Source: Phreatobacter aquaticus (GTDB lineage Bacteria > Pseudomonadota > Alphaproteobacteria > Rhizobiales > Phreatobacteraceae). Taken from it: DNA of 64,000 nt. The notes under the pieces were generated by a model that was not told where the DNA came from, did not search any database, and saw only the letters and a program-made list of their open reading frames with translations. Shown here one piece after another: positions 1 to 64,000 of this stretch. The DNA is taken from positions 1,698,828 through 1,762,827 of the forward strand of contig NZ_CP039865.1 in NCBI RefSeq assembly GCF_005160265.1. The letters run 5' to 3'. The stretch's first letter is position 1. Each line of letters starts with the position of its first letter. The position numbers and the translations under genes are program-made.

Positions 1-531
1 AGTCAGCGCGTCCAGCGCACCGAAGGGCTCGTCCATCAGGATCAGCTTGGGATCATGAACCAGTGCCCGAGCAATGGCCGCGCGCTGCTGCATGCCGCCG
101 GAGAGTTCGTAGGGGTATTTGTCCTCGAAGCCGGCGAGGCCGACCATGGCGAGGAGATCGTGGGCGCGCGCCTTCGCGGCTTTCGCCGGGAGGCCAAGAA
201 TATCCGCGGGCAGCAGGACGTTTTCCAGAATGGTCCGCCATTTCAGCAGCAGCGCCTGCTGGAACACCATGCCGACATCGCGGCCGGGCTCGAAGGCGGT
301 GCGGCCATTGCCTATCGACACCGTGCCGCCATCAGCATCGTGCAGGCCGGCGAGGATCTTCAGGACCGTGGTCTTGCCGCAGCCGGAGGGGCCGACAAGC
401 GCGACCATATCGCCCTCGGCCACCTCCATCGTGACATCGGACACGGCGGTGAAGCGCTTCGCGCCGCTGCCATAGGTCTTGACCACATTGGTCAGCCGGA
501 TCAGCGGTTCGGCAAGGGTCGCGGTCGTCAT
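1..531 (-). CDS. ABC transporter ATP-binding protein (nitrate/taurine family), 3' end outside window
   Basis: This is the first 177 residues of the ATPase of an importer; the remaining C-terminal part lies beyond the window edge. Walker A GPSGCGKTT is at residues 47-55, the signature LSGGMQQR at 143-150, Walker B LILMDEP at 163-169, followed by the GALDALT D-loop typical of SsuB/TauB/NrtD-like ATPases. It would hydrolyse ATP on the cytoplasmic side to drive the permease encoded upstream at 3500-4303. Its start codon overlaps the stop of the DapA-like gene by four bases (ATGA), so the two are translationally coupled. The substrate is unknown. Any binding protein would have to lie outside the window. 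Confidence 0.93.
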   Translation of the reverse strand, partial: MTTATLAEPLIRLTNVVKTYGSGAKRFTAVSDVTMEVAEGDMVALVGPSGCGKTTVLKILAGLHDADGGTVSIGNGRTAFEPGRDVGMVFQQALLLKWRTILENVLLPADILGLPAKAAKARAHDLLAMVGLAGFEDKYPYELSGGMQQRAAIARALVHDPKLILMDEPFGALDALT

Positions 532-1589
532 GCGAGCCAGCGCGCGAGGTTGGCCGCGACGAAGGCGTCGTCGGCGAGGTCGGCATGGTCCACCGAGACC
601 CGGTCGATCAGCTCGGACTGGCCAGGGGAGAGGCCCTCCTTGGGGTTGAGGCACCAGATGCCCTCGAGCAGTCCCTGCCGGCGCAGCACTTCGTGGCAGC
701 CGGCAATGCAGCCATGGAAGGCGTTGGCGACATCGAAGAAGGCGGCGTTGCAATCGGTGACGCGGGCATCGAGCGCCAGGATCTCGGCGGGAACGGCGGG
801 GGCGGCAGCGGCCTGTTTCAACCGGGCGAGCAGATCGACCGCGCCCTTGGTCCAGACCGACCAATGGCCGAGCAACCCGCCCTGGAAGCGCACCGTCACG
901 GGCTTGCCGTCGCGCATCGCGACGAAGGGCGTGACGAGGTCGAGCACGATATGGTCGTCATTGCCGGTATAGAGCGTGATCCGGTCCTCGGCGCCCGCCG
1001 CGATCAGGCCGTGGACGACGTCGAGCGTGCGGTAGCGGTGGAACGGCGCGGCCTTGATCGCCACGACGTTGTCGATGGAACAGAAGCGCTTCCAGAACCC
1101 GGCCGAGAGGTCCATGCCGCCGACCGCCGGTTGCAGATAGAAGCCGACCAGCGGGATTTCCTCGGCCACGCGCTCACAATGGGCGATGATCGCGTCCTCG
1201 CTCGCGCCCTTCATGGCGGCGAGGCTCAAGAGGCCGGCATGATAGCCGAGCGACACCGCGAGCTTCGCCTCGCGCACCGCCTGCTCGGTCTTGCCGCACA
1301 CGCCGGCGATCATCACGAGGGGGCGCGCAGTCCAGGCCTTGGCGTCTTCCATGGCCGCCGAGAGGACCGGCTCGTAGAGCCCGACATCGCGGATCTCGAA
1401 CTGGGTCGTATGGACGCCGACCGCGAGGCCGCCGGCGCCGGAATCGACGTAATAGCGAGTGAGCGCGCGCTGGCGCCGGCGGTCGAATTGGCGGTTCGCG
1501 TCCAGCGCCAGCGGATGGGCCGGAATGACCGCGCCACCCTTCAGGATGGCCATGACCTCGGCGGGAAGCGCGCTGCGGTGAAGTCCCAT
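528..1589 (-). CDS. DapA/N-acetylneuraminate lyase family aldolase-like protein
   Basis: A 353-residue TIM-barrel protein of the class I aldolase family that includes dihydrodipicolinate synthase, NanA and KDG aldolases. The Schiff-base lysine is Lys179 (VVAIKAAP) and the conserved tyrosine is Tyr151 (GFYLQP), so it is probably catalytic. It is about 50 residues longer than the usual family length of about 300, with the extra sequence at the C-terminus. Members make or break carbon-carbon bonds next to a keto acid. It sits inside an ABC transporter operon, which suggests it processes the imported compound. True DapA function in lysine synthesis is unlikely given this context. Confidence 0.85.
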   Translation of the reverse strand: MGLHRSALPAEVMAILKGGAVIPAHPLALDANRQFDRRRQRALTRYYVDSGAGGLAVGVHTTQFEIRDVGLYEPVLSAAMEDAKAWTARPLVMIAGVCGKTEQAVREAKLAVSLGYHAGLLSLAAMKGASEDAIIAHCERVAEEIPLVGFYLQPAVGGMDLSAGFWKRFCSIDNVVAIKAAPFHRYRTLDVVHGLIAAGAEDRITLYTGNDDHIVLDLVTPFVAMRDGKPVTVRFQGGLLGHWSVWTKGAVDLLARLKQAAAAPAVPAEILALDARVTDCNAAFFDVANAFHGCIAGCHEVLRRQGLLEGIWCLNPKEGLSPGQSELIDRVSVDHADLADDAFVAANLARWLA

Positions 1590-1606
1590 GCTTGTCCCCT
1601 TGGATG

Positions 1607-2446
1607 TCAGCCGAGTTCCGGCCCGGCAATGGCGAAGAGTGTGTCGGGTGAGCCGAACGGCTCGGCGCGGCCATGGGCCATGCGCAGATAAGGCCGCTCT
1701 TTCGTGAAACCGTGGCGCGTGAGCAGGGCCTCGATCCCCGTCCGGCCCTCCGGCACGTCGATCAGGACCGGGCCGTCAATGATGGCGAGCGCGGCTTCAA
1801 GCAGGGCGACGGCTGACGCCTCGTCATCGGCGACAACAGGGCCGATGGAGGTGGCTGCGCGGCCGGGCCGGGCCAGCACGAAGCCGTTGGCGGCGGGCAT
1901 GACGAGAGCCAGCGCGGGGGCGCGCTCGATCAGCGATGCGACGAGATCGGCGCGCGGCGCACCGAAGGCCTTGGCATCGCGGGCGATGATCCAGTCGCGA
2001 TCGGATTCGCCGGCCTGCGCGATGCCGGCAGCGACGTCGCCGCTTCCGGGGCTTGTGCCCCGCCAGCGCCAGAGCGGCGCGACGGGCAGAAACCCAAGTG
2101 GCCGATAGATCCGTTCCCCCGCCGGGGTCGCGTCCAGCACCGGCACGCAGCCGAGCTCGGCGAGATCGGCTGTCGCCTGTTTCAGGATCGCCGTGCCGAT
2201 GCCGCGGCCGCGCGCGGCCCTGGTCGTCAGCACCATGCTGATCCAGCCGAAGCCGGCATAGGGCAGGATCGCGCCGGTCGCGACGATTGCGTCGCCCTCA
2301 CGCAGGCCATAGACCACGCCGGATCGGAAGAAGATGCGCCAGTCATCGGCCGCCTGGTTCCAGCCGGCTTCCTCCGACAGCGCGAGCGCACCGTCGAGCG
2401 CGGTCTCGTCGAGCCGGACGATGTCGAAACCGTCAGTATGCGCCAT
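1607..2446 (-). CDS. GNAT family N-acetyltransferase
   Basis: A 279-residue protein with a GNAT fold in its N-terminal half. The acetyl-CoA pyrophosphate loop ARGRGIGTA is near residues 78-86, followed by a helix and the typical YRPLGF segment near 130. The C-terminal half (about 135-279) resembles the second domain of YitH/HolE-type GNAT proteins. It would acetylate an amine of a small molecule or protein; the substrate is not recognisable. The ATG start overlaps the end of the upstream epimerase-like gene by 14 bases, so it belongs to the ABC operon. It may act on the same imported compound, but this is inference only. Confidence 0.85.
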
Positions 2447-3494
2447 CCCGCACCTCGAAATGGGTGGGCTTGCCGAGGCCCGGCTGGTTGCGGCCGACCC
2501 AGTCGGCGACCCAGTCGATCATGCGGGCAAGCGGCACGGAGGGATAGCCGAACAGGCGGGCGGCCTCGGCGGCATTGTTGAGCCAGGCGGTGGGCGCTTC
2601 CTCGCCGGTGATGACGGGGCTCTTGCCGAGCCGCTCGCCGAATGCCTTGGCCAGCCAGCGCACCGCAATGGTCTCCGGGCCGGTGACGTTGAGCGGGCTT
2701 GCCGGAACCGTCGCGTGTGCCAACGCCCTGAGCGCCTGGGCGTTGGCATCGCCCTGCCAGATGACGTTGACATGGCCCATGGAGACATCGATCTCAAGCC
2801 CATCGCGCACCGCGCTCGCCACATCGAATAGCACGCCATAGCGCAGGTCGATCGCGTAGTTGAGGCGGAACAGCCGACCGGGCGTGCCGTGGACGCCGGA
2901 GAAATAGCTCATCATCCGCTCCCGCCCGATGCAGGAATTGGCATATTCGCCCGGCGGATTGAGAGGCATGTCCTCGGTCGCGCCCTGACCGGCGGTCGAC
3001 ACGAAGGGATAGACGCAGCCGGTGGAGAAGGTGACGATCCGCGAGGCCCTGAAGGCTTCCGCGACGATCGTCGGCACATGGACGTTCATCGCCCAGGTCA
3101 GCGGCTGGTCGCCGGAGGCGCCGAACTTCCGGCCGGCCATCATGATGACATTGGCCGCCTTGGGCAGCGCCTCGACGGCGGCGCGATCCAGGAGGTCGCA
3201 AGCGATGGTCTCGATGTCGTAGAGCGCGAGTTCGTCGCGGAGCGCGGGATCGCTGAAGCGGGCCACGCCGATGATGCGTTTAGCCGGCGCGGCATTGCGG
3301 GCGAGGCGCGCCAGCGTCGGGCCCATCTTGCCGCCGACGCCGAGGATCATGATGTCGCCGTCGAGGCTGGCCAGATCGTGGGCGAGCGCCTTTGTCGGTA
3401 GCGCCATGAAGGCGTCGATTTCCTCCGCCGTCTCGAAGCGCTCGGGAAGATCAGCGGGATCGAGCCAGATGGTGCCGTCGTCGAGGTCGGTCAT
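2433..3494 (-). CDS. NAD-dependent epimerase/dehydratase-like protein lacking the catalytic lysine
   Basis: A 353-residue extended short-chain dehydrogenase-fold protein. The Rossmann motif GVGGKMG is at residues 52-58 and the active-site strand STGCVYP at 157-163. The catalytic YxxxK is degenerate: Tyr184 is followed four residues later by Cys188 ([10 protein letters not shown]), although the downstream Glu is kept. It therefore probably binds a dinucleotide but may not catalyse normal hydride transfer. The start is the ATG six bases after the permease stop. Longer in-frame extensions upstream run through permease codons in another frame and were rejected. Its place in the operon suggests work on the transported compound. 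Confidence 0.82.
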
Positions 3495-3499
3495 GTCGG

Positions 3500-4303
3500 T
3501 CACTTTCTGGCGTCGCGCGGCACGAACAGGAGCTCCAGGCCGAGGACGGCCAGATAGAGCGCGACGCCGATGAAGGTCAGGATCAGCACGGCCATGAACA
3601 TGGCCGGCGTGTCGAGGGAGGCCTGCACCTGGATCATCAGGTAGGCGAGGCCGCGGTCGGAGGCGATGAACTCGCCGACGACGGCACCGGCCACCGCCAG
3701 GATGGCCGCCACCTTCATGCCGGAGAAGATATAGGGCAGCGATCCTGGCAGCTGGATGTAGCGAAACATCTTCCAGCGCGAGCCTTTGAGCGATTTCACG
3801 AGATCGAGCAGGTCCGGCTCCACCTCGCGCAGGCCTCTGAGCGTCGTCAGCAGGACGGGGAAGAAGCAGAGCGAGAAGGTGATCAGCATGTTGGTGCGGA
3901 TGCCGTAGCTGAACCACACGATGACCAGCGGCCCAAGCGCCACCTTGGGGATCATGTTGAGGGTGACCAGCAGCGGGAAGACCGCCAGCGTCAGGATGCG
4001 CGACCAGGAGAAGACCAGCGCCAGGGCCACACCAAAGACCACCGCCAGCGCATAGCCGCCGAGGATCTCGATGGTGGAAACCAGCGTGTTGTCCCACCAG
4101 GCGTAGCTGGTCTTGGAGAGCGTCGCGAGAATGTCGGTCGGTGCCGGCAGGACGAAGGCCGGCAGCGAGGTCATCCGCACGCCGAACTGCCAGGCCAGAA
4201 CCAGCGCGACATGAACGCCGACGATGGCCGCCCAGCGGCCGAGATTGGCCCGCCAGGCGGGGCCATCGGCGCTGGGTTGGGTCTGGTTGGGCGCGTCGGC
4301 CAT
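3500..4303 (-). CDS. ABC transporter permease (TauC/SsuC type)
   Basis: A 267-residue inner-membrane permease of the binding-protein-dependent transport family, with about six hydrophobic segments. The first is near residues 22-40. The cytoplasmic EAA loop is recognisable where [20 protein letters not shown] couples to the ATPase. It forms the membrane channel of an importer with the ATPase at the window edge. It is first in the operon. The ATG chosen (MADAPNQ) follows a GGGGAC-type Shine-Dalgarno region; 20 residues upstream remain open but lack family similarity. A perfect palindrome lies 57 bases upstream of this start. Confidence 0.92.
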
Positions 4304-4359
4304 GGGTCCCCGTCGACCAGGTTGTGATGAGGGGAGGCTATGGGCGCGACGACGGGATG

Positions 4360-4375
4360 TCAACCAATTGGTTGA
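4360..4375. promoter_or_regulatory. Perfect 16-bp palindrome, probable operator of the ABC/enzyme operon
   Basis: TCAACCAATTGGTTGA is its own reverse complement and lies 57 bases upstream of the permease start, in otherwise GC-rich DNA. Size and position fit the binding site of a dimeric repressor. The half-site TCAACC is not one I can assign to a regulator family. No regulator gene is adjacent inside the window; it may be encoded downstream of the ATPase, past the window edge. Confidence 0.6.
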
Positions 4376-4384
4376 TATCGGATA

Positions 4385-4605
4385 TGCCTCATCCGCAGCC
4401 CGTGAGGCGGTGACATTGGCCCCTCACGCTCGCCCTCTCTCCGCAGGCGGGGAGAGGGGATTCCAGCGCGCTTTCGGTGTCCTGCAATCCCGTTCCGGGT
4501 CGATCGGCATCACATTCTGGCTGGCCACGGGCCGATGGCGCGCATCACCTCTCCCCCTGGAGGGGAAAGGTCATTAGCGCAGTTGCCGGGTGAGGGGGGC
4601 ACTCG
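4385..4605. repeat. Intergenic palindromic repeat elements between ABC operon and usp
   Basis: This gene-free stretch carries two units of a C-rich/G-rich inverted repeat. The first, at 4433-4458, has 12-base arms (CCCTCTCTCCGC and GCGGGGAGAGGG) separated by two bases with one wobble. The second is at 4552-4574 (CTCTCCCC...AGGGGAAAG) and is followed by GCCGGGTGAGGGGGGC. Such CCTCTCCCC/GGGGAGAGG modules with GGGTGAGGG are common dispersed intergenic repeats in Hyphomicrobiales. They may also terminate the usp transcript, which runs toward them. No coding potential is evident. Confidence 0.55.
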
Positions 4606-4650
4606 CCAAAAGCCGCCACGGCCGAAGAACCAGCGACTGGCCTTCTACCC

Positions 4651-5481
4651 TCAATGCGCCATCAGCATGGGCACTGTCGCCTTGGCGAGCAGATGGGCGG
4701 TGGCGCCGCCGAAGATCATCTGGCGCAGCCGGCTCTGGGTATAGGCGCCCTTGAACATGAGGTCGCCGCCCACCCGCGTGGTCTCTTCCTGGAAGGCCTG
4801 TCCGATCGAGCGCGAGCCGAGCTCCACCTTCACATTGGTCACCGGCAGGCCGTAGCGCAGCAGATGCTCCGTCAGCGCCGCGGCCGGCGGCCCGCGCACG
4901 CCGATATCGTCAATGCCCAGCACCGTGATCTTCTCGGCGGCCTTGAGCAGGCCCATGCCGTGCGACACCGTTCGCGCCGTCTCCGAACTGTTGTTCCAGG
5001 CGATCACCACATGCTTGCCGAAATTGGCGCCCTGGCCCGGCGGCACCACCAGCACGGGACGGCCGCTTTCGAACAGGCATTCGTCGAGCACGATGGAGGA
5101 GCCGACGGTGCCGTCGCGGCGCGGCAAGGGCAGCACGGTGACGTCATAGACGCGGGCATGTTCGGCAATGGTCAGGCGCGGACCGGTCGTCCGCTCGATC
5201 CAGGCAAAGCTCGGTTGGCCCTGGCCGGCCGGCGACAGGCCAGCCTCGGTCATCGCGCGGTTGAAGATCTTGGCAGAAGAGGCCTCGATCTCGGCCTCGC
5301 GCTGCTGCACGAAGGCGAGATCGCCCTGCGCCACGAAGCCATCGAGGGCGACGAGCCCCAGCGGCGTATCGATCGAAATGCCGCCGACATGCCCTGCATT
5401 GCGGCGCGCCAGACCGATGGCGCATTCATAGACCGCCTCCTGCGAGCCGTCGGGGAAAGTTGGGACAAGGATGCTTTTCAT
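4651..5481 (-). CDS. Universal stress protein, tandem UspA domains
   Basis: A 276-residue cytoplasmic protein, about twice the size of a single Usp domain. It begins MKSILVPTFPDGS, the usual first beta strand of UspA. The C-terminal domain ends with a QMIFGGATAHLLAKATVPML segment, the family's canonical ATP-loop and tail (GG-x-T-x-H-x5-A-x-VPVL). Such proteins bind nucleotides and help survival under stress or growth arrest; a precise role cannot be read. The ATG preceded by GGGGGA was preferred to a TTG five codons upstream. It is monocistronic, with repeats downstream and the divergent uxaC upstream. Confidence 0.88.
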   Translation of the reverse strand: MKSILVPTFPDGSQEAVYECAIGLARRNAGHVGGISIDTPLGLVALDGFVAQGDLAFVQQREAEIEASSAKIFNRAMTEAGLSPAGQGQPSFAWIERTTGPRLTIAEHARVYDVTVLPLPRRDGTVGSSIVLDECLFESGRPVLVVPPGQGANFGKHVVIAWNNSSETARTVSHGMGLLKAAEKITVLGIDDIGVRGPPAAALTEHLLRYGLPVTNVKVELGSRSIGQAFQEETTRVGGDLMFKGAYTQSRLRQMIFGGATAHLLAKATVPMLMAH

Positions 5482-5655
5482 GACGTCCCCCGCCAATCGG
5501 ATCTGAGGTCAGGCTAGTCCAGCCGGCGCCAAATGCAACCTTCTGATTGGCGGCGGCGCGTGCGTTGACTTCCTGGCGGGCGACCGTAGGTTTCGGCCAA
5601 CAGGATGCTGGCAAGGCGCGCGCGGACGATGCGCCGGCCGGATCGGGGGGACATG

Positions 5656-7092
5656 ATGACGCCACTGCGACTGCCGAGGGCGGAGAACCGTCTCTGCCAT
5701 CCTGACCGGCTGTTTCCCGCGGCCGAGACCACGCGGGCCATCGCCCGCAGGCTCTATGACAGCGTCGCCGGCCTGCCGATCATCTCGCCCCACGGCCATA
5801 CCGACCCGCGCTGGTATGCCGAAAACGAGCCTTTTCCTGATCCGGCCAAGCTGTTCGTCGTGCCGGACCACTATGTCTTCCGCATGCTCTATGCTCAAGG
5901 GTTGCGCATGGAGGATCTGGGTGTGCCGACCCGCGACGGGTCGCCGGTCGAGACCGATCCGCGTGCCATCTGGCGGCGTTTTGCCGCGCATTACCACCTG
6001 TTCCGCGGCACCCCCACGCGGCTCTGGCTGGATCATGCCTTCGCAAGCCTGTTCGGCTTCGAGGAGCGCCTGTCGGCGGCCAATGCCGATGCCACCTACG
6101 ACATCGTGGCCAGGGCACTGGCACAGCCGGCCTACCGGCCGCGGGCCCTTTTCGAGACCTTCGGCATCGAAGCCATCGCGACCACCGAAGGCGCGCTCGA
6201 CGAACTCAACTGGCACGCCATGCTCAAGGCATCGGGCTGGAAGGGCAGGGTGGTCACTACCTATCGCCCCGATGCGGTGGTCGATCCCGAATTCGAGGGT
6301 TTTGCCGGCAATCTCGCCAAGCTCGGCGCCATCACCGGCGAGGATACCGCGACATGGTCCGGCTATCTGGAGGCGCACCGCAAGCGCCGCGCGTTCTTCA
6401 AGACCTATGGCGCCACCGCGAGTGACCATGGCCATGCCTCGGCCCGCACAGCCAATCTCCCGAAGGCCGATGCCGAGCGCCTGTTCGCCAAGGTCGCCGC
6501 AGGCCCGGTGACGGCGGAGGAGGCCGATCTCTTCCGTGGCCAGATGCTGACCGAGATGGCGAAGATGAGCCTCGATGACGGGCTGGTCCTGCAGATCCAT
6601 CCGGGCTCGCGCCGCAACCACAACCGCGCGGTGTTCGAACGCTTCGGCCGCGACATGGGCGCCGATATTCCAGGCGGCACCGATTATGTGACGGCCCTGA
6701 AGCCGCTGCTCGACGCCGTCGGCAACGAGCCGAACCTGACCGTCATCCTGTTCACCCTGGACGAGACCGCCTATTCCCGCGAGCTGGCCCCGCTTGCCGG
6801 CCATTATCCCGCGCTTCGCCTCGGGCCGCCCTGGTGGTTCTTCGATTCGGTCGAGGGCATGAAGCGCTTCAAGGAGCAGGCGATCGAGACGGCGGGTTTC
6901 TACAACACCGTCGGCTTCAATGACGACACACGTGCCTTCCCCTCGATCCCTGCTCGCCATGACGTGGCGCGCCGGGTCGACTGCGCCCATCTCGCCGAAC
7001 TCGTCGCCGACCATCGGCTCGACGAGGACGAGGCAGCGGATCTGGCCGCCGACCTCGCCTATCACCTCGCGAAGAAGGCGTACCGGCTGTGA
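5656..7092 (+). CDS. uxaC: Glucuronate (uronate) isomerase
   Basis: A 478-residue enzyme of the amidohydrolase superfamily that interconverts D-glucuronate/D-fructuronate and D-galacturonate/D-tagaturonate, the first step of hexuronate catabolism. The N-terminal metal-binding motif SPHGHTDPRWYAEN is intact, and the C-terminal GFNDDTRAF(P)SIPARHDVARR block is typical of UxaC. Length matches the family (about 470). ATG codons occur at 5653 and 5656; a GGGGGG stretch ending at 5650 spaces better for the second. It overlaps the following uxuB gene by four bases, giving a two-gene operon for uronate breakdown. No uronate transporter or regulator is adjacent. Confidence 0.95.
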   Translation: MTPLRLPRAENRLCHPDRLFPAAETTRAIARRLYDSVAGLPIISPHGHTDPRWYAENEPFPDPAKLFVVPDHYVFRMLYAQGLRMEDLGVPTRDGSPVETDPRAIWRRFAAHYHLFRGTPTRLWLDHAFASLFGFEERLSAANADATYDIVARALAQPAYRPRALFETFGIEAIATTEGALDELNWHAMLKASGWKGRVVTTYRPDAVVDPEFEGFAGNLAKLGAITGEDTATWSGYLEAHRKRRAFFKTYGATASDHGHASARTANLPKADAERLFAKVAAGPVTAEEADLFRGQMLTEMAKMSLDDGLVLQIHPGSRRNHNRAVFERFGRDMGADIPGGTDYVTALKPLLDAVGNEPNLTVILFTLDETAYSRELAPLAGHYPALRLGPPWWFFDSVEGMKRFKEQAIETAGFYNTVGFNDDTRAFPSIPARHDVARRVDCAHLAELVADHRLDEDEAADLAADLAYHLAKKAYRL

Positions 7093-8558
7093 AGCGGTTG
7101 TCCATGCAGACCCTCGCCGCGCTGCCGGCGACTGTTGCCCGGCCGGCCTATGATCGTGCGCGCATCACGCCGGGCATCGTCCATCTCGGCATTGGTGCCT
7201 TCCACCGGGCCCACCAGGCCGTCGTCATCGACGACCGGCTCAATGCCGGCGAGACCTCCTGGGGCATCATCGGCGCGTCGCTGCGCTCCCCCGATACCCG
7301 TGACGCCCTGAACCCACAGGACGGGCTCTATACACTCGCCGTGCGCTCGGCCGCGCCGCCGCAATACCGCCTCATCGGCTCGATCTCGGATGTGCTGGTC
7401 GCGCCGGAAGACCCGGAAGCGCTGCTCGCCCGCCTTGCCGATCCCGCCATCCGCATCGTCTCGCTGACCGTCACCGAAAAGGGCTATTGCCACGACCCGG
7501 CGACCGGCTCGCTGAACGAGGACCATCCCGATGTCCGCCACGATCTGACGGCGGCCCTGCCGCGCTCGGCGCCGGGCTATCTGGTGGAGGCGCTGGCGCG
7601 CCGCCGCAAAGCGGGCTTGAAGCCCTTCACCGTGCTCTGCTGCGACAATCTTCCCTCGAACGGTGCGACCGTGAAGCGGGTGCTGACGCGCTTCGCGACC
7701 TTGCGCGATCCCGATCTCGGCCGATGGCTGGCCGATGAGCTGGCCTGCCCCTCCACCATGGTCGACCGCATCGTGCCGGCGACCACCGATGAGGATCGTG
7801 CCCAGGTCTCGCAGGCGCTTGGCCTCATCGATGCCTGGCCGGTCATGGCCGAGCCGTTCTGGCAATGGGTGGTGGAGGACCATTTCCCGACCGGGCGGCC
7901 GGATCTGGCGGCAAGCGGCGTCGAACTGGTCAAGGATGTCGCCCCCTTCGAGCTGATGAAGCTCCGCCTGCTCAACGGCTCGCATTCGACGCTCGCCTAT
8001 CTCGGTTATCTCTCGGGCCGCGAGACCATCGCGGATGCCGTCGGCCGGGATGTGCTGCGCAAGGTCGTGAGCCGGCTCATGGAAGAGGCGACCGTCACCC
8101 TCAAGCCGCTGCCGGGCTTCGATCTCGATGCCTACAAGGCGAGCCTGCTCAACCGTTTCGCCAATCCGGCATTGCGCCACCGCACCTGGCAGATCGCCAT
8201 GGATGGATCGCAGAAGCTGCCGCCGCGCCTCGTTGCCATCTCCCGCGATCGGCTGGTGCGCGGGCTTCCTGTCGGGGTCGCCGCACTGGGCATCGCGGCC
8301 TGGATGCGCTATGTTGCGGGACCCGACGAGGCCGGCCGGCCGATCGATCTGCGCGATCCCATGGCCGACCGTCTGAAGGCTCTGGCCGCCGGTGCCGGCG
8401 GGGATCCGGCGAAGCTTGCAAAGGCGCTGCTCGGCGTCGAGGCGATCTTCGGCGCAGACCTTCCCGCCGATCCGCGTTTTTCGGCGGAAGTCGCCCGGCA
8501 TCTGGCGGGTCTCATGACCCAAGGTGCTGAGCGCACTGCGGAAATGGTGATCGGCTAG
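7089..8558 (+). CDS. uxuB: Fructuronate reductase / mannitol dehydrogenase family protein
   Basis: A 489-residue NAD-dependent polyol dehydrogenase-family enzyme. The dinucleotide-binding segment HLGIGAFHRAHQA lies near residues 32-44, and the catalytic signature KLRLLNGSHSTLAYLG (Lys, Asn, His) is near 291-306. Because it is translationally coupled to uxaC (GTGA overlap), the likely reaction is NADH-dependent reduction of D-fructuronate to D-mannonate. Mannitol or tagaturonate activity cannot be excluded by sequence. The GTG start is used; an ATG five codons downstream (MQTLAAL) is an alternative. The mannonate dehydratase that would follow in the pathway is not in the window. Confidence 0.9.
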   Translation: MKRLSMQTLAALPATVARPAYDRARITPGIVHLGIGAFHRAHQAVVIDDRLNAGETSWGIIGASLRSPDTRDALNPQDGLYTLAVRSAAPPQYRLIGSISDVLVAPEDPEALLARLADPAIRIVSLTVTEKGYCHDPATGSLNEDHPDVRHDLTAALPRSAPGYLVEALARRRKAGLKPFTVLCCDNLPSNGATVKRVLTRFATLRDPDLGRWLADELACPSTMVDRIVPATTDEDRAQVSQALGLIDAWPVMAEPFWQWVVEDHFPTGRPDLAASGVELVKDVAPFELMKLRLLNGSHSTLAYLGYLSGRETIADAVGRDVLRKVVSRLMEEATVTLKPLPGFDLDAYKASLLNRFANPALRHRTWQIAMDGSQKLPPRLVAISRDRLVRGLPVGVAALGIAAWMRYVAGPDEAGRPIDLRDPMADRLKALAAGAGGDPAKLAKALLGVEAIFGADLPADPRFSAEVARHLAGLMTQGAERTAEMVIG

Positions 8559-8598
8559 CCGGAGTGAGCTCTCGCTCCTGTTCCACGAAAGCTCCGCC

Positions 8599-9204
8599 TC
8601 AGAACGTGGTCCGCGAGCGGATCGCGGCGGTGATCGTACCCTCGTCGAGATAGTCGAGTTCGCCACCGACCGGCACGCCATGGGCGAGCCGCGTCACCCT
8701 GACCTCGGTGCCGGCGAGCAGGTCTGTGATGTAGTGGGCGGTGGTCTGGCCATCCACCGTGGCGTTGACCGCCAGGATCACCTCGCGCACCCCGCCATTG
8801 CGCACCCGGTCGACCAGGGTCGCGATGTTGAGGTCGCTCGGACCCACGCCGTCCAGCGGCGACAGCGTGCCGCCCAGCACATGGTACTTGGCGTTGATGG
8901 CGCTGGCCCGCTCCATCGCCCAGAGGTCGGAGACATCCTCCACCACGATGATCACATGGCCGTCGCGGCGCGGATCCGAGCAGATCGTGCAGGGATCGGA
9001 CGTGTCGACATTGCCGCAGGTCGTGCAGATGACGATCTTGTCGAGCGCCTCTTCCAGCGCCGCGGTCAGCGGCTGCATCAGGCTCTCGCGCTTCTTGACC
9101 AGATGCAGCGCCGCGCGCCTGGCCGACCGGGGCCCGAGCCCCGGCAGCTTGGCGAGCAGCTGGATCAGCCGCTCGATCTCAGGTCCGGCAACGCGCTTCT
9201 GCAT
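8599..9204 (-). CDS. recR: Recombination mediator RecR
   Basis: A 201-residue protein of the RecFOR pathway, which loads RecA onto gapped single-stranded DNA. It has an N-terminal helix-hairpin-helix ([17 protein letters not shown], residues 20-36). The zinc finger cysteines are C60, C63, C72 and C75 (CTTCGN...PCTIC). A Toprim domain follows from about residue 83 ([12 protein letters not shown]). Length equals the family norm. It lies downstream of ybaB and dnaX in the classic dnaX-ybaB-recR order. Confidence 0.97.
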
Positions 9205-9214
9205 GGACCCGGTC

Positions 9215-9538
9215 TTAGAACGGCAGCTTCATGCCGGGTGGCAGCGGAATGCCGCCGGTGACGCCCTTCATCTTCTCGGCCATCACCACCTCGGCGCGCT
9301 TGCGAGCCTCCGCATGGGCGGCGACGATCAGGTCCTCGACGATCTCGCGCTCGTCGACCTTGAGCAGTGACGGGTCGATCGAGATGCCCTTGAGGTCGCC
9401 CTTGGCCGTCAGCCGCACCGACACGAGGCCGCCGCCTGACGTGCCTTCGACCTCGGTGCGCTCCATGTCGGCCTGCGCTTCCTGCAGCTTCGCCTGCATG
9501 GCCTGCGCCTGCTTCATCAGGCCCATAATGTCCTTCAT
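9215..9538 (-). CDS. ybaB: YbaB/EbfC family nucleoid-associated protein
   Basis: A 107-residue basic DNA-binding protein of the YbaB/EbfC family. It starts [19 protein letters not shown], the family's N-terminal helix, and contains the conserved [20 protein letters not shown] strand region. Dimers bind DNA and affect nucleoid organisation. It lies between dnaX and recR with gaps of about 15 and 10 bases, so the three are probably cotranscribed. Confidence 0.95.
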
Positions 9539-9553
9539 GGCAGCATCTCCGGT

Positions 9554-11410
9554 CTAGAAGTCGTCGTCCCAGGGAGCAACCGGCTCCCAGCTGTCGGTAT
9601 CCTCGTCGTCGTCGCGCTCGACCGGCGCGGCGACCGCGGCGGGCGGACCGCCGGCATCGCCCATCGGGCGGACCGCGATGATCTCGGCGCCGGGAAACCG
9701 CGCCATGATGGCCTGCACCGCCGGATGGGCGCGCACGCCGCGCTCGCGGTCGGCCTGTTCGGCAAGCTGGCGCTCGCGAATGGTCTGCTCGCCTTCCTCG
9801 CGGGAGATGCTGACCATCCAGCGCCGACCGGTCCAGTCGGACAGCTTCTTCTGGATCTCGCCGGCAAGCGTCGGAGCGGCGCTGCCGGTCAGCGCGATGT
9901 CGAGCCGCCCGTCCTCGCAGCGCACCAGCCGCACGTCGCGCTCGAGCGCGTTCTTCAACAGGATGTCCCGCTTCTCGGCCGCCAGCGCCACGATCTCGGT
10001 CAGCGAGCCGAGAGCGATGCCAGGCTGGACCTGCGGAGCGGCGGCCGGGCGTGCCGCCATGGTGACGGGGTTGGGGCTTGCCTGCGGCACCGATTGCAGC
10101 CGCGCGGCGCTGGCCCCACCGCTCGAAGTGCCCGATGCTCCCCCGCCATTGCCGCCACCGGCCGGCAGGCGCGGCGCGGCCGCGCCGCTCGCGCCCATGC
10201 CCTCGGCCAGCATGCGCAGGGCCTCGTCGGGCGTCGGCAGGTCGGCGGCATAGGCGATGCGCACCAGCACCATGTCGGCGGACGCGAAGGGTTTCGGCGA
10301 GCGGCCGACCTCCTCGATCCCCTTCATCAGCATCTGCCAGGCGCGCGACAGCACGCGGTGCGACAGGGTCTCGGCGAAGGAGCGGCCGCGCTTCCTCTCG
10401 GTCTCGCTCAGCGAGAGGTCGTCGGCCGCTGCCGGTACCACCTTCACGCGGGTGACGAAATGGACGAACTCGGCAAGCTCGGTCAGCACGATCTCGGGAT
10501 CGGCGCCGTCGTCATACTGGCTCTTCAGCTCAGCCATGGCGGCGGCGATGTCGCCCTTCATCAGATGCTCGAACAGGTCGATCACCCGGCCCCGATCGGC
10601 AAGGCCGAGCATGCGGCGCACCTCGTCCGAGGTGACGTGGCCGGCGCCATGGGCAATGGCCTGGTCGAGGATCGACAGGCTGTCGCGCACCGAGCCTTCG
10701 CCGGCCCGCGCGATCAGGCCGAGGGCCTCGCCGTCGACTGCGACCTTCTCCTGGTCGCAGATGCCCTGAAGGTGGCGGGTCAGCACATCGGCATCGACGC
10801 GGCGCAGATCGAAGCGCTGGCAGCGCGACAGCACCGTCACCGGAACCTTGCGGATCTCGGTGGTGGCAAACATGAACTTCACATGGGCCGGCGGCTCTTC
10901 CAGCGTCTTCAGGAAGGCGTTCCACGCCTTCTCGGAGAGCATGTGGACTTCGTCGACGATATAGACCTTGTAGCGGGCCGAGACCGGCGCATAGCGCGCG
11001 CCATCGGTGATCTGGCGGACATCGTCTATACCGGTATGCGACGCCGCGTCGATCTCCATCACATCGACATGGCGGCCCTCCATGATCGCCTGGCAATGGG
11101 TGCCGAGCCGGTCGAGATGGATGGAGGGGCGGTCGATCTCGCCTGATATCTCGTAGTTCAGCGCGCGGGCGAGGATGCGGGCCGTGGTCGTCTTGCCGAC
11201 GCCGCGGACGCCGGTGAACATGTAGGCCTGCGCGATCCGGCCGGTGTCGAAGGCGTTCGACAGCGTGCGGACCATGGCCTCCTGGCCGATCAGATCATCG
11301 AAGTTCTGGGGCCGGTACTTGCGCGCGAGCACGCGATAGGCCGCCTGCGGGGCCTGCGGCTCGACCACTCCGAGATCGAACCCGGGTTCGTTCTCGGGCG
11401 GTTGGTCCAT
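9554..11410 (-). CDS. dnaX: DNA polymerase III subunit tau/gamma
   Basis: A 618-residue clamp-loader ATPase. Walker A GVRGVGKT is at residues 67-74 and the Walker B variant DEVH at 153-156. An SRC arginine-finger motif (VLSRCQRF) follows near 210. The zinc-binding cysteine cluster of enterobacterial DnaX is reduced to one cysteine (GTHCQAIMEG), which I recall as usual for alphaproteobacteria. A low-complexity Gly/Ala/Pro hinge lies around residues 390-450. The C-terminal tau region ends in an acidic WDDDF tail. I see no A-rich slippery heptamer for gamma production, so probably only tau is made by this route. Confidence 0.97.
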   Translation of the reverse strand: MDQPPENEPGFDLGVVEPQAPQAAYRVLARKYRPQNFDDLIGQEAMVRTLSNAFDTGRIAQAYMFTGVRGVGKTTTARILARALNYEISGEIDRPSIHLDRLGTHCQAIMEGRHVDVMEIDAASHTGIDDVRQITDGARYAPVSARYKVYIVDEVHMLSEKAWNAFLKTLEEPPAHVKFMFATTEIRKVPVTVLSRCQRFDLRRVDADVLTRHLQGICDQEKVAVDGEALGLIARAGEGSVRDSLSILDQAIAHGAGHVTSDEVRRMLGLADRGRVIDLFEHLMKGDIAAAMAELKSQYDDGADPEIVLTELAEFVHFVTRVKVVPAAADDLSLSETERKRGRSFAETLSHRVLSRAWQMLMKGIEEVGRSPKPFASADMVLVRIAYAADLPTPDEALRMLAEGMGASGAAAPRLPAGGGNGGGASGTSSGGASAARLQSVPQASPNPVTMAARPAAAPQVQPGIALGSLTEIVALAAEKRDILLKNALERDVRLVRCEDGRLDIALTGSAAPTLAGEIQKKLSDWTGRRWMVSISREEGEQTIRERQLAEQADRERGVRAHPAVQAIMARFPGAEIIAVRPMGDAGGPPAAVAAPVERDDDEDTDSWEPVAPWDDDF

Positions 11411-11472
11411 GGTCTAAGGCGCTCGCTCAGGGCTCGAGGCCGGGCCGGCCTGCAATGGCTCTGCGCGGCGAA

Positions 11473-11570
11473 AGTGGGAGGCTGACACGCGACCCGAAAC
11501 GGGCTCGTTACGGCTGCTTCCTTCCGGACCTGACCGGGTTGGCGAGAGTCTCGTCCACCGCCAACCTCCC
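11473..11570 (-). ncRNA. ffs: Signal recognition particle RNA, small bacterial type (4.5S)
   Basis: On the minus strand the sequence contains GGTCAGGTCCGGAAGGAAGC followed by AGCCG, the near-invariant SRP RNA domain IV hairpin with its GGAA tetraloop that binds Ffh and FtsY. The predicted 5' end GGGAGGTTGG pairs with the 3' end CCTCCC at 11476-11481, closing a hairpin of about 98 nt. The transcript targets membrane proteins to the Sec translocon. It sits just upstream of dnaX in the same orientation. Exact ends are inferred from the pairing. Confidence 0.95.
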
Positions 11571-11722
11571 GCTGCCTATATGGCGGCAGGCGCGGGGAAA
11601 CTCAAGCGCCTTTGGCGCAACGGCGAGCCTATCCCGAGCGGCGAGCTTGAACGCGGCGCCGAGACGCGCGATCCATGGCGGGCCGGCGTGCCGCCCGGCC
11701 TCGCCGAGATCCGGAGCTTTCG

Positions 11723-12142
11723 ATGACCGCATCCTTCCCGGACCTCGACGCCCGCCTCGCCGCCGATTCGGTCCCGGTCGCCGACCTGGCCCTCTGCCAG
11801 GTCCGGCTGATGAACGATGCGACCTATCCCTGGCTGCTCCTGATCCCGCGGCGGCCCGGCGCCATCGAGATCATCGACCTGTCAGCCGCCGACCGGGCGA
11901 CCCTGATGAACGAGATCGCCTTGGTCTCAGGTATGATCCGCGACATGACCGGTTGCGACAAGCTGAATGTCGCAGCGCTGGGCAACATGGTGCCGCAGCT
12001 GCATGTCCATGTCATCGCGCGGTTCCAGGGCGACCCGGCCTGGCCGGGACCGGTCTGGGGCAAGGTGCCGCCCAGCGCCTATGCCGAGGCCTCGCGCGAC
12101 AGTCTGGTGGCAGCGCTGATCGCACGGCTCTCCGCCGTCTGA
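11723..12142 (+). CDS. HIT-domain protein (nucleotide hydrolase/transferase superfamily)
   Basis: A 139-residue histidine-triad protein. The active-site region reads NMVPQLHVHVIARF, so the first histidine of the triad is replaced by glutamine (Q-x-H-x-H), a form found in a bacterial HIT subgroup. The flanking DPAWPGPVWG motif is typical of that group. Proteins of this class hydrolyse dinucleoside polyphosphates or AMP conjugates; the natural substrate is not known. The ATG (MTASFPD) was chosen over an upstream extension rich in Arg. It is followed by nudC in the same direction, another enzyme of nucleotide clean-up. Confidence 0.9.
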   Translation: MTASFPDLDARLAADSVPVADLALCQVRLMNDATYPWLLLIPRRPGAIEIIDLSAADRATLMNEIALVSGMIRDMTGCDKLNVAALGNMVPQLHVHVIARFQGDPAWPGPVWGKVPPSAYAEASRDSLVAALIARLSAV

Positions 12143-12229
12143 CGCGTTGCTCAGCCACGCAGGCCGTGCCACCGTCACAGCCCTCTTCCGCGATATCGCC
12201 TGCGGGCCGACCCGAGCAGACCTCACCCC

Positions 12230-13216
12230 ATGTCCGACTTTCCGCCGCTTCCCCCCGCCCGCCTCGGCTATATCGACAATGATCTCGACCGGATGAGCGC
12301 CAAGCGCGGCGATGCCGATTGGTTCGCCGCAACGCTCGCCGATCCGCGCGCCCGCTTCTATCTCTTTGCCGGCGAGACGCCGGTGCTCACCCGCAACGGC
12401 GACATGGGCGATCCGCTGTTCTCGGCAGCCGAGGCCGAGCGCTTCGGGCCCGGCACGGAGACGGCGTTCCTGGGGCTCGCCAACGGCGCGCCGCGCTTCG
12501 TCCGGCTGGTTCCGGAATTCGCCAAGCCCGATCCCAATGCCTACCGCCTTCCCGAGGTTAAGACCGACGATCCGAACCTGCTCGTCACCGACATGCGCTC
12601 GGTGGCGGTGATGGGGTTGGTCGAAGCGCATCATCTCGGCCCCATGGCCGAGGGCAAGGCGCTGATGCACTGGCATTCCAGCCACCGCTTCTGCTCGAAG
12701 TGCGGCAAGCCTTCGACCTTGTCGCAGGCCGGCTGGCGCCGCGACTGCCCGCATTGCAATGCCCAGCATTTCCCACGCACCGATCCCGTCGTGATCATGC
12801 TGCCGGTCCATGGCGACAAGTGCCTGATGGGCCGTCAGCGCCGCTTCCCGCCGGGCATGTATTCGGCGCTCGCCGGATTCCTGGAGCCTGGCGAGACGAT
12901 CGCCGGTGCGGTCCGCCGCGAGATCATGGAGGAGAGCGGCATTTCGGTTGGCCGGGTCGGCTATCTCTGCGACCAGCCCTGGCCGTTCCCTGCCTCGCTG
13001 ATGATCGGCTGCCACGCCGAGGCGACCTCGCAGGAGATCGAGATCGACACCGAGGAGCTGGAGGATGCCCGCTGGTTCACCCGCGAGGAGTGCTGGCTGA
13101 TGCTGACGCGCCAGCATCCCGAGCGTTTTACCTGCCCGCCGCCGGTGGCGATCGCCCATCATCTCATCCGCGCCTTCGTCGAAGGCGGCCTGCAGATCAA
13201 GGCAGAGGCGAGCTGA
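12230..13216 (+). CDS. nudC: NAD(+) diphosphatase / RNA decapping NudC
   Basis: A 328-residue Nudix hydrolase that cleaves NADH/NAD+ to NMN(H) and AMP and can remove NAD caps from RNA. It has an N-terminal NUDIX-like domain and a zinc ribbon (C155, C158, C173, C176). The Nudix box spans residues 216-237 (GFLEPGE...REIMEESG), and the NADH-specificity motif QPWPFPASLM is at 249-258. All signature residues are intact. It ends immediately next to the convergent LysR regulator gene with no gap. Confidence 0.96.
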   Translation: MSDFPPLPPARLGYIDNDLDRMSAKRGDADWFAATLADPRARFYLFAGETPVLTRNGDMGDPLFSAAEAERFGPGTETAFLGLANGAPRFVRLVPEFAKPDPNAYRLPEVKTDDPNLLVTDMRSVAVMGLVEAHHLGPMAEGKALMHWHSSHRFCSKCGKPSTLSQAGWRRDCPHCNAQHFPRTDPVVIMLPVHGDKCLMGRQRRFPPGMYSALAGFLEPGETIAGAVRREIMEESGISVGRVGYLCDQPWPFPASLMIGCHAEATSQEIEIDTEELEDARWFTREECWLMLTRQHPERFTCPPPVAIAHHLIRAFVEGGLQIKAEAS

Positions 13217-14131
13217 TCACCCGAACCGCGCCTTGATGATCCGTATGGCCTCGGCGCCGCGCGATCCCGGCGGCTGAGGCAGCCAGATCAGCGTCGTCGG
13301 CCAGGGCGGCAGGTCGCCGGCTTCCACCAGCGGCAGAACGGTCGCGCCGGGTATGGCCACGCTCTTCGCGATGTCGGAGGGCACCAGCGCTGATCCGAGA
13401 CCGAGCGCCACCATGCTGATCGCCGCCGGCCAGTCGGGCGCCTCCTGCGCCAGATAGGGCTCGGCGCCCGTTGCCCGGATTGCCGCGACCACACCATCGA
13501 CGACCAGGCTCGATCGCCCGCGGGCGATCATCACCAGCGGCTTGCGGGCGAGATTGGCGAGGCTTGCCGTCTTGCGCAGGCGTGCCTCGGAATCCGGCAC
13601 CACAGCCGACCATTTCGAGCTCGCGATCAGGCGATGCTCCAGCCGTGGCGTCGCCGGGAACGGGCCATTGATCAGCCCCGCGGTGATGCGGCCCTCGGTG
13701 AGCGCCACGATCTGCTCCTCGATCCCCATCACAGCGAGGGTGACGGCCAGGCCGGCCTCCTCAAGGATGGGATCTTCCAGCAGGTGCCGCATGGGCGAGT
13801 AGAGCGCGTCCGGCGTGGAGCCGATCGTGATACGGTCTGGCCGTCCCGCCACGTTGCGGGCCAACTGCTCGGCGCGCTCGATCGCGACCAGGGCGAGCCG
13901 CGCCTCGGCAACGAAGGCATCGCCGGCAGCGGTCAGTCGCACGGCCTTGCCGGAATGGTCGAAGATGATCGCGCCAACGCGCCGCTCGAGCTGGGCGATC
14001 CGGGCGGCGACGGTACGCCGTCCGATGCCGATGGCGGCACCGGCGCTGGCGAGTTCGCCGCAATCGGCCAGCGCCACCGCCAGCCGGAGGGCATCGATAT
14101 CGAGGGGCTTTCCCGGCGGCTCCTGGCTCAT
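13217..14131 (-). CDS. LysR family transcriptional regulator
   Basis: A 304-residue regulator. The winged helix-turn-helix is at about residues 10-68 (ALRLAVALADCGELASAGAA...VGAIIFDHSGKAVRLTAAG), and a periplasmic-binding-protein-like effector domain runs from about 95 to 300. Its target and ligand are unknown. LysR genes usually control a divergent neighbour, but the upstream gene pheA is on the same strand. The helix-turn-helix start (LDIDALRLAVAL) is slightly diverged from the classic form. Confidence 0.88.
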   Translation of the reverse strand: MSQEPPGKPLDIDALRLAVALADCGELASAGAAIGIGRRTVAARIAQLERRVGAIIFDHSGKAVRLTAAGDAFVAEARLALVAIERAEQLARNVAGRPDRITIGSTPDALYSPMRHLLEDPILEEAGLAVTLAVMGIEEQIVALTEGRITAGLINGPFPATPRLEHRLIASSKWSAVVPDSEARLRKTASLANLARKPLVMIARGRSSLVVDGVVAAIRATGAEPYLAQEAPDWPAAISMVALGLGSALVPSDIAKSVAIPGATVLPLVEAGDLPPWPTTLIWLPQPPGSRGAEAIRIIKARFG

Positions 14132-14174
14132 CGCGCCAGACTGCCGTGATTCGCGTGGGAAACGGCAGCCCAGC

Positions 14175-15038
14175 CTATTCAGCCACGCTCTTCTCGACCT
14201 CGTTGCGCCAGGGATGCTGCTTGTAGACGCCGAGAATGGTCAGCTCCTTGGCGAAGAAGGCGAGCTCCTCCAGCGCCAGCTTCACCGAGCGATCGTCCGG
14301 ATGGCCCTCGATCTCGGCATAGAAGCGCGTCGCGACGAAGCGGCCATCGATCATGTGGCTCTCGAGCTTGGTCATGTTGACGCCATTGGTGGCAAAGCCG
14401 CCCATCGCCTTGTAGAGCGCGGCGGGTACGTTGCGCACCTGGAAGACGAAGCTGGTCAGGCAGTCCTGGCCCGGCGCCGCCCAGATCTTCTGGCGCGACA
14501 GGATGACGAAGCGGGTCGTGTTGTTGGCGGCGTCCTCGATGTCCTCGGCCAGGATGTCGAGGCCATAGACCTCCGCTGCAAGCCTCGGCGCGATGGCGGC
14601 CTGCGTCGGATCGCCCATCTCGGCGACCTCACGCGCCGAACCCGCCGTGTCGGCGGCGACGATCGGCTTCAGTCCGAGCTTGCGGATCATCTGGCGGCAC
14701 TGGCCGAGACCCATGATGTGGCTGCGCGCCGTCTTGATCGTGCCAAGCGACGCGCCCTTGATCGCCATCAGCTGGAAGCGGATCGGCAGGAAGAACTCGC
14801 CGATGATGTTGAGGCCCGCCGTCGGCAGCAGATGGTGCACATCGCCCACGCGGCCGGCGATCGAGTTCTCGATCGGGATCATGCCGAGATCGGCCTCGCC
14901 ATTCAGGATGGCGGCAAAGGCATCCTCGAAGCTCGGGCAGGGCAGGACGTCGGCGTCCGGGAACACGGCCTTGGAAGCCTGGTGCGAGAAGGCGCTGAGC
15001 TCTCCCTGGAAGGAGACCCGCTTGGGAGCGAGGATCAT
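14175..15038 (-). CDS. pheA: Prephenate dehydratase
   Basis: A 287-residue enzyme converting prephenate to phenylpyruvate in phenylalanine synthesis. The catalytic prephenate dehydratase domain occupies residues 1-185, starting VSFQGELSAFSHQASKAVFP and containing the NTTRFVIL motif with the conserved Thr-Arg-Phe. A C-terminal ACT domain from about 195 (KIW...TSFVFQVRNVPAALYKAM, ESHMIDG) gives phenylalanine feedback inhibition. There is no chorismate mutase domain, as usual in alphaproteobacteria. It is followed by no same-pathway gene. Upstream is kdsB on the same strand, the conserved kdsB-pheA order of Hyphomicrobiales. Confidence 0.96.
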   Translation of the reverse strand: MILAPKRVSFQGELSAFSHQASKAVFPDADVLPCPSFEDAFAAILNGEADLGMIPIENSIAGRVGDVHHLLPTAGLNIIGEFFLPIRFQLMAIKGASLGTIKTARSHIMGLGQCRQMIRKLGLKPIVAADTAGSAREVAEMGDPTQAAIAPRLAAEVYGLDILAEDIEDAANNTTRFVILSRQKIWAAPGQDCLTSFVFQVRNVPAALYKAMGGFATNGVNMTKLESHMIDGRFVATRFYAEIEGHPDDRSVKLALEELAFFAKELTILGVYKQHPWRNEVEKSVAE

Positions 15039-15058
15039 GGACGCTTGAACTCCGGTTC

Positions 15059-15793
15059 TTATCGTTGGGAGAGAAGTGAGCGCGCGCGCTCGAGATCGGC
15101 CGGCGTGTCGACGCCGAGCGGCACCGCGTCGACCACGGCGACGTCGATCCGCATGCCGTCCTCCAGCGCCCGCAGCTGTTCCAGCCGTTCGCGTTGTTCC
15201 AGCGTGCCGGGCGGCAGCGCCACGAAGCGGTCGAGTGCCGCGCGTCGATAGGCGTAGAGGCCGATATGGTGATAGAGCGGCCCCTCGCCGGAGGGGGCCG
15301 TCGTCCGGGTGAAGTAGAGCGCCCTCAGCCGCCGGTCGGCGACCGGGGTTCCCACCACCTTCACGACATTCGGATTGTTGATCTCGTCGAGCCGCGTGAT
15401 GACGGCTGTCAGTGTGCCGATATCGACGGCGGGATCGTCGAGCAGGTCGGCGGCGGCGCGGATCACCTTGGGATCGATGGTCGGCAGGTCGCCCTGGACG
15501 TTGATGACGCGCTCGACATGGCCGTGCGGATCCATCGCGCCGAGCGCCTCGTGGATGCGGTCTGAGCCGGACGGGTGGTCGGCGCGGGTCATCACCGCGC
15601 GCCCGCCGGCCTGGGTCACGGCTGCGGCAATCGCCTCCGAATCGGTCGCCACAACCGGCTCACCGATGCCGGATTCCATGGCGCGCCGCATGACGTGGAC
15701 GATCATCGGCTCGCCGGCAATATCCGCCAGTGGCTTGCCCGGAAGGCGCGAAGCGCTCATGCGGGCCGGAATGAGGATGACGGAACGGGACAT
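15059..15793 (-). CDS. kdsB: 3-deoxy-manno-octulosonate cytidylyltransferase
   Basis: A 244-residue enzyme that makes CMP-Kdo, the activated sugar for the lipopolysaccharide inner core. The nucleotide-binding start [20 protein letters not shown] is intact. Further family blocks are visible: [14 protein letters not shown] (the metal-binding NVQGDEP region, with T in place of E), LYFTRTTAP and [10 protein letters not shown]. Length matches the family (about 245). The ATG chosen (MSRSVIL) excludes a non-homologous upstream extension. It is 20 bases upstream of pheA and divergent from the cytochrome c gene. Confidence 0.96.
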
Positions 15794-15968
15794 TTTGTGG
15801 TCTTGCGCAGCCGGTTCGAGAGCGGCAGAAAGTAGCATGCGAGAAGCGTGCATATACGGGTTGCCTCCGACAGCGCAAATTGGATAGTGTCCGCGCGAAA
15901 TCGGTCGGCCACCCAGCCCTTGCGGGTATGCCGTCTTCTGCGCTGCCGATCGCCTGGAGCAGGTCCCG

Positions 15969-16514
15969 ATGGACTCTTTCGAAGTGAACAAGATCGCAAT
16001 GGCCGTGCTGCTCGTCGCAGCCAGCACGCTGGGCGGCCAGATCCTCGCCAATGAGGTCGTCTTCAAGCCGAAGGCGCCGGCAAAGCCCGGCTATTCGGTC
16101 GCTGTCGCCGGCGCCGGCGGCCAGCAGGCGGCTCCCGCTGCGGCCGAACCGCAGAAGTCGATGACGGAAGTCTTCGCCTCGGCCAATGCAGCCAATGGCC
16201 CGGCGGTGTTCCGCCAGTGCGCCACCTGCCACACCATCAACAAGGGCGGCGCCAATGGCGCAGGCCCGAACCTCTGGGGCGTCGTTGGGCGCAACCACGG
16301 CGGATCGACCGGCTTCAACTATTCGGCAGCCATGAAGGCCAAGGCCTCCGAGCCCTGGACGCTGGAACAGATCTACGCCTTCATCACCAATCCGCGCGGC
16401 GCCTTGCCGGGCACGACCATGTCGTTTGCCGGCATCCGCTCCGAGCAGCAGCGCGCCGACCTCATCGCCTATCTGCGCGAACAGGCGGACAGCCCGGTGC
16501 CGGCACCGAAATAA
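15969..16514 (+). CDS. cycM: Membrane-anchored cytochrome c (CycM-like)
   Basis: A 181-residue class I c-type cytochrome. An uncleaved signal-anchor lies at residues 8-25, then a Pro/Ala-rich linker to about residue 65. The haem motif CATCH is at residues 84-88 and the distal ligand Met151 lies in TTMSFAG. It would carry electrons in the periplasm, tethered to the inner membrane, probably from the bc1 complex to a terminal oxidase as for rhizobial CycM. It is divergent from kdsB and shares the 175-base spacer with it. A likely terminator follows. Confidence 0.92.
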
Positions 16515-16541
16515 TTGGCTGGCGCGGCCAGTTGATCGAGG

Positions 16542-16566
16542 AGGCCGGGCCCAGTGCCCGGCCTTG
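16542..16566 (+). terminator. Likely rho-independent terminator of the cytochrome c gene
   Basis: AGGCCGGGC and GCCCGGCCT form a perfect 9-bp stem with a 5-base CCAGT loop, 27 bases after the cytochrome stop. It is followed by TTGTCATTT, a weak U tract. It separates this gene from the chvI operon. Confidence 0.6.
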
Positions 16567-16720
16567 TCATTTGAGGGGCGAGCCGGTCGAAAAATCGGCT
16601 TTCCTTGCGGATTCTAGCCCTTACCATTGCCCCGCCACCGCATTATCTTGAGCGAGTCGCATTTCCGCCACGCTTCGCGGCTTCCAACAGCGGGCTGTAT
16701 CCGTTCCACAAGGTTGAACA

Positions 16721-17416
16721 ATGCCGACCATCGCACTCGTCGACGACGACCGGAATATCCTGACCTCGGTCGCCATCGCTCTCGAAGCCGAGGGTTATCG
16801 CATCGTCACCTACAATGACGGCGCCTCCGCGCTCGACGGTTTCAAGCAGTCCCCGCCTGATCTCGCCATCCTCGACATCAAGATGCCGCGCATGGACGGG
16901 ATGGAATTGCTGCGTCGGCTGCGTCAGAAGACCGACATGCCCGTGATCTTCCTCACCTCCAAGGACGAGGAAATCGACGAACTGTTCGGCCTGAAGATGG
17001 GCGCCGACGATTTCATCCGGAAGCCGTTCTCGCAGCGCCTGCTTGTCGAGCGCGTCAAGGCGGTGCTCCGCCGTGCCGCCGCCAAGGATCCGGTTGCCGA
17101 CGCCAAGGCCGATGCCAAGGTGCTGGAGCGCGGCAAGCTGCGCATGGATCCCGAGCGCCACACCTGCACCTGGGACGGCAATCAGGTGACGCTGACCGTC
17201 ACCGAGTTCCTGATCCTGCAGGCCCTTGCCCAGCGTCCCGGCGTCGTGAAGAGCCGCAACGCGCTGATGGACGCCGCCTACGACGATCAGGTCTATGTCG
17301 ACGACCGCACCATCGACAGCCACATCAAGCGGCTGCGCAAGAAGTTCAAGGTTGCCGACGACGATTTCGAGATGATCGAGACGCTGTACGGCGTCGGATA
17401 TCGCTTCAAGGAGTGA
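16721..17416 (+). CDS. chvI: Two-component response regulator ChvI
   Basis: A 231-residue OmpR-family regulator. The receiver domain has the phosphoacceptor Asp52 ([12 protein letters not shown]), acidic pocket residues DDD at 8-10, Thr/Ser at 79-80 and Lys101 (IRKPF). The winged-helix DNA-binding domain spans about 130-231, ending [18 protein letters not shown] and YGVGYRFKE. It is partner of ChvG just downstream. In rhizobia and Agrobacterium the pair controls the cell envelope, acid response and carbon metabolism genes and is often essential. About 200 bases upstream are non-coding, with no strong promoter visible to me. Confidence 0.95.
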
Positions 17417-17447
17417 GCGGGTCCCTCACGGGCCTCGCCGCCACACC

Positions 17448-19235
17448 ATGCTGGACCGCACGCCCGAGAGCGCCCTCCACGATCGCGATGCGGTGAGCCA
17501 CGAGCCGCGGCCGCCGCTTGTGATGCGCGTCGGCGCCGCTATCTCGCAAGCCGGGCGCTCGGTGGTCGATGCCCTATTCTCCAGCCTGACGCGCCGCATC
17601 GTCCTCCTCAATCTGGTTGGCCTCGTCGCATTGGTCTCCGGCATCCTCTGGCTGTCGCAGTTTCGCGCCGGACTGATCGAATCCCGCGCGCAGAGTCTGC
17701 TCGTCCAGGGCGAGATCATCGCTGGAGCCATCGCTGCTTCGGCGGCGGTCGATGGATCGGTGATCCCGATCGACCCCGACAAGCTGTTCGAACTGCAACT
17801 GGGCGGCACCGGGTCCTCGGTCGACGATCCAGCGGCTCTGCTTGAGTTTCCGATCAATCCCGAGCGCGTTGCGCCCGTCCTGCGCCGGCTGACCGGCCCA
17901 ACAGAGACCCAGGCCCGGATCTACGACCGCGAGGGCACCCTGATCCTCGACAGCCGCAACCTCTACGGTCGCGGCGACATCACCGCGCTCGATCTGCCGC
18001 CGATCGGCGAGAAACCGCCCTTCTATGTGAAATGGTGGAACGAGGTCCGCCGCTTCGTGCGGGGCGGCAGCAATTTCCCGATCTACCGCGATCTCGGCTT
18101 CCGCAATGGCAAGTCCTATCCCGAGGTGGCGCAGGCGCTCAATGGCCAGAAGGCCAGCATGGTGCGGGTCAATGATGCCGGAGAGGTCATCGTCTCGGTG
18201 GCGATCCCGGTCCAGCGTTTCCGCGGCGTTCTCGGCGTCCTGCTGCTCAACACGCGGGGCGGCGAGATCGATGCGGTTCTGGATGCCGAGCGCTTCCAGG
18301 TGCTGCGTGTGTTCCTGATCGCGGCCTTCGTCATGGTGGTCCTGTCGATCCTGATGGCGCGCACCATCGGTGGCCCTGTGCGCCAGTTGGCCGATGCCGC
18401 CGAGAAGGTCCGCCGGCGCCACCGCTCGCGCGAGGAGATCCCGGACTTCACCCAGCGGCGCGACGAGATCGGCCATCTGTCGCAATCGCTGCGCGACATG
18501 ACGGAAGCGCTCTATGCGCGCATCGAGGCGATCGAGCGCTTCGCCGCCGACGTCGCCCATGAACTCAAGAACCCGCTGACCTCTCTGCGCTCGGCGGTCG
18601 AGACCATGCCGCTCGCCAAGACCGATGCCTCGCGCACCCGCCTGCTCGAGGTCATCCAGCACGATGTGCGCCGGCTTGACCGTCTGATCACCGACATTTC
18701 CGATGCGAGCCGCCTGGACGCCGAACTGCAGCGGCAGGAATCGGCGCGAGTCGACATGAGCCTGCTGTTGAGCACGCTGGTGACGATCGCCAACGAGGTG
18801 AAGAACAAGAATGGCACCAAGGTGAAACTCACCTTCGAGGGCGGCAAGCCTGCCGACTTCGCCGTTCCCGGGCATGATTCCCGTCTGAGCCAGGTGGTCA
18901 CCAACCTGATCGACAATGCGCGCTCGTTCTCGCCCGAAGGCGGCACGGTCTCGGTCACGGCGCGCAAGCTCAAGGGAGCTGTCGAGGTCATCGTCGATGA
19001 CAATGGGCCCGGCATCCGTCCGGATGCCCTGGAGCGGATCTTCGAGCGCTTCTACACCGATCGCCCGCACCAGGATTATGGCCAGAACTCCGGCCTGGGC
19101 CTGTCAATCTCCAAGCAGGTGGTCGATGCCCATGGTGGCCGGATCTGGGCCGAGAACCGCCTGGGACCGCTGGACGCCGACGGCGAGCCGACTGTGCTCG
19201 GCGCCCGCTTCGTCGTGCGTCTTCCCTCGGTGTGA
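17448..19235 (+). CDS. chvG: Sensor histidine kinase ChvG
   Basis: A 595-residue inner-membrane kinase. TM1 is at about 51-71 and TM2 at 287-305, flanking a periplasmic sensor domain of about 215 residues. A HAMP domain follows (RTIGGPVRQLADAAEKVRRR), then the phospho-accepting His371 in AADVAHELKNPL. N box DNARSF, G1 DDNGPGI and G2 GLGLSIS mark the ATPase domain. It senses envelope stress or acidity and phosphorylates ChvI. The cytoplasmic N-terminus of about 50 residues is typical of Hyphomicrobiales ChvG. hprK starts three bases after its stop. Confidence 0.95.
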   Translation: MLDRTPESALHDRDAVSHEPRPPLVMRVGAAISQAGRSVVDALFSSLTRRIVLLNLVGLVALVSGILWLSQFRAGLIESRAQSLLVQGEIIAGAIAASAAVDGSVIPIDPDKLFELQLGGTGSSVDDPAALLEFPINPERVAPVLRRLTGPTETQARIYDREGTLILDSRNLYGRGDITALDLPPIGEKPPFYVKWWNEVRRFVRGGSNFPIYRDLGFRNGKSYPEVAQALNGQKASMVRVNDAGEVIVSVAIPVQRFRGVLGVLLLNTRGGEIDAVLDAERFQVLRVFLIAAFVMVVLSILMARTIGGPVRQLADAAEKVRRRHRSREEIPDFTQRRDEIGHLSQSLRDMTEALYARIEAIERFAADVAHELKNPLTSLRSAVETMPLAKTDASRTRLLEVIQHDVRRLDRLITDISDASRLDAELQRQESARVDMSLLLSTLVTIANEVKNKNGTKVKLTFEGGKPADFAVPGHDSRLSQVVTNLIDNARSFSPEGGTVSVTARKLKGAVEVIVDDNGPGIRPDALERIFERFYTDRPHQDYGQNSGLGLSISKQVVDAHGGRIWAENRLGPLDADGEPTVLGARFVVRLPSV

Positions 19236-19237
19236 CG

Positions 19238-19678
19238 ATGGCGAGCGTCCATGCAAGCGTGGTTCTGGTCGGCGCGCGGGCCGTTCTGATCCGTGGGGCC
19301 TCCGGTTCCGGCAAGTCCCGTTTGGTCCTGGCGCTGCTGAAGGCCGGCGCTGCCGGGGACTTGCCCTTCGCCCGCCTGGTCGCCGATGACCGGGTCCACC
19401 TTGAGGCCGCCCACGGCCGGCTGATCGCGCGGCCGCCTCCCACCATCGCCGGCCTTGTCGAGATGCGCGGTCATGGGCCTGTCGAGATGGCTCACGAGCC
19501 GCAGGCAGTGGTTGGCTGGGTGGTCGATCTCGATGCTCCAGATGGCCAGCGGATGCCAGAACCGGCAACCGGGACCACCGAAATTGCCGGGGTCGCACTA
19601 CCGAGGGTTGCAGTTAGCCGTGGTCAGGACCCGCTTCCCCTGGTCCTCCAGGCGGTTGGTGCGGGCTTTCCGCGCTGA
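19238..19678 (+). CDS. hprK: HPr kinase/phosphorylase, short alphaproteobacterial form
   Basis: A 146-residue protein corresponding to the C-terminal catalytic half of HprK. Walker A GASGSGKS is at residues 20-27, the acidic VADDRVHLE motif follows, and the signature VEMRGHGPVEM matches the family's RG-x-G loop. It phosphorylates or dephosphorylates a serine in HPr using ATP. The N-terminal domain of the Firmicutes enzyme is absent, as in other alphaproteobacteria. It is coupled to chvG, with EIIA and HPr downstream, so carbon/nitrogen phosphorelay status and ChvG signalling are linked. A GTG two codons earlier is an alternative start. Confidence 0.92.
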   Translation: MASVHASVVLVGARAVLIRGASGSGKSRLVLALLKAGAAGDLPFARLVADDRVHLEAAHGRLIARPPPTIAGLVEMRGHGPVEMAHEPQAVVGWVVDLDAPDGQRMPEPATGTTEIAGVALPRVAVSRGQDPLPLVLQAVGAGFPR

Positions 19679-19805
19679 GTGTTGCTGCGCCGCACCAAGT
19701 TTCCGAACTTCGCGACGCGGGGGGCCTTGCGCTTCTGGGTCACATAATGATCATATCCGCCTCCTTGTTGATTTTGCGCGCTGTTCCTGGCGCGCGGAGT
19801 ACCGG

Positions 19806-20207
19806 ATGATCGGTCTCGTAATTGTAACCCATGGCCAACTCGCCATCGAGTTTCGGGCGGCTATGGAACACGTGGTCGGCCCGCAACGGCAGGTCGAGAC
19901 CGTGGCCATCGGCCCGAGCGACGATATGGACCAACGCCGGCGCGACATCATCGCGGCCGTCGAAAAGGTCGATCTCGGCGATGGCGTCGCGGTGCTGACC
20001 GACATGTTCGGCGGCACGCCGTCCAATCTCGCCATATCTGTGATGAATGGCCGGGCCGTCGAGGTCGTGGCGGGGATCAACCTGCCGATGCTCGTCAAGC
20101 TCGCAACCGTGCGCGGTGAGAAACCATTGCAGGAGGCGGTGCTGCAGGCCCAGGAGGCCGGGCGCAAATATATCAACATAGCCAGCAGGGTGCTGGCCGG
20201 CCATTGA
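19806..20207 (+). CDS. PTS EIIA component, mannose family (regulatory)
   Basis: A 133-residue EIIA-Man-type protein. The phosphoacceptor is His9 in GLVIVTHGQLAIEF, and the conserved TDMFGGTPSNLAI motif surrounds the active site. It would receive phosphate from HPr. No EIIB or EIIC gene is nearby, so as in other alphaproteobacteria it is likely a regulatory end-point rather than part of a sugar transporter. The ATG starts after a 127-base gap from hprK; longer upstream reading lacks similarity. Names manX, ptsM or ptsL have been used for orthologues, so no symbol is given. Confidence 0.92.
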   Translation: MIGLVIVTHGQLAIEFRAAMEHVVGPQRQVETVAIGPSDDMDQRRRDIIAAVEKVDLGDGVAVLTDMFGGTPSNLAISVMNGRAVEVVAGINLPMLVKLATVRGEKPLQEAVLQAQEAGRKYINIASRVLAGH

Positions 20208-20286
20208 GGCCGGTGAGGCGTTTTCGGGCGGTGCAGGGTGCAATGACGCGGCAACAAGCCGGCGGGCACGGGGAGGGAAGACGGCA

Positions 20287-20607
20287 ATGACCGACGAGGA
20301 AACCGACTGCGCCCCGACAGAACCCGCAGCCGAAGGCGAGCTTGTTCGCGAAATTCCCATTCTCAACATGCGCGGTCTGCACGCACGGGCATCCGCGAAG
20401 TTCGTCGCCTGCGTCGACCGGTTTGACGCCGGCATCACGGTTTCCCGATGCGGTGAGACCGTCGACGGCACCTCGATCATGGGTCTGATGATGCTGGCTG
20501 CCGGCATCGGCACGACGATCGTCGTTCGTGCCAGGGGCGAACAGGCGGCCGAAGCCATGGACGCTGTCTGCGCGCTGGTGGCGGATCGGTTCGGCGAAGG
20601 CGAGTAA
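20287..20607 (+). CDS. ptsH: Phosphocarrier protein HPr
   Basis: A 106-residue HPr. The EI-dependent phosphorylation site is His32 (NMRGLHARASAKF) and the regulatory serine is Ser63 (DGTSIMGLMML), the target of HprK encoded upstream. It is about 15-20 residues longer than canonical HPr (85-90) because of an acidic N-terminal extension (MTDEETDCAPTEPAAEGE). It transfers phosphate from EI to EIIA proteins. The SD GGGAGGGAAG upstream supports this ATG, so the extension is probably real. Confidence 0.94.
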   Translation: MTDEETDCAPTEPAAEGELVREIPILNMRGLHARASAKFVACVDRFDAGITVSRCGETVDGTSIMGLMMLAAGIGTTIVVRARGEQAAEAMDAVCALVADRFGEGE

Positions 20608-20651
20608 ACACGAAGCAGCGGCGCTGCCGTCTTGTCGGCAATCGGCAAGGC

Positions 20652-21206
20652 ATGCGAGAAGAGGTCATGGTCGATCCCGTCCCCTCCACGATCCCCACCG
20701 GCGAGCCCCAGTCCGGACACTGGATCGAGAAAACCCTGTTCGCCAGCCGCTGGCTGATGGCCCCGTTCTATCTCGGGCTGGTCATCGCGCTGGCGCTGCT
20801 TCTCATCACCTTCGGGCGTGAACTGGTTCACCTTCTGGCCAAGGTGCCGAATGCCAAGGAATCCGACATCATTCTCGGCATCCTGACGCTGGTCGACCTC
20901 TCGCTCGCCGGCAACCTCGTCGTCATGGTGATCTTCTCGGGCTACGAGAATTTCGTTGGCAAGATGCGTCACATTTCCGCCGAAGACCGGCCGGAATGGA
21001 TGGGCACCATCGATTTCTCCGCGTTGAAGATGAAGCTCCTCGGCTCCATCGTCGCGATCTCCGCCATTCATCTGCTGAAGGCCTTCATGAACGTGTCAGT
21101 CATGACCGACCGTGACCTCATCGCGCTTGTCGCCATTCACGTCGTGTTCGTTGTGTCGGGCGTGTTCCTGGCCTTGTCCGACAAGCTCACATCGTCGTCG
21201 CACTGA
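20652..21206 (+). CDS. UPF0114 (YqhA/TIGR00645) family membrane protein
   Basis: A 184-residue inner-membrane protein with about four hydrophobic segments. It has the family hallmarks LFASRWLMAPFYLGL near the N-terminus, LTLVDLSLAGNLVVMVIFSG in the middle and a SGYENFVGKM segment. Its function is unknown in the literature I know. A second ATG at 20667 is also plausible. Its stop shares a base with the start of the methyltransferase gene (TGATG), so the pair is translationally coupled. Confidence 0.88.
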   Translation: MREEVMVDPVPSTIPTGEPQSGHWIEKTLFASRWLMAPFYLGLVIALALLLITFGRELVHLLAKVPNAKESDIILGILTLVDLSLAGNLVVMVIFSGYENFVGKMRHISAEDRPEWMGTIDFSALKMKLLGSIVAISAIHLLKAFMNVSVMTDRDLIALVAIHVVFVVSGVFLALSDKLTSSSH

Positions 21207-21913
21207 TGGCTGACTGGCGCTCCTTCTGGGACGGCGAGCACGCGATCTACGTCGATCAGCGGCACAAGACGGTCCACTACCAGGAGATTGCCAAGGGCAT
21301 CCTGGCCCATCTCGCGGATGTGCCGGCGGGGCAGCAGGCTGTCGTGCTCGATTATGCCTGTGGCGAGGCGCTGGAGGCGGCAGAAGTGGCCGCGCGTTGC
21401 GCCCGTCTCGTGCTCTGCGACGGCGCGCCATCGGTGGTCGCCAAGCTTGCCGAGCGCTTCGCGTCCGATCCGAAGATTGCGGCCTGCACCCCGGAAGACC
21501 TCGATGCAGCCCTGGCCGATGGCACCGCTGACCTGATCGTCGTCTCCTCGCTCATCCAGTACCTGAGCCGCGCCGATTTCGAGGCGCTGCTTGATCGCTT
21601 CGCGGCCAAGCTCAAGCCCGGTGGCCGGTTCGTGCTGGCTGATGTCATCTCGCCGGATGCCGGAATGGTGGCCGATATCCTGGCACTGCTCCGCAATGGG
21701 GCCCGCCACGGCTATTTCCTGTCGGCTCTTGTCGGCCTGGTGGCCACCGCCGTCTCGCCCTATCGCAAGATCCGCAGCGAACTCGGCCTCGCGACCTATG
21801 CGCCCGACGACATTCTGGGCTTGTTGAAGAGCCACTGCTTCGCGGCCAATCGCCACCAGCCCAATCTCGGCCTGTCCCCTCACCGGATGACCTTTGTCGC
21901 CATCCGGTCCTGA
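21206..21913 (+). CDS. Class I SAM-dependent methyltransferase
   Basis: A 235-residue protein with a Rossmann-like methyltransferase fold. Motif I is VLDYACGEALEAAEVAA, followed by an acidic LVLCDGAP strand, SSLIQYLSR and the post-motif LKPGGRFVLADVI. It would transfer a methyl group from S-adenosylmethionine to an unidentified acceptor. Coupling to the UPF0114 membrane protein upstream suggests they act together, but nothing in the sequence gives the substrate. Confidence 0.82.
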   Translation: MADWRSFWDGEHAIYVDQRHKTVHYQEIAKGILAHLADVPAGQQAVVLDYACGEALEAAEVAARCARLVLCDGAPSVVAKLAERFASDPKIAACTPEDLDAALADGTADLIVVSSLIQYLSRADFEALLDRFAAKLKPGGRFVLADVISPDAGMVADILALLRNGARHGYFLSALVGLVATAVSPYRKIRSELGLATYAPDDILGLLKSHCFAANRHQPNLGLSPHRMTFVAIRS

Positions 21914-21922
21914 ATCCGCCGT

Positions 21923-21950
21923 TTGACACACTCGCCCCAATCGGCATAAC
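21923..21950 (+). promoter_or_regulatory. Likely housekeeping promoter of the aminotransferase gene
   Basis: TTGACA at 21923-21928 is a perfect -35 box and CATAAC at 21945-21950 a fair -10 box, with a 16-base spacer. The start codon of the aminotransferase lies 45 bases further on. An inverted repeat (TCGTTC, 8-base gap, GAACGA) falls in the leader and may have a regulatory role. Confidence 0.5.
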
Positions 21951-21995
21951 GATCATCTCGTTCTTTCCAACGAACGACCGTGCCGTGGTGCCGTG

Positions 21996-23153
21996 ATGAA
22001 CCCCATCTTCGCCGACCTTCCGACCACCGTTTTCGAGGTCATGTCGCGGCTGGCCCGCGAGACCGGCGCTGTCAATCTCGGCCAGGGCTTCCCGGATGAT
22101 CCGGGTCCTCAGGACGTGCGCGAGAAGGCGGCCGAAGCCGTCATATCCGGTTGGAACCAATATCCTCCGATGATGGGCACGCCTGAACTGCGCCAGGCGG
22201 TCGCGACCCATTATGCCCGCCATCAGGGTCTGACCATCGATCCCGACCAGGAGGTCATGGTCACCTCGGGCGCCACCGAGGCGCTGGCCGGCGCCCTGTT
22301 CTCGCTGATCGAACCCGGCGACGAGGTCGTGCTGTTCCAGCCGATGTACGACGCCTATCTTCCGTTGGTCCTGCGGGCTGGCGGCGTGCCGCGCTTTGTC
22401 ACGCTGAAGCCGCCGCACTGGCGCTTCACCGAGGAGGATCTGGCCGCCGCCTTCTCGCCCAGAACGCGCGTGGTGCTCTTCAACAATCCGCTCAATCCGG
22501 CCGGCACAATCTTCCCGCGCGAGGATCTGGAGCTGATCGGCCGCTATTGCGAACGCTTCGGCGCAACGGTCATCTCGGATGAGGTCTGGGAGCATGTGGT
22601 GTTCGATGGCGCGACGCACCTGTCGGTGCTCGCCATCGACAGCCTGCGCGAGCGCTCGGTCAAGATCGGCTCCGCCGGCAAGATCTTCTCGCTCACCGGC
22701 TGGAAGGTCGGCCTGGTGGTTGCAGCGCCTGCCATCATGAAGGTGCTGGCCAAGGCGCATCAGTTCCTCACCTTCACGACCCCGCCGAACCTCCAGACCG
22801 CAGTTGCCTATGGCCTCGCCAAGGAGCTCGGATATTTCCAGGGCATGCGCGCCGACCTGCAGCGCTCGCGCGATCTGTTCCACAAGGGCCTGGTCTCGGC
22901 AGGTTTCGAGGTGCTGCCGAGCGCGGCGACCTATTTCATCAATGTCGACCTGGCCTCCGCCGGCATCACCGACGACGTCGCCTTCTGCCGCACGCTCGTG
23001 ACCGATCATGGCGTCGCAGCCATCCCGGTTTCGGCCTTCTATGCCGTAACGCCTGTCACCTCGGTGGTGCGGTTCTGCTTCGCAAAGAAGGATGCCACGC
23101 TGAACAGCGCGCTCGACCGCCTCGCCAAGGTCTTCCCGCGTGCGGCAGCCTGA
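21996..23153 (+). CDS. PLP-dependent class I/II aminotransferase (methionine/kynurenine type)
   Basis: A 385-residue fold-type I aminotransferase. The PLP lysine is Lys229 in SAGKIFSLTGWKVG. The aspartate in ISDEVWEHVVFDG and the N-terminal VNLGQGFPDDPGPQ motif are typical of YbdL/kynurenine-glutamine transaminase K-like enzymes. These move amino groups from methionine, kynurenine, glutamine or other hydrophobic donors to 2-oxo acids; the real substrate is open. Two start codons occur (GTG at 21993 and this ATG). It is preceded by its own promoter and followed by a convergent Rrf2 gene 11 bases on. Confidence 0.9.
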   Translation: MNPIFADLPTTVFEVMSRLARETGAVNLGQGFPDDPGPQDVREKAAEAVISGWNQYPPMMGTPELRQAVATHYARHQGLTIDPDQEVMVTSGATEALAGALFSLIEPGDEVVLFQPMYDAYLPLVLRAGGVPRFVTLKPPHWRFTEEDLAAAFSPRTRVVLFNNPLNPAGTIFPREDLELIGRYCERFGATVISDEVWEHVVFDGATHLSVLAIDSLRERSVKIGSAGKIFSLTGWKVGLVVAAPAIMKVLAKAHQFLTFTTPPNLQTAVAYGLAKELGYFQGMRADLQRSRDLFHKGLVSAGFEVLPSAATYFINVDLASAGITDDVAFCRTLVTDHGVAAIPVSAFYAVTPVTSVVRFCFAKKDATLNSALDRLAKVFPRAAA

Positions 23154-23164
23154 CCCGCAGGCGA

Positions 23165-23578
23165 TCAGTCCGCGAGCACCAGCTGCCGGTTCTTCGCTTC
23201 GTTGCAGAGATCAGTGACCGTGATCTTGTCGAGTTCGGCGAAATAGAGCGCTTCGGCGCGTTTGACCGTCGGCAATATGACCGATTTGATCAGCGCCGAA
23301 GTGCTCCGAGCGTCATCCTCCGCATTGCCGGCAGCGGCCCTGACGATCTCGCCGCAGGTGATGTGCTCCCGGCTGATGTTGTAGCCCCCACGCGGCCCGC
23401 GCAGTCCCTTGAGGATGCCAGCCCTCACCAGTTCCTGCAGCATGGGCTCGAGGTGGCGGGGTGGCAGGTCGTGCCGCTCCGCCAGCGCCTTGGCTGCAAC
23501 GGGGGAGTTCTCGCCATAGACGGCGATGTCAACGACGGCGGCGATCGCAAGGCGACCGCGGCGTGACAATATCGGCAT
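23165..23578 (-). CDS. Rrf2 family transcriptional regulator
   Basis: A 137-residue winged-helix regulator. The DNA-binding part (residues 1-80) includes LAERHDLPPRHLEPMLQELV and the wing LRGPRGGYNISR. The three-cysteine iron-sulfur motif of IscR and NsrR is absent: I see only single cysteines (C75 near TCGEIV and one near the C-terminus). So it probably senses something other than through a [Fe-S] cluster. It is oriented away from dut, with a 160-base gap between them. Target genes are unknown. Confidence 0.88.
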   Translation of the reverse strand: MPILSRRGRLAIAAVVDIAVYGENSPVAAKALAERHDLPPRHLEPMLQELVRAGILKGLRGPRGGYNISREHITCGEIVRAAAGNAEDDARSTSALIKSVILPTVKRAEALYFAELDKITVTDLCNEAKNRQLVLAD

Positions 23579-23737
23579 GTGTACCTCAACGTCCGGAGGG
23601 GGGACGACGTTTGGGACAAGATTAATCCACGGATCGTGATCGGCTTAGTACAATTCGGAAACCCCAAAAAGGCATAGCGGACACGATGGAACCTTATCGT
23701 GGTTCGAGCGTTGTTTGTGCTTTGTCCGATGCTGATA

Positions 23738-24199
23738 TCAGCGCCCGGTGGAACCGAAACCTCCAGCACCACGGCCGGTTTCGCCAATGAGGTCAACGAG
23801 ATCAAGGCGCGCGCTGGTCACCGGGGCGATCACCAGTTGGGCAATCCTCTCGCCCCTGGCGAGGGTGACGGCCTCCTCGCCAAGATTGATGAGAATCACC
23901 TTCACCTCGCCGCGATAGTCAGCATCGATCGTGCCGGGCGCATTGGCGACGGTCAGGCCATGCTTCAGCGCGAGCCCCGAGCGCGGGCGGACCTGGCCCT
24001 CGAACCCCATGGGAATGGCCATGACCAGGCCAGTTGGAACCGCGGCGCGGGCGCGCGGCGCCAGCACGAGCGGCTCGCCTTCGGGAAGCGCCGCAACGAG
24101 GTCCATGCCCGCGCTACCGGCCGTCTGGGCCCTTGGCAGAGGCAGCCCCGCACCGTGCGGCAATTGCTGGACGGGAATGGCGAGCGGCTGGTCGGTCAT
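23738..24199 (-). CDS. dut: dUTP diphosphatase
   Basis: A 153-residue trimeric dUTPase that hydrolyses dUTP to dUMP and keeps uracil out of DNA. All five motifs are visible: [21 protein letters not shown], the catalytic [23 protein letters not shown] and the C-terminal [12 protein letters not shown] arm. It overlaps the end of coaBC by four bases (ATGA), so the two genes are one operon. The dut-coaBC linkage is conserved in many proteobacteria. Confidence 0.97.
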
Positions 24200-25407
24200 G
24201 CTTTGGCGATCATTTCTGCGAGGCGGGTGACAAGGGCGCGGGCAACACCGTCCTTGGACTGGCGGTCCCAGGTCTCGACGCTGTCGGGGGTGACAAGATG
24301 AACCGTGTTGGCATCGCCGCCGAATGTGCCGGTGCCGGGCGCGACATCATTGGCGACGATCAGGTCGCAACCCTTGCGGGCAAGCTTGGCACGGGCGTTG
24401 TCGACGACGGCCTCGGTCTCGGCGGCAAATCCAACCACCAGTTGGGGGCGCTTCGAGCCATGTTTGGCAATCGTCGCGAGAATGTCGGGGTTCTCGACGA
24501 AGGCGAGCGACGGCGGCCCACCGGCCCCCTTCTTCAGCTTGTTGTCGGCGACCGACGCGACGCGCCAGTCGGCGACCGCGGCCGCGAACACGGCAATATC
24601 GGCCGGCAGAGCCGCCTCGACCGCCGCCAGCATGTCGCGGGCACTCTCGACATGCACGACCGTCACGCCCACCGGATCGGCGAGCGATACCGGGCCAGTC
24701 ACCAGCGTCACCTCGGCGCCGGCCTCCGCTGCCGCCTTGGCGATGGCGTGGCCCTGCTTGCCTGAGGAATGGTTGGAGATGTAGCGGACGGGATCGATCG
24801 GCTCACGGGTCGGGCCGGATGTCACGAGGACGCGCTTGCCCTTCAGCGGATGACCGACGGCTGGGTCCTTCATCAAGCCTTCGATCGCGGCGATGATCTC
24901 CATCGGTTCGGCCATCCGACCCGGGCCGAACTCGCCGCAGGCCATGGAGCCGTCATTGGGGCCGACCACGGCCACGCCGTCCGCCTTCAGGGTGGTGAGA
25001 TTGCGCTGGGTTGCCGGATGGCTCCACATCCGCACGTTCATGGCGGGGGCGATCAGCACGCGCTTGTCGGTCGCCAGCAGCGTGGTCGACGCCAGGTCAT
25101 TGGCATGGCCATTCGCCATCTTGGCCATCAGGTCGGCGGTCGCTGGGGCCACCACCATGAGGTCGGCGTCGCGCGACAGCTCTATATGGCCCATCTCGGC
25201 CTCGTCGGTCAGCGAGAACAGCTCCATGAACACCTTGTCGCCGGTCAGCGATCCGACCGACAGCGGTGTGACGAATTCAGTCCCCGCCTTGGTCAGGATG
25301 GCACGCACCTTCGCGCCGCGATCCTGCAGCCGCCGGATCAGCTCCAGCGACTTGTAGGCCGCGATACCGCCGCCGATGACCAGAAGAATGCGTTTGCCCT
25401 GCAGCAT
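24196..25407 (-). CDS. coaBC: Bifunctional phosphopantothenoylcysteine decarboxylase/synthetase
   Basis: A 403-residue bifunctional enzyme of coenzyme A synthesis. The N-terminal CoaC flavoprotein domain (1-190) has the FMN/substrate motif [17 protein letters not shown] and the catalytic cysteine in [13 protein letters not shown]. The C-terminal CoaB domain (190-403) begins [20 protein letters not shown] and has the [10 protein letters not shown] motif for CTP-dependent ligation. The ATG ([14 protein letters not shown]) fits the family; an upstream extension has no similarity. Confidence 0.97.
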
Positions 25408-25503
25408 GATGCGCCTTGAGCCCTGGGATGGGGTCGGGACCCTAGCGGTTTGTGCGGTGCGGGGCAAAGGGGGGCGGCGCGACGGCTGCCCCCGCCATGT
25501 GGC

Positions 25504-27642
25504 TCATGGGGAGAGGCGGATGCCTTCTGTCTCGGCCTGACGGATCAGACGGGTGGCATCGGCCGGCAGCATGGTGCGCTGTGCGACCAGAGCCTCGGTT
25601 GCCGACCGGACGGCGGCGACATAGGCCTCGCGGTTCGGATAGCGCTCCTCGATCGAAGGTCTCGGATCTCCCGCGGCCTCGCGTTCGGCCCGGGTGCGGG
25701 CGAACGGAATGAAGGCGCCCTGGAACAGGCAGAAACCGTCCTCGAACCGGTCCTTCCGGCCGACATTCCAGGCCATGTAGCTGCCGATCGGCGCCCGCTG
25801 GTACACCGACCGCACACCGCCTATGTCGGCGCCATCGCTGTCGGCCTGCGGCACGAGAATGCCGTAGCTCTGCACGCCTGGGCGGGGCGGCTCGATGCTG
25901 ATCACGCCGCTGGATTCGCCTGCCCGGTATCCAGGTCCGAAATCGAAGACCTGCAGCGGATTGTGGTTGGCCAGATAGCGCAGCGCCGGCCTTTGCACAT
26001 TGCCATAGGCATTGGCGGGGATGGCCGGAATGCGGACCTGGTTGGGCGCGACCAAGGTCCCGTCGGCAATCCGCGGCACGACGCTGGCGGGTGGCGCGCG
26101 ACCGTCCTTCACCCAGGCGACCAGTTCGGTCATCAGGGCCCGCATTGCCCAGGTATGTGGATTGGGGTTCGATTGCTGGACGCAGGAGCCGAAGGGCGCC
26201 GCCGTCGGCAGCGGCGGATTGGCCGGGCTATGCTGGGTCGATGCCAGGATGAAGGTCCGCACATTGGCGGGATCGGCGACATCGCGCCGGCCCAGCGGAT
26301 CGGTCAGGCCAAGCGACTGCCGGCCCTCCCAGATCTCCAGTGACGTCGCGACATGGAAGATCTTCGGGCAGGTGCCATTGGCGGCGCAGCGGTCGAGAAT
26401 GCCTTGTGTGCGGCCGGTGATCGGATCGCGCATGGCCGCATAGTGGAAGGGAAAATCATAGGCCTGGTAGAGGTGGTCGATCTGGTCGCCCCAGGCACGG
26501 CCGGGATGGCCGAAGCGCACGTTGATCGGCATCAGGCCACCGCCGATATGCGGCATGGCGCCGTCATAGGCAACGCGGCCGCGCTCGTCCCGGTTGAAGC
26601 CGAGATGCAGATAGGAGCGGATGAACCGGCCACTCTGCGACGTGCCAATGGTGATCGCCCGCTGTCCGGGCCGGAACACCGGATTGGCATTGCCGGCCTC
26701 GTCGCGCCGCTCGAACTTGAAGAACGAGCCCACATCGCGCAGTGCGGCAAAGCCGAGGCCGAGGACGATCGGATCCTTGGCGCGATAGATCAGTTCGTAA
26801 AGCCGTCCCGGCTGGAAGCCCGCGGGCAGGCAGATCTGCGTGTCGCTGGCCGTTGCCGGCTGGCCATCCGGGCAGGCGCCGAAGCTCCAATCGGAAGGCG
26901 CGATTGGCACACGCGGCGCATTCTCCTTGGCCCGCACGGTCAGCGTTGGCAGGAAACCGTCAGCCAGCGGCGTCGTGTTGCTGGTTGAAACCGTCGCATA
27001 GGCCGTGTGGGTAAGCGCTGTGAAGAAGCCCGCCGACAGAGGCAGGGTCCGGGTCGGTGCATTGACGACCATTTCCGAGCGCAGAATGCCGGTGACGGAC
27101 GACCCGTCAGGATTGCGCGCAACCGGTGCCTGCATCCGGACGCGGTTGTTGCCGGCGACCAGATCGGCTTGCCAGCCGAACCAGATGATCGTGTAGCCCT
27201 GCTCCATCAGGAAGCCGTCACCGGCCGTCTTCACCGCGTTCATGTCGGCGGCATTGGCGGGAATGTCGGCATTCAGATTGCGCAGCACCAACTTGTTGCC
27301 GCGGTTGACCACCTCGACCAGCAGGATGCCGTTACCCTTCGCCGCATCGCGCGGGCGCAGGATTTCGATATCGGTGACATATTCGACCAGGCCTGCGGCA
27401 TTGCGCGGTGCAAGCGCGATGTCCTGAATCGTCCGGTTGCTGGCGGAGCGGGGATCGACCGCGCCATAGGCCTTGCCGATCAGGCGCTCATAGCTGCCGA
27501 CCTGTCCAAAGCTCCTGCCTTCGAAAGCCGGCTCTGTCCGTGTGATGTCAATTTTGACGATTCGGGCGCTGGCGGGTTGCGATGTCAGCCAGACGAGGGC
27601 CACGACAAGCGCTGTCGCGGCGCTGAAACAGCGACCGATCAT
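25504..27642 (-). CDS. Secreted alpha/beta hydrolase domain-containing protein
   Basis: A 712-residue protein with an N-terminal Sec signal peptide (MIGRCFSAATALVVALVWLT, cleavage after ASA near residue 26). It matches the large alpha/beta hydrolase-domain family often annotated only by domain. The probable nucleophile elbow is GTSQSG in TIGTSQSGRFIRSYLHLGF, near residue 335. Further hallmark strings are VVNRGNK and FPFHYAAMRDPITGRTQG. Expected location is the periplasm. Substrate is unknown; esters or lactones are plausible from the fold alone. It is monocistronic and lies between coaBC and an AI-2E-type transporter gene. Confidence 0.82.
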   Translation of the reverse strand: MIGRCFSAATALVVALVWLTSQPASARIVKIDITRTEPAFEGRSFGQVGSYERLIGKAYGAVDPRSASNRTIQDIALAPRNAAGLVEYVTDIEILRPRDAAKGNGILLVEVVNRGNKLVLRNLNADIPANAADMNAVKTAGDGFLMEQGYTIIWFGWQADLVAGNNRVRMQAPVARNPDGSSVTGILRSEMVVNAPTRTLPLSAGFFTALTHTAYATVSTSNTTPLADGFLPTLTVRAKENAPRVPIAPSDWSFGACPDGQPATASDTQICLPAGFQPGRLYELIYRAKDPIVLGLGFAALRDVGSFFKFERRDEAGNANPVFRPGQRAITIGTSQSGRFIRSYLHLGFNRDERGRVAYDGAMPHIGGGLMPINVRFGHPGRAWGDQIDHLYQAYDFPFHYAAMRDPITGRTQGILDRCAANGTCPKIFHVATSLEIWEGRQSLGLTDPLGRRDVADPANVRTFILASTQHSPANPPLPTAAPFGSCVQQSNPNPHTWAMRALMTELVAWVKDGRAPPASVVPRIADGTLVAPNQVRIPAIPANAYGNVQRPALRYLANHNPLQVFDFGPGYRAGESSGVISIEPPRPGVQSYGILVPQADSDGADIGGVRSVYQRAPIGSYMAWNVGRKDRFEDGFCLFQGAFIPFARTRAEREAAGDPRPSIEERYPNREAYVAAVRSATEALVAQRTMLPADATRLIRQAETEGIRLSP

Positions 27643-27786
27643 GATGTACCTCCCTGAGCCCCGCCGGATTCAATGTCCGGTCGGGATGTTGCGGGAGAGG
27701 CTAGCAGCGCGAACAGCTCCACGCCAAGCCGCTATGGCGCGTGGCTGTCTTCGCAAAAGACTGATGGTCAAGCTGGATCAGCTCGC

Positions 27787-28872
27787 TCAGGTCGATGATT
27801 GCTCGGTCTCACCGGCGGCATCGGAAGCATCCCGGCGCGTGACGATGAAGATGTCCCAGGCGACAATGGCCATGGCAGCGATGACAGGTCCGACAACGAA
27901 GCCATTGAGGCCGAACATCTCGAGGCCGCCAAGCGTCGACAGCAGAACGACATAGTCCGGCATCCGCGTGTCTTTGCCGACCAGAATGGGCCGCAGGGCA
28001 TTATCGACCAGGCCGATGACCAGGACACCGAAGGCGATCAGCACCGCTCCCTGCCAGACCGCTCCGGTGGCGAGAAGATAGATCGCGACGGGAAGCCAGA
28101 CGATCCCCGCTCCCACCGATGGCAACAGCGAGAGGAACGCCATCGCGACAGCCCATAGCAGCGGCGCATTGATGCTGAGAGCCCAGAAGATCAGTCCGCC
28201 AAGCGCTCCCTGGATCAATGCCACCAGGATGCTGCCCTTGATGGTCGCTTGGACGACAACGGTGAACTGCTCCAGAAGGGCGCGCTTGCGGTCCTTGTCG
28301 ATTGGAAAGGCCGCCTCGAACCGGCCAGCGATAGTCCCTCCGTCACGCAGCAGGAAGAACAGGAGGTAGAGCATGACGCCGAGATTGACGATGAAGCCGA
28401 ATGTTCCCTGGCCGATGCTCAGCGCGTGGCTGGCAACAGTGCCGCTGCTCGACGCGAGCCCCTGCACCAGCTTCCGCTGGATGGCGCCGAGGCTGGTCAG
28501 GCCGTTATCGTCGAGCAGATTGGAGGCCCAGGCCGGTAGAGCGGTGACGACCCGTCGCAGCGCACGGACGAGATCCAGTTCTCCCGATTGGAACTTGGCA
28601 TAGGCCGATGCCGCTTCCGGAACGAGTGCGGCACCGATCAGGATGAATGGCACGATCACCAGAGCGATGATGAGCAAGAGGGTGGCAAGTGCTGCAAGGC
28701 TGGTGCGCCCCCCGAATGACTGGTTCAGCCGGGCCTGCACGGGAGCGAAGACGATGGCTGCCACCACGGCCCAGAGGATGGCGCCGTAATAGGGCCAGAG
28801 AATCCAGGCCAGCAGGGCGGACAGCGCCACCACCAGGATCAGGAAGGCCGCATCTTCAAGACTTCGCATCAT
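27787..28872 (-). CDS. AI-2E family transporter (PerM/YdiK type)
   Basis: A 361-residue inner-membrane protein with about eight hydrophobic segments. The N-terminal pair (FLILVVALSALLAWILWPYY, GAILWAVVAAIVFAPV) and the ALIQGALGGLIFWALSI and SLLPSVGAGIVWLPVAIYLL regions are typical of the AI-2 exporter/PerM family. The family exports autoinducer-2 in some cases and acts as Na+/H+ antiporter in others, so the substrate cannot be stated. Double ATG at the start; the first is used. A short acidic cytoplasmic tail closes the protein. Confidence 0.9.
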   Translation of the reverse strand: MMRSLEDAAFLILVVALSALLAWILWPYYGAILWAVVAAIVFAPVQARLNQSFGGRTSLAALATLLLIIALVIVPFILIGAALVPEAASAYAKFQSGELDLVRALRRVVTALPAWASNLLDDNGLTSLGAIQRKLVQGLASSSGTVASHALSIGQGTFGFIVNLGVMLYLLFFLLRDGGTIAGRFEAAFPIDKDRKRALLEQFTVVVQATIKGSILVALIQGALGGLIFWALSINAPLLWAVAMAFLSLLPSVGAGIVWLPVAIYLLATGAVWQGAVLIAFGVLVIGLVDNALRPILVGKDTRMPDYVVLLSTLGGLEMFGLNGFVVGPVIAAMAIVAWDIFIVTRRDASDAAGETEQSST

Positions 28873-28944
28873 GGCGCCCGGTTTGGCCGTTGGAAGCGGC
28901 AGGAGTGTGTCAGTCGATAAGCCGGCAAACAGGTCGTTCTCTGG

Positions 28945-30390
28945 CTATCGGAACGGCGGCTCGTCGAAGCTTCTAAGCTTGCGGGAGTGGATCGCGCCAC
29001 CGGCGCCCTTCAGCCGCTCGATGGCATTGAGCCCGACCAGCAGATGCTGCGCCACCGCTGTCGCGTAGAAGGCGTTTGCCGCGCCTGGCAGCTTGATCTC
29101 ACCATGCAGCGGCTTGTCGGACACGCACAGCAATGTCCCGTAGGGCACGCGCAGGCGATAGCCCTGGGCCGCGATGGTGCCGCTCTCCATGTCGACAGCG
29201 ATGGCCCGGGATAGATTGATCAGCTTCGCTTCCTGAGTGAACCGCAGCTCCCAGTTCCGGTCGTCATTGGTCACCACCGTCCCGGTGCGCAGCCGGTGCT
29301 TCAAGGCATCGCCGTGCGCGCCGGTCACCTCGGCGCAAGCCTCCTGCAGCGCGGTCTGGATTTCGGCGAGCGCCGGAATCGGAATCTGGGGCGGCAGCAG
29401 GTCGTCGAGGATGCGGTCGCGCCTGAGATAGGCATGTGCCAGCACGTAATCGCCGATTTCCTGCGCCTGCCGGAGGCCACCGCAATGGCCAACCATCAGC
29501 CAGCAATCGGGTCGGAGCACCGCGAGGTGGTCGGTGATGTTCTTCGCATTGGAGGGGCCGACGCCGATATTGACCAGGGTCACGCCGGCCGCATCCGCGC
29601 GCTCCAGGTGGTAGGCGGGCATCTGGAAGCGGTGCCAGCTGGAAGCGGCGATCAGGCCGGCAGCATCGTCCAGCGTATCGGCATCGATGACGAGCCCGCC
29701 CGGCGCGACGAGGCGGGTGGCGCGTCCTGCCGCGATCTCCGCCACGCCCCAGGCGACGAACTGGTCGACATAGCGATGGTAATTGGTCAACAGGATCCAA
29801 GGCTGCACCGCACGCCAGTCCGTGCCGGTATAATGGATGATGCGGCGGAGCGAATAGTCGACGCGGACGGCATCGAACAACGCCAGCGGCTTGGCCTCGC
29901 CTGGCGATAGCGCATAGGTGCCGTCCGGCACCTCGTCGCCGACCACGGCCAGCAGCGGCACTGGAAAATGGCGCGCGAGATCGCCCGGGCTTGCACCGCC
30001 TTTGGAAAGCTCATTGCCGCCGTCGAGGACGTAAGGATAGGGAATTTCCTGAGTGCTCGGACCGACCGCGATGGTCGCGCCATATTCGGCGACCAACGGT
30101 CTCAATTGGTCCAGGAGATAGCGCCGGAATTCGGTCGGGTGGGTCACCGTCGTCGCATAGCGGCCGGGGGTCGAGAACTTGGCGTAGGCGCGGCGGTTGC
30201 GCGGAGCGGCCCGGTCTGGCGCATAGGTGACGGCAAGCTCGGGATAGACGAAGCGGGCGCGCTCGGCGGCGTCCGGCGGCGCGCCACCGGCGAGGAACCG
30301 GTCCAGCGCCGCCCGTAACGCTCCGGTTGCTTCGGCATAGAGCTGGGCGAGACGGTCGACGGCGGATTCAGGCGAAAGGTTCTCGGTCAT
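28945..30390 (-). CDS. amn: AMP nucleosidase
   Basis: A 481-residue enzyme that hydrolyses AMP to adenine and ribose 5-phosphate, regulating the adenylate pool. The N-terminal regulatory domain covers about 1-170. The C-terminal phosphorylase-like catalytic domain includes VTLVNIGVGPSNAKNITDHL, the MVGHCGGLRQAQEIGDYVLA block and AVDMESGTIAAQGYRLRVPY. Length and blocks match Amn. It is transcribed away from ubiB with a short gap. No regulatory site is evident. Confidence 0.95.
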   Translation of the reverse strand: MTENLSPESAVDRLAQLYAEATGALRAALDRFLAGGAPPDAAERARFVYPELAVTYAPDRAAPRNRRAYAKFSTPGRYATTVTHPTEFRRYLLDQLRPLVAEYGATIAVGPSTQEIPYPYVLDGGNELSKGGASPGDLARHFPVPLLAVVGDEVPDGTYALSPGEAKPLALFDAVRVDYSLRRIIHYTGTDWRAVQPWILLTNYHRYVDQFVAWGVAEIAAGRATRLVAPGGLVIDADTLDDAAGLIAASSWHRFQMPAYHLERADAAGVTLVNIGVGPSNAKNITDHLAVLRPDCWLMVGHCGGLRQAQEIGDYVLAHAYLRRDRILDDLLPPQIPIPALAEIQTALQEACAEVTGAHGDALKHRLRTGTVVTNDDRNWELRFTQEAKLINLSRAIAVDMESGTIAAQGYRLRVPYGTLLCVSDKPLHGEIKLPGAANAFYATAVAQHLLVGLNAIERLKGAGGAIHSRKLRSFDEPPFR

Positions 30391-30430
30391 GACCGACCAT
30401 AGTCTGCCGGCATGATCCGAAAAAGGCGGC

Positions 30431-31996
30431 TCATCGCAGGAGGTGAAGGGCCAACAGGCCCGCGATCACCCACAACGCCACCGTGCCCCAGCGGTTCCGG
30501 CGCGCTTCCGCCTCGCCGATACCTTTCAGCGATTGCGGCGCGAGCACGAAGCCCTCGCGGGTGAGCTCATCGATCCGCTCGGAGAGCAGCGCCGCCCGCT
30601 TCAGCAAAGCTGGTGCTTCCGCCACCAAGCGGCCGAGCGTTGCCGCGCCGGTTCCGGCATCCTGGATCAGCCCAACCGGCCCCAGATTGCGGGTGATCCA
30701 TTCGCGCACCACCGGCTCGGCGGTCGACCACATGTTGAGGCGCGTATCGAGCGAGCGGGCGACGCCTTCCACCACCACCATGGTCTTCTGCAGCAGGATC
30801 AGTTCGGTCCGCGTCTGCATCTCGAAAATACCGGTCACCTCGAACAGCAGCGACAGCAGCTTGGCCATCGAGATCTGGTCGGCGGTCCGGGAATGGATCG
30901 GCTCGCCGATGGCACGGATGGCCTGGGCGAATTCATCGATCGAGTGATGGCCGGGCACATAGCCGGCTTCGAAATGGACCTCCGCCACCCGGCGATAGTC
31001 CTTGGTGATGAAGCCGAGCAGGATTTCGGCGAGGAACCGCCGTTCCTTCGGCCCGATGCGCCCCATGATGCCGAAATCGACCGCCACCAGATTGCCGGCG
31101 CGATCGGCGAACAGGTTCCCCTGGTGCATGTCGGCATGGAAGAAGCCGTCGCGCAGCGCATGGCGCAGGAAGCTCTGGATGACGGTACGTCCGAGCGCTT
31201 CGGGATCGATCCCCTCGGCCGCCAGCGCTGCCGGATCGTTTAGGCGAAGCCCGTCGATCCACTCCGTCGTCAGCACATTCTTGCCGGTCCGGATCCAGTC
31301 GACCGAAGGCACCCGGAACCCCGGATCGTCCTTCGTGCGCTCGGCCATCTCCGAGGCGGCGGCGGCCTCGAGCCTCAGATCGAGTTCGATCGCCATGGAG
31401 CGGGCCAGCGTATCGACGATGCCAACCGGCATGAGCCTGCGGCTCTCCGGAGCCAGCTTCTCGGCGAGATGGGCGGCAAAGTAATAGTCGGAGAGATCGG
31501 CGCGGAAACGGTCTGCAATGCCGGGACGCAGCACCTTCACGGCGACATCGCGTTCGGTATCGCCGTCGCGCACGCGCGCCTTGTGGACCTGCGCGATGGA
31601 GGCCGCGGCAATCGGTGGCCCGAAGGACAGGAACAACGTGCCGAGCGGCTCCCCCAGCGTGTCGGTGACGATTCGTTCCGCCTGCTCCTGCCCGAAGGGC
31701 GGCACCTTGTCCTGCAAGGCTTCGAGGTCGCGGGCAATCGTCGCGCCGACAACGTCGGGACGTGTGGAGAGGAACTGGCCGAGCTTCACATAGGTCGGCC
31801 CAAGCCGCGTCAGCGCCGAGGTCAGCTTGTCGGACCGCGTGCCGGAACTCCGCCGCTCGATCAGCCGGGCGATCGACAGCGCGACCCTTGCCGGGCGCGG
31901 CAGGGCTTCCGGATCGACAAGACCGAAGACGCCCTCGCGGGCAAACACGAAGCCGGCGCGTCCGAGGCGTGCGAGATGGAGGAGGCTGCCGAACAC
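30431..31996 (-). CDS. ubiB: Ubiquinone biosynthesis kinase-like protein UbiB
   Basis: A 521-residue atypical kinase/ATPase of the ABC1/ADCK family needed for ubiquinone synthesis. The N-terminal KxGQ motif (YVKLGQFLSTRPD) is present. So are the alanine-rich loop AAASIAQVHKARV replacing the P-loop, the HADMHQGN catalytic segment, and VAVDFGIMG. Two C-terminal hydrophobic stretches (WGTVALWVIAGLLALHLL) anchor it to the membrane. The GTG start two bases after the ubiE stop gives VFGSLLHLARLGRAG, matching my recollection of orthologues. An ATG at 32026 overlapping ubiE is the alternative. Confidence 0.94.
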   Translation of the reverse strand: MFGSLLHLARLGRAGFVFAREGVFGLVDPEALPRPARVALSIARLIERRSSGTRSDKLTSALTRLGPTYVKLGQFLSTRPDVVGATIARDLEALQDKVPPFGQEQAERIVTDTLGEPLGTLFLSFGPPIAAASIAQVHKARVRDGDTERDVAVKVLRPGIADRFRADLSDYYFAAHLAEKLAPESRRLMPVGIVDTLARSMAIELDLRLEAAAASEMAERTKDDPGFRVPSVDWIRTGKNVLTTEWIDGLRLNDPAALAAEGIDPEALGRTVIQSFLRHALRDGFFHADMHQGNLFADRAGNLVAVDFGIMGRIGPKERRFLAEILLGFITKDYRRVAEVHFEAGYVPGHHSIDEFAQAIRAIGEPIHSRTADQISMAKLLSLLFEVTGIFEMQTRTELILLQKTMVVVEGVARSLDTRLNMWSTAEPVVREWITRNLGPVGLIQDAGTGAATLGRLVAEAPALLKRAALLSERIDELTREGFVLAPQSLKGIGEAEARRNRWGTVALWVIAGLLALHLLR

Positions 31997-31998
31997 GC

Positions 31999-32754
31999 TC
32001 AGATCTTCCAGCCGCCATGCAGGCACACGACGCCGCCGGTCATCGGCGTCACGTCCACGCGCGAGAAGCCAGCCTTGGCGATCATGCCGGCAAAGACCTG
32101 CGGACGCGGGAACTTGCGGATCGATTCGACGAGATACTGGTAGGGCTGGGCATCGCCGGTGACGAGCTTGCCCATCGGCGGGATGATGTTGAACGAATAG
32201 AGGTCATAGGCGCGGTCGAGCCCGGGGATCACTTCGGGCGAGAATTCCAGAACCAGAAGCCGCCCGCCGGGGCGCAGCACGCGATGGGCTTCGTCGAGCG
32301 CCTTCTGGATCCGCGGCACGTTGCGGATGCCAAACGCAATCGTGTAGCCGTCGAAGGTCGAGCTCGGGAACGGCAGTTCCTCGGCATTGCCCTGGACGAA
32401 CTCGACCCTGGCGTCGAGGTCGCGCTCGGCGGCCCGCTGGCGGCCGACCTTCAGCATCTCGCCATTGATGTCACAGACGTTCGCCCTGGCGCCCGACCCT
32501 TCGCTCACCACCTTGAAGGCGACATCGCCCGTGCCCCCGGCGACATCGAGATGGTTGAAGGCCCGTGTCTTCGAGATGCCGAGCCGGTTGACCATCACAT
32601 CCTTCCAGACGCGGTGGAGGCCGACCGACATGAAGTCGTTCATCAGGTCGTAGCGGCCGGCCACCTTGTGGAAGACATCGTCGACAAGGCCCTGCTTTGC
32701 GTCGAGGTCGACGCGGCGGAAGCCGAAATCGGTGTCGGTGCTGGTGGCGGTCAT
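31999..32754 (-). CDS. ubiE: Demethylmenaquinol/2-methoxy-6-polyprenylbenzoquinol methyltransferase
   Basis: A 251-residue SAM methyltransferase of the UbiE/COQ5 family, carrying out the C-methylation step of ubiquinone synthesis. Signature blocks are [34 protein letters not shown] (SAM motif I), [13 protein letters not shown] and [13 protein letters not shown]. The ATG (MTATSTD) is preferred over a longer start that adds ten non-conserved residues. It is followed directly by ubiB and divergent from mutM, the usual Hyphomicrobiales arrangement. Confidence 0.97.
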
Positions 32755-32853
32755 GCGCGGTCCTCGAAATTGCGGCGGGACCATAGCGGAAGCGTCCTGC
32801 CGACGCTATGACGCCCGTTATCCCGGATGGAGCAGGCTGCCGCCTGAACGCCG

Positions 32854-33723
32854 ATGCCTGAACTGCCCGAAGTCGAAACCGTCCGGCGTGGCCTCAGCCC
32901 TCATCTGGAAGGCGCGACCATCGTGCGTGCCGAGGTGCGCCGGCCGGACCTGCGCTTCCCCTTTCCGGAGCGCTTCGCGGACCGCCTGGCCGGGCGTCGC
33001 ATCGACAGCGTCGGGCGCCGCGCCAAATATCTCCAGCTCGATCTCGACAATGGCGAAGTGCTGGTCATGCATCTCGGCATGTCCGGTTCGTTCCGCATCG
33101 AGGCGGGGATCGTTGGCGAGTTCCACCACGAGCGCTCGCGGCTCGCGGCGCACGACCACGTCGTCTTCCACATGTCGAACGGCGCGACGATCACATACAA
33201 CGATCCGCGCCGCTTCGGCTTCATGCTGCTGATCGGGCGCGCCGGGCTAGCCGATCACCCGCTCTTCGCCCATCTCGGCATCGAGCCGACCGGCAACGAC
33301 CTGTCCGCCGATTATCTCGCCAGCGCGTTTCGCGGCAAGAAGGCGCCGCTCAAGGCGGCCCTCCTAGACCAGTCGATCATTGCCGGCCTCGGCAACATCT
33401 ATGTCTGCGAGGCTCTCTTCCGTTCGGGTCTCGGGCCGGAGCGGAAGGCGGAGACACTGGTCACCAAGGGCGGCCAGCCGAGCGTGCGTCTCGAGCGGCT
33501 TGTGCCGGTGATCCGCGCCGTCATTGCCGAGGCCATCGAGGCCGGAGGCTCCAGCCTGCGCGATCATGCCCAGCCCTCCGGCGAACTCGGCTATTTCCAG
33601 CACCGTTTCCAGGTCTATGACCGGGAGGGCGAGCCTTGCGTCACGCCGGGATGCGGTGCGCAGATTCGCCGACTGGTACAATCGAACAGATCAACGTTCT
33701 ACTGCCCGTCCTGCCAACGATAG
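32854..33723 (+). CDS. mutM: Formamidopyrimidine-DNA glycosylase
   Basis: A 289-residue base-excision repair enzyme removing 8-oxoguanine and formamidopyrimidines. It starts [14 protein letters not shown] with the catalytic Pro2 and Glu3. A conserved lysine lies in RRAKYLQL, and the H2TH region contains [14 protein letters not shown]. The C-terminal zinc finger has [12 protein letters not shown] and [10 protein letters not shown]. All catalytic residues are present. It is divergent from ubiE, with about 100 bases between the start codons. Confidence 0.98.
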
Positions 33724-33732
33724 GATCGATCC

Positions 33733-34350
33733 ATGCTGAAGATTTGGGGCCGGACGAATTCGTCCAACGTCCAGAAGGTGATGTGGTGCGTCGGCGAACT
33801 GGGGCTCGCCCATGAACGCCATGATGCCGGCCGTGAATTCGGCGTGGTCAACGAACCCGATTACCGGGCCAAGAACCCCAACGGCCGGGTGCCGACCATC
33901 GAGGACAATGGCCTCGTTCTGTGGGAATCGAACGCAATCTGCCGTTATCTCGCCCGCCGTCACGGCCGGCTCATGCCGGCGGCACTGGCAGACCAGGCGC
34001 GCGTCGACATGTGGATGGACTGGCAGCAGACCGAGGCCATGGCGGCGTTGACGCCGGTCTTCTGGGGGCTTGTGCGCACCGCGCCGGAAAAGCGCGATCA
34101 TGCCGCCATCGAGGATGGAAAGGTGAAGTCGATTGCGGCCATGACCATCATGGACGCCGAACTCGGCCGCCATTCCCATGTCGTCGGCAACACGTTCACG
34201 GTGGCCGACATTCCAATGGGGATCGTTGCCTTCCGCTACTTCGCGTTGATCAAGGAAGGCCCGAAGCTCGCCAATCTCGAGCGCTGGCACAAGCTCATGC
34301 TAGATCGCCCAGCCTTCGCTGCCCATGTGGCGGATGTGCCGCTGACCTGA
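33733..34350 (+). CDS. Glutathione S-transferase family protein
   Basis: A 205-residue protein with an N-terminal thioredoxin-like domain (LKIWGRTNSSNVQKVMW, where a serine near position 10 is the probable active residue). The glutathione-binding motif NGRVPTIEDNGLVLWESNAI precedes an all-helical C-terminal domain from about 85. It would conjugate glutathione to electrophiles or act as a peroxidase; the substrate is unknown. It starts nine bases after mutM, so they may share a transcript. Confidence 0.9.
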   Translation: MLKIWGRTNSSNVQKVMWCVGELGLAHERHDAGREFGVVNEPDYRAKNPNGRVPTIEDNGLVLWESNAICRYLARRHGRLMPAALADQARVDMWMDWQQTEAMAALTPVFWGLVRTAPEKRDHAAIEDGKVKSIAAMTIMDAELGRHSHVVGNTFTVADIPMGIVAFRYFALIKEGPKLANLERWHKLMLDRPAFAAHVADVPLT

Positions 34351-34362
34351 TGCTGACTGCCG

Positions 34363-35394
34363 TCACCGGCCGACATGGCCCCAGCGGGACATGTCGGCAA
34401 CGGCGTCGGCGATTGATATCCGGATATCGCGGAACGACAGGCCGAGGTCGCGCTGGATCTTGGATGTGTCGTAGCGCGGCACGCGGCCCACATGGCTGCG
34501 CAGATAGGAGCCTACGCCGCCGGGCTGGGTGTAGGACATCAGCTTGACCGCTACGCTGCCGACTGCGTTGTCGAGGCCGAGAGAGGGGAGCCTTGCACCC
34601 GTCACGTTCAGGCCGCGGAGCAGGCTGACCACCTCCCGCATGGTGATCGTGTTGCCGGCGCAGAGGTATCGGCCGGCCGCCTGATGGGTTTCCAGCGCCA
34701 GGACATGCGCGAGCGCGACGTCGCGGACATCCACGAAACCCCAGGTCAAGGCGAGGATGCCGGGGTAAGTGCCTTTCACGAGATCGGCCAGGATGGCGTT
34801 CGATGTGTTGAGCTGTGCCGTCAGGCTCGGTCCGATCACGATGAAGGGGTTGATCGCGACGAGATCGAAGGCCGGCTTCTGGGTCTCCATAAACGACCAG
34901 GCGGCGCGCTCGGCCTCTGCCTTCGAGAAATAGTAGGGATTGCGGACAAGCGAGGAACGCGTGTTCCAGTCGGCCTCGGTCAGCACAACCGACTGGTCCG
35001 GCTCATCGGTCACGGCCGCCATCGACGAGGTCACCACGACGCGCTGGACCGATGCCGTGCGGGCGCAGGATTGCAGCACATTGACCGTTCCCTTGACCGC
35101 TGGGTCGACCAGATCGGCCTGCGCATCCGCGACACTCATCACATAGGGGCTCGCCATATGGAGAACGGCATCGCAGCCGGCGATGGCCGCATCGAACGAG
35201 CCTGGCTCCAGCAACTGGGCCTCGACCAGTTCGAGGCGCTCTGCTGCGCCGGGCAGCGCAGTCAGGAAAGCATGCGCGTCTGGCCGCGCCAGCGAACGCA
35301 CGGTGCCGCGAACATGATAGCCGCGGTCGAGCAGGAGGGCGATCGTGTGCGAGGCGATGAAGCCAGTGGCTCCGGTGACGCAGATGGTTTGCAT
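34363..35394 (-). CDS. NAD(P)-dependent reductase, dihydroflavonol-4-reductase-like extended SDR
   Basis: A 343-residue extended short-chain dehydrogenase. The NAD(P)-binding motif VTGATGFIASHTI is at residues 6-18, the active-site serine strand VVVTSSMAAV near 120, and the YxxxK catalytic pair is intact (YYFSK near 157-161). It resembles plant-type dihydroflavonol reductases and bacterial aldehyde reductases acting on carbonyls. It is divergent from a TetR gene with two inverted repeats in between, so it is probably the regulated target. The ATG follows GGAGCCCCTC; the long upstream extension is antisense to the regulator and rejected. Confidence 0.88.
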   Translation of the reverse strand: MQTICVTGATGFIASHTIALLLDRGYHVRGTVRSLARPDAHAFLTALPGAAERLELVEAQLLEPGSFDAAIAGCDAVLHMASPYVMSVADAQADLVDPAVKGTVNVLQSCARTASVQRVVVTSSMAAVTDEPDQSVVLTEADWNTRSSLVRNPYYFSKAEAERAAWSFMETQKPAFDLVAINPFIVIGPSLTAQLNTSNAILADLVKGTYPGILALTWGFVDVRDVALAHVLALETHQAAGRYLCAGNTITMREVVSLLRGLNVTGARLPSLGLDNAVGSVAVKLMSYTQPGGVGSYLRSHVGRVPRYDTSKIQRDLGLSFRDIRISIADAVADMSRWGHVGR

Positions 35395-35420
35395 GAGGGG
35401 CTCCAGAGGGTCACATTCAC

Positions 35421-35457
35421 ATACCGATTGGTATTTGAATACGAAATGGTATTCAAA
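35421..35457. promoter_or_regulatory. Two inverted repeats, probable TetR operators between divergent reductase and regulator genes
   Basis: ATACCGATTGGTAT (35421-35434) is a palindrome with 5-base arms and a 4-base centre. Right after it, TTTGAATAC and GTATTCAAA (35434-35442 and 35449-35457) form a 9-base inverted repeat around GAAATG. Both share an ATACC/GGTAT-like half-site. The pair lies 27 bases from the reductase start and 19 bases from the regulator start, ideal for a repressor acting on both genes. Confidence 0.72.
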
Positions 35458-35475
35458 AGGGCAAGGAATTCCTTC

Positions 35476-36099
35476 ATGCCCCGTCTCTCCCGTGCCGATC
35501 AGAAAGCCGAGACAAGCCGCCGTCTCATCGAGGCAGCTCATCGGCTCTATCTCGCTCATGGTCTTGACGGGGTGTCGGTGGACGCAGTCGCTGAGGCCGC
35601 AGGGTTCTCCAAGGGCGCCGTCTATGCCAATTTCAGCGGCAAGGAAGCGCTGCTGCTCAGCGTCTGGCAGTCGCATTACGCCGCCAAGCGTGACAGGCTG
35701 GCCGAGGCCCTGGCGTCGGGCGATGATCTTGCTGGCGTGATCGCCGCGATCCGGGCCGTGATGGTTACCTTCTTCTCCGACGGGCCCTGGGCACTGCTCC
35801 AGGCGGAAGTGCGGCGCCGTGCAGCCGACTTGCCGCTTCTTTCGCGGGAATTGGCCGCGATGGAGCGGGCCGAGATGGCCGAGATGCAGGGCCTGGTTGG
35901 GCAATTTGTCTCGCTTGCCGGACTGACGCCCCGGATCGCAATCGCGGACATGACCGAGACGCTCGCGGCGCTGTTCGATGGATTGGTCATCCGCGCGGCG
36001 GCCGATTCCGTTTCTCCGGAGCAGCTTGCCGACCGCTTCGTCGGGGTGCTTGTCGCCTTGGCGGGCATCGGTTCACGAGATGTGGCGCCGCCGCGTTGA
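35476..36099 (+). CDS. TetR/AcrR family transcriptional regulator
   Basis: A 207-residue repressor. The helix-turn-helix is in residues 12-60 (TSRRLIEAAHRLYLAHGLDG, VDAVAEAAGFSKGAVYANFS), followed by a helical ligand domain. It very likely represses itself and the divergent reductase through the inverted repeats in the 81-base spacer. The ATG chosen has AAGGA eight bases upstream. A start ten codons earlier would place the operators inside the gene. Its stop codon overlaps the -35 box of the rpmH promoter. Confidence 0.9.
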   Translation: MPRLSRADQKAETSRRLIEAAHRLYLAHGLDGVSVDAVAEAAGFSKGAVYANFSGKEALLLSVWQSHYAAKRDRLAEALASGDDLAGVIAAIRAVMVTFFSDGPWALLQAEVRRRAADLPLLSRELAAMERAEMAEMQGLVGQFVSLAGLTPRIAIADMTETLAALFDGLVIRAAADSVSPEQLADRFVGVLVALAGIGSRDVAPPR

Positions 36100-36125
36100 C
36101 TTTTCTCAGGCCTCCTGCCTATAAC
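36096..36125 (+). promoter_or_regulatory. Strong promoter of the rpmH-rnpA-yidC operon
   Basis: TTGACT (36096-36101) and TATAAC (36120-36125) are separated by 18 bases and match the sigma-70 consensus at 5 of 6 positions each. The leader is about 115 bases before the rpmH start. The -35 box overlaps the stop codon of the TetR gene upstream. Confidence 0.75.
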
Positions 36126-36245
36126 CCGGCCCGACTTGGGAGCGGCCTGCGCCCGAGTGTGTGGTGCGTGCAAACGCATCGCCGCTAGCAGGCTGCTTCA
36201 GACCCCCATCCGATCTTACGATCCAGATCCGCGCGGAGACGTCCC

Positions 36246-36380
36246 GTGAAACGCACCTACCAACCCTCCAAGCTTGTGCGCAAGCGCCGCCATGGCTTCC
36301 GTGCCCGCATGGCCACCAAGGGCGGCCAGCGGATTCTGTCCGCCCGCCGCGCGCGTGGCCGCAAGCGCCTGTCGGCGTGA
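36246..36380 (+). CDS. rpmH: 50S ribosomal protein L34
   Basis: A 44-residue, highly basic ribosomal protein starting with GTG: (M)[19 protein letters not shown], then [19 protein letters not shown]. This is the universally conserved L34 sequence. GGAG lies seven bases before the GTG. It is first in the conserved rpmH-rnpA-yidC order and served by the strong promoter upstream. Confidence 0.98.
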
Positions 36381-36428
36381 TCGGCTTCAGCCGTCAGGCT
36401 GGCCCGTCGTTCTGAGGGGAGGGCGCCG

Positions 36429-36803
36429 ATGACTTGCCAGTCACCGCCCCTCCGTCTCGTGCGCCGCGCCGATTTCATCGCCTGTTCCAGGGGCCGCCGC
36501 GTGAACTCGGCGGCCTTCGTGTTGCAGGAACGCCGGCGCGACGATAGCGGCGCGCCCCGTTTCGGCTTCACAGTGACCAAGAAGACCGGCGGCGCCGTCG
36601 AGCGCAACCGCATGCGGCGCCGGCTGAGGGAAGCCGTGCGTCTCGGTGCCGCAGATGCGGCCCGTCCTGGCTCCGATTATGTGCTTGTCCTCAACCGGGC
36701 AGCGCTCGATCGGCCCTTCGAGACCCTGATCGTCGACTTGACGGACGCAATTCGCCGCGCCGCCAAAGCCCAGGAGCGCTCGGTCGCGCGCTCCTCGTCC
36801 TGA
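36429..36803 (+). CDS. rnpA: Ribonuclease P protein component
   Basis: A 124-residue basic protein that assists the RNase P RNA in maturing tRNA 5' ends. It contains FGFTVTKKTGGAVERNRMRR, the RNR motif that binds RNA, and an N-terminal substrate-binding strand RADFIACSRGRRVNSAAFVL. It lies between rpmH and yidC. No yidD gene is present between rnpA and yidC, unlike in many bacteria. Confidence 0.96.
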   Translation: MTCQSPPLRLVRRADFIACSRGRRVNSAAFVLQERRRDDSGAPRFGFTVTKKTGGAVERNRMRRRLREAVRLGAADAARPGSDYVLVLNRAALDRPFETLIVDLTDAIRRAAKAQERSVARSSS

Positions 36804-36833
36804 CCTTTCTCCCGACCGCACCCGGACGGACCG

Positions 36834-38678
36834 ATGGCTGACAACCGCAACTACATTCTCGCGATCGTGCTCTCGATCCTCGTTCTGGTCGGCTGGCAAT
36901 ATTTTGTCGGCATGCCGCAGGTCGAGCGGCAGCGCGAGGCGCAGCGCCAGCAGCAGGCGCAACAGCCGGTCGCCCAGTCGCAGACGCCGCCCGCACCCGG
37001 TGCGGCGCCCGCTCAGCCCGGCCAGCCGGCAGCGCCGAGTGCGCCAGGCGTCGTTGCTCCGACACCGGCCAGTGCCCAGACCCGCGAGGCTGTGCTCGCC
37101 TCCACGCCGCGTATTGCGGTTGCGACGCCGCGCCTGAAGGGCTCGATCAATCTGGTTGGCGGTCGCGTCGACGACCTCGTGCTCGCGACCTATCGCGACA
37201 CGGTCCAGCCCAACAGCCAGAACGTCGTGCTGTTCGCGCCGGAAGGTTCGCCGATCGACACCGCCAATCACCGCCAGCCCTTCTACGCCGAGTTTGGCTT
37301 CGTGGCCGGCGCCGGCCAGACGGTCGCTCTGCCCAATTCGCGGACGCAGTGGACCCAGTCGGGCACCGGTTCGCTGACGCCCTCGACCCCTGTGACCATC
37401 TCCTGGGACAACGGCCAGGGCCTGACCTTCCGCCGTACCTTCGAGATCGACGCGAGCTACATGATCACCGTCAAGGATGCGGTGACTAATGGGGCCGCGG
37501 CTGCGGCGGTGATCCATCCCTTCGGCCTGATTTCACGCCATGGCCTGCCGCAGACGGCCGGCTATTACATCCTCCACGAGGGCCTGATCGGCGTCTTCGG
37601 CGACAAGGGCCTGCAGGAAGTCGGCTATTCGGCAATCGAGAAGGACCGCACCCAAGCCTTCAAGTCGCTCGGCGGCTGGCTCGGCATCACCGACAAGTAC
37701 TGGGCTGCGGCGCTCATTCCCGATCAGACGACCGAGACGGATTCGAGCTTCAAGTTCTTCCAGAACGGCACGACCAAGAGCTTCCAGACCGACTACCTCA
37801 AGCCTGCTCTGGCGATTGCGCCCGGCGCGACGATCGAGACCATCTCGCGCCTGTTCGCCGGCGCCAAGGAAGTGGCCGTTGTCGACGGCTATGCCAACAC
37901 GCTGAAGGTCGACCGGTTCGACCGGCTGATCGACTGGGGCTGGTTCTATTTCATCACCAAGCCGCTGTTCATCGTGATGGACTGGATCTTCCTGAAGACC
38001 GGCAATTTCGGCATCGCCATCCTGCTCGTCACCCTGCTGGTGAAGGGCCTGTTCTTCCCGCTCGCCAACAAGAGCTACGCCTCCATCACGATGATGAAAA
38101 AGGTGCAGCCGGAAATGACGGCGATTCGCGACCGCTTCGCCGACGACAAGATGAAGCAGCAGCAGGAACTGATGGCGCTCTACAAGCGCGAGAAGATTAA
38201 CCCGCTCGCAGGCTGTTGGCCGATCGTCATCCAGATTCCGGTGTTCTTCGCGCTCTACAAGGTGCTGTTCATCACCATCGAAATGCGGCACGCGCCGTTC
38301 TTCGGCTGGATTCACGATCTCTCGGCACCGGATCCGACCTCGCTGTTCAATCTCTTCGGCCTTCTGCCCTTCACCGTGCCCGCCTTCCTGCTGATCGGCG
38401 TCTGGCCGCTCATCATGGGCGTCACGATGTGGGTCCAGATGCAGATGAACCCGGCGCCGACCGATCCGATCCAGCAGGCATTCTTCAAGTGGATGCCGAT
38501 CATGTTCACTTTCATGCTGGCATCGTTCCCGGCCGGTCTCGTCATCTACTGGGCCTGGAACAACACGCTGTCGGTGCTGCAGCAGGCGCTGATCATGCGG
38601 CGCTACGGTGTGAAGCTGGAACTGTGGGACAATCTGCGATCGATGTTCGGCAAGGGTCCGGCCAAGCCGGCCAGCTGA
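36834..38678 (+). CDS. yidC: Membrane protein insertase YidC
   Basis: A 614-residue inner-membrane insertase of the YidC/Oxa1 family. TM1 is at residues 5-25 ([20 protein letters not shown]). It is followed by a Pro/Ala/Gln-rich linker and a large periplasmic beta domain (about 90-360). The conserved five-helix core begins near 375 ([20 protein letters not shown]) and includes [19 protein letters not shown] and the C-terminal [20 protein letters not shown]. It inserts membrane proteins with or without Sec, and works with SRP, whose RNA is also in this window. engB follows ten bases later. Confidence 0.97.
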
Positions 38679-38688
38679 CGGAGCTGAT

Positions 38689-39336
38689 TTGACCGACTTC
38701 TTGGAAACCGGCCGGCTGATGTTCGCCAGACCCTGGGGGTTCTGGCGCGGCACGCCGAATATGGCGCATCTCCCGCCGATCACAGGTGTGGAGATCGCCT
38801 TTGCCGGGCGGTCGAATGTCGGCAAGTCGAGCCTGATCAATGCGCTGGTGGGGCAGAACAGCCTTGCCCGCACGTCCAACACGCCCGGCCGCACCCAGGA
38901 ACTCAACTTCTTCCACGTGCCGCCGGTGGATGGCGAGCCGACCGATCTCGTGATTGTCGACATGCCGGGCTACGGCTTTGCGGCGGCTCCCGAAGCCAAG
39001 GTCAGGGAATGGCAGAAGCTCATCCGCGACTATCTGCGCGGACGCCAGAGCCTTGCCCGCGTCTATGTGCTGGTTGATGCCCGCCACGGCATCAAGCCCG
39101 TCGACACCGAAGTGTTCGACGAACTCGGTCAGTCTGGAATTTCCTATCAGGTCGTGCTCACCAAGGCCGATCAGATCACCGATGCGGCGTTGACCAAGCT
39201 GATCGCCACGACGCTGGACCAGCTGAAGAAGCGCGCGGCAGCCTTTCCCGAGATCATCGCGACGTCCAGCCGCAAGGGCCAGGGCATGCCGGAACTGCGG
39301 TCGGCAATCGCGCGGGTGGTTGCCGAGCGCCCCTGA
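38689..39336 (+). CDS. engB: Ribosome biogenesis GTP-binding protein EngB (YihA/YsxC)
   Basis: A 215-residue GTPase for large ribosomal subunit assembly. The G1 motif [10 protein letters not shown]2 threonine in [10 protein letters not shown]3 DMPGYGFA and G4 TKADQIT are all present. The start is TTG: GGAG ends five bases upstream and the encoded [18 protein letters not shown] fits the family's N-terminus. An internal ATG at codon 11 is less likely. It is cotranscribed with yidC. Confidence 0.95.
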
Positions 39337-39828
39337 TCATTGCTGACGCCAGAGCGGCGCGAGCTGAAACGCCCCGATCACCAGCATGATCAATCCGATG
39401 ATCATGAGGGCTCGTCCATATCCGGTGCGGTTTCCGGCTGTCTGCTCGTAGGCCAGCAAGGTCCGCCCGTCGGTCGTCGCCTCGAAGACAATTTGCTGAT
39501 CCAGATCGACCAGATAGCGAACCGCCTGATCACGGCGAACGGTGTCGAGGTCACCCACCCACAATGTCCTGGCCGGCGAGACAATGTGGACGCCCTTGCC
39601 GGGCACCTGAAGCGCGATACGCTGGGTGCGATAGGTTGTGTCACCGCGCCGGCTGTACTCCCGGATCAGTTCCGTTGTGACACTGGGAGGCCCGATCTGC
39701 TCCACGACGGTCAGCACGGTTTTGCCTGGTGGCAAGGTGCTCCAACCCCAGCCGAGCAGAACGATCCCGGCCGCGATAAGCCCGATACTCCATAGGAGGC
39801 TCCAGACACTCGGCTCGGTCCTGTCCAT
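39337..39828 (-). CDS. Small membrane protein of unknown function (DUF3592-like topology)
   Basis: A 163-residue protein with one hydrophobic helix near each end (LLWSIGLIAAGIVLLGWGW and ALMIIGLIMLVIGAFQLAPL). Between them is a soluble domain of about 100 residues rich in beta strands. That layout resembles DUF3592 proteins, but I see no diagnostic motif. The domain probably faces the periplasm. The gene is convergent with engB and abuts it with no gap, and lies upstream of polA's 3' end. Function is unknown. Confidence 0.72.
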   Translation of the reverse strand: MDRTEPSVWSLLWSIGLIAAGIVLLGWGWSTLPPGKTVLTVVEQIGPPSVTTELIREYSRRGDTTYRTQRIALQVPGKGVHIVSPARTLWVGDLDTVRRDQAVRYLVDLDQQIVFEATTDGRTLLAYEQTAGNRTGYGRALMIIGLIMLVIGAFQLAPLWRQQ

Positions 39829-39855
39829 CGTCCTCCCGATGCGGGCATCGGCCCG

Positions 39856-42800
39856 CTAGTGCGCCTCGTCCCAGTTGACGGCCGCGCGCGCATCGACCGC
39901 AAGCGGCACCTTCAGGTTCAAGACGGGCTGCGTCGCCTCTTCCATCACCCGGCGGATAACCGGCAGAGTTCGGTCCACCTGATCGTCAGGCACTTCGAAC
40001 ACCAGTTCGTCATGCACCTGCAGCAGCATCAGCGCGTCGAGCTTCGAGCCGGCGAGCGCGGCTTCCATGCGGATCATGGCGCGGCGGATGATATCAGCCG
40101 CCGACCCCTGGATCGGAGCATTGATCGCCTGGCGCTCCACGAAGGCCCGTTCCGAAGGATTGCCGGACTTGATTGCGGGGTAATGGCAGCGCCGCCCGAA
40201 GATCGTTTCGACATAGCCGTTCTCGCGGCAGAACGCCTTGGTCGCGTCCATATAGTCGCGGATGCCGGGGAACCGCTCGAAATAGCGCTTGATATAGGCG
40301 CCGGCCTCCTCCCGCGCGATGCCCAGCTGGTTGGCGAGGCCGAAGGCGGAAATGCCGTAGATGATGCCGAAATTGATCGCCTTGGCGCGTCGGCGTACGA
40401 GCGGATCCATGCCGGCGACGGGTACGCCGAACATTTCGGAGGCGGTCATCGCATGGATATCGATGCCGTCGGCGAACGCCTGCCTGAGCTGCGGGATATC
40501 GGCGATATGGGCGAGGATGCGCAGCTCGATCTGGCTGTAATCGGCGGACACCAGCTTCCGCCCCGGGGGGGCGATGAAGGCGGTCCGGATCTTCCGGCCT
40601 TCCTCGGTGCGCACCGGGATGTTCTGGATGTTGGGTTCGGACGAGGACAGGCGGCCTGTGGTGGTCGCCGCGAGCGAGAAGGACGTGTGGACCCGTCCGG
40701 TCTCCTTGTTCATGTAGTTCGGCAGCGCGTCGGTATAGGTCGACTTGAGCTTGGAGACGGTGCGCCAGTCGATGATCTTGCGTGGCAGGTCGTGGCCCTG
40801 CTCGGCGAGATCCTCCAGCACGCCGGCGGCCGTCGACCAGGCGCCGGTCTTGGTCTTGGTGCCGCCCGGCAGGCCCATCTTGCCGAACAGGATATCGCCG
40901 AGCTGCTTGGGTGAACCCGGATTGAGCGGTTCACCCGCCAGCTCCTGGATCTCTGCCTCCACGCGTGCCGCTACTTGAGCGAAGTCGCCGGACAGCCGCG
41001 ACAGCACCTGCCGGTCGACCAGAATGCCATAGCGCTCCATGCGGGCGAGTACGCTGACCAGCGGACGTTCCAGCGTTTCATAGACTGTGGTCTTGCCCTC
41101 GGCCGGCAGCCGAGGCTTGAGCACGTTCCAGAGCCGTAGCGTGACATCGGCATCCTCGGCGGCATAGGCGGTTGCCTTGTCGAGGGGCACACGGTCGAAG
41201 GTGATGCGGCCCTTGCCGGTCCCGGTCACGCTGTCGAACGAGATCGGCTCGTGGCCGAGCAGCCGTTCCGACAGGGCATCCATGCCATGGCTGCCGCGCC
41301 CGGCGTCCAGGGCGTAGGAGAGCAGCATGGTGTCGTCATAAGGCGCGATGGTCATCCCATGCCGCGCGAGGATCAGCATGTCGTATTTGAGGTTCTGCCC
41401 GATCTTGAGGACCCCCGGGTCCTCGGCGAGCGCCTTCAGCCGGTCGAGCGCGGCACGAGCCGGCATCTGGTCCGGCACGAGCCCTGAATCGAACAGGCCG
41501 GCCTCGCCAGCCCGATGGGCAAGCGGCACGTAGCAGGCCTTGCCGGGGGCATAGCTCAGGGAAAAGCCGACAAGTTCCGCTGACATGGCATCGAGGGACG
41601 TGGTCTCCGTGTCGAGCGCGACGACCCCGGCCTCCCGAGCGGCTGCGATGAACTGGTCGAGCTCTGCCGGGCTGGTGATGCACTGGTAACCCGAGCGGTC
41701 GACCTTGGCGGTGAGACCCATATGGGCAGCAGCCGCTGCAATGGCCTGCGGCGTGGCGCCTCCGGCCTCGGGAGCCGTGGCGTCTGTCGCACCGGATGCC
41801 TGGCCGCCGCCGAACAGGTCGGAGCCGCTGCCTGGTGCAGCCTTGGCCGGTACGCCACGGGTTGATGCCAGCCGCGGGTCAGGTTCGATCTTGGCGGCAT
41901 CGACGCCGTAGAGTTCCGCCACCTTCTTGGTGATGGTGGTGAATTCCATCGCCTTCAGGAACGCGACCAGCTGCGTTCCGTCCGGCTTTTCGAGCCCGGT
42001 ATCGTCCAGCGGCACTTCCAGCGGTACGTCGCGCACCAGTTCGACCAACTTGCGCGAGATCCGGATCTTCTCAAGCACCTCCGGATTGGTCAGCGTCTCC
42101 CGGCGCTTGGGCTGCTTGATCTCGCCGGCACGGGCGAGCAGCGTGTCGAGATCGCCATATTCTGTCAGCAACTGGACGGCCGTCTTGCGGCCGATTCCCG
42201 GTGCGCCCGGCACGTTGTCGGAGGTGTCGCCTTCCAGCGACTGGATCTCGACGATCCGGTCCGGTCCCATCCCCTCCCAATATTCACTGACATCGCCGAG
42301 CTTTTCCTTCGGTACGTTCCAGCGCTCGAAGCTGTCGCCATGGACCAGCAGTCGCTCGGGCCGATAGCCAGGCTTGCCCTTGATGCCGCTTTCGGGATCG
42401 TAGAATGCGACGCAGGGCCGGACCAGCTGCATCAGGTCCTTGTCGGCCGAGATGATGAGCACATCGGCGCCGCGCTCGCAGGCCTGTTCCGCATAGGTCG
42501 CGATCAGGTCGTCGGCCTCGTAGGTGTCCTGCTCGATCGCGTGCAGGCCGAAGGCGCGGATGGCGTCGCGCATCAGCGGAAATTGCGGCACGAGATCTTC
42601 CGGCGGCGGCGGGCGCTGGGCCTTGTAGAGCGGATAGAGCGCCTTGCGGAACGAGTTCTCGCTCTTGTCGAGGATCATGGCGAGATGGGTCGGCTTCACG
42701 CCGAGCGCGCCGTCCTCGACGAATTGCAGCACCTTGGTCGCAAACAGGCGAACGGCGCCCGTCGGCAGGCCGTCAGAGCGCGCATTGTACTTCCGGTCCT

Positions 42801-42900
42801 GGTTCATCGACTGGAAATAGGCGCGGAACACGAAGGACGAAGCGTCGACGAGGAAGACGCGGTCGCCCTTCTGGACGGGACGGTGATGATCGGCGTGCAT
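39856..42900 (-). CDS. polA: DNA polymerase I
   Basis: A 1014-residue repair and Okazaki-fragment-processing polymerase with three domains. The 5'-3' exonuclease domain has VFLVDASSFVFRAYF and GDTSDNVPGAPGIGRKTA. The 3'-5' proofreading domain has VALDTETTSLDAM, so proofreading residues appear intact. The polymerase domain has motif A DYSQIELRILAHIA, an O-helix KAINFGIIYG, and motif C VHDELVFEVP. A Pro/Ala-rich linker separates the first two. The ATG (MHADHHR) has GAGG eleven bases upstream; ATGs at 42933 and 42960 are alternatives. Confidence 0.96.
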   Translation of the reverse strand: MHADHHRPVQKGDRVFLVDASSFVFRAYFQSMNQDRKYNARSDGLPTGAVRLFATKVLQFVEDGALGVKPTHLAMILDKSENSFRKALYPLYKAQRPPPPEDLVPQFPLMRDAIRAFGLHAIEQDTYEADDLIATYAEQACERGADVLIISADKDLMQLVRPCVAFYDPESGIKGKPGYRPERLLVHGDSFERWNVPKEKLGDVSEYWEGMGPDRIVEIQSLEGDTSDNVPGAPGIGRKTAVQLLTEYGDLDTLLARAGEIKQPKRRETLTNPEVLEKIRISRKLVELVRDVPLEVPLDDTGLEKPDGTQLVAFLKAMEFTTITKKVAELYGVDAAKIEPDPRLASTRGVPAKAAPGSGSDLFGGGQASGATDATAPEAGGATPQAIAAAAAHMGLTAKVDRSGYQCITSPAELDQFIAAAREAGVVALDTETTSLDAMSAELVGFSLSYAPGKACYVPLAHRAGEAGLFDSGLVPDQMPARAALDRLKALAEDPGVLKIGQNLKYDMLILARHGMTIAPYDDTMLLSYALDAGRGSHGMDALSERLLGHEPISFDSVTGTGKGRITFDRVPLDKATAYAAEDADVTLRLWNVLKPRLPAEGKTTVYETLERPLVSVLARMERYGILVDRQVLSRLSGDFAQVAARVEAEIQELAGEPLNPGSPKQLGDILFGKMGLPGGTKTKTGAWSTAAGVLEDLAEQGHDLPRKIIDWRTVSKLKSTYTDALPNYMNKETGRVHTSFSLAATTTGRLSSSEPNIQNIPVRTEEGRKIRTAFIAPPGRKLVSADYSQIELRILAHIADIPQLRQAFADGIDIHAMTASEMFGVPVAGMDPLVRRRAKAINFGIIYGISAFGLANQLGIAREEAGAYIKRYFERFPGIRDYMDATKAFCRENGYVETIFGRRCHYPAIKSGNPSERAFVERQAINAPIQGSAADIIRRAMIRMEAALAGSKLDALMLLQVHDELVFEVPDDQVDRTLPVIRRVMEEATQPVLNLKVPLAVDARAAVNWDEAH

Positions 42901-43070
42901 GGATCGGGGAACCTCGGTCGAGTCAGCGTCCATTATGGACGCACCGTCCCGCCCCGTCATGTCGTTTGAGCCTGGAACAGGGCTCCCTTCTCATCTGCGG
43001 GCGTGACCAAGCTGAAACAAATCGCCCATAGTCCTTGGGTCTCTGCTTCGCCTGATCGCTGGAACCCGCC

Positions 43071-43922
43071 GTGCAACAGCCGCTTTTTCCCACCCGCCCC
43101 TTGAAAGTGACGCTGCCGAAGCCGCCAAGCCGCATCGGCGCACTGCTCCTGTTCCTCGTCGGCGTTGCCTTCGTCACAGGTATCGGCTTTCTCATGGGCC
43201 CTGGCCTTGTCCGGGACGCTCAGATCCTCGGGAATGCTGAGCCGGCAACAGCTGCCCGCTTCGTGTCGGGCCGATGCAAGAGCAAGCTGATCATCCACTT
43301 CTGCGATGTCACGATCGAGCGCCGTGGTCCGACAGGACCGATCCGCGAGGAAAACAGTTTCGGCTTCTTCGACCTGCATCTCGGCTCCTATTCGATCGCG
43401 CTGATGCAGAAGAAGGGTGATCCGACCATGGTCACCAGCGACCTCGCGCTCGACCATTTCTGGAATCGCGTCATCACGGCCGCGCTGTTCGTGCTCCTGT
43501 TCGGTGCCGGCGCACTGGCGTCCCTTAGGCAGGCAACCCGCAAAGGGATCGGCGACGTCAACAAGCCGTTCCGCGAACTCTCCGGCAAGGTGCTGACCCT
43601 GCAGATTGTCGACGTGCTGGACCGCGCGCTTCCGGATGAGAAGTCCTGGCTGTGGACCTATGCGCCGGTTTCGGCGGGGCCTGCGATGGGCCAGCAATTG
43701 ACGCTGTTCACGCCAGTGAACACCTGGCCCTTCATGCTGGATCGCGCGGGGCGCCGGGCGCTTGCGGCCTCAAGGCCCGATGGCGGTCCGGTTCTGATGC
43801 TCGATTCGGGGCTCACCTTCCTCAATCTGAAGGCTGATGAGCAGGCGCGCATCCTCGCCTGGCGCGACAGCCTGCTGGCAGAGGAAGATGCGCGGCAGCA
43901 GGGATATGCGCAGGGCACGTGA
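43071..43922 (+). CDS. Hypothetical membrane protein
   Basis: A 283-residue protein I do not recognise. It has two likely transmembrane helices, at about residues 23-44 (IGALLLFLVGVAFVTGIGFL) and 132-150 (VITAALFVLLFGAGALASL). They flank a domain of about 85 residues with two cysteines (GRCKSKLIIHFCDVTI) that could form a disulfide in the periplasm. A cytoplasmic C-terminal part contains SWLWTYAPVSAGPAMGQQLT. Start is GTG. The neighbour downstream is a secreted thioredoxin-like protein plus CcdA, so a link with periplasmic disulfides is possible but unproven. Confidence 0.7.
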   Translation: MQQPLFPTRPLKVTLPKPPSRIGALLLFLVGVAFVTGIGFLMGPGLVRDAQILGNAEPATAARFVSGRCKSKLIIHFCDVTIERRGPTGPIREENSFGFFDLHLGSYSIALMQKKGDPTMVTSDLALDHFWNRVITAALFVLLFGAGALASLRQATRKGIGDVNKPFRELSGKVLTLQIVDVLDRALPDEKSWLWTYAPVSAGPAMGQQLTLFTPVNTWPFMLDRAGRRALAASRPDGGPVLMLDSGLTFLNLKADEQARILAWRDSLLAEEDARQQGYAQGT

Positions 43923-44103
43923 CGCTCTGATTGCCTTGCCAGGCCGCGCCTGGTCCAGAATGGAGGGCTTGCCGCGCGGGGGACTTGCCCGGTTGCGATC
44001 ACGTCGCGGTGATCGTGTAACGGACCGGATCGTTTCGAAGAAAGGAGAGCTGGCGGCGCCGTTTCAATGGCCGGTCGCTTGGTCCTTCCTGGAGCGCTTT
44101 CCC

Positions 44104-44496
44104 ATGATCCACCGCAGAACCTTCATCGCCCTCACTGCCGTGACCTGCTCTGCAGCCTATGCGGCGGCCTGGGCTGCCGGCCCCATTGCCTTTACCCCCT
44201 CGGCATTCCAGGCGGCGAAGGCCAGCGGCCAGCCGATCCTGATCGAGGTCACGGCGCCGTGGTGCCCGACCTGCCGGGCACAGAAGCCCATTCTCTCCGA
44301 ACTGACGGCCCAGCCGCGCTTTGCGGCCATGCGTGTCCTGACGGTCGATTTCGATAGCCAGAAGGACGTGCTCCGCTCGCTCAACGTGCAGATGCAGAGC
44401 ACGCTGATCGTCTTCAAGGGCGACCGCGAGGTCGGCCGGTCGTCGGGTGACACGAACCGTGCATCCATCGAGGCACTGCTGGCCAAGACTCTCTGA
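44104..44496 (+). CDS. Secreted thioredoxin-like protein
   Basis: A 130-residue thioredoxin-fold protein. The first 25 residues form a signal peptide with a twin-arginine-like start (MIHRRTFIALTAV, cleavage after AWA). The redox motif APWCPTCRAQKP has Cys54 and Cys57. The expected location is the periplasm, where it would reduce substrates using electrons passed across the membrane by CcdA, encoded 12 bases downstream. The TPSAF-QAA start after the signal resembles TlpA/thioredoxin relatives. The chosen ATG removes an unrelated upstream extension. Confidence 0.87.
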   Translation: MIHRRTFIALTAVTCSAAYAAAWAAGPIAFTPSAFQAAKASGQPILIEVTAPWCPTCRAQKPILSELTAQPRFAAMRVLTVDFDSQKDVLRSLNVQMQSTLIVFKGDREVGRSSGDTNRASIEALLAKTL

Positions 44497-44508
44497 GGCC
44501 GCAAAGCC

Positions 44509-45228
44509 ATGATCGCAACCATCGGCCTGGCATTTCTCGCAGGTGTTCTGTCCATCCTCTCGCCTTGCGTCCTGCCTCTGCTTCCCGTCGTGCTGGGAGC
44601 GGCGGTCTCGGAGCATAGGCTGGGGCCGATTGCCCTGGCCGGTGGTCTCGCCTTGTCGTTCACCGTCATTGGATTGTTCGTGGCCGTCTTTGGGTTCGCG
44701 ATCGGCCTCGATGCAGGTTTCTTCCGGTATGTTGCGGCGGTGCTGCTGATCGGCGTGGGTGTCACCCTGATGATCCCCGCCGCTCAGATCCGCTTTGCTA
44801 CCGCTGCCGGCCCGCTGTCCAATTGGACGGAGCAGCGGTTCGGCGGACGCTCGACCAACGGCCTCTCCGGCCAGTTCGCCGTTGGCCTGCTCCTCGGAGC
44901 GGTCTGGAGCCCCTGTGTCGGGCCGACGCTTGGTGCGGCGTCCCTGCTTGCGGCGAGGGGGGAAGCGCTGGGCTCCGTGGCGCTGACGATGCTCGCCTTC
45001 GGCATCGGTGCCGGATTGCCCCTGGCGCTTCTGGGGCTCCTGTCGAGAGAGCGCCTGCTGCGCCTGCGCGACCGCATGCTCAGTGTCGGCAAGACCGCCA
45101 AGGTTGCGCTTGGCGGTGTGTTGGCTCTGGTCGGTGTCCTGATCATCAGCGGCCTCGACAAGCGCATCGAGACCTGGCTCACCAACATCGCGCCAGACGC
45201 ACTCATATCGCTGACAACGCGCTTCTAG
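44509..45228 (+). CDS. ccdA: Cytochrome c biogenesis/thiol-disulfide transporter CcdA
   Basis: A 239-residue inner-membrane protein with six hydrophobic segments. It has the paired redox cysteines Cys20 (LSILSPCVLPLLP) and Cys136 (VWSPCVGPTLGAAS) of the CcdA/DsbD transmembrane domain. It passes electrons from cytoplasmic thioredoxin to periplasmic thiol proteins, probably the thioredoxin-like partner just upstream. Its 3' end overlaps the convergent SMP-30 gene's stop by four bases. Confidence 0.92.
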   Translation: MIATIGLAFLAGVLSILSPCVLPLLPVVLGAAVSEHRLGPIALAGGLALSFTVIGLFVAVFGFAIGLDAGFFRYVAAVLLIGVGVTLMIPAAQIRFATAAGPLSNWTEQRFGGRSTNGLSGQFAVGLLLGAVWSPCVGPTLGAASLLAARGEALGSVALTMLAFGIGAGLPLALLGLLSRERLLRLRDRMLSVGKTAKVALGGVLALVGVLIISGLDKRIETWLTNIAPDALISLTTRF

Positions 45229-46247
45229 CGCTCGTTCCAATGCACCATCGGCAGTCCCGCGACCGGCGAACGGAAGAAGGGGATACGGGTGCCGCGCAGC
45301 GAGCCGATATAGACGGTCTTGAGGTCGGGCCCGCCAAAGGTGACGGAGGCAAACCAGGGCGCGATACGCCCGCCGCAGGCGAGCATCAGGTCGGCGGTCG
45401 CCTTGCCCTTCCAGAACGCGTCCATCAACTGCCGGCTGGACCAGGGGTCGTGGTCGTCGAGGATGATCCGGAGCTCTCCCTCTGGCGTGATCGCAAAGAT
45501 GCGATCCATCATCACATGGGTGCCCCAGAGGTTGCCGTGAGCGTCGAAGGCGATGCCGTCGATCGGCGCTCCATGGTTCTCCGGTCCGAAGGTCTGCCGG
45601 TCGCTGAGCGTGCCATCCGGCGCCGCGCGGAAGCGGGTGATCTTTGGCCCCGAGGTCTCGACCGCGTAGAGCCATTCTTCCTTGGCGTCGAAGCGGATCT
45701 CGTTGGTGAAGGCGAGGCCCTCGGCCACAACCCGCAGCTTGCCCTGGTCATAGACCGCGATATAGCCGTCGCGGATATGCGGTGACACCGCCTCCATCCA
45801 GTTGACGATCCGTGTCGAGATGGTCAGCCAGAGCCGATCCTTGCTGTCACGCAGGACGAAATTGACCTTGCCGATCGGCTGGCCGTCCAGCGTGTCGGCG
45901 AGCACGGTGGTACGGCCGGTCGCGCGCTCCATGATCTCCAGCCGGTCGGTGCCGAAATTGGAGATGACGATGTCGCCGTAGCGGTCGAAGGCGAGGCCGT
46001 TCGGCAAGGTCCCCTTGGTGAAGCGGGTCGCGTCGTCGGCTGCGCTGGCAAAGGCGCCGGGATGGCTCTGGGTGATCAGCTGCTGCGAGCCGTCGGGCTT
46101 GATATGAACGACCCCGCCCCGCGCATCCGCCGCCCAGAGCGAGCCGTCGCGTTCGGCCAGGATGCATTCGGGCCGCTGCAGGCCCTCGCCGACATAGCCG
46201 ATCTGGGTCCGGTCGACCGTGAAGCCATCGATGGGGTTTGCGGGCAT
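45225..46247 (-). CDS. SMP-30/gluconolactonase family protein
   Basis: A 340-residue six-bladed beta-propeller of the SMP-30/gluconolaconase/LRE family, with repeated blades such as DGSLWAADARGGV, RYGDIVISNFGTD and NEIRFDAKEEWLYAVETSG. Family members are metal-dependent lactonases; the NEI...D pattern fits the metal site. It is last in the operon that begins with an ABC-type importer, so it likely hydrolyses a lactone formed during use of the imported compound. No signal peptide is seen, so it is probably cytoplasmic. A hairpin separates it from the cyclase gene. Confidence 0.87.
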   Translation of the reverse strand: MPANPIDGFTVDRTQIGYVGEGLQRPECILAERDGSLWAADARGGVVHIKPDGSQQLITQSHPGAFASAADDATRFTKGTLPNGLAFDRYGDIVISNFGTDRLEIMERATGRTTVLADTLDGQPIGKVNFVLRDSKDRLWLTISTRIVNWMEAVSPHIRDGYIAVYDQGKLRVVAEGLAFTNEIRFDAKEEWLYAVETSGPKITRFRAAPDGTLSDRQTFGPENHGAPIDGIAFDAHGNLWGTHVMMDRIFAITPEGELRIILDDHDPWSSRQLMDAFWKGKATADLMLACGGRIAPWFASVTFGGPDLKTVYIGSLRGTRIPFFRSPVAGLPMVHWNER

Positions 46248-46277
46248 GATTTCTCTTTAAGCGTTTCCTGGGGACGA

Positions 46278-46301
46278 GGAGGCGCTGTTGGCCGCGCCTC
46301 C
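46278..46301 (-). terminator. GC-rich hairpin between the cyclase and SMP-30 genes
   Basis: GGAGGCGC and GCGCCTCC form a perfect 8-bp stem with an 8-base loop in the 75-base gap. No U tract follows, so it may be a partial terminator, an attenuator or an RNA-stability element that sets the level of the distal gene. Confidence 0.4.
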
Positions 46302-46322
46302 CCCGGGCGTTTATCGTTGGCG

Positions 46323-47099
46323 TCAGTCCTCGAAGATCGCGACAGCGCGGCAGAATCCCGCCGAGGCCTTGTGGATCTTGAATGGGAAGCAGGAGATCGT
46401 GAAACCGGTCGCCGGCAGCTGATCGAGATTGGCGAGCTTCTCGATATGGCCATAGGCGCGCACCATGCCGGCGCGGTGGCCTTCCCAGATCAGGCTCGCA
46501 TCATGGGTCTCGGCATATTTCTTCGCGGTCAGCGTGAAAGGCGCGTCCCAGCTCCAGGCATCGGTGCCCGTGATGCGCACGCCCCGCTCGGTCAGGTAGA
46601 GCGTCGCCTCACGGCCCATGCCGCAGCCGCGCCCGACATAGTCAGGCTGGCCGTAGCGGGCGCCGGCGGACGTATTCACCACCACGATATCAAGCGGCTG
46701 CAACGTTACTCCGGTGCGCTTCAGCTCCGCCTCCACATCGGCGGCGGTTGCGACGTAACCATCGGGGAAGTGGCGGAAGTCGAGTTTCACGCCCCGTTGC
46801 AGGCACCAGTCGAGCGGCATCTCGTCGATGGTCCAGGCCGGCTTGCCGCCATCGGTGGTCGAATGAAAATGGTAGGGCGCATCGAGGTGGGTGCCGTTGT
46901 GGGTGGACACCTGCAGAAGCTCGACAGCCCAGCCCTCGCCACCCGGCAGGTCGTCCTGGGTCAGGCCCGGGAAGAAGTTCAGGATCTGAGGCGCCGAGGT
47001 CTTGTGGTCGACATAGGTGATCGACGGGGTTGAACCCGGCGGGTCGGAAGCAATGCCGGCTTGCAGCGAAACGGACAGGTCGACGATCCGACGCGCCAT
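46323..47099 (-). CDS. Cyclase family protein (kynurenine formamidase-like hydrolase)
   Basis: A 258-residue metal-dependent hydrolase of the cyclase family, which includes kynurenine formamidase and isatin hydrolase. The metal-binding signature STHNGTHLDAPYHFH is intact. It starts MARRIVDLSVSL with GGAG eight bases upstream; a GTG three codons earlier is less well spaced. Family members open amide or lactam bonds. In this operon it would act on the imported substrate, together with the SMP-30 protein downstream. Confidence 0.88.
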   Translation of the reverse strand: MARRIVDLSVSLQAGIASDPPGSTPSITYVDHKTSAPQILNFFPGLTQDDLPGGEGWAVELLQVSTHNGTHLDAPYHFHSTTDGGKPAWTIDEMPLDWCLQRGVKLDFRHFPDGYVATAADVEAELKRTGVTLQPLDIVVVNTSAGARYGQPDYVGRGCGMGREATLYLTERGVRITGTDAWSWDAPFTLTAKKYAETHDASLIWEGHRAGMVRAYGHIEKLANLDQLPATGFTISCFPFKIHKASAGFCRAVAIFED

Positions 47100-47112
47100 G
47101 GAAGTCACTCCC

Positions 47113-47877
47113 TCAATGTTGTGATTGCCAGCGCAGCGTGCGGATCTCGACCGCTCGCAGCGCCAGATTGGAAACGAGCCCGATCAGCCCGAGCAGGGCA
47201 ATGCCGGCGAACAGATCCGCCGACTGGAATGAGCGGGCCGCGAGCAGGATCGCCGTGCCAAGCCCCGATTGCGACGCCAGCATCTCGCAGATGATCGCGA
47301 GGATCAGCGCCACCGTCATGGACAGCCGCATGCCCGCGAGAATGTCCGGCATGGCATTGGGCAGCCCGATCTTCCAGGCGAAGGCATGCCCGGGCATCTG
47401 CAGGCAGCGCGCCACTTCCTTCAGCCGCGGTTCGACCTCGGCGAAGCCATGGATGGTGCCGAGCAGCGTCGGCCAGAGCGACCCGAAGGCGACGACCGAC
47501 AGCGCCATGGCGGGCGACAGGCCAAACAGCGCGATCGCCACCGGGATGATCGCGGAAGCCGGCAGCGGCCGCAGGAATTCCAGCGTCGGCTGAAGATAGT
47601 CGCGGGCCGTCTTCGACAGACCGATGGCGGCCCCGAGCACAACACCGATCAGGCCCGCGAGCAGCCAGCCCTGCAGCATGCGTCCAACGGTGCCCATGGT
47701 CTGCGCGGCAAGGTCGCCGCGCTGGAAGCCGCGCACCAGCGCTGCCCAGGCATCGAAGGGATTGGGAACGAAGGCGCGCGACACCGTGCCGGTGACGGCG
47801 GCGAGCCACCAGAGGAACAGGATGGCGAAGACGACGCCGATCGAGCCCAACAGGACGAGGGGGTTCTGCCGCTTCAT
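47113..47877 (-). CDS. ABC transporter permease (nitrate/taurine type)
   Basis: A 254-residue inner-membrane permease. The first hydrophobic helix follows MKRQNPLVLLGSIGVVFAIL, and the coupling loop includes AFAWKIGLPNAMPDILAGMR. It is the second permease of the importer, and starts within the end of the first by four bases. The upstream reading extension is not homologous. With its partner it forms a heterodimeric channel, while most transporters of this class use a homodimer. Confidence 0.92.
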   Translation of the reverse strand: MKRQNPLVLLGSIGVVFAILFLWWLAAVTGTVSRAFVPNPFDAWAALVRGFQRGDLAAQTMGTVGRMLQGWLLAGLIGVVLGAAIGLSKTARDYLQPTLEFLRPLPASAIIPVAIALFGLSPAMALSVVAFGSLWPTLLGTIHGFAEVEPRLKEVARCLQMPGHAFAWKIGLPNAMPDILAGMRLSMTVALILAIICEMLASQSGLGTAILLAARSFQSADLFAGIALLGLIGLVSNLALRAVEIRTLRWQSQH

Positions 47878-48635
47878 GGCCGAGCCTCCACGAGCACGCG
47901 CTGGTGCCGGAACAGCCGCGATTGCAAGGCATTGAGCCCGGCATTGACGCCCCAGCCGATCAGTCCGACCCAGAGAAGCGCCGCCAACATGAGTTCCGGC
48001 CGCAGTGTCTGCTGGGCGATCATCAGCATATAGCCGAGCCCTTGCGGATTGGCGGCGATCTCCACCGTCACCGCCACCACCAGCGCGATGCCTGCAGCGA
48101 GCCGGAGTGCCACGAAGATGCGGGGCATGGCGGCGGGCAGCACGATCTTCCACAGACGCTGGCGGGTCGAGAGCCCAAGCACCTTCGAGACCTCCAGCAG
48201 CCTGGGCTCGACCTGACCGGCGGCGGCTTGCGCCAGGATCAGGCTCGGCCAGAACGTGGCGAAGGCGACGATCGCCACCTCGAACCGGTAGCCGAATCCA
48301 TAGATCAGCATGACCAACGGGATGAGAGCCGGCGAGGGGATCGGTCGGAACAGCTCGATCGTTGGCATGGAGAGCGCAATCGCGGTCCGCGACAGACCGA
48401 TCATGAAGCCGAGAATGAGGCCGAGACCCACGCCTATCGCCATGCCGCAGAGCGCGGCAAACAGCGTCTGCCAGGTGGCGAGCGCCAGCGTCCCGTCGCC
48501 GAGTGCCTGAACCAGCGCGACCATGACTGCGGAGGGGGCGGCGAGGCTCTCGGAATCCGACCCCGGTCCGCGGAACCAGAGTTCTGCGGCCAGCACGAAG
48601 ACTGTCGGGAGTGCGAGCGCCTTGGCGAGCCGCAT
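47874..48635 (-). CDS. ABC transporter permease (nitrate/taurine type)
   Basis: A 253-residue permease paralogous to the next one in the operon. It has about six hydrophobic segments and the coupling loop STRQRLWKIVLPAAMPRIFV. Its ATG shares a base with the stop of the ATPase gene upstream (TGATG), so translation is coupled. Both permeases, one ATPase and one binding protein make a complete importer. Confidence 0.92.
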   Translation of the reverse strand: MRLAKALALPTVFVLAAELWFRGPGSDSESLAAPSAVMVALVQALGDGTLALATWQTLFAALCGMAIGVGLGLILGFMIGLSRTAIALSMPTIELFRPIPSPALIPLVMLIYGFGYRFEVAIVAFATFWPSLILAQAAAGQVEPRLLEVSKVLGLSTRQRLWKIVLPAAMPRIFVALRLAAGIALVVAVTVEIAANPQGLGYMLMIAQQTLRPELMLAALLWVGLIGWGVNAGLNALQSRLFRHQRVLVEARP

Positions 48636-49420
48636 CAGTGGCTCTCCTGCATCATGTCAAAAAGTTCGCGGCGCAGCCTGAGGAAATCCGGATGTTCCCG
48701 GGTCGTCAGCTGGTTGCGCGGATGGGCAAGCGGCACATCGACCAGGCGCGCGATGCGGCCGGGATTGGGCAGCAGCGCCACCACACGGTCGCCGAGATAG
48801 AGCGCTTCTTCCAGGTCGTGGGTGACGAAGAACACGGTGGTGTTGCGCTCGGCGGCGAGTGCCAGAACCTCGTCCTGCAATTGCTGGCGCGTCATCGCGT
48901 CAAGCGCGCCGAATGGCTCGTCCATCAGCAGGACCTTCGGGTCCTGCGCCAGACAGCGGGCAATCTGCAGGCGTTGCTGCATGCCGCCCGACAATTGCGA
49001 CGGGAATTTCGCCGCGTGGTCCTTCAATCCGACCTTCTCGAGCAGCCGCTCGATCACCGGCTTCTGCTCTGAGCGCGGCATTCCCGCGGCCTCCAGAGCC
49101 AACGCGACATTGCCGCTCGCATCCCGCCAGGGCAGCAGGGCACGCCCGTAGTCCTGGAACACGACGGAGACCTCTCTCGTCGGACCGGTGATCGGTTTGC
49201 CGGCGAGCGAGACCGTGCCGGCGCTCGCCTGGACGAGGCCGGCCACCACCCGGAGCAGCGTTGTCTTGCCGCAGCCGGATGGCCCCATGACGCAGATGAA
49301 CTCGCCCGGCTTCACGTCGAGCGAGACATCCTGAAGGATGGCCCGCCCGCCGAGATCGACCCGGATTCCGGAAAAGGAAATGGCGGCTTCGGGACCTGAC
49401 CGGGCGAGCATGGCGGTCAC
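48635..49420 (-). CDS. ABC transporter ATP-binding protein (nitrate/taurine type)
   Basis: A 261-residue ATPase. Walker A GPSGCGKTT is at residues 46-54, the signature SQLSGGMQQRLQIA follows, and Walker B VLLMDEPFGALDAMTRQ is near 165-180. The switch histidine lies in FFVTHDLEEAL. It energises the importer. Its start overlaps the end of the binding-protein gene by four bases. Confidence 0.95.
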   Translation of the reverse strand: MTAMLARSGPEAAISFSGIRVDLGGRAILQDVSLDVKPGEFICVMGPSGCGKTTLLRVVAGLVQASAGTVSLAGKPITGPTREVSVVFQDYGRALLPWRDASGNVALALEAAGMPRSEQKPVIERLLEKVGLKDHAAKFPSQLSGGMQQRLQIARCLAQDPKVLLMDEPFGALDAMTRQQLQDEVLALAAERNTTVFFVTHDLEEALYLGDRVVALLPNPGRIARLVDVPLAHPRNQLTTREHPDFLRLRRELFDMMQESH

Positions 49421-50367
49421 GGCAGGACGACGTTGGCGGCAACCGGCTGGCCGCGCAGCATGTCCTGCTCCTTCATGATGGTGATCCAGTAATTGATCTC
49501 TTCCACCGTGATATCGGCCTTCTGCCGGGTGATGATGGCGGTGGCGATCACCGCCGGCGGCAGCGGAATGTACTTGCCGATGATGGCGCGGACGCGGCTG
49601 TCATTGGCCTTGTCGTTGACGAAGGCGACGCCCTCGGCAACGCCTTCGCGGAAGGCCTTGAGAAGCGCCGGGTTCTTGGTCGCCCAGGCGCGCGTGGTCG
49701 AGTAGATGACGGCGGGCAGGCCGGCCGGCAGCTCGGTGTGGAAATAGGACACGACCCGGCCGATATTGCCCTGGACGATCCGCTCCATGATCGGCGATCC
49801 CGTGATCAGGCCATCGACCGATCCGCCGCGCAGGATGTCCGGCATCTGCGGGAACGGTGTCTCCACGAAGGTGACCTTCTTCCAGTCGGCGCCCTTTTCG
49901 GCCATCCATTTGCGGAACAGCACGTGCAGGAAGGCACCGAGGCCGGGAACGCCGATGCGCTTGCCTTCGGCCGACTTGGCGTCGGTGATGCCGGCGCCGG
50001 TACGCTCCACGAAGCCGTAATTGGCGACGTCGCGCGCCGTGACCGACGCGCCGGCGATGGCCACGAGATCGAGACCGCCATCATTGGCCTGCAGCATGAC
50101 GGAAGCGGTCGGGCCGCCGATCTGCACGCTGTCGGCCTGCATGGCGGCCGGGATGTTGGAATTGAGCGCGATCAGCTGGAAGCCGACATCAAGTCCCCGC
50201 TTGCGAAAATAGCCCTCCTCCTGAGCGACGAAGGCGGAGGTGAAGTCGGCGACGGCCGTGTAGCCGAGCGTCACCTTGGTGGGCGCCTGTGCGAAGGCCG
50301 GCGATGCGACGATGGCCGAGCCGGCAGCAAGGCCGCCCGCGAAATGGCGGCGTGTCAGATTGATCAT
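49417..50367 (-). CDS. ABC transporter substrate-binding protein (NMT1/THI5-like, SsuA type)
   Basis: A 316-residue periplasmic binding protein. The N-terminus MINLTRRHFAGGLAAGSAIV carries a twin-arginine motif and hydrophobic core, with cleavage after AFA near residue 26. The mature protein starts APTKVTLGYTAVADFTSAF, typical of the family that binds taurine, sulfonates, nitrate or pyrimidine precursors. The substrate cannot be assigned. The operon's cyclase and lactonase suggest a cyclic organic compound, as an inference. Confidence 0.9.
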   Translation of the reverse strand: MINLTRRHFAGGLAAGSAIVASPAFAQAPTKVTLGYTAVADFTSAFVAQEEGYFRKRGLDVGFQLIALNSNIPAAMQADSVQIGGPTASVMLQANDGGLDLVAIAGASVTARDVANYGFVERTGAGITDAKSAEGKRIGVPGLGAFLHVLFRKWMAEKGADWKKVTFVETPFPQMPDILRGGSVDGLITGSPIMERIVQGNIGRVVSYFHTELPAGLPAVIYSTTRAWATKNPALLKAFREGVAEGVAFVNDKANDSRVRAIIGKYIPLPPAVIATAIITRQKADITVEEINYWITIMKEQDMLRGQPVAANVVLP

Positions 50368-50436
50368 GGACGTGTCCTCGTTGGTGTCTCGTGATGATCC
50401 GGGTCTTGGTTGCCCGGTTGCAGATGGATTGAAGCG

Positions 50437-51120
50437 TCAGTGGCTCTCCGCGGCATGCCGGGCGACAAGGCCATCGGCGAAGGCCCGAAGACCGGCAGAG
50501 GAGAAGACGACGGCACGCGACAGGATGGTTTCGACGTCCTGATCGGAGGTCTGGCCGTCGGAAAGGCGGTCGGCGCGGCCGGTCGGCGACATCTGTGTCA
50601 GGCCGGCACCGATGATGAAGAGATAGCCCCAGGTCGCATCGGCGACACTCAGGCCCGGAAGCGCCAATTGCAGCGCTGCGATGAAGCGGCGCGCCACCTG
50701 GTCATAGCTCGCCTGGATCAGGTCGCGGCCCCAGTCGCGGCTCATCGAGCTGGTCGACAGGATAAGGGACGCAAACGAGCGCCCGCCGCGGCTCGCATCA
50801 TGGCCGGCTTCGACGGTCGGGCGCAGCAGCGCATCCACCATGTCCTCAAGCGTCATGTCGCCACGGGAGAGCATGGCATCGAGGCGCGCCAGGCGGATGC
50901 GGTTGATGGCGCTCGAGCGACGGGTGAACATCGCCTCGAACAGGCCTTCCTTGGTCTTGAAATGATAGTGGAGCAGGGCCTGGGCGACGCCAGCTTCCAG
51001 GGCGATCTCGCGCATGCTGGTGCCGTCGAAACCGCGCACCGCGAACAGCTCCTCTGCGGCGTCGAGGATCTCTTCCTTCGACGTCGCCTTGGCGCGGATC
51101 TTGGCGAGTGAGGTCACCAC
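50437..51120 (-). CDS. TetR family transcriptional regulator of the adjacent ABC operon
   Basis: A 227-residue repressor with the helix-turn-helix in SKEEILDAAEELFAVRGFDG and MREIALEAGVAQALLHYHFK. The GTG at 51120 (followed by another GTG) is preferred to an ATG at 51189. The longer version would place an operator-like palindrome inside the coding sequence, and its extra 23 residues look unlike a TetR N-terminus. It precedes the binding-protein gene by 69 bases on the same strand and probably controls the whole operon. Ligand unknown. Confidence 0.82.
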   Translation of the reverse strand: MVTSLAKIRAKATSKEEILDAAEELFAVRGFDGTSMREIALEAGVAQALLHYHFKTKEGLFEAMFTRRSSAINRIRLARLDAMLSRGDMTLEDMVDALLRPTVEAGHDASRGGRSFASLILSTSSMSRDWGRDLIQASYDQVARRFIAALQLALPGLSVADATWGYLFIIGAGLTQMSPTGRADRLSDGQTSDQDVETILSRAVVFSSAGLRAFADGLVARHAAESH

Positions 51121-51140
51121 GGGATGGGTCGGCCTTGTCC

Positions 51141-51158
51141 TGACTGTTCGATCAGTCA
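51141..51158. promoter_or_regulatory. 18-bp palindrome, probable autoregulatory TetR operator
   Basis: TGACTGTTCGATCAGTCA has perfect 6-base arms (TGACTG/CAGTCA) around TTCGAT and lies 21 bases upstream of the preferred GTG start. TGACTG-type half-sites around NTCGAN centres are common for TetR proteins. Its position upstream of the gene is the main reason for rejecting the longer reading. Confidence 0.65.
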
Positions 51159-51262
51159 AGCATGTGGCCGGCCGGTGTTCAAGACCCAAGGCGCCGCACA
51201 GGGCGTCTGCGGCCTCTGCCGATCAGGGGAGGTTCGGAAGCGGGAACGCCGAGCCGCGTGCG

Positions 51263-51895
51263 CTACCAGGCCAGGACGCGGCGGCCGATGGCTGCACCCA
51301 GAAGCGTCATCAGGCCGATGGCGATCGTGTACCAGGTGACCACGAACAGCAGTGAATCGTCGATGCAGTGGATGCCGTAGAAGAAGCCTGCCACGACACC
51401 TGCCGCGAAACCGGCAATCGCGCCGGCCAGTGCGGTCTGCGACGGAGCCGAGGCCCGCATGGCGGTCATGATCAGCGCTAGCGGTCCGGCTGCCATGAGC
51501 GGAATGGACACCAGGCAGAATGCCCAGTTTCGTCCAACCAGGCGCGAACCGTAATTCGCCGGGGCCTGAGTTGCCAGTTCATGGCCGATGCCGAAGACCA
51601 GCAGCGCCACAGGCAGGATCAGCACGGCTTTCGGCAAGTGCCCCTCAGGCCGTGCGACGGCATGCAAGAGCGCGATGGCCGCGACCACAAGGGTCGCGAT
51701 CAGCAGCATCTTGAGGTCGAACAGCATGGTGGTCGCAGCCACCAGAAGATCAGGCCGCGGCTTGATCACGAGCATGAGCAGCGCGAAGGCCACAGCTGCG
51801 GACATGGCGAGCGCGAGGGTCAGGCGCTTCCCGACAGGCGCTTCCGTCAGGGTGGCATCGCGCGACAGGGCGGCGATCAGGTCATCGGTCTTCAT
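51263..51895 (-). CDS. nrsF: NrsF family anti-sigma factor (DUF1109)
   Basis: A 210-residue inner-membrane protein with about six transmembrane helices and a short N-terminal cytoplasmic part (MKTDDLIAALSRDATLTEAP). This is the arrangement of NrsF/DUF1109 proteins that hold an ECF sigma factor inactive at the membrane. The C-terminal helix FFYGIHCIDDSLLFVVTWY contains the conserved GxHCxDDSxxF-like motif, whose cysteine may take part in sensing. It starts three bases after the stop of its cognate sigma factor gene. Confidence 0.88.
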   Translation of the reverse strand: MKTDDLIAALSRDATLTEAPVGKRLTLALAMSAAVAFALLMLVIKPRPDLLVAATTMLFDLKMLLIATLVVAAIALLHAVARPEGHLPKAVLILPVALLVFGIGHELATQAPANYGSRLVGRNWAFCLVSIPLMAAGPLALIMTAMRASAPSQTALAGAIAGFAAGVVAGFFYGIHCIDDSLLFVVTWYTIAIGLMTLLGAAIGRRVLAW

Positions 51896-51898
51896 GGC

Positions 51899-52447
51899 TC
51901 AGACACTCCCCCGTAGCATCTTGGCAAGGCCGCCAAGGGCTCGGTGCAAGGCGACGCGCACGGCGCCTTCGCTCATCGACAGGGCGGCCGCCGTTTCGGC
52001 CGTGTTATGGCCGTCGACGAACATGGCCTCGATCACGGCCTTCTGGCCGCTTGGCAGGTTAGCCGCCAGTTTCATCACATCGCGAGTCGCGATCTCGGGC
52101 TCGTTGGACGGGGCGGGGATCGCCTCCGCGAATTCGTCGATATCGATATGACCGTGCGAGCCGCGCTTGCGCAGGCTGTCGATCAGCTTGTGCTTGAGAA
52201 TGGCGCGCAACCAGGGAACGACCGGCTCCGTTGGGATCCAGCTCGTCCGCTTGGTATGGATCGCGATCAGCGCGTCCTGCACGATATCCTCCGCTTCAGC
52301 ACCTGACCGGCCTGCACGCGATAGCCCGGAACGCGCTATGGCACGCAGGTGGGGGGTCACCTCGCGAAGGAACCGCCCATAGGCGGCTTCGTCGCCAGCA
52401 ATGCCCGCGCGCAGCCATGCACTCCAGTCGTCGTTGCGGTCTCTCAC
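51899..52447 (-). CDS. sigF: ECF sigma factor (SigF/ECF16 type)
   Basis: A 182-residue extracytoplasmic-function sigma factor. Region 2 includes EAEDIVQDALIAIHTKR and VPWLRAILKHKLIDSLRKR. Region 4 includes LPSGQKAVIEAMFVDGHNTA and MSEGAVRVALHRALGGLAK. The preferred GTG gives MRDRNDDWSAWLRAGIAGDE, matching relatives. An upstream GTG at 52516 would lie before the sigma-dependent promoter. With NrsF it forms a membrane stress switch known in Caulobacter for metal and oxidative stress. The inducing signal here is unknown. Confidence 0.87.
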   Translation of the reverse strand: MRDRNDDWSAWLRAGIAGDEAAYGRFLREVTPHLRAIARSGLSRAGRSGAEAEDIVQDALIAIHTKRTSWIPTEPVVPWLRAILKHKLIDSLRKRGSHGHIDIDEFAEAIPAPSNEPEIATRDVMKLAANLPSGQKAVIEAMFVDGHNTAETAAALSMSEGAVRVALHRALGGLAKMLRGSV

Positions 52448-52466
52448 GTCGGACCAGTCATCGGGT

Positions 52467-52492
52467 TTCGCTGCCTTCGTCGGGTTCGTTAC
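52467..52492 (-). promoter_or_regulatory. Predicted autoregulatory promoter of the ECF sigma factor/NrsF operon
   Basis: Read on the minus strand, GTAACG is followed after exactly 16 bases by CGAA. This agrees with the GTAACC-N16-CGAA element I recall for Caulobacter SigF, with one mismatch in the -35 part. It ends 19 bases before the chosen start codon, giving a short leader of about 10-14 bases. The match supports both the sigma subfamily and the downstream start. Confidence 0.7.
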
Positions 52493-52700
52493 AGGCCATG
52501 CTGGAAAAACTGTCACAATCTACGGGCAGAGCGGTCGCGCACACGCCGTTGTGACCAGAGCTAGCACCGGACGCTGCATTTGCGAAGGTGTCGGGGCTTT
52601 GCGCAGCCGCCACTGCCGGTCATGATGCTGCGCGCGTCCGCAGGCGCAAAAAAAGAGCGTCCCTGACCGTCATGCCTCGCACGTCCGCGTTCTCCATCTC

Positions 52701-53435
52701 ATGAATTCCCTCCGCTTCCTGAAGGACCGCCGCGTCCTCGTGATCGGCGCCATCGCCTTGGTGCTGCTGGCTCTGCAGTTTTCCGGCCTCGGCAAGGCGC
52801 TCACGATGGAGATGCTACGGACCCATCGCGCCGATCTCGGCGCCTGGGTTGAGGCTCATCGCGTGCTGGCTGCCGTCTGCTATCTCGGCATCTACATCGC
52901 CGTTGCCGCCCTTTCACTGCCGGGCGGGGCTGGACTGACGCTGATCGGTGGATTCCTGTTCGGTCCGGTCCTCGGGGGCTGCCTCGCAGTCCTGGCCGCA
53001 AGTACGGGGGCCGTTCTGGTCTTCCTGTTCGCTCGTCGCCTGTTCGGCGACGACGCCGTCGGGCGGCTCGGGCCGAAAGCTGCGAGCCTGGCGGCGAACA
53101 TTCGGGCCAATGCCTGGTCCTACCTGCTGGTCTTGCGGCTCGTGCCGCTGTTCCCGTTCTTCCTGGTCAATCTCGTCCCCGCCTTTGTCGGTGTGCGGCT
53201 GAAGGTTTTTGCGCTCACGACCGTGTTCGGCATCATTCCCGCGACCTTTGTCTTCGCGCTGGCCGGCTCCGGCCTTGGGCGGGTGTTCGATAGCGGCGAG
53301 GCCTTCTCGGTGAAATCGGTCCTGACACCGGAAATTTGGGGCGGTCTCCTCGGTCTGGCGCTTCTGTCGCTTGCCGGCATTCCCCTGCGTCGACATTTCG
53401 AGGCGCGCCGGAACTGTTCCCAGCCCCGCCCCTGA
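52701..53435 (+). CDS. TVP38/TMEM64 (DedA-like) family membrane protein
   Basis: A 244-residue inner-membrane protein with about six hydrophobic stretches. The hallmark segment SLPGGAGLTLIGGFLFGPVL (proline-glycine then GG-x-FGP) and the later LRLVPLFPFFLVNLVPAFVG are the VTT-domain re-entrant motifs. Such proteins are linked to lipid scrambling or transport, envelope integrity and metal tolerance, with no single proven activity. It is divergent from the sigma factor/NrsF pair, with a 253-base spacer holding nothing else I can identify. Confidence 0.88.
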   Translation: MNSLRFLKDRRVLVIGAIALVLLALQFSGLGKALTMEMLRTHRADLGAWVEAHRVLAAVCYLGIYIAVAALSLPGGAGLTLIGGFLFGPVLGGCLAVLAASTGAVLVFLFARRLFGDDAVGRLGPKAASLAANIRANAWSYLLVLRLVPLFPFFLVNLVPAFVGVRLKVFALTTVFGIIPATFVFALAGSGLGRVFDSGEAFSVKSVLTPEIWGGLLGLALLSLAGIPLRRHFEARRNCSQPRP

Positions 53436-53468
53436 CAACCCGGCCAGGCGATATGTCGGGGCTCGATG

Positions 53469-53497
53469 TTGACGTTTACGTAAACGTAGACTAGTCT
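53469..53497 (+). promoter_or_regulatory. MerR-type operator/promoter before the beta-oxidation operon
   Basis: ACGTTTACGTAAACGT (53472-53487) is a perfect 16-bp palindrome. It overlaps a -35-like TTGACG (53469-53474) and precedes TAGTCT (53492-53497) by 17 bases from that box. The motif looks like the TTGACGTTTACGTAAACG site described for MerR regulators of branched-chain amino acid or fatty acid breakdown (LiuR). It lies 45-70 bases upstream of the MerR gene start. Confidence 0.7.
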
Positions 53498-53541
53498 TTC
53501 TGCCAAGGCGATCTGAAGCTCGCCGCTGGGAGGCAGGACGC

Positions 53542-54030
53542 ATGGCCACGGCAGCAGGCAACGACATCGCGGTGCGCGGCGCTGGTCCGTCGCTGAGCGA
53601 TCTCGTGGCCAGCGTTGGCGGTCAGGGCGCCCATGCCACCAAGGACATTCTCACCATGCGTGAGATGACGCGCGCCTTCGGGCTGACCGCCCGGTCGCTG
53701 CGCTTCTACGAGGAAAAGGGCTTGATCGCGCCGGAGCGCCAGGGCCAGGACCGCCTCTATTCGCGCCGAGATCGTGGCCGGCTCCGGCTGGTCCTCATGG
53801 GCAAATGCGTTGGCTTCTCGCTGGAAGAGGTCAAGGCCATGCTGGATCTCTACGACCTTGGCGATGGCGGCGTCACACAGCTGAAGGTCGCGCGCGGCAA
53901 GTTCCTCGAACAGGTGTCGCGGCTGCATGCCCAGAAGCGCGACATCGACAGCGCCATCACCGAGCTCGAACGGGCCGTGACCTTCATCGACCAGCGCCTG
54001 GCGCCCGCCGGCGCCGACAGACAAGACTGA
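53542..54030 (+). CDS. MerR family regulator of the acyl-CoA degradation operon
   Basis: A 162-residue regulator. The MerR helix-turn-helix is at about residues 39-75 (REMTRAFGLTARSLRFYEEK, RRDRGRLRLVLMGKCVGFS) after an unusually long N-terminal tail of about 35 residues. A coiled-coil dimerisation helix follows (FLEQVSRLHAQKRDIDSAIT). No cysteine set for metal binding is seen, so it probably senses an acyl-CoA or similar ligand like LiuR. It is immediately upstream of the four degradation genes and its operator is in the preceding gap. Confidence 0.88.
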   Translation: MATAAGNDIAVRGAGPSLSDLVASVGGQGAHATKDILTMREMTRAFGLTARSLRFYEEKGLIAPERQGQDRLYSRRDRGRLRLVLMGKCVGFSLEEVKAMLDLYDLGDGGVTQLKVARGKFLEQVSRLHAQKRDIDSAITELERAVTFIDQRLAPAGADRQD

Positions 54031-54077
54031 TCAACCTTTCCCGGCTGAAACCGCCGGCCTCTGCGAGGAGAAGCGCC

Positions 54078-55865
54078 ATGCCCGTCTACAAGGCCCCCGT
54101 CGAAGACACGATGTTCGTCCTCTACGACGTCCTGAAAATGGAGTCCTACGGCAACCTGCCGGGCTTCTCGGATGCCCCGCGCGACCTCGTCGAAGCCGTT
54201 GTCAGTGAAGGCGCCAAGTTCTGCGAGGAGGTCATCCAGCCGCTGAACGTCGTCGGCGACGAGATCGGCTGCAAGCGCAACGAGGACGGCTCGGTCACGA
54301 CCCCGCCCGGCTTCAAGGATGCCTACAAGCAATATTGCGAGGGCGGCTGGCTCTCGCTGGCCTTTGATCCCGCCTATGGCGGCCAGGGCCTGCCGGTGAC
54401 GGTCAACGCCATTGTCGGCGAGTTCCTGTCCTCGGCCAATCTCGCCTGGGGCATGTATCCCGGCCTGACGCAGGGCGCGATGGCGGCGCTGCACGTCCAT
54501 GCCAATGACGAGATCAAGAGCCTCTACCTGCCGAAGATGGCGACCGGGCAGTGGACTGGCACGATGAACCTCACCGAGCCGCATTGCGGCACGGATCTCG
54601 GCATGCTGCGCACCAAGGCCGTTCCGAACGGCGACGGCTCCTATCGCATTTCCGGCCAGAAGATCTTCATCTCGGCTGGCGAGCACGACATGTCGGACAA
54701 TATCATCCACCTGGTGCTCGCCCGCATCGAGGGCGCGCCGCAGGGCACCAAGGGCATCTCGCTGTTCGTCGTGCCGAAATTCATCCCCGGCGCCGATGGC
54801 GAGGCCGGCAAGCGCAACCCTGTCTCCTGCGGCAAGATCGAGGAGAAGATGGGCATCCATGGCAACGCGACCTGTGTCATGAACTATGACGAGGCGACCG
54901 GCTGGCTGGTCGGCCAGGAGAACAAGGGCCTCAACGCCATGTTCGTCATGATGAACGAGGCGCGCATGTCGGTCGGCATCCAGGGGCTGTCGCAGTCCGA
55001 GGTCGCCTACCAGAACGCGGTGGCCTATGCGAAGGACCGCATTCAGGGCCGCTCGCTGTCCGGCCCGAAATCGCCCGAGAAGCAGGCCGATCCGATCATC
55101 GTCCATCCGGACGTGCGCCGCACCCTGATGTCGATCCGCGCGATCAACGAGGCCGGCCGTGCGCTGGTGCTGTGGACCGCGCTGCAGGCCGACGTCTCGC
55201 ACCGCTCCGAGGATGCGGCCGAGCGTCAGAAGGCGGAGGACCACATGGGCCTGATGACGCCCATCGTGAAGGGCGTTCTGACCGATCTCGGCTTCGACAA
55301 TGCGGTCAAGGCCCAGCAGATGTATGGCGGTCACGGCTATATCAGCGAATGGGGCATGAGCCAGTTCGTGAGGGATGCCCGCATCACCATGATCTACGAG
55401 GGTGCCAACGGCATCCAGGCGCTCGATCTCGTCGGCCGCAAGCTCGGCGCCCATGGCGGCCGCGCCGTCATGGCCTTCTTCAACGAGGTCGGCACGTTCT
55501 GCGCCCAGAGCAAGGACGATGCCGCGCTCGCACCCTTCGTCGGCTCGCTGTCCAAGGGCCTGAAGGACCTGCAGGCCGCCACCATGTGGTTCATGCAGAA
55601 CGCGCTTGCCAAGCCCGACAATGCCGGCGCCGGTTCCACCCCCTACATGCACCTCTTCGGCCTCGTCGCCATGGGCTTCATGTGGGGCCGCATGGCCAAG
55701 GCCGCCCAGGACAAGCTGGCCGAGGGTGCCGACGAGCGGATGACCGCCAAGCTCGCCACCGCCCGCTTCTTCTTCGAGCAGCTGATGCCGGAGAGCTCGG
55801 TCTATCTCGCCCGGGTCACGGCGGGAGCCGATTCCATGATGGCGCTGCCGGCAGAGGCCTTCTGA
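54078..55865 (+). CDS. Acyl-CoA dehydrogenase, long C-terminal form (DmdC-like)
   Basis: A 595-residue FAD enzyme. The N-terminal ACAD region includes CEGGWLSLAFDPAYGGQGLP, and the FAD/substrate core MNLTEPHCGTDLGMLRTKA. The catalytic region MIYEGANGIQALDLVGRKL carries the conserved glutamate. A C-terminal helical extension of about 150 residues is typical of DmdC-type enzymes. DmdC itself oxidises methylmercaptopropionyl-CoA, but similar enzymes act on ordinary acyl-CoAs, so no DMSP role is claimed. It follows the MerR gene by 47 bases; the ATG used is MPVYKAPVEDTMF. Confidence 0.93.
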   Translation: MPVYKAPVEDTMFVLYDVLKMESYGNLPGFSDAPRDLVEAVVSEGAKFCEEVIQPLNVVGDEIGCKRNEDGSVTTPPGFKDAYKQYCEGGWLSLAFDPAYGGQGLPVTVNAIVGEFLSSANLAWGMYPGLTQGAMAALHVHANDEIKSLYLPKMATGQWTGTMNLTEPHCGTDLGMLRTKAVPNGDGSYRISGQKIFISAGEHDMSDNIIHLVLARIEGAPQGTKGISLFVVPKFIPGADGEAGKRNPVSCGKIEEKMGIHGNATCVMNYDEATGWLVGQENKGLNAMFVMMNEARMSVGIQGLSQSEVAYQNAVAYAKDRIQGRSLSGPKSPEKQADPIIVHPDVRRTLMSIRAINEAGRALVLWTALQADVSHRSEDAAERQKAEDHMGLMTPIVKGVLTDLGFDNAVKAQQMYGGHGYISEWGMSQFVRDARITMIYEGANGIQALDLVGRKLGAHGGRAVMAFFNEVGTFCAQSKDDAALAPFVGSLSKGLKDLQAATMWFMQNALAKPDNAGAGSTPYMHLFGLVAMGFMWGRMAKAAQDKLAEGADERMTAKLATARFFFEQLMPESSVYLARVTAGADSMMALPAEAF

Positions 55866-55971
55866 GCCGCCGGCTCAGCCCTATGACAGATGGAGCCGGG
55901 GCCTCGTTCGGTGGTGTAACAGCACGCCGGACCAGCCCCGGCCCTCAATCAAGAAATCCGGGAGAGATGTC

Positions 55972-57129
55972 ATGAGCGTCCTGAACCTGCCGAAGCCGGC
56001 CTGGCACACCGAAGAGCATGACATGCTGGCCGACAGCGCCAAGGCGTTCCTGGCCAAGGAATTCGTGCCGCACATCGACCGCTGGACCGAGGCCGGCGTG
56101 ATGGATCGCGATGCCTGGACCAAGGCAGGTGACGCCGGCCTGCTTTCGGCTTCCATCCCGGAGGAATATGGCGGTTCGGGCGGCAATTACAGCCATGAGG
56201 CGATCATCGCCCACGAGATCGCCCTTGCCGGCGCCGACTCATGGGGCTGGGCGATCCATGGCCCGATCGTCGCGCCCTATGTCCAGCATTACGGCACCGA
56301 CGAGCAGAAGAAGCACTGGCTGACCAAGATGGCCACCGGCGAGCTGATCGCAGCTCTCGCCATGACCGAGCCCGGCGCCGGCTCCGACGTCCAGGGCATC
56401 CGCACCAAGGCCGAGCGCTCCGGCAATGGCTGGGTGCTCAACGGCTCCAAGACCTTCATCACCAATGGCCAGCACGCCAACATGATCGTGGTGGCCGCCA
56501 AGACCGATCCGAGCCAGGGCGCCAAGGGCGTCTCGCTCTTCGTGGTCGAGACCGAGAACGCGCCTGGCTTCCGGCGCGGCCGCAAGCTGAAGAAGCTCGG
56601 CCTCGACTGGGCCGATACGTCCGAACTGTTCTTCGACGACATGAAGCTGCCGGCCGAGGCGCTGCTCGGCTCCGAGCCCAACCAGGGCTTCTACCAGATG
56701 ATGCAGGCGCTACCGCAGGAGCGGCTGACCATTGCAGGCGGTGCCGTCGGCATGATCGAGCGGGCGCTGGGGCTCACCATCGACTACGTCAAGGAGCGCA
56801 AGGCCTTCGGCAAGCGCATCCTCGACTTCCAGAACACGCAGTTCGAACTGGCCGACATGAAGACCCAAGCGACCATGGCCAAGGTCTTCTACGAGTACTG
56901 CGTCGGCCTGCACATCGAGGGCAAGTGCGACACCGCTATGGCCTCGATGGCGAAGTACAAGCTGTCCGACCTGCAGAACACCATTGTCGACCGCTGCCTC
57001 CAGCTCTTCGGTGGCTACGGCTTCATGGACGAATATCCGATCTCGCGCATGTACCGCGACGCGCGCATCCAGCGCATCTACGGCGGCACCAACGAGATCA
57101 TGAAACTGCTCATTTCGCGCACGCTGTAA
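55972..57129 (+). CDS. Acyl-CoA dehydrogenase
   Basis: A 385-residue FAD enzyme of normal ACAD length. It has the FAD-binding AMTEPGAGSDVQGIRTKA and the C-terminal YGGTNEIMKLLISRTL. At the position where many ACADs carry the catalytic glutamate there is Gly (YGG). A glutamate in the helix-G site (LPQERLTIAGG) may serve as base, as in isovaleryl- and long-chain-type enzymes. It would introduce a trans-2 double bond in a branched or long acyl-CoA. It precedes the thiolase by 40 bases in the operon. Confidence 0.94.
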   Translation: MSVLNLPKPAWHTEEHDMLADSAKAFLAKEFVPHIDRWTEAGVMDRDAWTKAGDAGLLSASIPEEYGGSGGNYSHEAIIAHEIALAGADSWGWAIHGPIVAPYVQHYGTDEQKKHWLTKMATGELIAALAMTEPGAGSDVQGIRTKAERSGNGWVLNGSKTFITNGQHANMIVVAAKTDPSQGAKGVSLFVVETENAPGFRRGRKLKKLGLDWADTSELFFDDMKLPAEALLGSEPNQGFYQMMQALPQERLTIAGGAVGMIERALGLTIDYVKERKAFGKRILDFQNTQFELADMKTQATMAKVFYEYCVGLHIEGKCDTAMASMAKYKLSDLQNTIVDRCLQLFGGYGFMDEYPISRMYRDARIQRIYGGTNEIMKLLISRTL

Positions 57130-57169
57130 GCGCTGCGTCTCAAGCGATCCGAACGGGAAGGAACCCGCC

Positions 57170-58381
57170 ATGACCGATGTCTTCGTCTACGACCATGTCC
57201 GCACGCCGCGCGGCAAGGGCAAGTCCGACGGTTCGCTGCACGAGGTGACTGCGCTGGAGCTTGCCGCCACCACCTTGCGCGCCATCAAGGCCCGCAACGG
57301 GCTCGACACGGCGCGCCTCGTCGACGACGTCATCCTCGGCTGCGTCGACCCGGTCGGCGAGGCCGGTGGCGACATTGCGCGCGCGGCCGCGCTCGCCGCC
57401 GACTATGGCGACAGCGTCCCGGGCATCCAGATCAACCGCTTCTGCGCCTCCGGCCTCGATGCTGTGAACTTTGCCGCTGCCCAGGTCATGGCCGGCCAGC
57501 ACGACATGACGGTCGCCGGCGGCGTCGAGAGCATGTCGCGCGTCGGGATGGGGGCTGCCGGCGGTGCCTGGCCAGTCGATCCGTCCATTGCCGTGAAGAC
57601 CTATTTCATGCCGCAGGGCATCTCGGCCGATCTGATCGCCACCAAATACGGCTTCTCGCGCACCGACGTCGACGCCTATGCGGTGGAAAGCCAGAAGCGC
57701 TCGGCGCGCTCCTGGGAAGAAGGCCGGTTCAAGAACTCGGTCGTGCCGGTCAAGGACATCAACGGCATCACCATCCTCGATCGCGACGAGCACATGCGCC
57801 CGTCGACGACCATGCAGTCGCTCGGCGGCCTCAACCCGTCCTTCGTGATGATGGGCGAGCATGGCGGTTTTGACGCGGTTGCGATCCAGGCCCACCCGGA
57901 GATCGAGGGCGTCAACCACGTCCATCATGCCGGCAATTCCTCGGGCATCGTCGACGGCGCCGCCGCCGTCCTGCTTGGCAATGCAGAGGCCGGCAAGGCT
58001 GCGGGCCTCAAGCCGCGCGCCCGCATCCGCGCCTTCGCCAATATCGGCTCGGAGCCGGCGCTCATGCTGACCGGTCCGGTCGACGTGACCCGGAAGCTCC
58101 TCAAGAAGGCCGGCATGACGATCGGCGACATCGACCTGTTCGAGCTCAACGAGGCCTTCGCCTCCGTCGTGCTGCGTTACATGCAGGCCTTCGACATCCC
58201 CCACGACAAGATCAATGTCTGCGGCGGCGCCATCGCGCTCGGCCATCCGCTGGGCGCCACCGGCGCCATGATCCTCGGCACCGTGCTCGACGAACTCGAG
58301 CGCACCGGCAAGTCGACCGCCCTCGTGACGCTGTGCATCGGCGCCGGCATGGGCACTGCCACCATCATCGAGCGCGTCTGA
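57170..58381 (+). CDS. fadA: Acetyl-CoA C-acyltransferase (3-ketoacyl-CoA thiolase)
   Basis: A 403-residue thiolase cleaving 3-ketoacyl-CoA with CoA to acetyl-CoA and a shortened acyl-CoA. The nucleophilic cysteine is in INRFCASGLDAVNFAAAQVM. The C-terminal motifs NEAFASV, GGAIALGHPLGATGA and CIGAGMGTA supply the other catalytic residues. Together with the dehydrogenases upstream and the FadJ-like protein downstream, it completes a beta-oxidation cycle. Confidence 0.95.
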   Translation: MTDVFVYDHVRTPRGKGKSDGSLHEVTALELAATTLRAIKARNGLDTARLVDDVILGCVDPVGEAGGDIARAAALAADYGDSVPGIQINRFCASGLDAVNFAAAQVMAGQHDMTVAGGVESMSRVGMGAAGGAWPVDPSIAVKTYFMPQGISADLIATKYGFSRTDVDAYAVESQKRSARSWEEGRFKNSVVPVKDINGITILDRDEHMRPSTTMQSLGGLNPSFVMMGEHGGFDAVAIQAHPEIEGVNHVHHAGNSSGIVDGAAAVLLGNAEAGKAAGLKPRARIRAFANIGSEPALMLTGPVDVTRKLLKKAGMTIGDIDLFELNEAFASVVLRYMQAFDIPHDKINVCGGAIALGHPLGATGAMILGTVLDELERTGKSTALVTLCIGAGMGTATIIERV

Positions 58382-58395
58382 GGGAGATCGAAGCC

Positions 58396-60603
58396 ATGAA
58401 CCTCAAGAACTTTACCTGGTCGGTTGATTCCGACGGCATCGCGCTCCTGACCTGGGACATGAAGGACAAGTCGATGAATGTCATCGACGTGTCCGTTGGC
58501 GAGGACCTGAATGCGGCGATCGATGCCGCTGTCGCCGATCCCGCCGTCAAGGGCGTGGTGATCACCTCCGGCAAGGAGACGTTCTCCGGCGGCGCCGATC
58601 TCACCATGCTCGACCAGATGGGCAAGACCCTGGCGGCCTCCGCCAAGGCCAAGGGTCCGGAAGCCGCCATGGTCGATTTCTTCGAGCAGAGCCGCCAGTT
58701 CTCTCTGGTGATCCGCAAGCTCGAGACCTGCGGCAAGCCCTTCGTCGCCGCCATCAACGGCATGTGCCTCGGCGGCGCTTTCGAGATCACGCTCGGCTGC
58801 CACGCCCGCATCGCTTCCGACAATCCGAAGCTGCGCGTCGGCCTGCCGGAAGTGAAGGTCGGCCTGTTCCCCGGCGCCGGCGGCACCCAGCGCGTGCCGC
58901 GCATGGTCAACACCCAGGACGCCCTGCAGATGCTGCTCAAGGGCGACCAGTTGAAGGCCGATCGCGCCAAGGCCATGGGCCTGATCGACGACATCGTGCC
59001 GGCTGCCACCCTGATCGAGGCCGCCAAGGCCAGGCTCAAGGCGGGCGTCGACCCGAAGAAGGCCTGGGACAAGGACAAGTTCCGCCTGCCGTCCGGCCCG
59101 ATCTATTCAGCCGCCGGCATGATGGTCTGGCCCGCCGCCAACGCCATCTACCGCCGCGAGACCTACGACAATTTCCCCGGCGCCCGCGCCATCCTGAAAT
59201 GCGTCTATGAGGGCCTTCAGGTCCCCATGGACACGGCTCTGCGCATCGAATCGCGCTATTTCGCCAATGTCCTGCGCTCACCTCAGGCCCAGGCGATGAT
59301 TCGCTCCCTGTTCGTCTCGATGGGGGCTCTCGGCAAGGGCCTCCGCCGCCCGGCTGGCGTACCGGCCTCCCAGCTCAAGACGATCGGCGTCCTCGGCGCT
59401 GGCTTCATGGGCGCGGGCATTGCCTATGTCTCGGCTCAGGCCGGTTTCGACGTCGTGCTGATCGATCGCGACCAGGAAGCCGCCGACAAGGGCAAGGCGC
59501 ACTCGCAGAAGCTGATGACCGACCAGGTCAACAAGGGCCGGGCGACCTCCGCCCAGCGCGATGCCTTGCTCGGCAAGATCACGGCAACGCCTGACTATGC
59601 GGCGCTCGCCAATGTCGACCTCGTCATCGAGGCCGTCTTCGAGGATCCCGCCGTCAAGGCCGACGTGATCAAGCGGGCCGAAGCTGCCATCCGCCCGGAG
59701 GTGGTCTTTGCCTCCAACACCTCGACCCTGCCGATCACCGGCCTCGCCCAGAACTCGGTCCGCCCGGACCAGTTCATCGGCATCCACTTCTTCTCGCCCG
59801 TCGACCGGATGATGCTGGTCGAGACGATCATGGCCGAGAAGACCGGCGACAAGGCGCTGGCGGTGGCGCTGGACTACATCAAGGCGATCAAGAAGACGCC
59901 GATTGTGGTCAACGACACCCGCGGCTTCTACGTCAATCGCTGCGTCGGCAACTACATCAAGGAAGCCCACCTGATGGTGATGGAGGGCGTGCCCCCCGTC
60001 ATGATCGACAATCTCGCCAAGCAGGCGGGTATGCCGGTCGGTCCCCTCACGCTCAACGACGAGGTCGCCATCGATCTCGGCCTGAAGATCCTGAAGGCGA
60101 CCAAGCTGCAGGTCGGCACGCAGGCGGTCGATCCGCAGCAGGAAAAGCTGCTGACCTTCCTGGTCGAGCAGGAAGGCCGGATCGGCAAGAAGGCCAAGAA
60201 GGGCTTCTATGACTATCCCGACAACGCCAAGAAGACGATCTGGCCGGGGCTGAAGGCCTTCGTCGGCAGCCAGCAGGATCCCGACGAGATCAACCGCCAG
60301 GAGATCATCGACCGGCTCCTGGTGACGACGGCGCTGGAAGCAGCCCGCTGTGTCGAGGAGGGTGTGGTCACCGATCCCCGCGAGGCGGATGTCGGTTCCA
60401 TCCTTGGCTTCGGCTTCGCGCCATGGTCGGGAGGCACCCTGTCCTATATCGACATGACCGGCACCAAGGCCTTCGTCGCCAAGTGCGATGCGCTGGCCGC
60501 AAAATTCGGCGATCGCTTCGCGCCGAACAAGCTGCTGCGCGACATGGCCGCAGCTGGTGAGACCTTCTATGGCCGGATGAACAAGACGAAAGCCGCCGCC
60601 TGA
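58396..60603 (+). CDS. fadJ: Fatty acid oxidation complex subunit: enoyl-CoA hydratase/3-hydroxyacyl-CoA dehydrogenase
   Basis: A 735-residue bifunctional enzyme. The N-terminal crotonase domain (1-190) has SGGADLTML and GMCLGGAFEITLGCHARIA forming the oxyanion hole, with a catalytic glutamate in LPEVKVGLFPGAGGTQR. The C-terminal dehydrogenase starts near 330 with GVLGAGFMGAGIAYVSAQAG, has the IHFFSPVDRM histidine, and two C-terminal helical domains. It hydrates trans-2-enoyl-CoA and oxidises the hydroxyl. The internal ATG used, MNLKNFTW, is preceded by GGGAG. FadB or FadJ cannot be distinguished. A terminator hairpin follows. Confidence 0.94.
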   Translation: MNLKNFTWSVDSDGIALLTWDMKDKSMNVIDVSVGEDLNAAIDAAVADPAVKGVVITSGKETFSGGADLTMLDQMGKTLAASAKAKGPEAAMVDFFEQSRQFSLVIRKLETCGKPFVAAINGMCLGGAFEITLGCHARIASDNPKLRVGLPEVKVGLFPGAGGTQRVPRMVNTQDALQMLLKGDQLKADRAKAMGLIDDIVPAATLIEAAKARLKAGVDPKKAWDKDKFRLPSGPIYSAAGMMVWPAANAIYRRETYDNFPGARAILKCVYEGLQVPMDTALRIESRYFANVLRSPQAQAMIRSLFVSMGALGKGLRRPAGVPASQLKTIGVLGAGFMGAGIAYVSAQAGFDVVLIDRDQEAADKGKAHSQKLMTDQVNKGRATSAQRDALLGKITATPDYAALANVDLVIEAVFEDPAVKADVIKRAEAAIRPEVVFASNTSTLPITGLAQNSVRPDQFIGIHFFSPVDRMMLVETIMAEKTGDKALAVALDYIKAIKKTPIVVNDTRGFYVNRCVGNYIKEAHLMVMEGVPPVMIDNLAKQAGMPVGPLTLNDEVAIDLGLKILKATKLQVGTQAVDPQQEKLLTFLVEQEGRIGKKAKKGFYDYPDNAKKTIWPGLKAFVGSQQDPDEINRQEIIDRLLVTTALEAARCVEEGVVTDPREADVGSILGFGFAPWSGGTLSYIDMTGTKAFVAKCDALAAKFGDRFAPNKLLRDMAAAGETFYGRMNKTKAAA

Positions 60604-60630
60604 CGGTGAGCCGGCTTTGGCCAAAAGGAT

Positions 60631-60656
60631 CGGGCGGCCAGACTGGTCGCCCGTTT
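60631..60656 (+). terminator. Likely terminator of the beta-oxidation operon
   Basis: CGGGCGGCCA and TGGTCGCCCG form a 10-bp stem with one G-U pair and a GAC loop, followed by TTT. It begins 28 bases after the fadJ stop codon. Confidence 0.6.
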
Positions 60657-60929
60657 CCATGTCTGGGGCCCGAACCGGGCCCGGAATGACAGTGAAATCC
60701 GGCGGATATCCACTATCCGCGACCTTTGGCGCAGTCCCTCATGCGTCCGATGGCGTTGCACGAGCGAAATCCCTGTGCTACCGGACAGCCGACTTCGGAG
60801 ACGGGGGGTGCGAGCTCCCAGTCTTCGGATCAAAATTCCCCAGTTGAGCCAACGATTTGCGGTTTTCACGCCTCGGTGTGGTTGCCGGTTCGGTCGAGAT
60901 GGCTTGACGTCCCTAGCGCGAGAGACGCG
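60657..60929 (+). other. Non-coding leader region upstream of the ATP synthase operon
   Basis: No gene is seen here. The region runs between the terminator and atpH and should hold the atp promoter. The only -35-like TTGACG (60904-60909) is too near the start codon to serve atpH, and no clear -10 pairs with it or with TTGAGC further upstream. The promoter could not be placed by eye. Confidence 0.4.
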
Positions 60930-63016
<2,087 letters not shown>

Positions 63017-63023
63017 TCCGCTG

Positions 63024-63524
63024 ATGAGCTACGTCACCGACAGTCTGGGACCGGGCGAGACCATCGTCCATGAGGCGAGCATCCACTGGATCGCCTATCT
63101 CTGGCCGTTCGTGACGATCATCCTCGGTCTGGGCATCGCTGTCCTGACCGTGACCTTCGGATCCAGCCGTCTGAACACCAGTTCGAACGGCCTGATCTGG
63201 CTCCTGGGTTTCGTGCCGCTGCTGGTCGGCATCGTCTGGTTTCTGGTCTCCAGGTTCCTGACGCGCACGACCGAGCTGGCAGTGACCTCCCGCAAGGTCG
63301 TGGCGAAGTGGGGCCTGATTGCCCGCTCCACCATCGAGCAGCGGCTGGAGAAGGTCGAATCGATTTCGGTCGATCAGACCTTCTGGGGCCGCATGTTGAA
63401 TTTCGGACATGTGACGGTTCACGGAACGGGTATTTCCGAGACCCCGATCAAGAGAATTGCTGATCCGCTGACCTTCCGCCGCAAGGTGGAGCAGGCCATC
63501 GAAGCCAGAAGGGAAGTCGGCTAA
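63024..63524 (+). CDS. Bacterial PH-domain membrane protein embedded in the ATP synthase operon
   Basis: A 166-residue protein with two transmembrane helices, at about residues 22-45 ([20 protein letters not shown]) and 56-78 ([19 protein letters not shown]). A bacterial PH domain (bPH2/DUF304 type) follows at 82-160, with [38 protein letters not shown] and [13 protein letters not shown]. The N-terminus ([11 protein letters not shown]) is the usual DUF304 start. Its ATG has no good ribosome site, suggesting reinitiation after atpA. Its stop overlaps the atpG start (TAATG). Function is unknown; membrane location and coupling point to the ATP synthase. Confidence 0.88.
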
Positions 63525-64000
63525 TGCCGAGCTTGAAGGATCTGAGGAACCGCATCGCCTCCGTGAAGGCGACGCAGAAGATCACCAAGGCCATGCAGAT
63601 GGTGGCCGCGGCGAAGCTGAAGCGTGCGCAGAACGCGGCCGAGGCGGCGCGTCCCTATGCGGAGAAGATGGACGCGGTCCTGGCCAATCTCGCCAGCTCC
63701 GTGTCGGGCGCCGATGCGCCGCGCCTTCTCGCCGGCACGGGCTCCGACAACGTCCACCTGCTGGTGGTTGCCACCGGCGAGCGCGGCCTGTGCGGCGCCT
63801 TCAACACCTCGATCGTCAGGCTTGCCCGCGAGCGGGCCCTGGCGCTGATGGCCGAGGGCAAGACGGTCAAGTTCTTCTGCGTCGGCCGCAAGGGCTATGA
63901 CCTGATCCGCCGCCAGTTCGACAAGCAGATCGTCGGCTATGTCGAGTTCCGCAGCGTGCGCCAGCTCGGCTATTCCAACGCGGCGGAAGTCGCCAATCAG
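63524..64000 (+). CDS. atpG: F1F0 ATP synthase subunit gamma (3' end outside window)
   Basis: The first 159 residues of the central rotor shaft. It begins [36 protein letters not shown], the N-terminal coiled-coil helix that sits inside the alpha-beta hexamer. [17 protein letters not shown] is the next conserved block. The ribosome-binding site AAGGGAAG lies inside the PH-domain gene. The C-terminal half is cut off by the window end. Confidence 0.97.

Follow-up and report, generated by a model that had tools for sequence, protein, structure and literature searches.

The prototype of this family of regulators is the SigF-NrsF pair of Caulobacter crescentus, for which the motif GTAACC-N16-CGAA and the two conserved NrsF cysteines C131 and C181 have been described (PMC3511200). 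In Bradyrhizobium japonicum the sigma factor EcfF is paired with OsrA, a six-helix DUF1109 anti-sigma factor with cysteines C129 and C179; the EcfF regulon includes three methionine sulfoxide reductases and responds to peroxide (PMC3420878). The ECF16 pair BcrS-AbcS of Brucella melitensis has a TGTAAC/GCGAAT promoter at its own operon, and BcrS is autoregulated, induced by hypochlorite and controls msrPQ-like genes (PMC8315932). For a fourth ECF16 pair, RpoE7-EcfR7 of Sinorhizobium meliloti, two sites of the same promoter type were predicted, one at its own operon and one at an operon resembling CC3254-3257, and the reporters showed no rise with peroxide, cadmium or chromate (PMC6180224).

The window, i.e. 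the whole stretch of 64,000 nt of Phreatobacter aquaticus DNA that was analysed, contains two adjoining genes comparable to these pairs:

51899..52447, minus strand: ECF16-type sigma factor gene, sigF/ecfF-like, 182 aa (Pfam and NCBIfam NF009165)
51263..51895, minus strand: nrsF-type anti-sigma gene, 210 aa (PF06532, 161.8 bits)
51515..51517, minus strand: codon of C127, counterpart of OsrA C129 and NrsF C131 by position and spacing
51365..51367, minus strand: codon of C177, counterpart of OsrA C179 and NrsF C181 by position and spacing

The sigma protein consists of regions 2 and 4 only, with both Sigma70_r2 and Sigma70_r4_2 over the Pfam cut-off, and is 76-82% identical to 11 other sequences from the genus. 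It scores 215.9 bits with the NCBIfam model NF009165 (cut-off 198), which is the nearest test behind the label ECF16-type. A gap of 3 nt separates the sigma stop codon from the nrsF-type gene. Like OsrA, its product appears to span the membrane six times (six hydrophobic segments, from hydropathy peaks). It is a member of the Pfam NrsF family (PF06532, DUF1109/NrsF) and lies outside the narrower NCBIfam equivalog NF042994, with which it reaches 95 bits at a curated cut-off of 300. C127 and C177 are its only cysteines, 50 residues apart as in OsrA, and both are present in all six genus rows that were recovered (6 of 13). The P. aquaticus genome contains one NrsF match. An earlier sequence-only reading of this DNA had proposed an ECF sigma/NrsF switch, in agreement with the NF009165 score over cut-off and the PF06532 match in the next gene; the identity of the locus as an ECF16 sigma/NrsF anti-sigma pair of an already known type is well supported.

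Upstream of the sigma gene the following elements were distinguished:

52488..52492, minus strand: GTAAC, -35 box of the predicted ECF16 promoter, kept in 12/12 genomes of the genus
52467..52470, minus strand: CGAA, -10 box, 17 nt after GTAAC (CGTA or CGAA across the 12 genomes)
52461, minus strand: predicted transcription start, placed 6 nt past the -10 box as mapped for B. japonicum ecfF
52445..52447, minus strand: GTG start codon of the sigma factor gene (GTG or TTG aligned in 12/12 genomes)
52514..52516, minus strand: upstream GTG of a longer open frame, upstream of the promoter boxes, rejected as start

The element GTAACGAACCCGACGAAGGCAGCGAA is located on the minus strand at 52492-52467, with 19 nt between it and the GTG at 52447. 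The sequence-only reading had noted it as GTAACG-N16-CGAA just upstream of the sigma gene, where it is indeed the only match in the window, and had compared it with a consensus for Caulobacter SigF. That consensus is genuine: GTAACC-N16-CGAA is the search motif given in PMC3511200. The sixth base of the element, a G, brings it closer to the Bradyrhizobium form GTAAC(g,a), and ecfF itself is likewise preceded by a promoter of the form GTAAC(g,a)...CG(t,a). A point against the ECF16 reading is the G in front of CGAA here, since CG is preceded by C or T in the motif of B. japonicum (PMC3420878).

A single match to GTAACS-N16-CGAA was found in the 64 kb, with 0.03 expected, and 3 of 100 shuffled versions contained one. 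Over the whole genome (4.97 Mb) there are three matches, and the pattern read backwards is commoner with 19, so that the raw genome count proves nothing. The comparison between genomes is more informative. GTAAC-N17-CG(A/T)A occurs 18-21 nt upstream of the aligned sigma start in 12/12 genomes of the genus. Since the 17-nt spacer has a mean identity of only 38% across these genomes, the fixed boxes have been held while the intervening sequence drifted. Among 80 named related loci, found with a sigma alignment and searched from 150 nt before to 30 nt after the match start, 71 have GTAAC-N16..18-CG(A/T)(A/T), a count that falls to 70 when A is required as the final base. Eight of the 80 (L117-L124) belong to the genus and are not independent of the 12 genomes; without them the box is present in 63/72, a figure to be read with the many Bradyrhizobium loci in mind, which are not independent of each other. 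Eight control boxes were each found in 0/80 of the named loci; in seven of them the first box was scrambled and in two CG was replaced by GC, one control combining both changes. The conservation in 12/12 genomes and 71/80 loci removes a chance origin of the box as a doubt, and the predicted promoter at the sigma gene is well supported by these comparisons.

The promoter boxes fall within the 5' extension of a longer frame, which is open from 52516 in this genome. If that frame were the true protein, the boxes would be a chance occurrence within a coding region, a reading that we consider hardly credible. The frame is closed or lacks a start in several relatives, and in 5/12 genomes (G001, G002, G004, G005, G007) no ATG, GTG or TTG is found between the aligned start and the nearest in-frame stop upstream of it, so that the argument on the start codon stands without the promoter. 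The NF009165 profile also begins there, its position 2 aligning to residue 24 of the long frame, which is the GTG at 52447, and the boxes are kept in 12/12 genomes over a diverging spacer. The claim that this GTG is the true start, put forward in the sequence-only reading because of the promoter, is therefore upheld on other grounds as well: the aligned GTG or TTG, the five genomes with no earlier start and the start of the profile. The start codon at 52447 is well supported by comparison, and has thereby been corrected by two independent lines of evidence. The start of B. japonicum ecfF was likewise moved downstream, its mapped transcription start overlapping the annotated ATG and lying 6 nt after the -10 box (PMC3420878). 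Following the ecfF rule, transcription would start near 52461 and the leader would therefore measure about 14 nt. One feature counting against the overall explanation is the ribosome site before the GTG, which looks weak from the sequence.

Two minor observations concern the same region. A five-codon ATG mini-frame (52461-52444, minus strand) opens at the nucleotide where transcription of this genome's sigma gene is predicted to start, and its TGA overlaps the sigma GTG start. In one other genome, G005, a second and divergent sigma-nrsF pair has its own box (L239; G005:C42:4354-4639), with another box (L240) in the opposite direction 260 nt off; this pair gave no match to the start pattern and is thus outside the 12-genome start comparison.

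Other members of the regulon were sought with the same box. Orthologues of four genes were collected from the 12 genomes, and the 400 nt upstream of each were scanned for GTAAC-N16..18-CG(A/T)A. Counts alone again carry no weight: across the genus GTAAC-N17-CGWA has 173 matches against 383 for the pattern read backwards, and because the forward pattern is the rarer one the genus counts give no support, which comes from position and conservation instead. Raw genome-wide motif counting was accordingly dropped as evidence for genome and genus alike. A probability of 5.6e-9 was also set aside, as it depends on taking 5% as the share of upstream positions.

The matches were grouped by homology of the downstream frame, using 80 chosen match regions together with automatic loci. 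Within the fetched loci 171 distinct matches with a 17- or 18-nt spacer were present, and 110 of these fall into at least 16 groups of three or more with a homologous downstream frame. The group sizes are lower bounds, as the genus place listing covers G010 in part and G011 not at all. The sigF/nrsF, msrQ, msrA, rpoH and gshA loci were brought into the grouping by protein searches in addition to the motif. A scrambled control, CTAAG-N17-CGWA, has 34 matches in the 12 genomes, and the 30 that were analysed yielded one three-member group; this control is limited, since it occurs about one fifth as often as the real pattern and no loci were added to it by protein search. The sigma genes themselves account for at least 13 of the grouped matches, including the second pair of G005. 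Four further groups are of three matches, one of which counts two matches in one locus.

In the P. aquaticus genome GTAAC-N17-CGWA has 11 matches. Eight are located within 100 nt upstream of a frame with relatives behind the same box: a response regulator, msrA, sigF, gshA, msrQ, an OpgC-type gene, a small CxxC protein and a TPR-like protein. The match at 2038182, one of the three to GTAACS-N16-CGAA, was kept as a possible target because a relative of the TPR-like protein (label by resemblance) stands behind the box in other loci, namely L203 and L243 of the genus and the Rhizobium locus L165. Behind two of the 11 no convincing gene is suitably placed. Another of the three matches to GTAACS-N16-CGAA (L001) was taken as chance, as it is antisense inside a long frame resembling an RND transporter. 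The sequence-only reading had itself named other copies of the element near regulon genes as a test, and such copies do precede msrA, msrQ-msrB and others. Separately, an identical 27-nt match to the box is found in L018 and at G001:C1:2949034-2949060; in L018 no open frame of at least 60 aa follows, and the match possibly lies within a conserved RNA gene.

The methionine sulfoxide reductase genes are the strongest of the predicted targets. The box precedes msrQ in 12/12 genomes, with GTAAC beginning 58-63 nt before the ATG, and msrA in 10/12 (not in G006 and G008). The mean spacer identity is 61% for msrQ and 41% for msrA, and it is the fixed boxes over diverging spacers that make these targets strong. 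In this genome msrB (PF01641) directly follows msrQ. MsrQ scores 129 with an NCBIfam cut-off of 130, and MsrA, RpoH and GshA are over their cut-offs. The remaining groups comprise an OmpR-type response regulator with a box in at least 10 genomes, and an OpgC-type gene in at least 9 cases, in two of which (L221, L277) another membrane protein comes first and the OpgC-like frame second. A YHS-like protein (22.1 bits, under the 30.3 of Pfam) has at least 7 box matches, a periplasmic thioredoxin at least 6 (one just 36% identical to that of the window), a catalase-like protein at least 5 and an FAD oxidoreductase, labelled by resemblance, at least 4. The small CxxC protein has a box in at least 7 genomes (L054, L215, L220, L228, L249, L264, L290) and starts 30 nt after it in L054. 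It is recognised by the motif NGYxCxxCTDxxxAKRGLxPENPTxDP, and the member in L215 has no match in Pfam or NCBIfam.

The evidence for rpoH and gshA is of a different kind. A box precedes rpoH in 9/12 genomes: eight were found by the scan, and that of G006, where the rpoH locus ends at the contig end, was taken from the genus place listing. The copy in G003 has an 18-nt spacer. Of the nine, eight are part of a block conserved over its entire length (the spacer is 73% identical on average in the eight copies where it measures 17 nt), and the box of P. aquaticus is at another position, 274 nt from the gene. No box was found for rpoH in G005, G008 and G011; G008 speaks for a promoter, since both boxes are changed there. 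Outside the genus, 3/26 rpoH loci (25 genomes, drawn from the 72 non-genus loci, with the default start position used in two rows) have a box upstream. The paralogue rpoH2 has it in 0/11, which serves as a rough negative control because match starts and not gene starts were used there. The box precedes gshA in 6/12 genomes; GTAAC is likewise present there in 6/12 and the -10-like CTTYCGWAA in 12/12, with a mean spacer identity of 78%. By this comparison rpoH is a probable target, and both rpoH (73%) and gshA (78%) are weaker candidates than the msr genes. The divergent VTT gene (52701-53435) was discarded as a target, there being no exact box in the window besides that of the sigma gene. In one related locus (L129) a box stands before a VTT-type protein 59% identical to the 52701-53435 product.

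In its Msr and thioredoxin/DsbD-type targets the predicted regulon resembles that of EcfF (PMC3420878). Unlike EcfF, however, the factor of P. aquaticus is predicted to act on rpoH, gshA, the OmpR-type regulator and the OpgC-type gene; rpoH, gshA and glutathione, looked for in the main text of PMC3420878, do not appear there as EcfF targets. The Caulobacter SigF regulon differs, consisting of DUF2282/DUF692/DUF2063 operons and a YedY-type gene, with the msrA homologues unchanged (PMC3511200). In Brucella the msr-type target operon adjoins the sigma gene, whereas here msrA and msrQ-msrB are located elsewhere in the genome. A literature search, with subscription journals mostly outside its reach, gave no paper that places rpoH or gshA under the control of an ECF16 factor and none that names both Phreatobacter and a sigma factor. 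The predicted regulon is what is new here, and it provides a prediction for Phreatobacter where the literature searched had none.

We consider it highly probable that an ECF16/NrsF switch, acting at its own promoter and at those of repair and redox genes, is as a whole the best explanation of these data. The data show the gene identities, the boxes with their conservation, the start codon through comparison and the target promoters at the level of sequence; we infer binding, release, signal, transcription start and autoregulation along the following lines. In the resting cell the membrane protein NrsF would keep the sigma factor bound, and would let go of it on an oxidising periplasmic signal, read via C177 and possibly via methionines. 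The freed sigma factor would start transcription at GTAAC-N17-CG(A/T)A promoters. Its own promoter would begin 45 nt upstream of the GTG start, giving the short leader described above. Other targets would be msrQ-msrB, msrA, the response regulator, the OpgC-type gene, gshA and the small CxxC protein, probably joined by rpoH and possibly by the TPR-like protein.

Autoregulation of the sigma gene is likely by analogy, in line with the reported autoregulation of bcrS in Brucella (PMC8315932) and with the 18.8-fold rise of B. japonicum ecfF in the absence of its anti-sigma factor (PMC3420878). Alternatively, the boxes may be real but a different sigma factor, acting on this same stretch, might account for most of the operon's expression, and the circuit would then not be self-amplifying in practice. 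The activity of the Caulobacter sigF promoter is just slightly lower in a sigF mutant, and the gene is stated not to be strongly autoregulated, with another factor contributing (PMC3511200); in Brucella, too, basal expression is thought to come from another factor (PMC8315932). A crude consensus scan of 51850-52750, however, gave no sigma-70-like site, and with the Brucella and Bradyrhizobium data we regard this possibility as unlikely, if worth keeping in mind.

A second question is whether the switch would answer to oxidation or mainly to metals, the latter having been proposed for Caulobacter SigF, whose regulon responds to dichromate and cadmium (chromium and cadmium being the metals concerned; PMC3511200). 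The 72 loci of other Alphaproteobacteria (L125-L196) contain 22 further boxes. At least 13 of these boxes, mostly on the strand opposite to the sigma gene, precede a small secreted cysteine protein, named by its resemblance to a DUF2282 precursor, so that bufferin-like precursors of this kind stand behind the same box beside the sigma gene in at least 13/72 of these loci. In Phreatobacter, on the other hand, none of the at least 16 target groups is DUF2282-like by the look of its downstream frames, and the recurrent targets include MsrA, MsrQ-MsrB, thioredoxin, a catalase-like protein and GshA. An answer mainly to metals thus seems improbable. An oxidising periplasmic signal is favoured because the recurrent target functions (repair of methionine sulfoxide, thiol chemistry and the handling of peroxide) agree with the published ECF16 systems. 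As the field of action of the switch, the target set points to oxidative stress and the repair of methionine rather than to metals. Of the methionine sulfoxide reductase or metal-response genes that the sequence-only reading had proposed to look for under the element, the former are found, as msrA and msrQ-msrB, and the latter are the less likely part. By predicting a methionine-oxidising stress, the target set makes the question of the ECF16 signal testable.

A subset of the predicted promoters is marked by a second element, TCAC-N6-GTG, far above its background rate. The element or its reverse form is found at most 120 nt upstream of the box of msrQ in 12/12 cases, of msrA in 8/10, of rpoH in 8/9, of the OpgC-type gene in 8/9 and of the FAD oxidoreductase in 2/4. 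Over the same distance it was found in 0/10 for the response regulator, 0/7 for the YHS-like and 0/7 for the CxxC proteins, 0/6 for thioredoxin, 0/6 for gshA and 0/5 for catalase. The counts for msrQ, msrA and rpoH are not independent, as the element was first seen by eye in these alignments; the OpgC-type, FAD and other groups were scanned after its discovery. The background is 1.2% of shuffled stretches and 2/511 window tiles per strand. TCAC-N6-GTG(A) is palindrome-like and its distance to the -35 box varies from about 12 to 87 nt (e.g. L050, L030, L051, L025); helical phasing relative to the -35 box, looked at by eye, was not retained.

Tentatively, and with slightly less confidence than would make it probable, the ECF16 factor may be placed upstream as a hub: it would directly feed methionine repair, rpoH, gshA and the OmpR-type regulator, and the promoters of msrQ-msrB, msrA, rpoH and the OpgC-type gene, which would have TCAC-N6-GTG(A) as an operator for a second regulator, would be under two-input control. 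If the links to rpoH and gshA are true, ECF16 would join oxidation in the periplasm to protein and thiol repair in the cytoplasm.

Copies of the second element within the window, and the genes next to one of them, are:

52542..52554, minus strand: TCACAACGGCGTG, TCAC-N6-GTG copy at the sigma gene, 62 nt upstream of the -35 box (1/12 genomes)
43999..44012, no strand assigned: TCACCGCGACGTGA, palindrome in minus-strand writing, TCAC-N6-GTG copy upstream of the thioredoxin-CcdA genes
44017..44039, plus strand: GTAAC-N14-CGAA, possible ECF16 promoter with spacing 14 instead of 17 (low confidence)
44104..44496, plus strand: periplasmic thioredoxin gene (ECF16 box at its relatives)
44509..45228, plus strand: CcdA/DsbD-type membrane protein gene (PF02683), presumably in the same operon

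The copy at sigF is found in this genome only. TCACCGCGACGTGA has one match in the window, with 0.44 expected. A working ECF16 promoter at 44017-44039 is doubtful, because the boxes are 14 nt apart and not 17. Relatives of the thioredoxin that do have an ECF16 box are known from five genus loci (59-65% identical) and from one more distant locus (36%). Of the B. japonicum genes in Table 3 of PMC3420878, the pair bll1027-bll1026 rises most when OsrA is lost, and from the domains described for it the thioredoxin-CcdA pair of the window is likely its counterpart.
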